Virus record (IMG/VR): IMGVR_UViG_3300017717_000027
Coordinates: 1-34,581 of that record
DNA length: 34,581 nt
Source: a virus
Strand: one strand, 5' to 3'
The translations under genes were made by a program, and so were the position numbers. This document shows positions 1 to 34,581 of this stretch, in pieces. Under the pieces are notes generated by a model. The model was not told the origin of the DNA. It saw nothing but the letters and a program-made list of their open reading frames with translations, and did no database searches. The stretch's first letter is position 1, and the number at the start of each line of letters is the position of its first letter.

Positions 1-648
1 ACAAGAGGCTGGGAACTAAAAGCAGGAACAGCGGCAAGCGGAAACGACAACGCTAGTGCTGATAGTGAAGTTTTAGTCGCAATAGGCGGATTGTCAGCGG
101 CTCTTGGAGCAGCTAACTTAATGTCTGTTGATTGGACTGACGGAACTTACGCACACGCAGGTGCAACTGACTTTGATATCGTATTTACATATGATGAAGC
201 AGTCACAGTAACATCAGCGGCAGCAACAGCAAACAATACAGTATCAAATAAAATACATACATCAATGCATATATTAGGTCCAACTGATATGGCAAAAGAC
301 GCTGATATGAAAATGCAATATCACTCAGGTAGTGGAACTAACAAAATTACATTCAGAGGCAGAATATCTGCTGACGGTGTAGCAGGTGGTTTGATTGCAA
401 TTGCAGACGCAACAGCGGCTATGGCAACAGACGGAACTTCAGCAATGGTTGATGGTAACGGAACAACCGTACCTTCAGCAGACGCCGACCACGCAGGTGG
501 TTCAGCGGCAGCAGGTGCTGATGGTGGAAGTTCAATCTGGGGAACAGCGATTACTCGTACTGGTTCAACAGATAACACACTAAGAACAGTTGCTGGTTCA
601 TCAAGTGGAACATCTTCACTTGTATTAACTGGTGTTGTTTTAGGTTAA
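1..648 (+). CDS. Virion structural protein, 5'-truncated
   Basis: The frame is open from base 1, so the gene starts upstream of the window; the TTG at 91 is only an internal codon. The 215 visible residues are rich in Ala, Gly, Ser and Thr, low in Lys, and have almost no long hydrophobic or helical stretches. They end in a beta-type segment (SSLVLTGVVLG). This composition is usual for structural (fibre, decoration or tail-associated) proteins of marine T4-like phages. The next gene has a similar style, and a hairpin follows the stop. No specific domain is recognised, so the exact virion role is open. Confidence 0.6.
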   Translation, partial: TRGWELKAGTAASGNDNASADSEVLVAIGGLSAALGAANLMSVDWTDGTYAHAGATDFDIVFTYDEAVTVTSAAATANNTVSNKIHTSMHILGPTDMAKDADMKMQYHSGSGTNKITFRGRISADGVAGGLIAIADATAAMATDGTSAMVDGNGTTVPSADADHAGGSAAAGADGGSSIWGTAITRTGSTDNTLRTVAGSSSGTSSLVLTGVVLG

Positions 649-664
649 TAAATAAGATTATTAC

Positions 665-685
665 GAGGGTACACTTAGTACCCTC
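665..685 (+). terminator. Perfect 8-bp hairpin after the first structural gene
   Basis: GAGGGTAC (665-672) pairs perfectly with GTACCCTC (678-685) around the loop ACTTA, 16 bases after the stop at 648. No T-run follows, so it may be an RNA-processing or stabilising hairpin rather than a classic intrinsic terminator. Confidence 0.45.
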
Positions 686-692
686 ATAATGA

Positions 693-719
693 TAGCAGTT
701 AAGCATATGCGTACTGCTA
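693..719 (+). other. Second stem-loop in the structural intergenic spacer
   Basis: TAGCAGT (693-699) pairs with ACTGCTA (713-719). The 13-base loop holds a small GCATATGC palindrome. It lies 48 bases before the next start codon and could form in the 5' leader of that mRNA. No function is assigned. Confidence 0.3.
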
Positions 720-766
720 GTAGCATTCCCGAAATACATAACGGGTTTATATAAGGAGAAAAAAAA

Positions 767-1438
767 ATGGCTGACAAAAAAATAACAGCACTTACAGACC
801 TGGGTTCAGGTAACATAGCAAGTGCTGACTTACTTCATGTAATTGATGATCCATCAGGAACACCAATTAACAAAAAAATCTCAGTAGCAAGTTTATTCGC
901 AAACATTCCAACTGCTGTAGCAATCAATCCAGGTGCAAGTGCTAATGTAACAATTAACGCTAACGCAACTGATAGTGACTTTATCGTTTCAAATGATGAC
1001 GAAGAAGCATTAAGAGTTGATGGTGCTAACAGAGAAGTTGTAATTAACGAAGCTTCAGGTCAAACAGATTTAAGAGCAGAGACAAACTCTTACTCTACTG
1101 CTTTACTTGTTGACGCTTCTGCTGACAACGTACAAATTAACGCAACTCCAGTTTTTGGATTAACACAAGCACTTTCAGGTGCAGGTGCTATTGATGTTGT
1201 ATCTGCTATTACAGAAATCGTAACTACAGGTACTAACGCATTAACATTTGCTGACGGTGTTGAGGGACAAATTAAGTTCCTAGTTATGAAAACTGACGGT
1301 GGTGTAGGTACTGTAACTCCATCTAACTTTGCAAGTGGTTCAACAATCGCTTTCAATGACGTAGGTGATACAGCATTCTTACTATTCACTAACGGTAACT
1401 GGCAACTAATTTCACACTTTGGTTGTACAATAGCGTAA
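767..1438 (+). CDS. Virion structural protein (tail/fibre-associated type)
   Basis: A 223-residue protein whose first about 45 residues (KKITALTDL... [16 protein letters not shown]) match a short N-terminal module seen again and again at the start of marine phage structural proteins, probably for attachment to the virion. The remainder is Ala/Thr/Val/Asn-rich and beta-like, ending in a segment ([13 protein letters not shown]) like C-terminal domains of other phage surface proteins. The start is set by AAGGAG about 8 bases upstream (around 753-758). A strong terminator follows directly. The family resemblance is from memory; the exact location in the particle is inferred. Confidence 0.65.
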
Positions 1439-1450
1439 TAATTAATTAGT

Positions 1451-1474
1451 GAGGGCGCTACGGCGCCCTTTCTT
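1451..1474 (+). terminator. Rho-independent terminator with cUACGg loop
   Basis: AGGGCGC (1452-1458) pairs with GCGCCCT (1463-1469) around TACG, followed by TTCTT. A C-G-closed UACG loop belongs to the very stable UNCG class. It sits 13 bases after the stop of the structural gene and 15 bases before the next start, so it should end or attenuate the structural transcript. Confidence 0.8.
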
Positions 1475-1488
1475 AACATGAGGATAAT

Positions 1489-1683
1489 ATGAAAGAAAAT
1501 ATTGAGGCGAAATTAAAAGTTTTAGAAGACAATCGTTTAAAAGTATCTGAACAGATACAAAATGGTGAACAATTGTTAACGAAAGCAAAGGCAGACTTAA
1601 ACGCAATTCAAGGTGCGATACAAGTTTGTCAACAATTATTAGAGGAAGAAAAAGGAGATAAGAATGACGGAACAAAAGATTAG
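1489..1683 (+). CDS. Small coiled-coil protein
   Basis: A 64-residue protein, almost entirely charged heptad-like helix (Leu/Ile/Val spaced among Lys, Glu and Gln from residue 5 to 55), so a coiled coil is expected. ATG at 1489 follows AGGATAAT. It overlaps the next gene by 20 bases, which implies translational coupling. No enzymatic motif is visible. It is the first of a run of short conserved proteins after the terminator, probably co-expressed with late genes. Function is unknown. Confidence 0.6.
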   Translation: MKENIEAKLKVLEDNRLKVSEQIQNGEQLLTKAKADLNAIQGAIQVCQQLLEEEKGDKNDGTKD

Positions 1684-1888
1684 ATATGGCGCTGGTGGCG
1701 TTCCTTACTATGATAAGGCAGACGCAATTGAGACTGAGAAAAAAAATTTAGAAGCTTCTTATCAACAATCTATCGCTAATAAGGAAGAAAGAACTTCCAA
1801 AAAGAAAAAGAAAACTAAAAAAGTAATTCAGGAAATCATGGGAGATGACCTGGTAGAAAACAAGGAGATGTTAGATGAAATCATTTAA
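1664..1888 (+). CDS. Small Lys-rich protein of unknown function
   Basis: A 74-residue protein. The N-terminus has an IRYGAGGVPYYD segment, the middle (about 44-53) is a run dominated by lysine, and the C-terminus is acidic (VENKEMLDEII). AAAGGAG precedes the ATG at 1664. It overlaps both neighbours (20 and 14 bases), typical of a compact phage operon. I do not recognise the family. The basic tract could contact nucleic acid, but that is only a guess from composition. Confidence 0.55.
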   Translation: MTEQKIRYGAGGVPYYDKADAIETEKKNLEASYQQSIANKEERTSKKKKKTKKVIQEIMGDDLVENKEMLDEII

Positions 1889-2288
1889 AGATTTTCAAAA
1901 CGTAAACGAAAAAACTACTCCTGTTAACGCACCTTCAGAAAGTGATATGCACCTTAATGATATTACTAGTGACCAAATTGTTGCTAGAATTAATAACTTT
2001 GTAGGTTCAATTGCGAGCATGGAACATATTAATCCAATGGCAGCAGTAAATCATTTAAGAAGTAAACTACACGGTTTAGGTGTAGAAATGGTTGGTGAGT
2101 TACCAGAGTTTGTTGAGAAGAATGGTACAGTAAGTATTCCACTATCTAAGTTTGGTGGTGTATATGGTAAAACAGGTGAAGAACCTGCTAGTGAAGTTAA
2201 AAATGATGACGGTATTGAAAGAAATTTAAAAATTAAATACGAGACATTAGAAAACGGAGCTACAAAGGTTTACGCTGAATTAGTATAA
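1875..2288 (+). CDS. Conserved phage protein, unknown function
   Basis: A 137-residue protein starting MKSFKDFQ, an opening common among internal or structural proteins of T4-like marine phages. A helical middle (about 30-70) is followed by a beta-rich second half with Gly-rich turns (KFGGVYGKTGEEP). No catalytic motif or membrane segment is visible. It overlaps the previous gene by 14 bases and sits 9 bases before the next, in the same operon. A structural or assembly role is possible from position only. Confidence 0.55.
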   Translation: MKSFKDFQNVNEKTTPVNAPSESDMHLNDITSDQIVARINNFVGSIASMEHINPMAAVNHLRSKLHGLGVEMVGELPEFVEKNGTVSIPLSKFGGVYGKTGEEPASEVKNDDGIERNLKIKYETLENGATKVYAELV

Positions 2289-2297
2289 GCGTAGATA

Positions 2298-2663
2298 ATG
2301 AGGTTTGATAATTTAACAAAGGACAATGTCCTACTGTTTGCTTTGAAACACTATGAAAACCATCAAGCGACAAGCGAGAAGGAATTTTATGATGATATGA
2401 AGCGATTTAAGTATCTGAAAAGACTGTTTAAGAAATACAGTAAGTCAGGTGTTATTAAAGAGCGATTGATTATGAACCATATTATTGTATTGGCAAACGT
2501 GTTTGGTCCAGACGCAGTTAAAGTATTATTATTTTTTAAGATTGACCAGATTTATTGGACACAGTTGAAAACATTTTTGATATTTCTAAATTATATGACC
2601 GCAGATGAATTGAAACAAATCTCACTAGATGGTAGTTTATTAGAGGCATTAAGGAAAATATAA
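2298..2663 (+). CDS. Hypothetical helical protein
   Basis: A 121-residue, mostly helical protein. It has a basic N-terminal half (KRFKYLKRLFKKYSKSG near 35-50) and a more hydrophobic second half (VLANVFGPDAVKVLLFF near 63-80). No signal peptide or clear transmembrane helix is seen. Its stop at 2663 abuts the next ATG at 2664 with no gap, indicating co-translation. The family is not recognised; position within the small-protein run after the structural genes suggests a virion-associated or assembly role at most. Confidence 0.55.
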   Translation: MRFDNLTKDNVLLFALKHYENHQATSEKEFYDDMKRFKYLKRLFKKYSKSGVIKERLIMNHIIVLANVFGPDAVKVLLFFKIDQIYWTQLKTFLIFLNYMTADELKQISLDGSLLEALRKI

Positions 2664-3269
2664 ATGGCAAGTACAGCAATAGACGCTTTTATTACATTTC
2701 GTTTTTTGAAACTATTAGTTACACCATTTAATAAAACTGAGGCATTTAAACTTGGTATTATTAATGAGAGAGGTAAAGTTTTAAAAAAGTACAAGACACT
2801 TGAGCGAATAGAAGAAAGGCAAGCATATACTATTTTACACAGGTTGGTTTTCAATGTAAAGAAATTGATTGAAAAAGTTCCTGGTGGTAAGTCCAGATTG
2901 GCGAGTTATGCTGCCGCTCTATTTCTTATTAAAGAACATGTTGCTGAAATGAATGATAGTGACGGAGAACTGCTGGAAAAAGAATTTTATAAATACTTAA
3001 AAGACAATGACTTACTTGAAGAAGAAGATAACGAGATTAAGGAAGAAGTTGCTTTTGGTGATAAACTTTTAAAAGGTACTTACAAGTTAATACAAAGTGT
3101 GGGTACAGATGAAGAAGACAAGATTATAGGTAAAAAAGGTGACAAAGTTTCTGTTTATGCAGACCAAGTTGCTAAAGATAATGTTATGGGACAAGATGTT
3201 TTTGAAGTGATACATGATGAGAGTAAACAAGTATTACTAGTAACAATAGAAGACATAGAAGAAGCATGA
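2664..3269 (+). CDS. Conserved marine-phage protein
   Basis: A 201-residue protein. A helical N-terminal half has a well-packed segment (GGKSRLASYAAALFLIKEH, about 73-91). An acidic linker follows (LLEEEDNEIKEE), then a small C-terminal domain that looks beta-rich, with Gly turns and VTIEDIEEA at the end. It resembles conserved proteins of T4-like marine phages for which I know no function. It overlaps the next gene by 4 bases (ATGA junction). The acidic C-terminus next to the very basic product of the following gene may mean that the two interact; that is inference. Confidence 0.6.
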   Translation: MASTAIDAFITFRFLKLLVTPFNKTEAFKLGIINERGKVLKKYKTLERIEERQAYTILHRLVFNVKKLIEKVPGGKSRLASYAAALFLIKEHVAEMNDSDGELLEKEFYKYLKDNDLLEEEDNEIKEEVAFGDKLLKGTYKLIQSVGTDEEDKIIGKKGDKVSVYADQVAKDNVMGQDVFEVIHDESKQVLLVTIEDIEEA

Positions 3270-3634
3270 AAACATACGCAAAATTTAAAAAAGGTCCAGA
3301 AGTTGTAGAAGCAATGGACATGGCTGCTAGAAGAAAGAAGTCAATTAGAATGAGACGTATGGCGAAACGTATGGTTATCGCAAGAAAACGTGCCATGAAA
3401 AGAATGGCAACTCCAGATATTTTAAAGAAACGTGCCACTAAACAGGCAAAGAATATGTTGATTAAAAAATTTACTAAAGGTATGGATAAAAGTGATATGA
3501 CAATTACAAAAAGAACAGAGATTGAAAAAAGATTAAAGAAGATGGCAGGTAGAATTAAAACTATCACACTAAAACTAATCCCTAAGATACGACAAAAAGA
3601 ACAAGCAAGACGTAAACAAATGGGTGGACAATAA
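3266..3634 (+). CDS. Highly basic Met/Lys/Arg-rich protein
   Basis: A 122-residue protein with 42 Lys/Arg (about 34%) and 13 Met, arranged as amphipathic basic helices (RMRRMAKRMVIARKRAMKRM near 28-47). The composition resembles nucleic-acid-condensing or capsid-internal proteins. No zinc or catalytic motif is visible. The gene starts in a 4-base ATGA overlap with the previous acidic protein and ends in a TAATG junction with the next, so the three are probably co-translated. A packaged DNA-binding protein is the best guess; similar basic proteins recur in marine phage genomes without a known role. Confidence 0.6.
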   Translation: MKTYAKFKKGPEVVEAMDMAARRKKSIRMRRMAKRMVIARKRAMKRMATPDILKKRATKQAKNMLIKKFTKGMDKSDMTITKRTEIEKRLKKMAGRIKTITLKLIPKIRQKEQARRKQMGGQ

Positions 3635-4710
3635 TGAAAAATTTTTCAGACTTCAATGCTCAGTTAACGGCGTTAAAAATAAAATTAGAAGGCAAACAAA
3701 ACGAGATTGCTAATGTTGCAGGTGACGGTGCAGTTTCTATGCCACCTACTGCTAGAAAAGTTGTTAAAAAGAAAAAAACATTTAGTGTATCTCCACAAGT
3801 CTTTGATATGTTCAGACGAGGTAAGAAGAAGTTTGAAAAATGGTCTAAGTATCTAAACTTAGAAGATGAAAGTCAAAGAGCATTATACAGTTGGGCAATC
3901 AAAAATCATCACGGTGTCATTATCTTACAAAATGCTGTAACAGGTGAAGTAAGAGCAATCAGACATAATAGAATGGGTGGTGGACAATGGCACAAACTAA
4001 GTCGTGGTATTGTAGGTGAAGATAAAGATATGCCTAAAGCAGTATTAGATGACGCTGAAGAAATAGTAAAAGATTTAAAAAAGAAAAAAGCAGACTTTGC
4101 TAAGAGATATGGTAAAGACGCTAAAAAAGTTATGTATGCAACTGCTATGAAAATGGCAAAAGCAAAAAATGGTATTGAAAGTAAACAATATGGTAAAATG
4201 ATACAACAGATTAAATCTAGTATTGAAAACTTAGGTCTACAAAACGAAGACTTTAATTCAAAGATAGAAAATCAATTGTATGAAACACCAGCAATTGCTA
4301 ACGAAAACAATATCAATATTTTAAAAGATATAGTTTTAAAGAATGAAAGACAAAAGATTAATTTTGACAAGTATGGAAGTATGAGAGTATTTCCAGAAGA
4401 AGCAAGTATATTACTCAAAGTATATAATGAATTAAGAGACGACCTAAAAGAGAAGTTTACAAAGATGTTAAACTTTAATCAAATGGGTCTTAAAAGTTTA
4501 AAAAATATGTGTTATGAAATAGCTACGTATGGTGAACCACAAGGTCTGGCAAGACCTATTGCTGATATAGGCAATATGAAATCACCACGAAGCAGACCTG
4601 CTTATGCTTTAAATGCAAGTAAGAAAAAGAAAAAAGAAACGGCAGTAGGTCCTGGTATGAACACATACAAACCACAAATGAATTTAATAGCAAAAAAGAA
4701 AAGGGACTAA
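3634..4710 (+). CDS. Conserved phage protein, probably virion-associated
   Basis: A 358-residue protein beginning MKNFSDFNAQL, the same opening style as the gene at 1875. Residues about 48-130 form a compact region (FSVSPQVFDMFRRGKKKFEKW... NHHGVIILQNAVTGEVRAIRHNR). Residues about 150-180 hold AKRYGKDAKKVMYATAMKMA, a short motif common in marine phage structural proteins. The C-terminus is Lys-rich. There is no enzyme signature. It closes the block of small conserved genes before the membrane and lysis genes. A structural or maturation role is inferred from motif and position. Confidence 0.6.
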   Translation: MKNFSDFNAQLTALKIKLEGKQNEIANVAGDGAVSMPPTARKVVKKKKTFSVSPQVFDMFRRGKKKFEKWSKYLNLEDESQRALYSWAIKNHHGVIILQNAVTGEVRAIRHNRMGGGQWHKLSRGIVGEDKDMPKAVLDDAEEIVKDLKKKKADFAKRYGKDAKKVMYATAMKMAKAKNGIESKQYGKMIQQIKSSIENLGLQNEDFNSKIENQLYETPAIANENNINILKDIVLKNERQKINFDKYGSMRVFPEEASILLKVYNELRDDLKEKFTKMLNFNQMGLKSLKNMCYEIATYGEPQGLARPIADIGNMKSPRSRPAYALNASKKKKKETAVGPGMNTYKPQMNLIAKKKRD

Positions 4711-4711
4711 C

Positions 4712-5314
4712 ATGGAATTATTAATAGCTTTAGCAATGAAATTTTGGCAATGGTCAATATTGATTACATTAATCATAATAGGTTTTATTGTTAACCTATT
4801 AGATAAAAAAGATAACACTAATAGAATAGGTTTTAAATATACAGAATTTCCTCATATGAAACCAATACCAATTAAAACAAAAGGTAAAGGTTTTTGGAAA
4901 GGTATATTAATGTGGTTATTAGGTACTAGACAATGGGAAATTGTAAAAGATTTTAACTACTCAGTAGGTGGATCACAATATGTTATACCAGCAGGTTTTA
5001 AATTTGATGGTGCGAGTATACCAAAATTCTTACATACATTTTTGTCACCAGTAGGTGTATTATTAATGGGTGGACTTGTACACGATTATATGTACAAGTA
5101 TGAAGCGCAATTAATAAACAACAAAAATTACATGGACCCAAATCTAAAAAATGAGGGTGTACCTGTTACACAAAAGAAAGCAGACCAAATCTTTAGAGAT
5201 ATTAATATAGAGATTAATGGTTTCTTTCTTATGAATTACTTAGCATACTGGTCATTAAGACTAGGTGGTTTTATGGCGTGGAATAAACACCGTAAAGTCA
5301 ACGCTAAGATTTAG
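4712..5314 (+). CDS. DUF1353-like membrane-anchored protein
   Basis: A 200-residue protein with one N-terminal transmembrane helix (about 13-30), then a soluble domain containing FKFDGASIPKFL (about 96-107) and GLVHDYMY (about 121-128). This pair of motifs is characteristic of DUF1353 proteins, which are frequent in phages and of unknown biochemical role. The start ATG lies one base after the previous stop. It directly precedes the spanin pair, so an envelope or lysis-related role is plausible but not shown. Confidence 0.7.
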   Translation: MELLIALAMKFWQWSILITLIIIGFIVNLLDKKDNTNRIGFKYTEFPHMKPIPIKTKGKGFWKGILMWLLGTRQWEIVKDFNYSVGGSQYVIPAGFKFDGASIPKFLHTFLSPVGVLLMGGLVHDYMYKYEAQLINNKNYMDPNLKNEGVPVTQKKADQIFRDINIEINGFFLMNYLAYWSLRLGGFMAWNKHRKVNAKI

Positions 5315-5332
5315 TAAGGTAAATAGAAAATA

Positions 5333-5782
5333 ATGTTTAGTAGTTTGAAAATAGGTTTGATTTTAGTAATGCTTGCAGGTGCAGGTGGTGGTTTTCTATA
5401 TGTAAAGAAACTACAAAAAGATAATGATATACTAAAACTTAATCAAGCAAAGTTAGAGACGGCAGTTGAAGACCAAAAAGGTGTCATTGACCAACAAATC
5501 AAAGACTTTGCAAAAATACGAAGTACATTAGATACAGTACAAAAAGAAAAAGAAAAATTAGAAAAAGACAAAAACGATTTATCTAAAAGACTAGGTAAAC
5601 ACGACATTGGTAACTTAGCAGAAAACAAACCTAAGTTAGTAGAAAAAATAATAAACGGTGCTTCAAAGAAAGCTCTAAGATGTATAGAGATTGCAAGTGG
5701 GTCACCTTTAACAGAGGAAGAATTAAATGGTAAACCTAACAAAGAGTGTCCTTCTTTTTGGCCTGATACTGTTACTGACTAA
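5333..5782 (+). CDS. i-spanin-like inner-membrane lysis protein (Rz-type)
   Basis: A 149-residue protein: a short cytoplasmic N-terminus, a transmembrane helix (about 5-23), a long charged coiled coil (about 25-93), then a tail with Cys at ALRCIEI and NKECPSFWP. This is the standard layout of an inner-membrane spanin subunit with a periplasmic coiled coil. The next gene starts inside it, out of frame (56-base overlap), and encodes a lipoprotein, the typical Rz/Rz1 arrangement. The pair would fuse inner and outer membranes at the last lysis step. Identification rests on architecture rather than sequence identity. Confidence 0.7.
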   Translation: MFSSLKIGLILVMLAGAGGGFLYVKKLQKDNDILKLNQAKLETAVEDQKGVIDQQIKDFAKIRSTLDTVQKEKEKLEKDKNDLSKRLGKHDIGNLAENKPKLVEKIINGASKKALRCIEIASGSPLTEEELNGKPNKECPSFWPDTVTD

Positions 5783-6083
5783 TTGTGCAGCTGCAGTAAA
5801 AGAGATATCTACTTATAAGGTAGAAAAAAAAAAGGAGCCGTTATCTTTACCTGCCCTATCCCCTTTAGAATTACAGGATGTAAAATGGGTTATTATAACT
5901 AAAGACAATGCTGAAGAAGTTTTTGAACAACTAAAAGCAGATGGTAATGACTATGCTTTATTCGCCTTGACTGACAAGGGTTATGAACAACTTGCTTTGA
6001 ATATTGCTGATATACGAACAGCACTTGCTATGCAAAGACAAATAATCATATCTTATCAGGAGTATTACGAAGGTGGAGAATAA
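5727..6083 (+). CDS. o-spanin-like outer-membrane lipoprotein (Rz1-type)
   Basis: A 118-residue protein with a lipoprotein signal: a basic start, a hydrophobic core (about 8-17) and a lipobox LLTNC with Cys20. Asn at -1 is unusual but tolerable. It then has a Lys/Pro-rich linker (KKKEPLSLPALSP) and a mixed domain. The start lies within the i-spanin gene in another frame, the classic overlap of two-component spanins. It is larger than most Rz1 proteins, so an accessory domain may be present. The end overlaps the GTG start of the next gene by 11 bases. Confidence 0.65.
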   Translation: MVNLTKSVLLFGLILLLTNCAAAVKEISTYKVEKKKEPLSLPALSPLELQDVKWVIITKDNAEEVFEQLKADGNDYALFALTDKGYEQLALNIADIRTALAMQRQIIISYQEYYEGGE

Positions 6084-6495
6084 CGGCAAACAGATACAAG
6101 AGTTAGTAAAAGATATCGCAACTCTTAAAGCAGATAAAGAAGCGTCAAGTCAAGTACATATGAGACTTGATGAAGCGATTTCAAAACTAACAGATATTTC
6201 ATCTAGTCTTAAAAGTATGTTAGCAGTACAAGAAGAAAAGATTAGACGTGTTGATATGTCCCAAGAGGATTTAATGTCCCTCATGGAACAAAGAAGACGA
6301 GAATGGAACGAAGATTTAGAACATTTACACTCTAGGATTTCCACACAATCCAGAGAATTACGAGAGGCAATTGATAAACTAGATAGACGATTAGATGAAC
6401 GTGTAGGCGTTCTGGAGAAATGGCGTTGGTTGATTATTGGCGGCGCCATACTTCTAGGATTTCTTATGCAGAAAATGGAATTTTCATTATTTTAA
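6073..6495 (+). CDS. Coiled-coil protein with C-terminal membrane anchor
   Basis: A 140-residue protein starting at GTG 6073, overlapping the o-spanin end by 11 bases. Residues about 5-112 are a charged coiled coil, and a single hydrophobic helix (WLIIGGAILLGFLM, about 119-132) lies near the C-terminus, giving a tail-anchored layout. The tail-anchored coiled coil beside spanins suggests a holin partner, antiholin or membrane scaffold. It does not look like a standard multi-span holin. The function is unproven. Confidence 0.6.
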   Translation: MENNGKQIQELVKDIATLKADKEASSQVHMRLDEAISKLTDISSSLKSMLAVQEEKIRRVDMSQEDLMSLMEQRRREWNEDLEHLHSRISTQSRELREAIDKLDRRLDERVGVLEKWRWLIIGGAILLGFLMQKMEFSLF

Positions 6496-6534
6496 ACATG
6501 CAATAAAGTCATACCCATTAGTGGTCCTTTATGC

Positions 6535-6563
6535 TTGAAAAACATATGAAAATATGTTATATA
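6535..6563 (+). promoter_or_regulatory. Candidate promoter with hairpin-like spacer
   Basis: TTGAAA (6535-6540), a 17-base spacer, then TATATA (6558-6563). The spacer and its edge hold a perfect inverted repeat, AACATAT-GAAA-ATATGTT (6541-6558). It lies 20 bases upstream of the ATG at 6583. The -10 is imperfect. The inverted repeat could be an operator or simply a hairpin. Confidence 0.4.
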
Positions 6564-6582
6564 GTATTATGAAAGGACACAA

Positions 6583-6750
6583 ATGGTACAACTCATACGA
6601 CAATTTTTTAACTCACTTACTTTTACCACTAACTCTAGTGGCGCTTATTACGATAATGTGGATCCAAATATCGTCCGTTATTTTAGGACAGAATTTGGAA
6701 AGCACTGGAAAGCGGAACTGGAACACTATCTTTATCAACAAAAAAAGTAA
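6583..6750 (+). CDS. 55-aa phage protein, short ORF
   Basis: ATG at 6583 follows AAAGGA with 7-base spacing (around 6573). The 55-residue product has a globular-looking composition with an aromatic-rich centre and end (SGAYYDNVDPNIVRYFRTEF, then HWKAELEHYLYQQKK). The longer overlapping frame (6554-6757) encodes a hydrophobic stretch but its ATG has no ribosome binding site. I therefore prefer this frame. The function is unknown. It lies between the lysis-associated genes and the primase promoter. Confidence 0.6.
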   Translation: MVQLIRQFFNSLTFTTNSSGAYYDNVDPNIVRYFRTEFGKHWKAELEHYLYQQKK

Positions 6751-6760
6751 AGATTAAAGC

Positions 6761-6789
6761 TTGACTTTTTTGCTGTATTGTGATATAAT
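6761..6789 (+). promoter_or_regulatory. Strong sigma70-like promoter for the primase/nrd operon
   Basis: TTGACT (6761-6766), exactly 17 bases, then TATAAT (6784-6789) preceded by TGA (extended -10 TGn). Nearly the same sequence occurs at 31984-32012. The primase ATG begins only 12 bases after the -10, so the transcript would be essentially leaderless. Confidence 0.85.
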
Positions 6790-6800
6790 ATATAATTATT

Positions 6801-7793
6801 ATGTCGGCATTAGATATTCAGTATATACACACAATCTCCCACAAACTAGACAGGTTTAAAAAGAAGTCTCAAAACTTATATAATTTTAGATGTGTCTATT
6901 GTGGAGATAGTCAAAAGAAAAAAACAAAGGCAAGAGCATACATTTATAGAGTAAAAAATGATATGTTCTACAAATGCCATAACTGTGGTAAAGGTACAAC
7001 TATTGCTAAGTTATTAGAATACTTAGACCCTACTACTTACAAACAATACATTGTTGAAAAATATAAATCAGGTAATACTGCTTCAGTAAAAGAACCTGAC
7101 TTTGAATTTAAACCTGTGAAGTTTGACGATAAGAAGTTAAAAGATTTAATTAAGTTTACAGATTTACCAGAAGGTCACCCAGCACTAGGTTTTATTACAA
7201 AAAGAAAACTAGACGAACATAAAGATAAATTTTATTTCTGTCATAAGTTTATGACATGGGTTAATACATTAATACCAAATAAGTTTCCAACCATAAAGAA
7301 CGACCATCCAAGAGTAGTTATCCCTTTCTATGATGTCAAAGGTAATGTCTTTGCTTTTCAAGGACGTGCCTTTGGCATTGAAGAACCTAAGTACATAACT
7401 ATTAAACTAGAAGAAAACAAAAGACGTATATATGGATTAGATAGATTGAATATGAATGAACAAGTAAAGATTGTAGAAGGTCCAATAGATAGTATGTTTT
7501 TAAAAAATGCCATTGCAGTTGCAGGTAGTGATTTAGAAATGAAACAGTTAAAAAACAAAGCTGTGTATATCTTTGATAATGAACCAAGAAGTATAGAAAT
7601 AATAAAAAAAATGCAAAAATTAATTGAGAAGAATTATCAAGTGTTTATATGGCCGAAAAATATAAAAGTTAAAGATATCAACGATTTAATATGTGAAAAT
7701 ATTTCTGCTCCTGAAATAGAAAAGATTATAAGTAGTAATACATTTTCAAAATTATCAGCACAACAACAACTTAACAACTGGAAAGAGGTATAG
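6801..7793 (+). CDS. 61: DNA primase (T4 gp61-like)
   Basis: A 330-residue primase. The N-terminal zinc-binding domain has CVYC (31-34) and CHNC (59-62). The catalytic core follows, with FQGRAFG (about 186-192) and a TOPRIM region: EGPIDSMF (Glu226) and IFDNEPRS (Asp259). Length and layout match T4 gp61, which makes RNA primers on the lagging strand with the gp41 helicase. No ribosome binding site precedes ATG 6801, and the strong promoter ends 12 bases before it, so initiation is probably on a leaderless mRNA. The next gene, nrdA, starts one base after the stop. Confidence 0.9.
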   Translation: MSALDIQYIHTISHKLDRFKKKSQNLYNFRCVYCGDSQKKKTKARAYIYRVKNDMFYKCHNCGKGTTIAKLLEYLDPTTYKQYIVEKYKSGNTASVKEPDFEFKPVKFDDKKLKDLIKFTDLPEGHPALGFITKRKLDEHKDKFYFCHKFMTWVNTLIPNKFPTIKNDHPRVVIPFYDVKGNVFAFQGRAFGIEEPKYITIKLEENKRRIYGLDRLNMNEQVKIVEGPIDSMFLKNAIAVAGSDLEMKQLKNKAVYIFDNEPRSIEIIKKMQKLIEKNYQVFIWPKNIKVKDINDLICENISAPEIEKIISSNTFSKLSAQQQLNNWKEV

Positions 7794-7794
7794 A

Positions 7795-10110
7795 TTGTCC
7801 CAAATTAACGTCAAAAAAAGAAATGGTAGAGGAACAGAACCTCTTAACTTAGAGAAAATACACTCTATGGTAGGTTATGCCTGTAAAGACTTAGCAGGTG
7901 TATCTGAAAGTTTAGTAGAAATGAATAGTGGTATACAATTCTATGACGGTATTAATACAGATGATATACAACAAATTTTAATTAAGTCTGCTAGTGATTT
8001 AATTACATTAGAAAATCCTAATTATCAATACGTTGCTGCTAGATTATTACTATTCAGTTTAAGAAAATCTTTATATCATAGACTATGGGAACTACCACAC
8101 TTACAAAAACATATTGAAACATGTATAGAACAAGGTGTATATGATCCTGATATTTTAAAATGGTATAGTAAAGAAGAAGTTGACCAGATGAATGGTTTAC
8201 TCAAACATGAAAGAGATTACTTATTTTCATATGCAGGTATGAGACAAGTGCTTGACAAGTACCTTGTACAAGATAGAAGTTCAGGACAAATATTTGAAAC
8301 ACCACAATTCATGTATATGATGATTAGTGCTACATTATTCAGAAATTACTCAAAAGACAAAAGGATGAATTATGTTAAAAAATATTATAACGCAATATCA
8401 ACCCACCTTATCAATATTCCTACACCGGTTATGGCAGGCGTTAGGACTCCTATCCGCCAGTATGCTAGTTGTGTCCTTGTGGACGTTAATGATACTCTTC
8501 CTAGTATCTTCTCTAGCGATATGGCTATTGGGCGTTATGTTGCTCAAAGGGCTGGCATTGGTATCAATGCTGGCAGAATTAGGGGAATTAATAGTCGTAT
8601 CCGTGGCGGCGAAGTTCAACACACCGGCGTTGTCCCATTCCTTAAAAAGTTTGAAGCAACGGTCAAGTGTTGTACACAAAATGGTGTTAGAGGAGGGTCA
8701 GCGACTGTACACTTTCCTATCTGGCACCAAGAAATAGAAGATATACTTGTTTTAAAAAACAATAAAGGTACGGAAGATAATAGAGTTAGAAAGTTAGATT
8801 ACTCTATACAGATATCAAAACTATTTTACGAAAGATTTATTAACAACGAAGACATAAGTTTATTTTCTCCACACGAAGTACCAGGTCTATATGACGCATT
8901 TGGTACAGATGAGTTTGACGAAATGTATATGATGTATGAAAGAAAAACAAGTGTGAAGAAACATAAAGTAAAGGCACAAGAGTTATTTGGTGCAATCTTA
9001 AAAGAAAGAGCAGAAACAGGTCGTATCTATATTATGAACATTGACCATGCTAATTCTCATTCATCTTTTAAAGATAAAGTAAACATGTCTAATCTATGCC
9101 AAGAGATTACATTACCAACAGACCCTATTGAACATATAGATGGTGCAGGTGAGATTGCATTGTGTATTCTATCTGCTATTAATATGGGTGCAATCAATGA
9201 TAAAGAAGAATTAGAAAACCTTTGTGATTTATCTGTAAGAGGGTTAGAAGAAATTATTGACCATCAAAATTATCCTGTTTTAGCGGCAGAAAGAAGTACA
9301 AAAGCAAGACGTTCATTAGGTATTGGTTATATTGGTCTTGCTCATTTCTTAGCAAAAAACAAGGTTTCTTATGCTTCAAAAGACGCCTGGAGAATGGTGG
9401 ACGAGTTTACTGAGGCATTTCAATACTATCTACTCAAAGCATCCAATGAGATTGCCAAAGAGAAAGGACCATGTGAATACTTTAATAAAACTAAATATTC
9501 AGATGGTATACTACCTATTGACACTTATAAGAAAGATGTTGATACTATTGTCAAAAGAAAGCTGAGTTATGATTGGTCTGCTCTTAGAAAGGATATCAAA
9601 GAACACGGATTACGTCACTCAACATTGTCAGCACAAATGCCTAGTGAAAGTTCGTCTGTGGTGTCAAATGAAACAAATGGTATTGAACCGCCAAGAGACT
9701 ACTTGTCTATTAAGAAAAGTAAAAAAGGTCCACTCAAACAAATAGTACCAGGATATCCTAATATCAAAAACTTCTATACCCTACTTTGGGATATGCAAGG
9801 CAACGAAGGTTATATCAATGTCGTTGCAGTAATGCAGAAATACTTTGACCAAGCAATATCAGGTAACTGGTCTTATAATCCAGAACAGTTTGAAGGTAAT
9901 GAAGTGCCTATTTCTGTAATGGCAAAAGATTTGTTGACTACATATAAATTAGGATGGAAAACAAGTTATTATCAAAATACATATGATAGTAAAAGTGATA
10001 GTGATGAACCACAACACAGTATTGGTGGTCCAGAACAAGAATTAAAAACAAGAAATGAGTTTCAAAGTGATGAAGCTTATGAGGAATACTGTGAAAGTTG
10101 TGCAATATGA
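7795..10110 (+). CDS. nrdA: Ribonucleotide reductase class Ia, large subunit
   Basis: A 771-residue NrdA (E. coli 761). It reduces NDPs to dNDPs with NrdB. An N-terminal ATP-cone-like region is present. Catalytic residues are visible: Cys226 in YASCVL, Cys435 with Asn433 and Glu437 in NLCQEI, Cys457 in ALCILS, and the C-terminal redox pair Cys766/Cys769 (CESC) that is re-reduced by thioredoxin or glutaredoxin. The start is TTG 7795 after AGAGG; the next in-frame ATG would delete conserved N-terminus. Its stop overlaps the next ATG (ATGA). A glutaredoxin is encoded at 25869 and may serve as its reductant. Confidence 0.95.
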   Translation: MSQINVKKRNGRGTEPLNLEKIHSMVGYACKDLAGVSESLVEMNSGIQFYDGINTDDIQQILIKSASDLITLENPNYQYVAARLLLFSLRKSLYHRLWELPHLQKHIETCIEQGVYDPDILKWYSKEEVDQMNGLLKHERDYLFSYAGMRQVLDKYLVQDRSSGQIFETPQFMYMMISATLFRNYSKDKRMNYVKKYYNAISTHLINIPTPVMAGVRTPIRQYASCVLVDVNDTLPSIFSSDMAIGRYVAQRAGIGINAGRIRGINSRIRGGEVQHTGVVPFLKKFEATVKCCTQNGVRGGSATVHFPIWHQEIEDILVLKNNKGTEDNRVRKLDYSIQISKLFYERFINNEDISLFSPHEVPGLYDAFGTDEFDEMYMMYERKTSVKKHKVKAQELFGAILKERAETGRIYIMNIDHANSHSSFKDKVNMSNLCQEITLPTDPIEHIDGAGEIALCILSAINMGAINDKEELENLCDLSVRGLEEIIDHQNYPVLAAERSTKARRSLGIGYIGLAHFLAKNKVSYASKDAWRMVDEFTEAFQYYLLKASNEIAKEKGPCEYFNKTKYSDGILPIDTYKKDVDTIVKRKLSYDWSALRKDIKEHGLRHSTLSAQMPSESSSVVSNETNGIEPPRDYLSIKKSKKGPLKQIVPGYPNIKNFYTLLWDMQGNEGYINVVAVMQKYFDQAISGNWSYNPEQFEGNEVPISVMAKDLLTTYKLGWKTSYYQNTYDSKSDSDEPQHSIGGPEQELKTRNEFQSDEAYEEYCESCAI

Positions 10111-10646
10111 TAATATCAAAACAAATAAGTTTAATAGACACGCAAGAAAAAAGACAAGCGTTGATAGACGCTTTTGAAGAAAACAAAGATTTAGTAAAGA
10201 TAGATAAATTTGGATTTGAATATATAAGTTCGCATGATTTACCTGAAAAGTATGATGATAAAACACAACATATTTCTGACGCAATTATAGGACTACATGA
10301 ATTTTTAAATTTATATGCACCTACTAAGAATGGCGTACAGTTAAAATATATACAAATAAGAAAACAACACGGTGATATGCATGTTCCATGGCACAATGAA
10401 AAAGAATGGAACAGACTAGACATTCACATTCCACTAAATAAGACTACTGGCGGTGTATATCGTTTTCAACATGCAGTTATATCAAATAAAATGGGTAGTC
10501 TATTAATGTTTGACCCTAATATAGATTTTTGGTCAGTTGATAAAGTTGAAACTCCACATTATAAAATTGTAATAAGATGTAGTGACCTTGACCCTGAGTT
10601 AAGATACACAGGACAAGGTGATTTAATTAACTATCCAGAGGTATAA
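10107..10646 (+). CDS. Conserved protein, possible 2OG-Fe(II) oxygenase/cupin fold
   Basis: A 179-residue protein starting at ATG 10107 in a 4-base overlap with nrdA; an upstream TTG is unlikely. The C-terminal half (about 85-165) reads like a double-stranded beta-helix: HVPWHNEKEW, LDIHIPLNKTTGGVYRF, GSLLMFDP. HNE could be the HxE/HxD metal pair. The expected distal His is not obvious (WSVDKVETPHYK), so it may be inactive or a different beta fold. It lies between nrdA and nrdB. The enzyme call is tentative; an unknown small protein is equally possible. Confidence 0.6.
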   Translation: MIISKQISLIDTQEKRQALIDAFEENKDLVKIDKFGFEYISSHDLPEKYDDKTQHISDAIIGLHEFLNLYAPTKNGVQLKYIQIRKQHGDMHVPWHNEKEWNRLDIHIPLNKTTGGVYRFQHAVISNKMGSLLMFDPNIDFWSVDKVETPHYKIVIRCSDLDPELRYTGQGDLINYPEV

Positions 10647-10648
10647 GA

Positions 10649-11296
10649 ATGGCATATTTAACTGTTAACATACCACACATAGATGTGTATGTAAAGAAAG
10701 AGTTTCTTTATGACAACGAAAAAGGTCATGGAGAATTAACTGAAGGAGTTTGGGTTACGGCAAAATCTATACAAGGTCGTGCCCTTTATTTTGAAACTTA
10801 TCTACCAGAGTATGGTGCTCTGTATGACAAGTTACCTATTAGTGCGTTTGTATGGAAAAAAGATTATGGTGAAAGTTTACCTTTAACTGAGTTACAGTTA
10901 TGGGATTGTTTTAGTTATGATATATCAGTTATTGAAAAACAAATGTTATCAGGTAATCAATGTAAGTATTTGTCACCAGGTAAAAAATGGTACAATGGTT
11001 GGTACATGTTTACAATAGATAATGCGAACAGTACAAACTTGGAAAGAAACATAACTTATAGTGAGATACCAAGTCAACACAAATCTTTTAATATTATAAA
11101 ATTAAATAATGGACACTTTGCGGCTCAACCTAATAATAGAGTTATCTTTTATGATAAGAGTTTGTCGCCAAGTAAATTAAAGTTTCCAGACTTTAAAGTT
11201 TCTACACAAGAGTTTAGTGTAGAAGGCGAACTAAAGTGGACAGCAGGTGATAGTGATGAGTTTTTTTACGAACTAAAAGAAGGAGAAAATGAGTAA
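10649..11296 (+). CDS. Conserved hypothetical between nrdA and nrdB
   Basis: A 215-residue, largely beta-strand protein rich in Tyr, Trp and Phe, with no signal peptide. N-terminal strands (MAYLTVNIPHIDVYVKKEF) are followed by an aromatic middle (GKKWYNGWYMFTIDN) and an acidic C-terminus. The start at 10649 lies two bases after the previous stop, and the stop overlaps the nrdB start by 8 bases. Co-translation with nrdAB suggests a supporting role in nucleotide supply or simply operon insertion. I do not recognise the family. Confidence 0.6.
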   Translation: MAYLTVNIPHIDVYVKKEFLYDNEKGHGELTEGVWVTAKSIQGRALYFETYLPEYGALYDKLPISAFVWKKDYGESLPLTELQLWDCFSYDISVIEKQMLSGNQCKYLSPGKKWYNGWYMFTIDNANSTNLERNITYSEIPSQHKSFNIIKLNNGHFAAQPNNRVIFYDKSLSPSKLKFPDFKVSTQEFSVEGELKWTAGDSDEFFYELKEGENE

Positions 11297-12392
11297 GAGC
11301 GTTTACAATAAAAATCAAGTGGACTTTACAAAACAACCAATGTTTTTTGGAGAGGACAATTCCGTTCAAAGATATGATACATTTAAGTATCCTGTGTTTG
11401 ATAAATTAACACAACATCAATTAGGTTTATTCTGGCGACCAGAAGAAGTATCTTTACAAAAAGATAGAAACGACTGGCAACAATTACGACCAGAACAAAA
11501 ACATATCTTTACATCTAATCTAAGATATCAAACATTATTAGATAGTGTACAAGGTAGAGGACCTAGTTTATCTTTCTTACCATTTTGTAGTTTACCTGAA
11601 ATAGAAAGTCATATCTTAGTATGGGATTTTATGGAAAGTATTCATAGTAGAAGTTACACATACATTATTAAAAATATTTACTCAGACCCTGGTGAAGTAT
11701 TTGATAAAATTTTAACAGATAAGTATATCACAGAAAGAGCAGAAAGTGTTACAGGAACATATGATGATTTAATTGAACACGGACAAAGATGGTTACTTGA
11801 TAAAAAAGGTAACATGAAAGAACTAAAAAGAAAACTTTGGCGAGCGATAGTCAATGTAGCGATACTTGAAGGTATCCGTTTCTATGTTTCTTTTGCTTGT
11901 TCGTTTGCATTTGGTGAATTAAAACTTATGGAAGGTAGTGCAAAAATTATATCTTTGATTGCTAGAGACGAAAGTCAACACTTAGCAGGTTCTCAGCATA
12001 TGATGAAACTTTATAAGAGTAAAGAAAACGATAAAGAAATGTTACAAGTAATTAAAGAAGAAGAAGAAAATACTATACAGGCATTTAAAGACGCCGTTGA
12101 CCAAGAAAAGCGTTGGGCAAATTATCTATTTAAAGATGGTTCAATGATTGGTCTTAATGATAAATTATTACATAACTATGTTGAGTTTATTGCTAACAAG
12201 AGAATGAGAGCAGTAGGATTAACGCCTATATATGACCAGTCAAGTACAAACAATCCATTACCTTGGACTGAACATTGGCTAAATAGTCGTGGTTTGCAAA
12301 ATGCACCACAAGAAACAGAAATAGAAAGTTATGTTGTTGGAGGAATAAAACAAGATGTTAAAAAAGATACGTTTGAAGGATTTAAACTATGA
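11289..12392 (+). CDS. nrdB: Ribonucleotide reductase class Ia, small subunit
   Basis: A 367-residue NrdB. It generates the tyrosyl radical needed by NrdA. The di-iron ligands and radical Tyr are all visible: Asp85 (LLDSVQ), Glu116 and His119 (FMESIHSRSY), Tyr123, Glu194 (ILEGIRF), Glu228 and His231 (ARDESQH). Spacing matches E. coli D84/E115/H118/Y122/E204/E238/H241. An intact radical Tyr marks class Ia, not Ic. GGAGAAA precedes ATG 11289. The stop forms an ATGA overlap with a small zinc-ribbon gene. Confidence 0.95.
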   Translation: MSKSVYNKNQVDFTKQPMFFGEDNSVQRYDTFKYPVFDKLTQHQLGLFWRPEEVSLQKDRNDWQQLRPEQKHIFTSNLRYQTLLDSVQGRGPSLSFLPFCSLPEIESHILVWDFMESIHSRSYTYIIKNIYSDPGEVFDKILTDKYITERAESVTGTYDDLIEHGQRWLLDKKGNMKELKRKLWRAIVNVAILEGIRFYVSFACSFAFGELKLMEGSAKIISLIARDESQHLAGSQHMMKLYKSKENDKEMLQVIKEEEENTIQAFKDAVDQEKRWANYLFKDGSMIGLNDKLLHNYVEFIANKRMRAVGLTPIYDQSSTNNPLPWTEHWLNSRGLQNAPQETEIESYVVGGIKQDVKKDTFEGFKL

Positions 12393-12529
12393 TAATTTGT
12401 GAAAGCTGTGACGCTGAATTTAAAGTAAAAGTGCTTAATGAATTACCAGTTAAGTTTTGTCCGTGTTGTGGAGAAGCAATACATAATGACGCTGATTGGG
12501 AAGATGAAATAAAATATGAAGACGAGTAG
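12389..12529 (+). CDS. 46-aa zinc-ribbon peptide
   Basis: A short ORF of 46 residues starting in an ATGA overlap with nrdB. It has two cysteine pairs, CESC (4-7) and CPCC (24-27), spaced like a zinc ribbon, and then an acidic tail. It overlaps the next gene by 14 bases. Coupled translation and intact metal-binding pairs support a real gene. Possible roles are nucleic-acid or protein binding; no specific function can be named. Confidence 0.65.
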   Translation: MIICESCDAEFKVKVLNELPVKFCPCCGEAIHNDADWEDEIKYEDE

Positions 12530-12866
12530 TGCGAAAGCAAAAGGCAGAAATTTACAAAAAAAAGTTAGAGAAATATTAATAGAGAAACTAGACGTACATC
12601 CAGAGGACATTGAAAGTCGTTCTATGGGTGCAGGTGGCGAAGATTTAATTATGGCACGTGCCGCTAGAGAAAAGTTTCCATACTCAATAGAGTGTAAGAA
12701 CCAAGAGAAAGTAAATGTTTGGTCAGCATATGAACAAGCAAGTGAAAACTCTGGCAAATACGAACCTATTGCAGTAATCAAAAAGAACAATCAAAAACCT
12801 TTAGTAGTTATAGACTTAGAAGCATTTGTACAATTACATATGCCTAAGACGGTAGAAGATTTATGA
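12516..12866 (+). CDS. PD-(D/E)XK nuclease, Holliday-junction-resolvase-like
   Basis: A 116-residue protein. A basic N-terminus (KAKGRNLQKKVREIL) precedes SRSMGAGGEDLIMA, which carries the first acidic ligand, and YSIECKNQE, the E-x-K catalytic pair of the restriction-endonuclease/resolvase fold. This size and motif order are typical of phage Holliday-junction-resolvase-like nucleases. The substrate is not proven. The start overlaps the zinc-ribbon peptide by 14 bases; the stop overlaps the tiny membrane peptide that follows. Confidence 0.7.
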   Translation: MKTSSAKAKGRNLQKKVREILIEKLDVHPEDIESRSMGAGGEDLIMARAAREKFPYSIECKNQEKVNVWSAYEQASENSGKYEPIAVIKKNNQKPLVVIDLEAFVQLHMPKTVEDL

Positions 12867-12961
12867 TAGGTCTATTTTTTTTAGGAATACCTGTGACAGT
12901 ATTAGCAATGTATATATTATTAAAAGCAAGGGAACATGATGATAATAACAGGAGTAGATAA
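12863..12961 (+). CDS. 32-aa single-span membrane peptide
   Basis: A 32-residue ORF starting ATGA, overlapping the previous stop, and ending inside the next gene (26-base overlap). Residues 2-20 form one hydrophobic helix (GLFFLGIPVTVLAMYILL) followed by a polar tail. The junction geometry is the same as for other small membrane genes in this genome. It may be a real membrane peptide or only a coupling leader for the glycosyltransferase gene. Confidence 0.4.
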   Translation: MIGLFFLGIPVTVLAMYILLKAREHDDNNRSR

Positions 12962-13580
12962 GAACCATGAAGACATGGTTATCTGGTGGTATGAAAATGT
13001 TAAAAAACATAATCCAGATGTAAAAGTAGGCATATGGGATTTTGGTATGTCTATGCAAATGAGAGAAGTAGTTAAAGGTATAGACGCATGGTTAAGTGAA
13101 CCTATTACACACCCTAGTAACATAGGTTGGTTTAATAAAACAAGAGCAGTCATAGATACACCAAGTCAATCAGTTGCATGGTTAGATGTAGATTGTGAAG
13201 TCTTAACAAACATAGAAGAAATATTTTCATTAGTGCCATCTAACATGATAGGTCTTACTAGAGATTGGGTAAGAGACAATTGGTGGGCAACTGGCGTTAT
13301 AGTTGTTAATGATAGACCAGAATTACTTAAACATTGGAATGAAATGTTGTTAAAGACAGCAATCAGAGGCGACCAAGAAATGTTATTTGAAATAGTTGGT
13401 AAAGAAGAGCATGATGAAATACAAGAATTGCCACAAGAATATCAATGGTTAAGAATATCATTAAATAAAGGCGTAGATAGTCCAACTAAAAAGATTATTC
13501 ACTGGACAGGACCTAAAGGTAAAAGATTTATAAGAGAACATTTAAAACAAGGTAGAAAGTATAAAGGTGAAACTGTATGA
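12936..13580 (+). CDS. Glycosyltransferase, GT8-like GT-A fold
   Basis: A 214-residue protein. Its start reads as a GT-A Rossmann-like strand, then AWLDVDCEVL with the metal-binding DVD (84-86), a middle segment naming a target (WWATGVIVVND), and IIHWTGPKGKRF near the C-terminus like the HxxG of GT8-type enzymes. These features support transfer of a sugar from a nucleotide-sugar donor. It opens the 9-kb cargo cluster and joins the next GT by an ATGA overlap. Donor and acceptor are unknown. Confidence 0.7.
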   Translation: MMIITGVDKNHEDMVIWWYENVKKHNPDVKVGIWDFGMSMQMREVVKGIDAWLSEPITHPSNIGWFNKTRAVIDTPSQSVAWLDVDCEVLTNIEEIFSLVPSNMIGLTRDWVRDNWWATGVIVVNDRPELLKHWNEMLLKTAIRGDQEMLFEIVGKEEHDEIQELPQEYQWLRISLNKGVDSPTKKIIHWTGPKGKRFIREHLKQGRKYKGETV

Positions 13581-14668
13581 TAAATGAAACTACCATTTCT
13601 ATTTTAACACCTACAAGAAATAGACCTAACAATTGTGAAAGGTTTATTAAATCAATATATGCAACAGCAAGTGATAAGACTAAGATAGAATTATTTTTTT
13701 ATGTTGATAATGATGACCCAGCATTAGAACAATACAAATCTTTAGCTGCTCATTGTGATAGTGAATATAAAGATTTTAAAAAAGTAGATTTTACATTTGA
13801 TGAACCTAAAAGTGTTTCTATTTCATGGAATGATTTAGCAGCTAAGAGTTCAGGTTATTTAATGATTATGGGTAATGATGATTTAATTTATAGAACTGCT
13901 AATTGGGATAGTTTACTCATACAAAATTTAGCAATAAGATATAAAGAGGATCCATATTGGGTTAGTTGGGTCAATGATGGTATCAATGCTGATAGACATT
14001 GTGCCTTTCCTATTATTGCAAGAGAGTGGTATAATACTGTAGGTTATTTTGCACCTGGTTGTTTTCATTTTGGTTACAACGATACATGGGTATTTGATAT
14101 TGCAAAGAGATTAGAAAGAACACATTATATTAATAACATACTTGTTGAACATATGCATTTTTCAAAAGGCAAAAGTGATATGGACGATACATATGCTCAC
14201 AATAGAACAGGACCTAGAGGTAATCTATATCAAAAAGATAAAGGGATTATGGAACATCCTAATCAGGTACAAAGAAGAAAAGAAGAAGCAGAAAAAATTA
14301 AACAAGAGATAAACAAGATAAAAGGTCCGTCTTTAAAAGCACAAGTGATTGAAGATATACCTGAATATGAATTAGTATTTGTACAGAAACTAAAAAAAGA
14401 ATGGCAAGCAACTTCACATAAACTAAAAGAAGACCCATTAAAAGAACAGACAGAAAAATACAATAAACTATGTGAGAGTATAAAAAAACATGGTATGAAA
14501 TATCCTATTCTGATTGATGGTGAAGGCAAAGTATTACGAGGCAATCAACGAGCATGGTATTGTATTGATAATGATATTAAATACATTAGTGCTTATAGAA
14601 TAAAAGATAGTAATATAGATAAGTTTATTCAGAAAACATATATTGACGGTGACGAATACCCTCTATGA
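13577..14668 (+). CDS. GT2-type glycosyltransferase fused to a ParB-like domain
   Basis: A 363-residue two-domain protein. Residues about 5-210 are a GT-A glycosyltransferase: SILTPTRNRP at the nucleotide-binding start, FFYVDNDDP, and MGNDD (98-102) in the DxD position. A charged linker (about 230-255) leads to a ParB/sulfiredoxin-like domain (about 295-343): LCESIKKHGMKYPILID and VLRGNQRAWY at the place of the GxxR signature. ParB-like domains bind DNA and/or nucleotides, and some act as kinases or CTPases. The fusion is unusual. No frameshift signal is seen between the parts. ATGA overlaps occur at both ends. Confidence 0.7.
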   Translation: MINETTISILTPTRNRPNNCERFIKSIYATASDKTKIELFFYVDNDDPALEQYKSLAAHCDSEYKDFKKVDFTFDEPKSVSISWNDLAAKSSGYLMIMGNDDLIYRTANWDSLLIQNLAIRYKEDPYWVSWVNDGINADRHCAFPIIAREWYNTVGYFAPGCFHFGYNDTWVFDIAKRLERTHYINNILVEHMHFSKGKSDMDDTYAHNRTGPRGNLYQKDKGIMEHPNQVQRRKEEAEKIKQEINKIKGPSLKAQVIEDIPEYELVFVQKLKKEWQATSHKLKEDPLKEQTEKYNKLCESIKKHGMKYPILIDGEGKVLRGNQRAWYCIDNDIKYISAYRIKDSNIDKFIQKTYIDGDEYPL

Positions 14669-15387
14669 TATATGCTCTATATAGAATCCACTATGGATTA
14701 GATTTCTTAGAAAAATCAATTAACTCAATCATTGATGATGTTGATATGATTTTTATATACTGGTCTAAACAACCTTGGTATAAAGATTGTAAAAATTTAC
14801 CACCTTTGAATGAGAATGTAAAAGAGTATTGCAAAAGATGGAATGGTAAAGTAAATGTTATAGAAAGAGAATTTGACCTACCATCAGGACAATATACTCA
14901 AATGTATTCAGACATGATTACAGGTCATACAATACCCAAAAAAGTATTGATGATGGAACCTGATATGGTATGGGACAAAGAACAATTAAAAAAAGCATTA
15001 CAACTAACAGACGCTGAAGTTTCATTTAAACAAATAGAATTTTGGAAGAATGAAGAATGGTATATAAAAAGAACTAGAGAAAGACCAGGACCTACATTGT
15101 ATAATCAGGCACCAGGTCTAACAGGTAAAGGTACTGCTTCAAATCAAAAACTTGTAAACAATGATATATATTGTTATAATTATGGATTTTGTTTAAGCAA
15201 CGAAGTGATGAAGTATAAGTTTGAAGTCGCCGTGCAGTCGTCTAAATATTACAAAGATAGTTTACCTGCCAAAGACTGGTATGAAAAGAAATGGTTAAAC
15301 TGGACACCAGAGACGGAAGATTTAGAAATGTCAGAAGCACATAAACACTACATAAAGAAAGCACATCCTTATGGCACTAAAGATTAA
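14665..15387 (+). CDS. Glycosyltransferase-like protein
   Basis: A 240-residue protein with a GT2-like start (YALYRIHYGLDFLEKSINSI), a donor-strand segment (MIFIYWSKQPW) and MMEPDMVWDKEQL, in which EPDMV occupies the usual DxD position. The C-terminal half is helical and basic. It resembles family-2-like GTs encoded by marine phages, but the match is weaker than for the two preceding genes. It overlaps both neighbours (4 and 17 bases), so it is translated within the same operon. Confidence 0.6.
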   Translation: MIYALYRIHYGLDFLEKSINSIIDDVDMIFIYWSKQPWYKDCKNLPPLNENVKEYCKRWNGKVNVIEREFDLPSGQYTQMYSDMITGHTIPKKVLMMEPDMVWDKEQLKKALQLTDAEVSFKQIEFWKNEEWYIKRTRERPGPTLYNQAPGLTGKGTASNQKLVNNDIYCYNYGFCLSNEVMKYKFEVAVQSSKYYKDSLPAKDWYEKKWLNWTPETEDLEMSEAHKHYIKKAHPYGTKD

Positions 15388-16741
15388 AGATTACGAACCA
15401 GTTAGATTGCACACCAAAGAAGGTTCTGAAATAGGTCTCTATAAAAAATTAACAGAAGCAGGTACTCAATATGTTATCTATAGACATGCTGCCAGAGGTA
15501 AGATTAAAAACTTTGTTGGTAATTATGAATACATTGATAACAACAACGTATCACATTTAAAACCTATAGACTTAGAATACGGTAATAAAATTTTAGATAG
15601 AGTAGAACAAGGAATGAAATATTCCAATATCTATATTTTCTATGATGTAAAAAGTGAAGATACAAAATTACCAGATGAGCCAAGTGAACAAGAACATAAA
15701 TTTACATCTACAGGTATTAAATGGTGGCGACACCAAGAGGCAATGTTTAATTATAAGAATGGTAATCCTAATACAGTTATTTCCACACACATAAGTCCTG
15801 AAGGTGCATGTAATCTTAAATGCCCATATTGTAGTGTAACATATAGAGATACACATACAAGAATAGATTTAGATACAATAAAAGACTATGTACTAAAATT
15901 AAAGACAAGAGGATTAAAAGCAGTAATATTAACTGGTGGTGGCGAACCTACTGCTTACAAACATTTTAATGAATTAGTACGTTGGATATATGGCGAAGGA
16001 TTAGAAGTTGCCTTAATTAGTAATGGTAGTAAACAATATTGGAAACGTATAGACGAAGATGTATGTAAAATGTTTAGTTGGGTTAGAATATCAATTAATG
16101 TATTTACAGATTGGGAAAACAGAATTGGTTTACCATTAGAAAAATTTGATATGAATAAAACAATTGTAGGTAACTCAATGGTCTATACAGTAGAACACGA
16201 ACTATCAGACGAAGTAATGGAAGATAGAGTTGGGTTACTAGATAAAGTTTCTAAAGTGGCAGACGCTTGTGGTAGTAAGTATGTAAGATTATTACCTAAC
16301 TGTTTATTAGAACAAGAGAATTTAATTAGACAACATAAAAGTTTAGACAATGTATTGTCACAGGTAACAGATACAAGATTTTTTCATCAATACAAAATAC
16401 ATGGAGCACCTAAAACTGCCACATGCCATCAATCATATTTCAGACCTTATCTAAGTGAAGAAATACATAAAGAGACAGGTAAACCAGGTACTGTTTATCC
16501 TTGTGATAGTGTTGTATTGAATGATAACTATGAACACTTTGCTGAAGAATATCAGTTATGCCATGCTAGTGATATATTAGACTACTTGGATAAAAAAGTA
16601 TTACAAAAATTTGACGCAACACAAAGATGTACAGGTTGTGTCTTTACTGATAATGTCAATATGCTTGATGATTTTATAAATGATAAAGTTAACAGGTTTG
16701 ACGAATTTAAGGAGCCGTTGACACATGAAAACTTTGTTTAA
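15371..16741 (+). CDS. Radical SAM enzyme with extra C-terminal cysteines
   Basis: A 456-residue protein. Residues 1-110 are an extra N-terminal domain. The radical SAM core has CNLKCPYC (Cys147, 151 and 154; CX3CX2C) binding a [4Fe-4S] cluster, and LTGGGEPT as the SAM-binding GGE motif. Further cysteines late in the chain (TATCHQ, YPCDS, QLCHA and RCTGC) suggest a second iron-sulfur site of SPASM type. Reaction type (methylation, epimerisation, carbon insertion or oxidation) cannot be deduced. It sits between GT and methyltransferase genes with a 17-base overlap on each side. Confidence 0.8.
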   Translation: MALKIKDYEPVRLHTKEGSEIGLYKKLTEAGTQYVIYRHAARGKIKNFVGNYEYIDNNNVSHLKPIDLEYGNKILDRVEQGMKYSNIYIFYDVKSEDTKLPDEPSEQEHKFTSTGIKWWRHQEAMFNYKNGNPNTVISTHISPEGACNLKCPYCSVTYRDTHTRIDLDTIKDYVLKLKTRGLKAVILTGGGEPTAYKHFNELVRWIYGEGLEVALISNGSKQYWKRIDEDVCKMFSWVRISINVFTDWENRIGLPLEKFDMNKTIVGNSMVYTVEHELSDEVMEDRVGLLDKVSKVADACGSKYVRLLPNCLLEQENLIRQHKSLDNVLSQVTDTRFFHQYKIHGAPKTATCHQSYFRPYLSEEIHKETGKPGTVYPCDSVVLNDNYEHFAEEYQLCHASDILDYLDKKVLQKFDATQRCTGCVFTDNVNMLDDFINDKVNRFDEFKEPLTHENFV

Positions 16742-17453
16742 ACCAGGTCAATTCTTTGACGAAAATTATTACGAAAGAGGTGCAGAAACAGGTAAGAGTT
16801 TGTATTCACATTATAGATGGATGCCAGAACTCACAATACCTATGTGCCATCATATCGCCAAATACTTAGAATTAAAAGAAACAGATAAAGTATTAGACTT
16901 TGGTTGTGCCAAAGGATTTTCAGTATATGGTCTTAGACTATTAGGTTATAAGGCATATGGTGTAGATGTATCAGAATATGCAGTTAAGAAATCACCAGAA
17001 GAAATAAGAAAGTGGTTAGGTGTAATAGAACCACAAGAAGAATTAACATGTGCTGAAGGTGGTTATGACTGGATACTTTGTAAAGATATATTAGAACATG
17101 TACCCTATGAAAATATAGAACAACAACTGGAAGTATTTTACAAAGGTGGTAAAAGATTATTTGTAATTGTACCTATAGGTCGTAATGGTAAATATTTAAT
17201 TGATAGTTATGAACAAGACAAGTCACACTTTATCAAAGAAGATATAGATTGGTGGTCTAAAAAGATAGAAGACGCAGGTTTTAAGATAGACTTAGCAACT
17301 TATGATTTAGGTCCTTTTAAAAAGAACTGGCAATTTGAACCAGAAGGTAATGCCTTAATTATGGCAACAAGACCAAATACTTTACACGAAGATTTAATGA
17401 TAGGTTTTGAAGAAGAAAAAAGACAAAGAGAATTAGAAGAAGAAGACGAATGA
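16725..17453 (+). CDS. Class I SAM-dependent methyltransferase
   Basis: A 242-residue protein with Rossmann-type SAM motifs: VLDFGCAKGFS (57-67, motif I), YGVDVSEYA (motif II acidic residue), and ILCKDILEHV plus the post-motif strand FVIVPIG. The N-terminal about 50 residues contain tyrosine-rich YYERGAETG, a start seen in sugar and small-molecule methyltransferases. The likely role is O- or N-methylation of a cluster intermediate or sugar. It overlaps the radical SAM gene by 17 bases and the next by 4. Confidence 0.8.
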   Translation: MKTLFKPGQFFDENYYERGAETGKSLYSHYRWMPELTIPMCHHIAKYLELKETDKVLDFGCAKGFSVYGLRLLGYKAYGVDVSEYAVKKSPEEIRKWLGVIEPQEELTCAEGGYDWILCKDILEHVPYENIEQQLEVFYKGGKRLFVIVPIGRNGKYLIDSYEQDKSHFIKEDIDWWSKKIEDAGFKIDLATYDLGPFKKNWQFEPEGNALIMATRPNTLHEDLMIGFEEEKRQRELEEEDE

Positions 17454-18982
17454 TTATATTAGGATTGTACTTTGGTCATAATGCTGCTGCCTGTGTACTG
17501 AAAGATGGCGAAGTATTAATTAATTGGGAACTAGAAAGATTTACGAGAATAAAACATGACTTTGGTTTTAGTCAGGAATTTATTGATAAAACATTAGAAC
17601 ATTGTGGTTTAACAATGAATGATGTTGACCATATTGCATGTAATAATCCAGGCACAATTACTAGATGGATTGAACAACACATGCCAGAAAGAAAATTAAA
17701 TTTTGAAGTACCTAGTGCAAAGACTTTAGAATATAAAAAGTTTGATAGAGGTTATATTGTTAATCATCATTTAGCACACGCAGCTTCAACATACTATACA
17801 AGTCCTTTTGATACTGCCACAATCTTTACATGGGACGGTGGTGGTGATAGTGAGAACTCTAGTGTATCACAAGGTGTTGGTAATAAAATAGAACAATATA
17901 AACCTGACGCAAGAAAGAACTTAGCGGCATACTGGTCAAGCATTACAATTAATAATTATAGAATGAAAAGAGTACATGCTTGGGATCCAGGTTCTGGTGC
18001 AGGTAAAGTTATGGGTCTTGCAAGTTATGGTAATGCTAATGAAAACTTGATAGAAAAAATAGAGCGAACATTATCAGAGGCACCAAGACATGAATATTAT
18101 GACCCACGTGCCAGAGCATATAACAATTGCGAAGACTTATCAGATACAAAAACATCTAATAGTCAAAATGTGGCAGCAAGTTTACAAAGTCTTACTACAC
18201 GAACACTATTAACTGAAATAAAGAATATTTACACAGGTAATCAAAACTTATGTTATGCAGGTGGACTTGCGTTAAATTGTATTGCAAATAGAGAGATTAT
18301 CAAACAGACAAAGTTTGAAAAATTACATGTTCCTCCGTTTCCTAACGACACAGGATTAGCGATAGGGTGTGCTTTGTACATCTGGCACCATGTGTTAGAT
18401 AACCCTAAGAAAACATCATATTTTAGTCCTTATACAGGACCAGATTATAATGTAGGACAACCTGACATTGAAAGAGTTGGTAACCTACTTGCAGATAATA
18501 AAGTTATATGTTACTATGAAGGTCGTAGTGAGAGTGGACCTAGAGCATTAGGACATAGAAGTATTTTATGTAATCCAGGTATTGATGGCATAAGAGATAG
18601 ATTAAACTACAAAGTAAAAATGAGAGAATGGTACAGACCATATGCACCCATTATACCTGAAGAAAATGCCAAAGAAATGTTATTAGATTATAACGAATGG
18701 TCACCTTATATGCAAACAAGTGCCATAGTTAAACACGAATATGATGAGGCATTATCAGGCGTTACACAAGTTGATGGTAGTACAAGAGCACAAATTTTAA
18801 AACATGACCATAATGAAACACTATATAATATTATACAACAAAGTAAATTGCCTGCTTTGTTGAATACAAGTTTTAACTACCAAGAACCTATAGTTGAAAC
18901 ACCTGAACAGGCGAAGGCAACATTTGATAGAATGAAAGATGTTGATGTATTAGTAATTGGAGATAAAATATATGAAAGATAG
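17450..18982 (+). CDS. Carbamoyltransferase, NodU/CmcH/TobZ family
   Basis: A 510-residue protein. The N-terminal Kae1-like domain shows FGHNAAAC near the start, NHHLAHAAST and WDGGGDSE. The C-terminal YrdC-like part shows YEGRSESGPRALGHRS, WYRPYAPIIPEE and LNTSFNYQEPIVETP. These are the hallmarks of O-carbamoyltransferases, which make carbamoyl-AMP from carbamoyl phosphate and ATP and transfer it to a hydroxyl, often on a sugar. Length is somewhat shorter than most relatives (about 570-600). Published work shows that a phage member of this family can act on 5-hydroxymethylcytosine in DNA. ATGA overlap with the methyltransferase gene. Confidence 0.9.
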   Translation: MIILGLYFGHNAAACVLKDGEVLINWELERFTRIKHDFGFSQEFIDKTLEHCGLTMNDVDHIACNNPGTITRWIEQHMPERKLNFEVPSAKTLEYKKFDRGYIVNHHLAHAASTYYTSPFDTATIFTWDGGGDSENSSVSQGVGNKIEQYKPDARKNLAAYWSSITINNYRMKRVHAWDPGSGAGKVMGLASYGNANENLIEKIERTLSEAPRHEYYDPRARAYNNCEDLSDTKTSNSQNVAASLQSLTTRTLLTEIKNIYTGNQNLCYAGGLALNCIANREIIKQTKFEKLHVPPFPNDTGLAIGCALYIWHHVLDNPKKTSYFSPYTGPDYNVGQPDIERVGNLLADNKVICYYEGRSESGPRALGHRSILCNPGIDGIRDRLNYKVKMREWYRPYAPIIPEENAKEMLLDYNEWSPYMQTSAIVKHEYDEALSGVTQVDGSTRAQILKHDHNETLYNIIQQSKLPALLNTSFNYQEPIVETPEQAKATFDRMKDVDVLVIGDKIYER

Positions 18983-19730
18983 AATTGACCACATAGTAAA
19001 ATGGATAAAAGATTATGCAAACAAATATAACAAGACAACATTAGTTATAGGTGTATCAGGTGGTATAGATAGTGCAGTAGCGTCAACGCTATGTGCTATG
19101 ACAGGTATCAAAGTCATACCAATTGTAATGTCAATTAAAAATAAAGATACATTAGCATTAGAACATGCTTGGTGGTTAGATGAGAATTTTGGTAATGTAA
19201 GTCGTAGAGTTATTAACTTAGAAAAAATATTCCATGAGTTTGAAAACGCAAGTAATTATCTAGGTGCTGATAGTAAATTAGCATTTGCAAATAGTCGTAG
19301 TAGATTAAGAATGATGATGTTATATCAAGTGGCACAAAGTAATAATGGATTAGTTGTAGGCACAGGTAATAAAGTAGAAGATTTTGGTGTAGGTTTCTAT
19401 ACTAAGTATGGTGATGGTGGTGTTGATATATCACCTATTGCAGATTGTATGAAAACAGATGTATGGAAAATTGCAAAAGAATTAAATATATTACAATCAA
19501 TACAAGAGGCAAAACCAACAGATGGTTTATGGGACGATGGAAGAACAGATGAAGACCAACTTGGTGTAAGTTATGAAGATTTAGAAAAATCAATGAAGCA
19601 AGACCAAATGAATGCTATTGTAACTAAACCTAGTGACCAAGAAAAAATGAAGATATATATAAAACACAGAAAACAAAACTTACATAAAATGGAACCTATT
19701 CCAGTATGTAGCATGGAGAAATTTAAATGA
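18972..19730 (+). CDS. NadE-like ammonia-dependent NAD+ synthetase
   Basis: A 252-residue protein, the usual size of ammonia-dependent NAD+ synthetases without a glutaminase domain. SGGIDSA (29-35) is the PP-loop, and GTGNKVEDFGVGFYTKYGDGG followed by DISPI and KTDVW is the NadE-specific signature. NadE adenylates a carboxylate (deamido-NAD) and amidates it. I choose ATG 18972, with GGAG about 9 bases upstream, over TTG 18957. It overlaps the carbamoyltransferase end by 11 bases and the next gene by 4. It may boost NAD+ for the dehydrogenase, or amidate another carboxylate. Confidence 0.85.
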   Translation: MKDRIDHIVKWIKDYANKYNKTTLVIGVSGGIDSAVASTLCAMTGIKVIPIVMSIKNKDTLALEHAWWLDENFGNVSRRVINLEKIFHEFENASNYLGADSKLAFANSRSRLRMMMLYQVAQSNNGLVVGTGNKVEDFGVGFYTKYGDGGVDISPIADCMKTDVWKIAKELNILQSIQEAKPTDGLWDDGRTDEDQLGVSYEDLEKSMKQDQMNAIVTKPSDQEKMKIYIKHRKQNLHKMEPIPVCSMEKFK

Positions 19731-20872
19731 AAGTAGGATTTATAGGACTAGGTAAACTAGGCAGAGACGCAGCTGAAGTATTAGCAGAAAAACATGATGT
19801 AACAGGTTATGACCCTAACATAGATGTACCAGGATTATCAGGTACACAAGAGCAAGCATGTAAAGGTAAAGATGTAGTTTTAATTGCAGTACAAACACCA
19901 CATATACCGGCATATGATGGTAAAGACCCAACATCACATTTACCACCAAGAGATTTTGATTATTCATATATCATAGAAGCAACAAAACAAGTTGACGCAT
20001 TGGTAGATAAAGGTACTTTAATTTCTGTTATATCAACTATGTTACCAGGTACTGTAAGAAAAGAAATACAACCACTTGTACAAAATGGTCAGTTTATTTA
20101 CAATCCTTATTTGATTGCACAAGGTACTGTAAAATGGGATATGAGAAATCCTGAAATGATTATGATAGGTACGGAAGATGGTGAAGAAAGTTTAGCAGTA
20201 GATATGTTGCATGACTTATATAATCCTATCTTAGAAAAAGAAGTAAGATATGAATTAGGTACATGGGAAGAAATAGAGGCACTCAAAGTTTTTTATAATA
20301 CTTTTATTTCTACAAAACTTGCATTAGTTAATATGATACAAGACACGGCAATGAATGTTGGTCATATGAATGTTGATGTTGTAACAAAGGCATTAGCAAA
20401 CAGTACGCAACGAATTATGGGACCTAGTTATATGAAAGCAGGTTTTGGTGACGGTGGTGGTTGTCATCCTAGAGATAATATCGCATTAAGAGTATTGAAT
20501 GAAAGATATGACTATGGTTATGATTTATTTGACGCTATTATGAAAGCAAGAGAAGAGCAAGCTCGTAATATGGCAAAATATTGTGTATCTTTTAAAATGC
20601 CAGTAGTAATACTTGGTAGAGGTTTTAAACCAGGTGTTGAACAAACAGCAGGAAGTCCTTCTTTGTTAGTTGGTTGGTATATTAAAAAGTTAACTACTAA
20701 TGAAGTATATTATGACCACGCACCAGATGAAGGTGCTTATACGTTTTTAATACACGATAAAGCAATGATACCAAAAGAATGGAATCCAGGTAGTTGTATT
20801 ATAGACCCTTATAGAGAATTAGGTCCAGTTAAAAATTGTGTGGTAAAACATTATGGTAACACTCGCAGATAG
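19727..20872 (+). CDS. UDP-glucose/GDP-mannose dehydrogenase family enzyme
   Basis: A 381-residue NAD-dependent dehydrogenase that would oxidise a nucleotide-sugar C6 alcohol to the uronate. It shows GFIGLGKLG (4-12, NAD-binding), AVQTPHIP, STMLPGTV, EIEALKVFYN (the conserved E..K..N helix) and GDGGGCHPRD with catalytic Cys246. A C-terminal GFKPGVEQTAGSPS corresponds to the GFK motif of the family. It is slightly short for the family, and spacing is normal. ATGA overlap with the NadE-like gene implies coupled expression. Confidence 0.88.
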   Translation: MKVGFIGLGKLGRDAAEVLAEKHDVTGYDPNIDVPGLSGTQEQACKGKDVVLIAVQTPHIPAYDGKDPTSHLPPRDFDYSYIIEATKQVDALVDKGTLISVISTMLPGTVRKEIQPLVQNGQFIYNPYLIAQGTVKWDMRNPEMIMIGTEDGEESLAVDMLHDLYNPILEKEVRYELGTWEEIEALKVFYNTFISTKLALVNMIQDTAMNVGHMNVDVVTKALANSTQRIMGPSYMKAGFGDGGGCHPRDNIALRVLNERYDYGYDLFDAIMKAREEQARNMAKYCVSFKMPVVILGRGFKPGVEQTAGSPSLLVGWYIKKLTTNEVYYDHAPDEGAYTFLIHDKAMIPKEWNPGSCIIDPYRELGPVKNCVVKHYGNTRR

Positions 20873-21341
20873 AAAGATTGGTACAAACGTATTAGTTAAT
20901 CTTGTTAATATACGTTCAACTCTACCACAAAAACTTGTAAGTGAACAAAGACATTTACAAAAAGATTATAATTCTTATGTAGAATATCTAAGTGCAAGGT
21001 GTGAAGCATTTGTAGATAGAGGTTGGAAAATTAATATAATGAATGATGTTATTGATGAAACTATTAATGATAGAAGTATTATACATCCTTTATTTCATTT
21101 TAAAAAATTTAAAAAACGAAAGTTTATACCAGAAGATGAGATAAGAAGTTATAATAAAATATTTGTTGCAGGTGTATTTTTACAACATCAAGTATTAGAA
21201 AAGTATCAAATGTTAAGAAGAACAAATCCTGAAACATATATTACACCTACAATATCATTTTGCCAAGAATGGGGATATGATACACAAAAAAATGAAAACT
21301 GGAAAAAACTTGTAACTTTAGATATGTTTGCTTATGTTTAA
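20853..21341 (+). CDS. Hypothetical protein in the sugar cluster
   Basis: A 162-residue basic protein without recognisable catalytic motifs. It has a helical N-terminal half (VEYLSARCEAFVDRGWKINIM), a Lys/Phe-rich region (HFKKFKKRKFIPEDE) and a C-terminal part with conserved-looking aromatics (ISFCQEWGYDTQ). It overlaps the dehydrogenase by 20 bases and the oxygenase by 8, so it is an integral member of the operon. Its role is unknown. Confidence 0.6.
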   Translation: MVTLADRKIGTNVLVNLVNIRSTLPQKLVSEQRHLQKDYNSYVEYLSARCEAFVDRGWKINIMNDVIDETINDRSIIHPLFHFKKFKKRKFIPEDEIRSYNKIFVAGVFLQHQVLEKYQMLRRTNPETYITPTISFCQEWGYDTQKNENWKKLVTLDMFAYV

Positions 21342-21966
21342 TATACCTTATTGGAAATATAATGTGGATCCTAAAAGTTATGATAGAGATACCATACTTG
21401 CAGATATAGAACATAACTATAGTTTAGATAGTGATAGAAATAAATGGGACGGCAACAATTACTTAAATAGTAAACTACATCATAGTAATAGAGATATAGA
21501 CAACCCTAAATTTAAAAAGATTAATTACAAATCTTTAGTGCCAGTTTACCATAAAATTTTTGATGGGTTTTGTAAAACGTTAGAACTTACATCTACCTTT
21601 TCATATGCATTTGATATTACAAATTATACTGCTATGAAATCAGGTCAATATATGCGACCACATAACCATATAGGTGATAGTGATTTTACTTGTATTCATT
21701 ATTTAAAGTTTAATCCTAAGAAACACCAATCCACAGTATTCCACAATGCCAATCATTGGGCAGACGATTATCAATATCTCAGACCCACGTTATATAAGAA
21801 ACTAGATATCAATAACGAAAAACATAGTTATCTTTTAAAATACTATAAACTACCTACTGAACAGGATACCTTTGTTATCACACCTTCCAGTTTGATACAC
21901 GAAGTACCACCTTTCAAATCAGACGAATTAAGGGTTACCTTAGTCGTAAATCTTCAAATTAAATAG
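21334..21966 (+). CDS. 2OG-Fe(II) oxygenase family protein
   Basis: A 210-residue protein beginning at ATG 21334; an upstream TTG at 21328 is unlikely. Residues 107-127 contain MRPHNHIG followed by CIHYLKF, giving an H-x-H metal pair (His110/His112). ITPSSLIHEVPP supplies the distal His189, and the Arg200 in DELRVTLVVN fits the 2-oxoglutarate-binding Arg. This pattern matches the phage 2OG-FeII_Oxy_5-type family common in T4-like marine phages. Substrate is unknown; hydroxylation of a protein, base or sugar are all possible. It ends the cargo cluster. Confidence 0.75.
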   Translation: MFNIPYWKYNVDPKSYDRDTILADIEHNYSLDSDRNKWDGNNYLNSKLHHSNRDIDNPKFKKINYKSLVPVYHKIFDGFCKTLELTSTFSYAFDITNYTAMKSGQYMRPHNHIGDSDFTCIHYLKFNPKKHQSTVFHNANHWADDYQYLRPTLYKKLDINNEKHSYLLKYYKLPTEQDTFVITPSSLIHEVPPFKSDELRVTLVVNLQIK

Positions 21967-21984
21967 AACAAAACAAGAACATTG

Positions 21985-22007
21985 GCTGTGCAGATTGTCG
22001 CACCAGC
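21985..22007 (+). other. Hairpin after the cargo cluster, holding an inverted repeat-element copy
   Basis: GCTGTGC (21985-21991) pairs with GCACCAGC (22000-22007) with one bulged C. No T-run follows, so termination is uncertain. Bases 21987-22003, read on the minus strand, resemble the intergenic element at 23759 and 27955 (identical 8-mer GTGCGACA, then CTG and CACA). A second interrupted palindrome, TTGCC-A-GGCAA, lies at 22017-22027. Confidence 0.4.
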
Positions 22008-22060
22008 ACTAAACCATTGCCAGGCAACGGAACTAATTTACATTTTTATGCCAATAGTTG

Positions 22061-22089
22061 TTGACTTTTTGGTCTTTTTCATGTATAGT
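22061..22089 (+). promoter_or_regulatory. Sigma70-like early promoter
   Basis: TTGACT (22061-22066), 17 bases, TATAGT (22084-22089). It is the first promoter after the 9-kb cargo cluster and drives a run of small genes. An ATG at 22101 begins 12 bases after the -10, the same spacing as at the primase promoter. Confidence 0.8.
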
Positions 22090-22124
22090 ATATCTATATT
22101 ATGAATAAAACAAAGGAAAACATT

Positions 22125-22328
22125 ATGACATATGAACAAATGAGTGACAAAATTACCAAGTTAATTGATAACGCTGAAGAAAAAATGAATGAGTTGATTG
22201 AAGACTATAACGAGAATAATAAAGAAAACACAGAAGTTGATACTGTTGATTTATCTAGTAAGTTTTCAGAATTACAAGATTACTTAGAAGACTATACAAC
22301 TGAGTTTAAAGAAGTAGAAATACAATAA
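22125..22328 (+). CDS. Small acidic helical protein
   Basis: A 67-residue acidic protein (many Glu/Asp, KITKLIDNAEEKMNELIEDY at residues 8-27), probably coiled coil. I prefer ATG 22125 because AAAGGA precedes it by about 8 bases. The in-frame ATG 22101 would add 8 residues and sits 12 bases after the -10, so a leaderless start there is possible. It is the first gene of an early operon. The function is unknown; small acidic early proteins often bind host proteins. Confidence 0.6.
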   Translation: MTYEQMSDKITKLIDNAEEKMNELIEDYNENNKENTEVDTVDLSSKFSELQDYLEDYTTEFKEVEIQ

Positions 22329-22347
22329 CTAGAAAGAGAGATATATT

Positions 22348-22527
22348 ATGAACACATTTTTTTCAATGACTACGATACTTGCTGCCATCATGGCGGTTGG
22401 TGCTATAGACGATTGTAAAGGACATTGTATGGGTAATGAAAACTGGACTATGTTTTTTATTATGACAGCAATAATGATTGTATCCATTATAATGACTATA
22501 TTAACTTTAAAGAAGGAGAATGCTTAA
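22348..22527 (+). CDS. 59-aa two-span membrane protein
   Basis: A 59-residue ORF. There are two hydrophobic segments (about 4-18 and 36-53) separated by a short loop with two Cys (DDCKGHCMG). The start follows GAAAGAGAG, and the stop forms a TAATG junction with the next gene. Hairpin-like topology with a Cys-containing loop in the periplasm or cytoplasm is likely. The function is unknown. Confidence 0.65.
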   Translation: MNTFFSMTTILAAIMAVGAIDDCKGHCMGNENWTMFFIMTAIMIVSIIMTILTLKKENA

Positions 22528-22871
22528 TGAGAAAAACATTTTTTTACGTTTTTGTTGCTTGGGTCTATATTTGGTCTTGGTCAATATTTAACGTAGTGAA
22601 AGCAGATGAACCAATAGTTTCAAAAGAGTATGTTGAAACAGTTGTTAGTCATGTAATTAGAAATATGAATAACATGGACCATAGCGAAGTGTTAAGTGAC
22701 GACCTTGCTAGAATTGCCCATATGTATACCATTGATATGTTGATAAGTGTACAGAAACATTTACCTTACATATTAGAAGGTGCTATAGCTGATATGAGAC
22801 TAAAAGCAGATAAAGAATATAAATGTAAACTACAAGGTGACAGTAAGAACAAGGAGTGTTATGACAATTAA
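22527..22871 (+). CDS. Exported hypothetical protein
   Basis: A 114-residue protein with an N-terminal signal: basic MRK, hydrophobic residues 5-22, and a likely cleavage after VKA (about residue 26). The mature part is helical and has two late Cys (YKCKL and KECYDN). AAGGAG lies about 10 bases before the ATG. A periplasmic location is inferred. It overlaps the next gene by 11 bases. No family is recognised. Confidence 0.65.
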   Translation: MRKTFFYVFVAWVYIWSWSIFNVVKADEPIVSKEYVETVVSHVIRNMNNMDHSEVLSDDLARIAHMYTIDMLISVQKHLPYILEGAIADMRLKADKEYKCKLQGDSKNKECYDN

Positions 22872-23097
22872 GACAAAAGAAGATATTATAGAAACATTAG
22901 AATATGCCATCAAAGATATTAAGAGTGGTATGGAAGAAAGTGGTATTGCAGAACTGGAAGATTTAGTGAAAGATATTAAGGATCCTAAAATGATGACAGT
23001 TGATTTAAAGAAACAGTATGATTGGAGAACTGATTACGATTGGACTGATTTGAATGACCATCCTGTAGATTTGCCAGATGGTTGGATAAAAGTATGA
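22861..23097 (+). CDS. Small acidic hypothetical protein
   Basis: A 78-residue protein. I use ATG 22861 because AAGGAG lies 4 bases upstream; an extension to GTG 22837 has no ribosome binding site. The N-terminal half is a charged helix (DIIETLEYAIKDIKSGMEES), and the C-terminal part is aspartate- and tryptophan-rich (YDWRTDYDWTDLNDHP). It is soluble. The function is unknown. It overlaps the preceding gene by 11 bases. Confidence 0.6.
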   Translation: MTIKTKEDIIETLEYAIKDIKSGMEESGIAELEDLVKDIKDPKMMTVDLKKQYDWRTDYDWTDLNDHPVDLPDGWIKV

Positions 23098-23123
23098 GTT
23101 TAAAAAAACGAAAGGAAACAATT

Positions 23124-23339
23124 ATGATTGCAGAATTAACATTTATTGATGAGTTGAAGGATATTAAGAACTCCTTAGGAGTAGGTACAGATAATGCTAC
23201 CTTTAAATTAATTGATACTATTCAGAGGAAGTGGGAGAAACAGGTAGACGATTTTGAGAAAGCAGTGGCACCACAGGATCCTGTAGAAATGGTTGAAGTA
23301 ATGGGTATTACAGGACTAGAACAAAACGAGAACAAATAA
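23124..23339 (+). CDS. Small hypothetical protein
   Basis: A 71-residue protein. ATG 23124 is chosen because GAAAGGA is 7 bases upstream; the in-frame start at 23082 lies inside the previous gene and lacks such a site. Mostly helical and acidic, it has a central KLIDTIQRKWEKQVDDFEKA segment. The next promoter begins 5 bases after its stop. No family is recognised. Confidence 0.55.
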   Translation: MIAELTFIDELKDIKNSLGVGTDNATFKLIDTIQRKWEKQVDDFEKAVAPQDPVEMVEVMGITGLEQNENK

Positions 23340-23343
23340 AGGC

Positions 23344-23372
23344 TTGACAAAAGCACTCTTTTATGATAGGAT
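23344..23372 (+). promoter_or_regulatory. Sigma70-like early promoter
   Basis: TTGACA (23344-23349), 17 bases, TAGGAT (23367-23372), with TGA ahead of the -10 (extended -10). The following ATG begins 12 bases after the -10 and no ribosome binding site is present, so the mRNA is probably leaderless. Confidence 0.75.
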
Positions 23373-23383
23373 ATAGACAATAG

Positions 23384-23761
23384 ATGGCAATAATTTATAC
23401 ACACAATACGTCTGGTGCAATAAGACGTTTAAAAAGAAGAAGACCCACTAAAGAATATATGATTGCTTTAGCAAAGCATATCAAGTATTTAAAAAAACTA
23501 GGTCTAAAAGTGAATGATAAAGGTAGAATTGTAATGAAACAAAACCCAAAATATACAACTGTTACATATAACGATATTTCAAAAGACAGTACGAAAAGAC
23601 TAGACGCAGAATACTGGATTAACAAAAAATTTTCAGGTGGTACAAAACCTGTAAATAACTGGCGACTTGAAGAAAGTAAAAATTTTACTATCGCTCCTGC
23701 CTACAACAAAGGTGCTTATCAAGTAATTACTAAATCTAACGTGAAAGACATAGGTAAGTAG
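23384..23761 (+). CDS. Basic hypothetical protein, probable leaderless mRNA
   Basis: A 125-residue, strongly basic protein. The N-terminal IRRLKRRRPTKEY (13-25) and AKHIKYLKKLGLKV look like a nucleic-acid-contacting helix region; the C-terminal half is mixed. The ATG sits 12 bases after the -10 box with no Shine-Dalgarno, implying leaderless initiation. Its stop codon is the first three bases of the conserved element at 23759. A DNA- or RNA-binding role is possible from charge only. Confidence 0.6.
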   Translation: MAIIYTHNTSGAIRRLKRRRPTKEYMIALAKHIKYLKKLGLKVNDKGRIVMKQNPKYTTVTYNDISKDSTKRLDAEYWINKKFSGGTKPVNNWRLEESKNFTIAPAYNKGAYQVITKSNVKDIGK

Positions 23762-23800
23762 TGCGACATCCTGTCACATTTACTTTTCTATTAAAGCATG
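23759..23800 (+). repeat. Conserved intergenic element, copy 1
   Basis: TAGTGCGACATCCTG (23759-23773), one variable base, then CACA, followed by a T-rich stretch and ATTAAAGCAT. The first 15 bases are identical to copy 2 at 27955, and similarity continues to AAAGCAT. In both copies the leading TAG is the stop codon of the upstream gene. Confidence 0.7.
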
Positions 23801-23819
23801 ATAGAGTTAACAATATATT
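23791..23819 (+). promoter_or_regulatory. Weak candidate promoter
   Basis: TTAAAG (23791-23796), 17 bases, TATATT (23814-23819), between the conserved element and the gene at 23846. Both boxes deviate from consensus; the support is the spacing and the location only. Confidence 0.3.
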
Positions 23820-23845
23820 ATTAATAACAACGAGGAGACTATAAT

Positions 23846-24172
23846 ATGACTACAAAAACTATACAACAAAAGATTAAAGAGAACGATTTATCTATGCAAG
23901 GTATTTTGAAAGAGTTTAACTCTTACGATAATCCTTTAGACAAAGCAAAATTTCTTAGAGAAATGGGTGGGTTAAATTTACCCTATGATGTGAATTGGGA
24001 GCGACTTGCTCAAGGATATGACGGCACGAAACCTTTTCCTGTCATTAAGAAAGTTGATGAAGATGAAGGTGACGAAGATATCCTTTCTGATAGAGTTTCA
24101 ATGGACTCTGTTGGTCATGCAGAAGGACATGGCGACCCTCTAACTAAAAGGGAGTTGGATGCGTTACTTTAG
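23846..24172 (+). CDS. Hypothetical protein
   Basis: A 108-residue protein, start set by GAGGAG 9 bases upstream. The N-terminal half is helical (TIQQKIKENDLSMQGILKEF), the middle has Gly/Pro turns, and an acidic segment (DEDEGDEDILSD) precedes a His/Gly-rich patch (GHAEGHGDP). No membrane segment is present. The family is not recognised. The stop overlaps the lipoprotein gene by 14 bases. Confidence 0.55.
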   Translation: MTTKTIQQKIKENDLSMQGILKEFNSYDNPLDKAKFLREMGGLNLPYDVNWERLAQGYDGTKPFPVIKKVDEDEGDEDILSDRVSMDSVGHAEGHGDPLTKRELDALL

Positions 24173-24509
24173 TATCGCAATAATATTTACAATGTTAACT
24201 GGTTGTGGAAGTATGAATGATAGAACTGTCCACGCCAGTTTATTTGTTGACCATTTAAATAATATGCCTATTGGTAAAACTAATTACTTTATGTGGCACA
24301 ATAGTGCTACAGGCAATCAAGGTAATGTTAAGATTGTGAATAGTTATGTACATAAGTCAGGTGCTAAATGTGTTGATTATCAATCTACAGTTAATATACA
24401 AGATAGCTGGCCAATGAATTTTCCTGGTAGTTTAGATAGAAGTACAGAATTTGGTAAGGCGTGTCAAATGCCTGACGGTAGATGGCGAATAATTGAAAGG
24501 GTAATGTAA
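24159..24509 (+). CDS. Exported lipoprotein
   Basis: A 116-residue protein with a clear lipobox, LTGC, with Cys16 after a hydrophobic core (4-13). The mature part carries two Cys (AKCVDY and KACQMP), Trp/Asn-rich, beta-looking, with a C-terminal segment WPMNFPGSLD... GRWRIIERV. It would be lipidated and placed in the inner or outer membrane. It overlaps the preceding gene by 14 bases and joins the next in a TAATG junction. The role is unknown. Confidence 0.75.
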   Translation: MRYFSIAIIFTMLTGCGSMNDRTVHASLFVDHLNNMPIGKTNYFMWHNSATGNQGNVKIVNSYVHKSGAKCVDYQSTVNIQDSWPMNFPGSLDRSTEFGKACQMPDGRWRIIERVM

Positions 24510-24715
24510 TGACAGTTTATTCTACACATGATTGGCGTAAGAATACAGATGACGCTAGAGTTATAGATGATAAAAATATGACATATGCAAAAGTAAATGA
24601 TTGTAGAGTGCTATTTAAAAATCCTAAAACATTAAAGGAAGAACAAGTTGATGTTTCTAGGTTGGTAAGAGTATTCGTAAACAATCAAACACAAATGAGG
24701 AAAAGTATAAAATGA
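24509..24715 (+). CDS. Small basic hypothetical protein
   Basis: A 68-residue soluble protein with mixed strands (YAKVNDCRVLFKNPKTLKEEQVDVSRLVRVF), which may be a single small beta domain. The start shares a base with the lipoprotein stop, and the end overlaps the next small membrane ORF in an ATGA junction. The function is unknown. Confidence 0.55.
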   Translation: MTVYSTHDWRKNTDDARVIDDKNMTYAKVNDCRVLFKNPKTLKEEQVDVSRLVRVFVNNQTQMRKSIK

Positions 24716-24837
24716 ATATGTTTTATGGTATATTAGTTTCAATTGGAATATTATTAGTACCTGTTGGTATGATGTATTTAATGAATAAAGAAAAACCAAA
24801 GAAAAAAGAACCAACTTATAATGATGATACTGTATGA
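24712..24837 (+). CDS. 41-aa single-span membrane protein
   Basis: An ORF of 41 residues with one transmembrane helix (about 4-24) and a Lys-rich then acidic cytoplasmic-type tail (MNKEKPKKKEPTYNDD). It has ATGA overlaps with both neighbours, the same coupling used throughout this operon, which supports it as a real gene. The function is unknown. Confidence 0.6.
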   Translation: MNMFYGILVSIGILLVPVGMMYLMNKEKPKKKEPTYNDDTV

Positions 24838-25160
24838 GAGAACCAAACTTTAATGTAATGTTTTTTATTGTATTGATATTAGCATTATTAATCTGGTCAG
24901 GTGCAATAGCAAATGACGAGACACCTAAATTCACAAAGAGTAATTGTGTTATAGAAGTTATCTATGATGAAAACATGGAAAACGAAGTCAGTAGAAAAAT
25001 GATATGTAGAGACGGTGTTATAGGTCCTACCTACTGGCAATTATTCGCTCAATTTTATTACGGACAGGAAAATGTGCCTGCCTACTGTAGAAAAGTTGAA
25101 GGCGGTTTAATACCTGATAAGGTATGTTTAACTAATGACGGCACTTGGGAGAAACAATGA
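24834..25160 (+). CDS. Exported Cys-containing protein
   Basis: A 108-residue protein with an N-terminal hydrophobic segment (about 8-25) and a likely signal cleavage after AIA. The mature domain has four Cys (SNCVI, MICRD, AYCRK, KVCLT), enough for two disulfides in the periplasm, and an aromatic stretch (TYWQLFAQFYYG). ATGA junctions occur on both sides. No family is recognised. Confidence 0.65.
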   Translation: MREPNFNVMFFIVLILALLIWSGAIANDETPKFTKSNCVIEVIYDENMENEVSRKMICRDGVIGPTYWQLFAQFYYGQENVPAYCRKVEGGLIPDKVCLTNDGTWEKQ

Positions 25161-25279
25161 AGTTTATCTTTGGTATGATAATAGGTGGTATTATTGTATA
25201 TCATAATCCAGATATTGGGTTTGATATATACCACAACTCAATAGAGTATATAAGAGAGGTGATAAAAGGAAATGAATAA
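25157..25279 (+). CDS. 40-aa small membrane-associated protein
   Basis: An ORF of 40 residues, overlapping the previous stop (ATGA) and the next start by 8 bases. A hydrophobic N-terminus (KFIFGMIIGGIIVYH, 2-16) is followed by an aromatic/acidic segment (FDIYHNSIEYIREVIKG). It is probably membrane-anchored. The repeated ATGA coupling argues that it is expressed. The function is unknown. Confidence 0.55.
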   Translation: MKFIFGMIIGGIIVYHNPDIGFDIYHNSIEYIREVIKGNE

Positions 25280-25865
25280 AATAATAATAATGATTTTACT
25301 AGGTCTGTTAGTTACAGGTTGTGCTAAGACAGTAAAAATAGAACATGAAGGACAGACCAAGTCTGGTATGTTAGAAGAAGTACCTAAATGGTTTGTAGAA
25401 AAAGAAGGTAAGAAAGGTCTCTTTAATAAGAAAGACAAGTTTTATCTTTACGGTGTAGGTGTGGCAACAAGTCCAGATTTACAACTTGCAATGGACAAAG
25501 CAACAATGGTAGCGAAAGCTGACTTAGCAGATGTAATGCATGGTGAAATGAATAAGAATGCTAATGTGTTTATACAAGAACTAGGACAAGAAGGTTCTAA
25601 GATTATAAACTCTAAGGCAGAGTCCACAATTGTAAACATAATTAAACAAACTAAAGTACAAGGTTATGAACAATGGCAGATTGCTGTATCTATAACTGGA
25701 GACAATGAGTATAGAGTTTACATGGGTTTACAGTTACCGTTAGGTGAGTTAAACAAGTTAGCAGAATTGGTAAAAGCAGAAGCTAAAAAAGATATAAATA
25801 TGGCAGAAGCTAATATTAAAGCGAATGACGCTATAGATAGTTTAACAGAAATAGCAACGGAGTAA
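25272..25865 (+). CDS. LPP20-family lipoprotein
   Basis: A 197-residue lipoprotein: basic start, hydrophobic core (4-14), lipobox VTGC with Cys17. The domain that follows (VPKWFV, FYLYGVGVATSPDLQLAMDKA, then AKADLADVM and a YRVYMGLQLP strand) matches the LPP20 lipoprotein family. These are mostly of unknown role; some are linked to outer-membrane or flagellar proteins. Its presence in a phage early operon suggests alteration of the host envelope during infection. AAAGGA is upstream of ATG 25272. Confidence 0.75.
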   Translation: MNKIIIMILLGLLVTGCAKTVKIEHEGQTKSGMLEEVPKWFVEKEGKKGLFNKKDKFYLYGVGVATSPDLQLAMDKATMVAKADLADVMHGEMNKNANVFIQELGQEGSKIINSKAESTIVNIIKQTKVQGYEQWQIAVSITGDNEYRVYMGLQLPLGELNKLAELVKAEAKKDINMAEANIKANDAIDSLTEIATE

Positions 25866-25868
25866 ATA

Positions 25869-26129
25869 ATGTATAAAGTATTTTCAAAAGATAATTGTGT
25901 CTATTGTACAAAGGCAAAGTCCTTACTTAATAGTGTAAATTTACCTTTTGAGGAACATAAACTGTCGCCTACTTTTACACCAGATAAAATGTTTGAAATG
26001 ATAGGTAAACAAGTACGGTCTATGCCTCAAATTATGAAAGGTGATGAGTTGATTGGTGGTTATACTGATTTGCGAGAACATCTAATAAATGAAGGTAAAA
26101 TCAATTTCCAAAGTGAAACCAAGGAATAA
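25869..26129 (+). CDS. Glutaredoxin
   Basis: An 86-residue glutaredoxin. The redox motif CVYC is at 10-13; the cis-Pro loop is SMPQIM, and GGYTDL forms the glutathione-binding turn. Phage glutaredoxins (T4 nrdC is the analogue) pass electrons to ribonucleotide reductase, and nrdAB are in this window. The start lies three bases after the lipoprotein stop. Activity as the NrdA reductant is inferred. Confidence 0.9.
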   Translation: MYKVFSKDNCVYCTKAKSLLNSVNLPFEEHKLSPTFTPDKMFEMIGKQVRSMPQIMKGDELIGGYTDLREHLINEGKINFQSETKE

Positions 26130-26208
26130 AGATTGGTGTACCAACCTAGGATGGACAAAACCAAAGAGAGTGATACTAGATGACAGCGAAAATTCTATCG
26201 TTTCCTGA
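26089..26208 (+). CDS. Possible 39-aa small gene
   Basis: An ORF overlapping the end of the glutaredoxin gene and the start of the next gene, in a different frame, spanning the 50-base gap between them. The product has a plausible composition (KPRNKDWCTNLGWTKPKRVI) and a basic N-terminus, but there is no clear ribosome binding site. Either a coupling peptide or a chance frame. Confidence 0.3.
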   Translation: MKVKSISKVKPRNKDWCTNLGWTKPKRVILDDSENSIVS

Positions 26209-26641
26209 CGGAAAACATATACCTAATCTGACCAGAGAACAGAAAATACCTGTAGAAGAAAAGATAGCGGAAGAACAAACAACAAAATATGCTAATGCAG
26301 TTGCTGATGATATGGTCATTGGAATGTTGGCACAGTTACAACAAGAAGGTATGAATATTGGTTTACGAGATCCAAAGTTAAGTAACAAAACTTTCTTAGA
26401 TTTAGGTATCTTTATGGAGGCGTTAAAAGGTTTATTGTATAGAGAACTAAACTTAGAACACCCTTTCCACGATATAACTGATAATCTTATGTTTAAACAA
26501 AAAGACGAGAAATCAGGTAGGACATATTCAGTAATTGATTATGAAGGTAAAAGAATTTGTGACAAAAATGATGAAGACGAAATTGAATTTGAAGGAGAAA
26601 ATTTAGATGATACTGATAGACTACAGCCAGATAGCGATTAG
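26180..26641 (+). CDS. Conserved acidic phage protein next to RNase H
   Basis: A 153-residue protein: a polar start (ILSFPDGKHIPN), a helical centre (YANAVADDMVIGMLAQLQQEG and FMEALKGLLYRELNLEHPFH) and a strongly acidic end (DKNDEDEIEFEGENLDDTD). It seems conserved in T4-like marine phages near rnh. No catalytic motif is visible. It overlaps the RNase H start by 35 bases, so the two are translationally linked and may act together in replication. The function is unproven. Confidence 0.6.
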   Translation: MTAKILSFPDGKHIPNLTREQKIPVEEKIAEEQTTKYANAVADDMVIGMLAQLQQEGMNIGLRDPKLSNKTFLDLGIFMEALKGLLYRELNLEHPFHDITDNLMFKQKDEKSGRTYSVIDYEGKRICDKNDEDEIEFEGENLDDTDRLQPDSD

Positions 26642-27494
26642 TAATATCGCTGTACAATTGGCAATGAGTAAAGACAAGATGACCTTGTCTATACCAATTG
26701 TAAGACATATGATACTAAACTCTATTAGAGGATTAGTACACAGATTTAAACAAGACTATCCAGGTGATGTTATCATTGCAGTTGACGGACCGGCACCTTG
26801 GCGTAGAGATATATTTCCACACTACAAAGCAAAACGAAGGGAAGGGCGAGACGAATCCAAAACTGATTGGGAAAGTGTGTTTGGTTTAATACACACAATC
26901 AAAGAAGAAATACGAGACAACTTCCACTATAAAGTTGTACAATTAGATAATGTTGAAGCAGATGACATTATTGCTGTACTATGTAAAAAAGAACAGACAG
27001 GTGTAAATATTGCTAAAAACGAAAAGATTTTAATTATATCAGGTGACAAAGACTTTCAACAACTTCAAAAGTATCCAAGTGTATCACAATATGCACCTAT
27101 ACAAAAGAAGATGATAGAAACACAAAATCCACAAGAGTATATCTTTGAGCATATAATGAGAGGTGATACCTCTGATGGCATACCTAACTTCTTGTCACCA
27201 GATGATACCTTTGTAAATAAGATTAAACAAAAACCTATACAAAAGAAAAAATTATCATATTGGATTGACACTTTAATGAAAGGTGAGGATCCTAAGACTT
27301 TCTGTAATGAATATCACTATAGAAACTACCAAAGAAACCAGAGACTAATTGACTTTGACTATATTCCAGATGATATGGAAGAAGACATATATAATACATA
27401 CAAAAACATTAAGGTACAATCTAAACAAAAGATATTACCTTATTTAATTAATAACGATTTGAAAGAATTGATTGGCAAAATAGAGGAGTTTTAA
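26607..27494 (+). CDS. rnh: T4-type RNase H (FEN-1 family 5' nuclease)
   Basis: A 295-residue protein (T4 RNase H is 305). It removes RNA primers and flaps from lagging-strand fragments. The metal-binding acidic residues of the FEN/5'-nuclease family are visible: ILIDYS near the N-terminus, AVDGPAPWRRDIFPHYKAKR, VEADDIIAVL, ISGDKDFQQLQ, and RGDTSDGIPN. The C-terminal region carries the basic helices that bind DNA. The start ATG has GGAG about 11 bases upstream. It lies one base before the next gene, which is conserved beside it. Confidence 0.9.
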   Translation: MILIDYSQIAISNIAVQLAMSKDKMTLSIPIVRHMILNSIRGLVHRFKQDYPGDVIIAVDGPAPWRRDIFPHYKAKRREGRDESKTDWESVFGLIHTIKEEIRDNFHYKVVQLDNVEADDIIAVLCKKEQTGVNIAKNEKILIISGDKDFQQLQKYPSVSQYAPIQKKMIETQNPQEYIFEHIMRGDTSDGIPNFLSPDDTFVNKIKQKPIQKKKLSYWIDTLMKGEDPKTFCNEYHYRNYQRNQRLIDFDYIPDDMEEDIYNTYKNIKVQSKQKILPYLINNDLKELIGKIEEF

Positions 27495-27495
27495 A

Positions 27496-27957
27496 ATGGC
27501 TGAACCAATGTATCAATTATCATTCCATGAAATATTAACAAAGGTTAATAATGCGAAAGATAAAAAGAAAAAAATAGAAGTGTTGAATAAGTATGACACT
27601 AATGAATTAAGAATGTTAATGAAGTTAGCATTTGATCCTAAATTAGTATGGAAGTTACCAGAAGAAAACCCACCATATAAAAAGAATGAAGCACCACTAG
27701 GTACTGAAAATCATATATGGTTAAAAGCGGAAACAAAAAAATTGTTCCACTATTTAGAAGGTGGTAATCCACAACTAAAACAGATGAAAAGAGAAAACAT
27801 GTTTATAGAAACACTTGAAGCATTAAGTGATGAAGAAGCAAAGTTACTTTTACACATTAAAGGTAAAGAATTAAATAAAGTTTATAAAGGTTTGACGGAG
27901 AATTTAGTAAAGGAAGCGTTCAATTGGGACGACAATTTTATGAGAATTAACGCTTAG
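27496..27957 (+). CDS. Conserved phage protein, DUF6433-like
   Basis: A 153-residue helical protein. N-terminal FHEILTKVNNAKDKKKKIEVL is followed by LRMLMKLAFDPKLVWKLPEENPPYKKNEAP and by GGNPQLKQMKRENMFIETLEAL. This resembles a family (DUF6433, from memory) found beside RNase H in T4-like marine phages, with unknown biochemical role. The start follows the RNase H stop by one base. Its TAG stop is the first codon of copy 2 of the conserved intergenic element. Confidence 0.6.
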   Translation: MAEPMYQLSFHEILTKVNNAKDKKKKIEVLNKYDTNELRMLMKLAFDPKLVWKLPEENPPYKKNEAPLGTENHIWLKAETKKLFHYLEGGNPQLKQMKRENMFIETLEALSDEEAKLLLHIKGKELNKVYKGLTENLVKEAFNWDDNFMRINA

Positions 27958-27993
27958 TGCGACATCCTGACACACTTTTTATTTAAAAAGCAT
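27955..27993 (+). repeat. Conserved intergenic element, copy 2
   Basis: TAGTGCGACATCCTG (27955-27969), one variable base, CACA, then a short hairpin CTTTTT-ATTT-AAAAAG (27975-27990) ending AAAGCAT. The first 15 bases are identical to copy 1 at 23759. A promoter follows 53 bases on. Confidence 0.7.
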
Positions 27994-28026
27994 TGAAAAA
28001 TAAAGGTTTTTTTATGTCCTTTTTAC

Positions 28027-28055
28027 TTGACTTTTGCTTGTTTTTAGTGTATATT
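28027..28055 (+). promoter_or_regulatory. Sigma70-like early promoter
   Basis: TTGACT (28027-28032), 17 bases, TATATT (28050-28055). It precedes the gene with ATG at 28091 and lies inside the spurious N-terminal extension of that reading frame, which fixes the start at 28091. Confidence 0.75.
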
Positions 28056-28090
28056 ATAAGTATATTAACAAGAAAACGAAAGGTTATATT

Positions 28091-28330
28091 ATGAAACTTA
28101 AAACTACTAGAGACAATCTACTTAAATATACCAAAACTCCGTTTGACGGACAAGATTATGAGACCGTTGCTCATCTTATTGCTGGCAATCAATTAATTGC
28201 TGCCGCTAACTTTATTGATAGATTAGATACTATGGTTAGAGATACAATGAAAATTGTTATTATGAATACTTGTCCTAAAATATCTTACGAAATGTTTGGG
28301 ACTATTGAATTTTATGAAGGAGGTCAATAA
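28091..28330 (+). CDS. Small hypothetical protein
   Basis: A 79-residue protein. ATG 28091 has AAAGG 7 bases upstream and lies downstream of a promoter; the frame is open further back but that part overlaps the promoter itself. It is helical, with an amphipathic centre (HLIAGNQLIAAANFIDRLD). Two bases of the stop and the next ATG overlap (TAATG). No family is recognised. Confidence 0.6.
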   Translation: MKLKTTRDNLLKYTKTPFDGQDYETVAHLIAGNQLIAAANFIDRLDTMVRDTMKIVIMNTCPKISYEMFGTIEFYEGGQ

Positions 28331-28560
28331 TGAGTAAAGTTAAAAACATGGCGTGGGACAACGCTGAAGAACAATCTGATAATATTATCAATCAATACTG
28401 TATAGGTTCTATTGATGAAACAACTGCTAAAAAACAATTAGCAGATGTTGACAATTTATCATTATGTGGTATTGATGAGGACAATGTAGATGAAGTCCTT
28501 GATATTGCAAAACAAGAATACGGTGCTAAACTGTTATATAAAAATGAGTATCTTAGATAA
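28330..28560 (+). CDS. Small acidic hypothetical protein
   Basis: A 76-residue soluble protein, preceded by GGAGG 7 bases upstream. It has an acidic N-terminal helix and two Cys (YCIGS and SLCGI). The family is not recognised. The stop lies 3 bases before the metalloprotease gene, so the two are co-expressed. Confidence 0.55.
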   Translation: MSKVKNMAWDNAEEQSDNIINQYCIGSIDETTAKKQLADVDNLSLCGIDEDNVDEVLDIAKQEYGAKLLYKNEYLR

Positions 28561-28563
28561 CAT

Positions 28564-28998
28564 ATGGCAAGAAAAAAGATAGATAGATTAGCAGAAAACT
28601 TTAACAAAAAGTTTCCTTATTATCCCACACTTACAGACGCTGAGCTGTGGTTTGATATACTAAATAATATTATCTTTAAAAGAAAACTACCGTCTTTTGA
28701 TAGTATATCTATTAGAAGATTAAGAGGTGCTGTTGGTCAAGTAGTATTTAATGACCAATCAGAAAAGCGAAAAAAGAAACCTAGAGAATGTCATTTAGAA
28801 TTACATTATAAAATGAAATCCTTTGACACTTTTTTACAAGTGTTAGGACATGAAATGGTACATTTATGGCAATATTATGCGTTAGAAGATAACAGTTGTA
28901 ACCACAACATTGATTTCTACAAATGGCGTAGAACGTTTGGTGCAAATGGTATTAAACTAACACTTACTATTGACAATGATACAACTAATATTGACTAA
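28564..28998 (+). CDS. SprT-like zinc metalloprotease
   Basis: A 144-residue protein with the zinc protease motif HEMVH (96-100) and a downstream His114 (NHNIDFY) as a probable third ligand. The pattern GHEMVHLWQ followed about 15 residues later by HNIDFYKW is typical of SprT-like proteins, which process DNA-protein crosslinks or other targets in cells. The N-terminal helices are basic. It is conserved in many marine T4-like phages. The substrate here is unknown; with an intact HExxH it should be active. Confidence 0.85.
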   Translation: MARKKIDRLAENFNKKFPYYPTLTDAELWFDILNNIIFKRKLPSFDSISIRRLRGAVGQVVFNDQSEKRKKKPRECHLELHYKMKSFDTFLQVLGHEMVHLWQYYALEDNSCNHNIDFYKWRRTFGANGIKLTLTIDNDTTNID

Positions 28999-29007
28999 GG
29001 AGGTCTT

Positions 29008-29640
29008 ATGAAAATATTTTCAACTATATTATTATTAATTGCTGGTGCGTTTATATGGCACGCAGTAGCACAAGAACAACCATGTACAGATGATGGTTGC
29101 AAAGAATTTACTGAACAAGTAGAACTAATCAAATACCAGGAGATAGAAGATTTTCCTAATGTTTTACCTGTTATCAATACAGATACAAAATCTCAATTTG
29201 TTTACACACTATCAAAATGTATAGACAAAATTTATGAGACAACAGATATTTCAAAACAAATACCAAAAGAACTAATCATTGCTCAAGCGGCATTAGAGAC
29301 AGGTTGGGGTAAAAGTAGATTTGCCAACGAAGGTAATAATTTATTTGGTATTAGAACTTTCAACAAAGATAGTAAATGGTTATTACCAATTACATGGGAC
29401 CAAACAAAATGGATTGGTTGGGGTGTTAAAGTTTATGAAACTAGATGTGATAGTGTAAAGGACTATGTAAGGATCCTTAACGAAGTATTTGCTTATGAAG
29501 AATTTAGAGAAGCAAGAAGCAACGGTGCAGATGTATACCAACTTGCTGATACTCTAACGAAGTATGCGACAAAAAAGAACTATACATCACTAATTAAACA
29601 AGTTATTAAACATAATATAGTAGGTGTTTATGAACTCTAA
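29008..29640 (+). CDS. Bax-like glucosaminidase, exported
   Basis: A 210-residue protein with a signal peptide (residues 1-21, cleavage near AVA) and a glucosaminidase-type domain: IIAQAALETGWGKSRF, in which Glu97 is the likely catalytic acid, then NNLFGIRTF and a C-terminal AYEEFREARS. This pattern belongs to the Bax/mannosyl-glycoprotein endo-beta-N-acetylglucosaminidase family that cuts peptidoglycan. AAGGAGGT precedes ATG 29008. It would act in the periplasm, separate from the GH108 endolysin at 31467. The stop overlaps the next small ORF by 11 bases. Confidence 0.8.
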   Translation: MKIFSTILLLIAGAFIWHAVAQEQPCTDDGCKEFTEQVELIKYQEIEDFPNVLPVINTDTKSQFVYTLSKCIDKIYETTDISKQIPKELIIAQAALETGWGKSRFANEGNNLFGIRTFNKDSKWLLPITWDQTKWIGWGVKVYETRCDSVKDYVRILNEVFAYEEFREARSNGADVYQLADTLTKYATKKNYTSLIKQVIKHNIVGVYEL

Positions 29641-29773
29641 AGAAGAATTATACTGGAAACGTGTTGACGCTCTAAGAGCATATTTAAAAAAGGTTGACAA
29701 AAAGTTGCCAATGATGTATAATATGTTTAAATGGAAATTAATTAAGTTAATGGAGAAAGTGAAGGAGTTTTAG
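29630..29773 (+). CDS. 47-aa basic helical peptide
   Basis: A 47-residue ORF beginning inside the glucosaminidase gene (11-base overlap) and ending two bases before the next gene's ATG. It is strongly basic and helical (LRAYLKKVDKKLPMMYNMFKWKLIKLMEKV). A strong promoter lies inside it. It is probably a real small protein, but it could be only the spacer that carries the promoter. Confidence 0.45.
   Translation: MNSKEELYWKRVDALRAYLKKVDKKLPMMYNMFKWKLIKLMEKVKEF
29694..29722 (+). promoter_or_regulatory. Consensus sigma70 promoter inside a small ORF
   Basis: TTGACA (29694-29699), 17 bases, TATAAT (29717-29722): a perfect consensus in both boxes and spacing. It lies within the 47-aa ORF and about 50 bases before the gene at 29775, so it drives that operon. 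Confidence 0.85.
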
Positions 29774-29774
29774 T

Positions 29775-30332
29775 ATGAATATATTTTATTTAAACCACGA
29801 TACAAAAACATGTGCTGAACAGCATGTGGATAAACATGTCGTAAAGATGATTGTAGAATACGCTCAATTATTATCTACAGCACATAGAATGCTAGATGGT
29901 AAAGAGATTGAAGGTAGAAGTAAGACAGGTAGAAAAGTGAAACGATATATTATGGAAGATAAAAGAGAAGACATTATATACAAAGCAGTACACTATCACC
30001 ACCCTAGTGCCGTATGGGCAAGAGAAACCAAACAACAGTATCTATGGTTGTATGATTTGTTTAAAAAACTAGGACAAGAATACACACACAGATATGGTAA
30101 AGTACATAGTACAAACTTTAAACTGAATGAGATACTGGCAAATGCACCTAATAATATTAAACAAGACGGTTGGCGAGAACCAACACCGGCAATGTCACAC
30201 TATCCTCAATGTATAGTACCAAATGACAGTATTGCTAGTTACAAAAATTATTATGTAGAAGCAAAAGCATATTTTGCTAAATGGTCTAAACGTGACGTAC
30301 CAGCCTGGTACGCTGCCAGAATAACAGCATAA
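29775..30332 (+). CDS. Conserved marine-phage protein, possible DNA-repair type
   Basis: A 185-residue protein with a highly patterned start (MNIFYLNHD... CAEQHVDKHVVKMIVEYAQLLSTAHRML), HHPSAVWARETKQQYLWLYDLF and EYTHRYGKVH. His, Asp and Glu cluster near the N-terminus like a metal or catalytic site. The family is widespread in T4-like marine phages and I recall only hypothetical or pyrimidine-dimer-glycosylase-like labels, which I cannot verify. GGAG is 8 bases before ATG 29775. Confidence 0.65.
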   Translation: MNIFYLNHDTKTCAEQHVDKHVVKMIVEYAQLLSTAHRMLDGKEIEGRSKTGRKVKRYIMEDKREDIIYKAVHYHHPSAVWARETKQQYLWLYDLFKKLGQEYTHRYGKVHSTNFKLNEILANAPNNIKQDGWREPTPAMSHYPQCIVPNDSIASYKNYYVEAKAYFAKWSKRDVPAWYAARITA

Positions 30333-30340
30333 ATAAACAT

Positions 30341-30655
30341 ATGCCAACATATACATTTAGAAATAAAAAGACAGATGAACAATGGACTGATTTGATGTCT
30401 ATATCTGAAATGGAAGAATACTTAGAAAAAAATAAAAAGAAAATAGGTCTTGTGCCGGCTGCACCACTCATAGTAGGTAGTGTAGGTCAACTTGATAGTA
30501 AAACTGATAGTGGTTGGAAAGACATGTTAGGAAGAGTTGCAGAAGCACATCCAGAAAGTAATTTAGCTGACAGATATGGTAAAAAAGACCACAAAACATT
30601 AAAGATAAAAGACACTATTAAAAAACATAGAAAAAGAGCAAAAGGTAAAATCTAA
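30341..30655 (+). CDS. Small conserved phage protein (FmdB-like start, no zinc site)
   Basis: A 104-residue protein. MPTYTFRNKKTDEQW, SISEMEEYLEKNKKKIGLVPAAPLI and a basic C-terminus (KIKDTIKKHRKRAKGK) match a family common in T4-like marine phages. The start resembles FmdB zinc ribbons but no Cys pairs remain, so it does not bind zinc in that way. The function is unknown. A structured leader and the phoH gene follow. Confidence 0.65.
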   Translation: MPTYTFRNKKTDEQWTDLMSISEMEEYLEKNKKKIGLVPAAPLIVGSVGQLDSKTDSGWKDMLGRVAEAHPESNLADRYGKKDHKTLKIKDTIKKHRKRAKGKI

Positions 30656-30667
30656 ATAGTCTAAATA

Positions 30668-30713
30668 GTTATATGATAGTTAACAGCACTAAGTTGTAGG
30701 GATATCATATAAC
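30668..30713 (+). promoter_or_regulatory. 11-bp inverted repeat in the phoH leader
   Basis: GTTATATGATA (30668-30678) pairs perfectly with TATCATATAAC (30703-30713) around a 24-base loop. The palindrome GTTAAC lies in the loop (30679-30684) and again at 30732-30737, so a loop-to-leader contact is possible. A tandem CTAAATAGT precedes it. It could be an RNA regulatory structure or an operator; no known class is recognised. Confidence 0.5.
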
Positions 30714-30763
30714 CCAAAGATTGTAAGCTGAGTTAACACATAATCCGTAAGTGAAGGAATATT

Positions 30764-31483
30764 ATGGCAAGTAAAAAGAAACAGTTGGAAATATCATTAA
30801 AGGATTTGAATGATATTAAACCAATCACAGATAATCAGAAGGAAGTTTTCAATAACTTCGCTGACAAAAATTTATTCCTATATGGTGTAGCAGGAACTGG
30901 TAAAACTTTCGTAGCGTTATATAATGCTTTGAAAGATGTTCTGGATCCTAAATCACCTAGAGAAAGAGTATATATTGTCCGTTCTATCATACCAACAAGA
31001 GACATAGGTTTCTTACCTGGTGATGAGGAAGACAAGTCATACTTATACCAAACACCTTACCAAAACATGGTTAGGTTTATGTTTAAAAGAGGTAGTGACG
31101 CTGAGTTTGATAGATTATATAATGACCTAAGAAATCAAGGCACAATTGATTTTCTTACTACTTCCTTTTTAAGAGGTGTAACAATAGATAATGGCGTTAT
31201 AATTGTAGATGAATGTCAAAACTTAAATTTCCATGAGTTAGATACAATAATGACCAGAGTAGGACAAGATAGTAAAATTGTCTTCGCTGGTGATATGCAA
31301 CAAACTGACTTAACGAAAACACAAGACCGTAATGGCATCCTAGACTTTGTTAATATACTTCAGCAAATGCCTGAAGTAAATTGCATTGAATTTGATTTGA
31401 ATGATATAGTGAGAAGTGGATTAATCAAATCATATTTAATAAACAAAATAAAGTTAGGATTGCACTATGAGCAACAAATTTAA
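30764..31483 (+). CDS. phoH: PhoH-like ATPase
   Basis: A 239-residue P-loop protein: Walker A GVAGTGKT (41-48), Walker B VIIVDECQNL, and TRVGQDSKIVFAGDMQQTDL as the Q/sensor region of the PhoH/RecA-like ATPases. PhoH is widespread in marine phages. The biochemical role is ATP hydrolysis with possible RNA helicase activity, and its phage function is unsettled. AAGGAATATT precedes ATG 30764, and the leader contains a long inverted repeat. The stop overlaps the endolysin start by 17 bases. Confidence 0.92.
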   Translation: MASKKKQLEISLKDLNDIKPITDNQKEVFNNFADKNLFLYGVAGTGKTFVALYNALKDVLDPKSPRERVYIVRSIIPTRDIGFLPGDEEDKSYLYQTPYQNMVRFMFKRGSDAEFDRLYNDLRNQGTIDFLTTSFLRGVTIDNGVIIVDECQNLNFHELDTIMTRVGQDSKIVFAGDMQQTDLTKTQDRNGILDFVNILQQMPEVNCIEFDLNDIVRSGLIKSYLINKIKLGLHYEQQI

Positions 31484-31979
31484 AGAAGCGTTAGAAATAA
31501 TACTACACCACGAAGGTGGTTATGTAAACCACCCTAAAGACCCAGGTGGTGAAACAAACTTAGGTGTTACAAAAAGAGTTTATGAGGAATTTGGTGGTAC
31601 TAAAGATATGAAAGACCTTACACATGAAGATGTGGCACCAATCTATAAAAAAGGTTATTGGGACAAATGTAAATGTGATGATTTGCCATCAGGTTTAGAC
31701 CTGTGTGTATTTGACTTTGCTGTCAATGCAGGTCCAGGCAGAGCAGCGAAGTATTTACAATCTTGTGTTAGTGCCTTGCCAATAGATGGCGGTATAGGTC
31801 CTATGACGTTAGCAAAAGTCAACGAATATGTTGAGAAGTTTAACGTGGAATATGCTGTAGAAAACTACCAAAAGAATAGACAAAGTTATTACGAAGAACT
31901 ATCCACATTTGCCACATTTGGCAGAGGTTGGACGAGACGTGTAGAAGAAACTACTGAGACAGCAAAATCTTGGATATAA
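31467..31979 (+). CDS. Endolysin, GH108 lysozyme
   Basis: A 170-residue lysozyme. ILHHEGGYVNHPKDPGGETNLGVT carries the catalytic Glu16 and the family GH108 signature. The middle and C-terminal part (VFDFAVNAGPGRAAKYLQSCV, IDGGIGPMTLAKVNEY) fits a peptidoglycan-binding helical bundle of the PG_binding_3 type. There is no signal peptide, so it needs a holin to reach the cell wall. It overlaps phoH by 17 bases. It acts with the spanins at 5333-6083 at lysis. Confidence 0.88.
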   Translation: MSNKFKEALEIILHHEGGYVNHPKDPGGETNLGVTKRVYEEFGGTKDMKDLTHEDVAPIYKKGYWDKCKCDDLPSGLDLCVFDFAVNAGPGRAAKYLQSCVSALPIDGGIGPMTLAKVNEYVEKFNVEYAVENYQKNRQSYYEELSTFATFGRGWTRRVEETTETAKSWI

Positions 31980-31983
31980 GAGC

Positions 31984-32012
31984 TTGACTTTCCTGTAGGA
32001 TTGTGATATAAT
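31984..32012 (+). promoter_or_regulatory. Strong sigma70-like promoter
   Basis: TTGACT (31984-31989), 17 bases, TATAAT (32007-32012), with TGA just before the -10. The sequence is almost identical to the promoter at 6761, including the bases GC before the -35. It drives the nuclease gene at 32045. Confidence 0.85.
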
Positions 32013-32044
32013 AGAGTTTGAATAGTTAAAAAAAAAGGATTATT

Positions 32045-32737
32045 ATGTTTATTCACAAGCAACCTACAGGTGAGTTGCCACCCCTGAAGGCAAAAAATGT
32101 TGACGGTAAAAGATTTTACGAACATTTAGAAACAGGCAGTAAGTACCCCTCAATAACAAGTGTATTATCAATAATACAAAAAGAAGGTCTTAAAAAATGG
32201 CGTGAGAGAGTTGGTAACGAAGTTGCTAACCATATTATGATTACTAGTGCTAATCGTGGCACAGCAGTCCATAACATGATTGAAGACCATTTAAACAATA
32301 TTGACATTAATGATGTGGAAAAGTATAAGAAGCAATTTCTTCCACGCATGATGTTTCAGACATTAAAAAGCACACTTCAAAACATAAATAATATTAGACT
32401 ACAAGAGGCAGGCATGTATAGTGAAAAATATACAGTTGCAGGTCGTGTGGACTGTATTGCTGAATATGAAGGTAAACTTTCTATTATAGATTTTAAAACA
32501 AGCAAAGCAGACAAACAAGAAGATTGGATTGAGAATTACTTTATTCAAGGTAGTGCTTATGCTGAAATGTATGAAGAAAACTTTGGCGAAAAGATTGACC
32601 AAGTTGTTATATTGATTACCACAGAGGAAGGTTCTGTACAGATATTTAAAAAAGATAAAAAAGATTATCTACCTAAATTGAAAGAAGCAATAGAAAACTT
32701 TTACAAATGGATAGAAACAAATGCTAAAACAAATTAA
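32045..32737 (+). CDS. RecB-like PD-(D/E)XK nuclease
   Basis: A 230-residue nuclease. SITSVLSII and ANRGTAVHNMIEDHL form the N-terminal DNA-binding part; VAGRVDCIAEYEGKLSIIDFKTSK supplies Asp and the D-x-K catalytic residues; and YFIQGSAYAEMYEE is the conserved helix with Gln/Tyr (motif IV). This order is characteristic of RecB-type exonucleases found in cyanophages and pelagiphages, possibly used to degrade host DNA or in recombination. AAGGA precedes the ATG. It overlaps the next gene by 17 bases. Confidence 0.85.
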   Translation: MFIHKQPTGELPPLKAKNVDGKRFYEHLETGSKYPSITSVLSIIQKEGLKKWRERVGNEVANHIMITSANRGTAVHNMIEDHLNNIDINDVEKYKKQFLPRMMFQTLKSTLQNINNIRLQEAGMYSEKYTVAGRVDCIAEYEGKLSIIDFKTSKADKQEDWIENYFIQGSAYAEMYEENFGEKIDQVVILITTEEGSVQIFKKDKKDYLPKLKEAIENFYKWIETNAKTN

Positions 32738-33155
32738 AAAAGGAATACTAGGTATTGGATTGATTGTATTATTCTTTTTCTTATTATCTTTTGGATTAAA
32801 CAAAGCACAAGCAGGTGAAGGACCAGAGTTTTTACCTAATACAATACACCCAATACAAGTGCCAATGATGTGTGGCGAAAGCACAACAGTATTGACACAA
32901 ATTGTAAATGGGTTTCAAATGAAAAGTTTAGCTGCAGGTCAAGTAAAGGCAGGCGGCGACTTAGATGGTGTTGATATTGGTGTTATATCATTTTGGATAC
33001 ACCCTACTTTAGAGTATGGTGGTATGTTAATGACAATAAAAGAAGGCAATTTGACATGTTTATTAGGTTATGGTGTAAATTGGGAATGGGACACAGACTT
33101 AATGATAGATGTCGTAAACGAAGTTATCAATGAAGATGAGACAAGTACGCAATAG
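32721..33155 (+). CDS. Exported hypothetical protein ending in the tmRNA gene
   Basis: A 144-residue protein: a basic start, a hydrophobic signal (9-25) and a likely cleavage after AQA (residue 31). The mature domain has two Cys (MMCGES and LTCLLG), beta-rich, ending in an acidic helix. A periplasmic location is inferred. Its last codons and TAG stop (33153-33155) fall inside the 5' strand of the tmRNA acceptor piece, an overlap of a coding gene with a structural RNA. No family is recognised. Confidence 0.6.
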   Translation: MLKQIKKGILGIGLIVLFFFLLSFGLNKAQAGEGPEFLPNTIHPIQVPMMCGESTTVLTQIVNGFQMKSLAAGQVKAGGDLDGVDIGVISFWIHPTLEYGGMLMTIKEGNLTCLLGYGVNWEWDTDLMIDVVNEVINEDETSTQ

Positions 33156-33354
33156 GGACTTGGGTGCAATACCCAACACCTCCACCATTACAAAATTTAC
33201 ATATGGGGGTGATATAGGTTCGACCGTTGTGAGAAAGTTCATTGGAGATAATTCACTGGCGAGTGTAAACGTGACAAATGCAAACTTTAACGAGTATGCT
33301 TTAGCAGCCTAGTGTTGCTTAGGGTTTGCCTGTACCTCGTAACAGAAACAGGCA
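33148..33354 (+). ncRNA. ssrA: Permuted two-piece tmRNA (alphaproteobacterial type)
   Basis: The acceptor piece comes first: P2 strand CGCAAT (33148-33153), T-arm TTGGG-TGCAATA-CCCAA (33160-33176), acceptor CACCTCC (33177-33183) and ACCA to 33187. After 17 bases the coding piece starts GGGGGTG (33205-33211), which pairs with CACCTCC including the G3-U wobble read by alanyl-tRNA synthetase. GGTTCGACC follows, then GTTGTG (33226-33231) able to pair with the P2 strand. The tag frame ends ANFNEYALAA then TAG (33310-33312), the same length as E. coli ANDENYALAA. A 7-bp stem at 33327-33354 fits the downstream pseudoknot. It rescues stalled ribosomes. Outer ends are approximate. Confidence 0.9.
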
Positions 33355-33358
33355 CTAC

Positions 33359-33434
33359 GCCGCTTTAGCTCATTTGGTAGAGCAACTGATTTGTAATCAG
33401 TAGGTGCCCAGTTCAAATCCGGGAAGCGGCACCA
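33359..33434 (+). tRNA. tRNA-Thr (UGU)
   Basis: A 76-base cloverleaf with CCA encoded. Acceptor GCCGCTT pairs with AAGCGGC; D-stem GCTC/GAGC; anticodon arm ACTGA-TTTGTAA-TCAGT gives anticodon TGT, reading ACA; T-loop TTCAAAT. The T-stem has one A-C mismatch (33410/33420). It starts 4 bases after the tmRNA, so RNase P cleavage would also define the tmRNA 3' side. ACA is a frequent Thr codon in these A+T-rich genes. Confidence 0.9.
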
Positions 33435-33455
33435 TTAACAAGTGATAAGGAGATT

Positions 33456-33830
33456 ATGACAAAACAAAGTGAACAATTTTACGAGCTTCTGGATAAGATG
33501 AGACAAGTACACGACAATAAGAGGCATGATTATGCTTCTGTTGATGATGTATTCAAAAATTTTAGAACAAGTGAAATGGCAGGTATTCCTGCATGGAAAG
33601 GCGTTGCAATGCGAATAGGCGATAAGTTTAGTCGTTTAATGTCTTTCTGTAAACAAGGTGAATTAAAAGTACAAGACGAAAGTATTGGCGACACCTTAAT
33701 AGATATGGCAAACTATGCTATCATATGCCATATTTTATTTTATGAAATGAGAAACAAACAAATGAACGCACATAAAGACGATATAACAGAAAAGTTTTTA
33801 AATGCACAAGGAGATAATAATGACAGATGA
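33456..33830 (+). CDS. DUF1599/Nmad1 (nucleotide-modification-associated) protein
   Basis: A 124-residue protein. Residues about 15-75 carry the family pattern: VHDNKRHDYASVDDVFKNF, then GIPAWKGVAMRIGDKFSRLMSF. The Pfam family (PF07659) is described as nucleotide-modification-associated domain 1, seen in phages with modified DNA; its chemistry is not settled. AAGGAG precedes ATG 33456. It is the first coding gene after the RNA genes. If the name applies here it is relevant to the cluster at 12936-21966, but that link is inference. Confidence 0.7.
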   Translation: MTKQSEQFYELLDKMRQVHDNKRHDYASVDDVFKNFRTSEMAGIPAWKGVAMRIGDKFSRLMSFCKQGELKVQDESIGDTLIDMANYAIICHILFYEMRNKQMNAHKDDITEKFLNAQGDNNDR

Positions 33831-34023
33831 TAGTTCAGTAGATAAGTCTTTTGAGAATGAAACACCGGCACCAAGTCCTATGGTTCAGATTTCTATAAAA
33901 GAATACGACAAGTTAAAAGAGAAACAACATTTTATTACTGATAAAAGTTTAATTGAATACATTGACAAGATAGAATTTTTTGTCAAAGAATTAAGAAAAC
34001 ATATTGTAAGGACAGATATATAA
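33820..34023 (+). CDS. Small hypothetical protein
   Basis: A 67-residue protein. ATG 33820 is chosen because AAGGAG is 6 bases upstream; the in-frame ATG 33802 lacks such a site. An acidic, Ser/Pro-rich N-terminus precedes a helical Lys/Glu-rich C-terminus (IEYIDKIEFFVKELRKHIV). It overlaps the previous gene by 11 bases and joins gp33 in a TAATG junction. The function is unknown. Confidence 0.55.
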   Translation: MTDDSSVDKSFENETPAPSPMVQISIKEYDKLKEKQHFITDKSLIEYIDKIEFFVKELRKHIVRTDI

Positions 34024-34232
34024 TGACACCTAAACAATTTGCATTAGTAATAGAAAAACGAGCAAGTAAGAAAAGAATAAGTCACATGGAAGCTGTATTA
34101 GATTATTGTACTGAGAAACAGATTGAACCAGACGAAGTGACACATTTAATTAACAGAAACTTAAAAGAAAAAATAAAGGCAAATGCTGAGAATTTGAATT
34201 TCTTACCAAAGACAGCAACATTGCCAGTATAA
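34023..34232 (+). CDS. 33: gp33-like late-promoter transcription accessory protein
   Basis: A 69-residue protein. The pattern MEAVLDYCTEKQIEPDEVTHLIN followed by LKEKIKANAENLNFLP resembles T4-like gp33, the RNA-polymerase-binding protein that links the sigma55 factor gp55 to the sliding clamp at late promoters. The N-terminus (MTPKQFALVIEKRASKKR) is basic. It is shorter than T4 gp33 (112 aa), as in cyanophage homologues. The gene lies 9 bases before the peroxiredoxin. The call rests on motif memory, not a search. Confidence 0.65.
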   Translation: MTPKQFALVIEKRASKKRISHMEAVLDYCTEKQIEPDEVTHLINRNLKEKIKANAENLNFLPKTATLPV

Positions 34233-34241
34233 GGATAAATT

Positions 34242-34581
34242 ATGCAATCATGGAAAATAAAACCTCACACATTTAAATTTAGAGAAGGCGACAGCGATGA
34301 AAAAGGCGGTTGTACGTTTATTGGTGGTACATGGAAAGATGTTACTACAGATGAACTATTTGCAGGCAAAAAGGTAGTATTGTTTAGTCTACCTGGTGCA
34401 TTTACACCCACTTGTTCAAGTGAACAGTTACCGGCATATGAGGAAATGTATGATAAATTTAAACATGCACAAGTAGATGAAGTTTATTGTGTATCAGTAA
34501 ATGACGCTTTTGTAATGAATGCTTGGGCAAGAGACCTAGGTATTAAAAAAGTAAAAATGATACCAGACGGTTGTGGTACGT
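34242..34581 (+). CDS. Peroxiredoxin (PRX5-like), 3'-truncated
   Basis: A 113-residue partial product that runs off the window end. KKVVLFSLPGAFTPTCSS contains the peroxidatic motif PGAFTPTC (Cys58) with Thr and Pro in place, and VYCVSVNDAFVMNAWARDLG fits the PRX5/hybrid peroxiredoxin fold. It would reduce peroxides using thioredoxin or glutaredoxin as donor, protecting the cell or the nrd radical system during infection. AAGGATAAAT precedes ATG 34242. Confidence 0.88.
   Translation, partial: MQSWKIKPHTFKFREGDSDEKGGCTFIGGTWKDVTTDELFAGKKVVLFSLPGAFTPTCSSEQLPAYEEMYDKFKHAQVDEVYCVSVNDAFVMNAWARDLGIKKVKMIPDGCGT

Follow-up and report, generated by a model that had tools for sequence, protein, structure and literature searches.

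The window analyzed here, a 34,581-nt stretch of viral DNA (IMG/VR record IMGVR_UViG_3300017717_000027), contains a two-piece, circularly permuted tmRNA gene of the alphaproteobacterial type at positions 33120-33357, identified with Rfam covariance models, ARAGORN and direct reading of the sequence; this gene and all features of the locus described below lie on the plus strand. The acceptor piece (33120-33187) comes first and ends with discriminator A33184 and an encoded CCA (33185-33187), followed by a 17-nt spacer (33188-33204) and the coding piece (33205-33357), which begins with G1 at 33205. The acceptor stem is formed by the 3' strand CACCTCC (33177-33183, with U70 at 33181) and the 5' strand GGGGGTG (33205-33211, with G3 at 33207), and all seven pairs form, including the G3-U70 alanine identity pair. 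The T-arm TTGGG-TGCAATA-CCCAA (33160-33176) is recognizable in the sequence, in the Rfam alignment and from covariation. The inner P2 strand CGCAAU (33148-33153) forms a duplex with GUUGUG (33226-33231), and a covarying outer helix, P2a, joins AGTTATC (33122-33128) to GATAATT (33247-33253). The tag frame (33280-33312) opens with an alanine resume codon, encodes ANFNEYALAA (GCA to GCC, 33280-33309) with the hydrophobic Ala-Ala end, and closes with TAG (33310-33312). The 3' hairpin GCCUGU...ACAGGC (33328-33353), together with the conserved GGGUU..ACCU..AACAGAAAC, aligns to the conserved 3' part of the alpha_tmRNA model.

Both relevant Rfam models match over their full length and above the curated cut-offs: RF04321 (tmRNA_permuted) at 33135-33312 with 97.7 bits (E 5e-18, cut-off 47) and RF01849 (alpha_tmRNA) at 33076-33356 with 81.7 bits (E 7.7e-21, cut-off 50). 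ARAGORN provides an independent prediction of a permuted tmRNA with the tag ANFNEYALAA*, followed directly by a tRNA-Thr. These results bear out the first-pass annotation, which had proposed, from the sequence of this T4-like phage, a permuted two-piece tmRNA of the alphaproteobacterial type with the acceptor piece in front, the GGGGGTG/CACCTCC pairing with G3-U, the same tag, and cuts at CCA 33187 and G1 33205; the order, the pairing and the cut positions can all be read directly in the sequence. The interval originally proposed, 33145-33358, is correct in location and slightly short in extent. The P2 region of the window departs from the Rfam model, the outer P2 with the best support being more distal; because AGTTATC pairs with GATAATT, the 5' end of the acceptor piece is probably near 33120, and the coding piece extends to about 33357, just before the tRNA-Thr, both ends being approximate. 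As a consequence of this more distal 5' end, the RNA would overlap the last 12 codons (stop included) of the open reading frame (ORF) at 32721-33155, which encodes a small protein with a hydrophobic N-terminus. A scan for sigma-70 promoters gave about as many sites as in shuffled sequences.

The tmRNA is flanked by a gene for a PD-(D/E)XK-type exonuclease (32045-32737) on the left and a gene for a gp33-like late transcription coactivator (34023-34232) on the right. The tmRNA lies between these two anchors wherever all three are found, which includes the isolates HTVC008M, Mosig and Melnitz as well as viral contigs, and it is present in 57 of the 80 viral loci to which the exonuclease led, several of the remainder being cut by contig ends. 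A gap of 11-26 bases separates the exonuclease and gp33 in cyanophages P-SSM2 and S-SRM01, four single-cell marine virus records and three viral contigs. The tmRNA is therefore not essential for this phage group, given that several relatives possess the exonuclease and gp33 without it.

A close relative is Pelagibacter phage HTVC008M (KC465899), in which the matched stretches are about 95% identical to the window and the acceptor piece and tag are the same. Its tmRNA, located at 145161-145370 and unannotated in both KC465899 and NC_020484, differs in having UUUGAC in place of UUCGAC, a 49-nt spacer that folds as a hairpin (the 17-nt spacer of the window is unstructured and contains no ORF, the empty form), and no tRNA-Thr. 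The tRNA-Thr(UGU) of the window (33359-33434) is precisely missing in HTVC008M, and the difference is flanked by GGCACTA and GGCACCA (window 33351-33436), which suggests loss or gain via a short repeat. We also observe a 16-bp exact direct repeat, AAGATGAGACAAGTAC, at 33133-33148 and 33495-33510, on both sides of the tmRNA-tRNA unit; it is present in HTVC008M as well, and the two copies fall in different reading frames of two neighboring genes.

The pelagimyophage Mosig EXVC030M, the record of which annotates SsrA, and the methylophage Melnitz encode permuted tmRNAs of the same type in the same exonuclease-gp33 locus, with spacers that differ from that of the window in length and content. In Mosig, a putative flavin-dependent thymidylate synthase is encoded just behind the tmRNA and gp33. 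The Melnitz tag is ANDNYVPVDYALAA, in contrast to ANFNEYALAA in the window, and its tmRNA is followed by a glutamine riboswitch, in contrast to the tRNA-Thr; no such riboswitch was detected at a relaxed threshold in positions 32600-33600 of the window. In Melnitz-2 (MZ577096; L138, 1461-1934), the tmRNA match ends at 1878 and the riboswitch (1886-1934) follows immediately on its 3' side. Although published as controlling the tmRNA, this element sits where it would act on the genes that follow, as their predicted leader rather than as a cis-regulator of the tmRNA.

As a type, the gene in the window is not new because two-piece phage tmRNAs were already published in 2022. According to that study, Melnitz carries a two-piece tmRNA, 53 such tmRNAs occur among phages, 50 of these marine or aquatic, their affinity is alphaproteobacterial, and the roles proposed are maintenance of host machinery or tagging of host proteins (Buchholz et al., 2022; PMC9004378). 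An expanded tmRNA database lists 79 unique phage sequences (PMC11915505). The gene in the window extends a published but little-noticed observation, namely, that T4-like marine phages infecting SAR11 and OM43 often have a ribosome-rescue RNA of their own.

Covariation was assessed in 123 distinct phage relatives, with candidates gathered by sequence patterns that already required CTCCACCA and GGGG; accordingly, the four acceptor-stem pairs fixed by the pattern, G3-U included, are not counted. Pairs were counted by sequence anchors in a script since the MAFFT alignment sets the outer P2 one base off in some rows. In the T-arm, 92% of the cells are paired versus 64% when strands are shuffled between sequences, a value above every shuffle, and in P2a, 71.5% are paired versus 51.5%, the maximum among 500 shuffles being 56.2%. 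The two acceptor-stem pairs left free by the pattern form in all 123 sequences, with three pair types each. The covariation of the T-arm and P2 across these relatives indicates that selection maintains this RNA as a tmRNA. The exonuclease-linked loci, in which the tmRNA was found with the covariance model, point in the same direction: in all 58 examined, the acceptor strand ends with UCC-ACCA and the coding piece starts with GGGG, so that G3-U can form in each, while the strand itself varies (CACCTCC, CGCCTCC, CCACTCC, CAGCTCC, CATCTCC or TGGCTCC) and the coding strands are complementary. When acceptor and coding pieces are swapped among 66 phage tmRNAs, the duplex becomes weaker (permutation p at most 1e-4), and a readable tag frame is present in 51 of 55 exonuclease-linked loci.

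For comparison with potential hosts, SAR11-type genomes were located first by sampling the class with a SAR11 16S probe and then within their family, which was entered via two genomes carrying the probe sequence TACAGTCATTTTCTTCCCCGAC; the label 'SAR11-type' is based on this probe together with small size, low G+C and membership of that family. An alpha_tmRNA was detected in 51 of 60 genomes of this family (Pelagibacteraceae). The host genes have the permuted order, the G3-U acceptor stem and the Ala-Ala tag end in common with the window but, in those read, encode 9-aa tags and contain spacers of about 12-13 nt. Complete host genes score 212-247 bits with the alpha_tmRNA model, far above the 82 bits of the window, so that the phage form is clearly derived. 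The host tags read are ANESYALAA, ANESYAIAA, ANDKFALAA, ANEQFALAA and ANNKFALAA, most of which share the ALAA end with the window. A separate pattern scan for permuted tmRNAs with tags resembling ANxNx(F/Y)A recovered 13 alphaproteobacterial loci, none of them titled SAR11. In three of the SAR11-type genomes (G425, G450 and G218; loci L464, L465 and L467), the last ~25 bp of ssrA recur up to 7 times within ~7 kb downstream, with small genes grouped in blocks between the copies, a pattern to be expected if elements integrated serially at ssrA; a fourth genome (G308) lacks such recurring repeats. In three loci (L464, L465 and L213), host ssrA adjoins a putative thyX gene (by reading), and the likeness to the Mosig neighborhood may be a coincidence.

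That the tag may differ from that of the host, as suggested in the first-pass annotation, holds for the window, since ANFNEYALAA is absent among the SAR11-type tags read, but not for its sisters: the near-identical phage tmRNAs of four loci (L220, L299, L302 and L306) encode exactly the host tag ANESYALAA, and most of their differences from the window fall inside the tag block. A further relative (L307) combines a flanking base of the ANESYALAA group with the tag of the window, and in another phage set that shares the same spacer, ADSQGFALAA (L236) alternates with ANLNSFALAA (L238). Judging from these sequences, the tag behaves as an exchangeable module that is swapped as a block.

Taken as a whole, we assign a probability of about 0.9 to the reading that the gene in the window is a functional ssrA of the alphaproteobacterial permuted type in a pelagimyophage close to HTVC008M. 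By analogy with established tmRNA biology, a single transcript would be processed by trimming to the encoded CCA end and by RNase P cleavage at G1, and the two pieces would remain paired via the acceptor stem and P2. The processed RNA would then be charged with alanine by the host AlaRS and bind the host SmpB. No PF01668 (SmpB) match was detected in the complete genomes of HTVC008M and Melnitz-2, the genome of the window itself being a fragment, so that the tmRNA, if used, would depend on host SmpB; the missing phage SmpB has no bearing on membership of the RNA family. The charged RNA could tag and release ribosomes that stall in infected cells, where mRNAs break often and transcription of host ssrA may fail. 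It is thus plausible, as originally proposed, that the phage RNA takes over or supplements host trans-translation and rescues ribosomes stalled by mRNA breakage.

One rival to this reading is that the gene could be a decaying or passenger copy of host ssrA, gained by recombination and unused. Its score well under the host genes and the lack of a tmRNA in some relatives are compatible with such an origin, and ssrA acquisition by gene exchange with a prophage is discussed by Buchholz et al. (2022; PMC9004378). However, the T-arm, P2a and the free acceptor-stem pairs covary across a diverse phage set, and most loci keep readable tag frames. Furthermore, a tree of the ~200-nt sequences places the phage genes in a group of their own, apart from SAR11, and shows no recent host copy, with the caveat that support is only 0.35 for the phage group compared to 0.98 for the SAR11 clade; descent of the phage genes from SAR11 is not settled by this tree. 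We accordingly regard a passenger copy as extremely improbable. A decoy role, in which the RNA would sequester SmpB or interfere with host trans-translation in the way suggested for the tag-less form of mycobacteriophage DS6A, would fit the apparent lack of SmpB in HTVC008M and Melnitz-2, and the tRNA-like-domain form from DS6A is reported to inhibit tmRNA in E. coli (PMC11915505, PMC4131195). A decoy, however, needs no tag features, whereas the RNA in the window retains the resume codon, the ALAA tag end and the stop along with CCA and G3-U, which makes this role highly improbable.

A functional tmRNA could also owe its main adaptive value to the tag, with the marked proteins being treated by host ClpXP or an adaptor differently from those that carry the host tag. 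The dissimilarity of ANFNEYALAA to the SAR11-type tags, the concentration of differences between near-identical phage tmRNAs in the tag block (ANFNEYALAA versus ANESYALAA), and the ADSQGFALAA/ANLNSFALAA alternation would all fit. Against this, the ALAA end is unchanged, and the exact host tag in some sisters implies that no single direction of change is favored; we therefore consider it unlikely that the tag is the main adaptive point. Altered proteolysis via the N-terminal half of the tag is possible, whereas a change at the ClpX-binding end is unlikely because ALAA is kept.

Spacer lengths in 55 loci that were reached through the exonuclease, and thus not chosen for the spacer, are up to 40 nt in 30 loci, 41-100 nt in 10 and over 100 nt in 15, compared to at most 61 nt among the host tmRNA spacers read, and ORFs are present in most of the long phage spacers. 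In the first of two spacer families, AAAGGAG directly follows CCA and precedes a short acidic ORF, the start of which is conserved, and a 38-aa ORF that overlaps it and has the consensus MKNPLVREVSKWMFRAYIVWSICADITLLSGIIYLVFF. The 38-aa ORF contains no internal stops, its variation is dominated by third positions, and the last base of its TGA lies exactly one base ahead of the coding piece in each of the 38 spacers tested (157-160 nt). For codons beyond the overlap, pN/pS is 0.27 compared to 0.96 and 3.3 in the two alternative frames; this family was collected with a pattern containing the Shine-Dalgarno site, which biases its frequency and Shine-Dalgarno conservation but not the codon statistics. 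The second family (MFKWLxx...KIPKYLSG) is found in Melnitz, where the ORF in the 142-nt spacer begins MFKWLSKTRLVVITRDYFRERNRKADAKIPKYLSG, and its relatives, with pN of 0.095 and pS of 0.352, again a ratio of about 0.27, and a third-position entropy of 0.50 versus 0.21 and 0.18. A further contig (L258) has a 499-nt tmRNA spacer with two ORFs, one of which is a 120-aa gene whose product has a homologue encoded by a stand-alone gene of Melnitz-2 (69065-69313; 53% identity over 69%, E 9e-22).

The spacer tolerates insertions, being empty in the window, a hairpin in HTVC008M and putatively protein-coding in many relatives, and we consider it fairly probable that it serves as a cargo slot, in which relatives hold, between the tmRNA pieces, small putative protein genes equipped with ribosome-binding sites of their own. 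If so, one transcript would yield a ribosome-rescue RNA and a short mRNA with ends made by tmRNA processing. This would be an unusual arrangement, with a coding gene sitting in the segment that is removed from a structured RNA precursor. Both the small putative protein genes in the spacers of many relatives and the difference in tag between near-identical phages look new. No report of a coding gene inside the spacer of a split RNA gene was found in the literature searched, a body that leaves out most subscription papers, and the accessible parts of Buchholz et al. (2022; PMC9004378) and of PMC11915505 do not mention protein genes in the spacer. These observations raise three questions for the cultured phages HTVC008M, Mosig and Melnitz: does a phage supply trans-translation during takeover, what makes the tag of near-identical phages alternate between the form of the host and other forms, and can a split RNA gene harbor a protein gene that is expressed? 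Finally, two further loci (L417 and L421) with the tag ANDNAPVGLRLAA contain a 277-nt spacer with an 82-aa hydrophobic ORF, an unrelated cargo.
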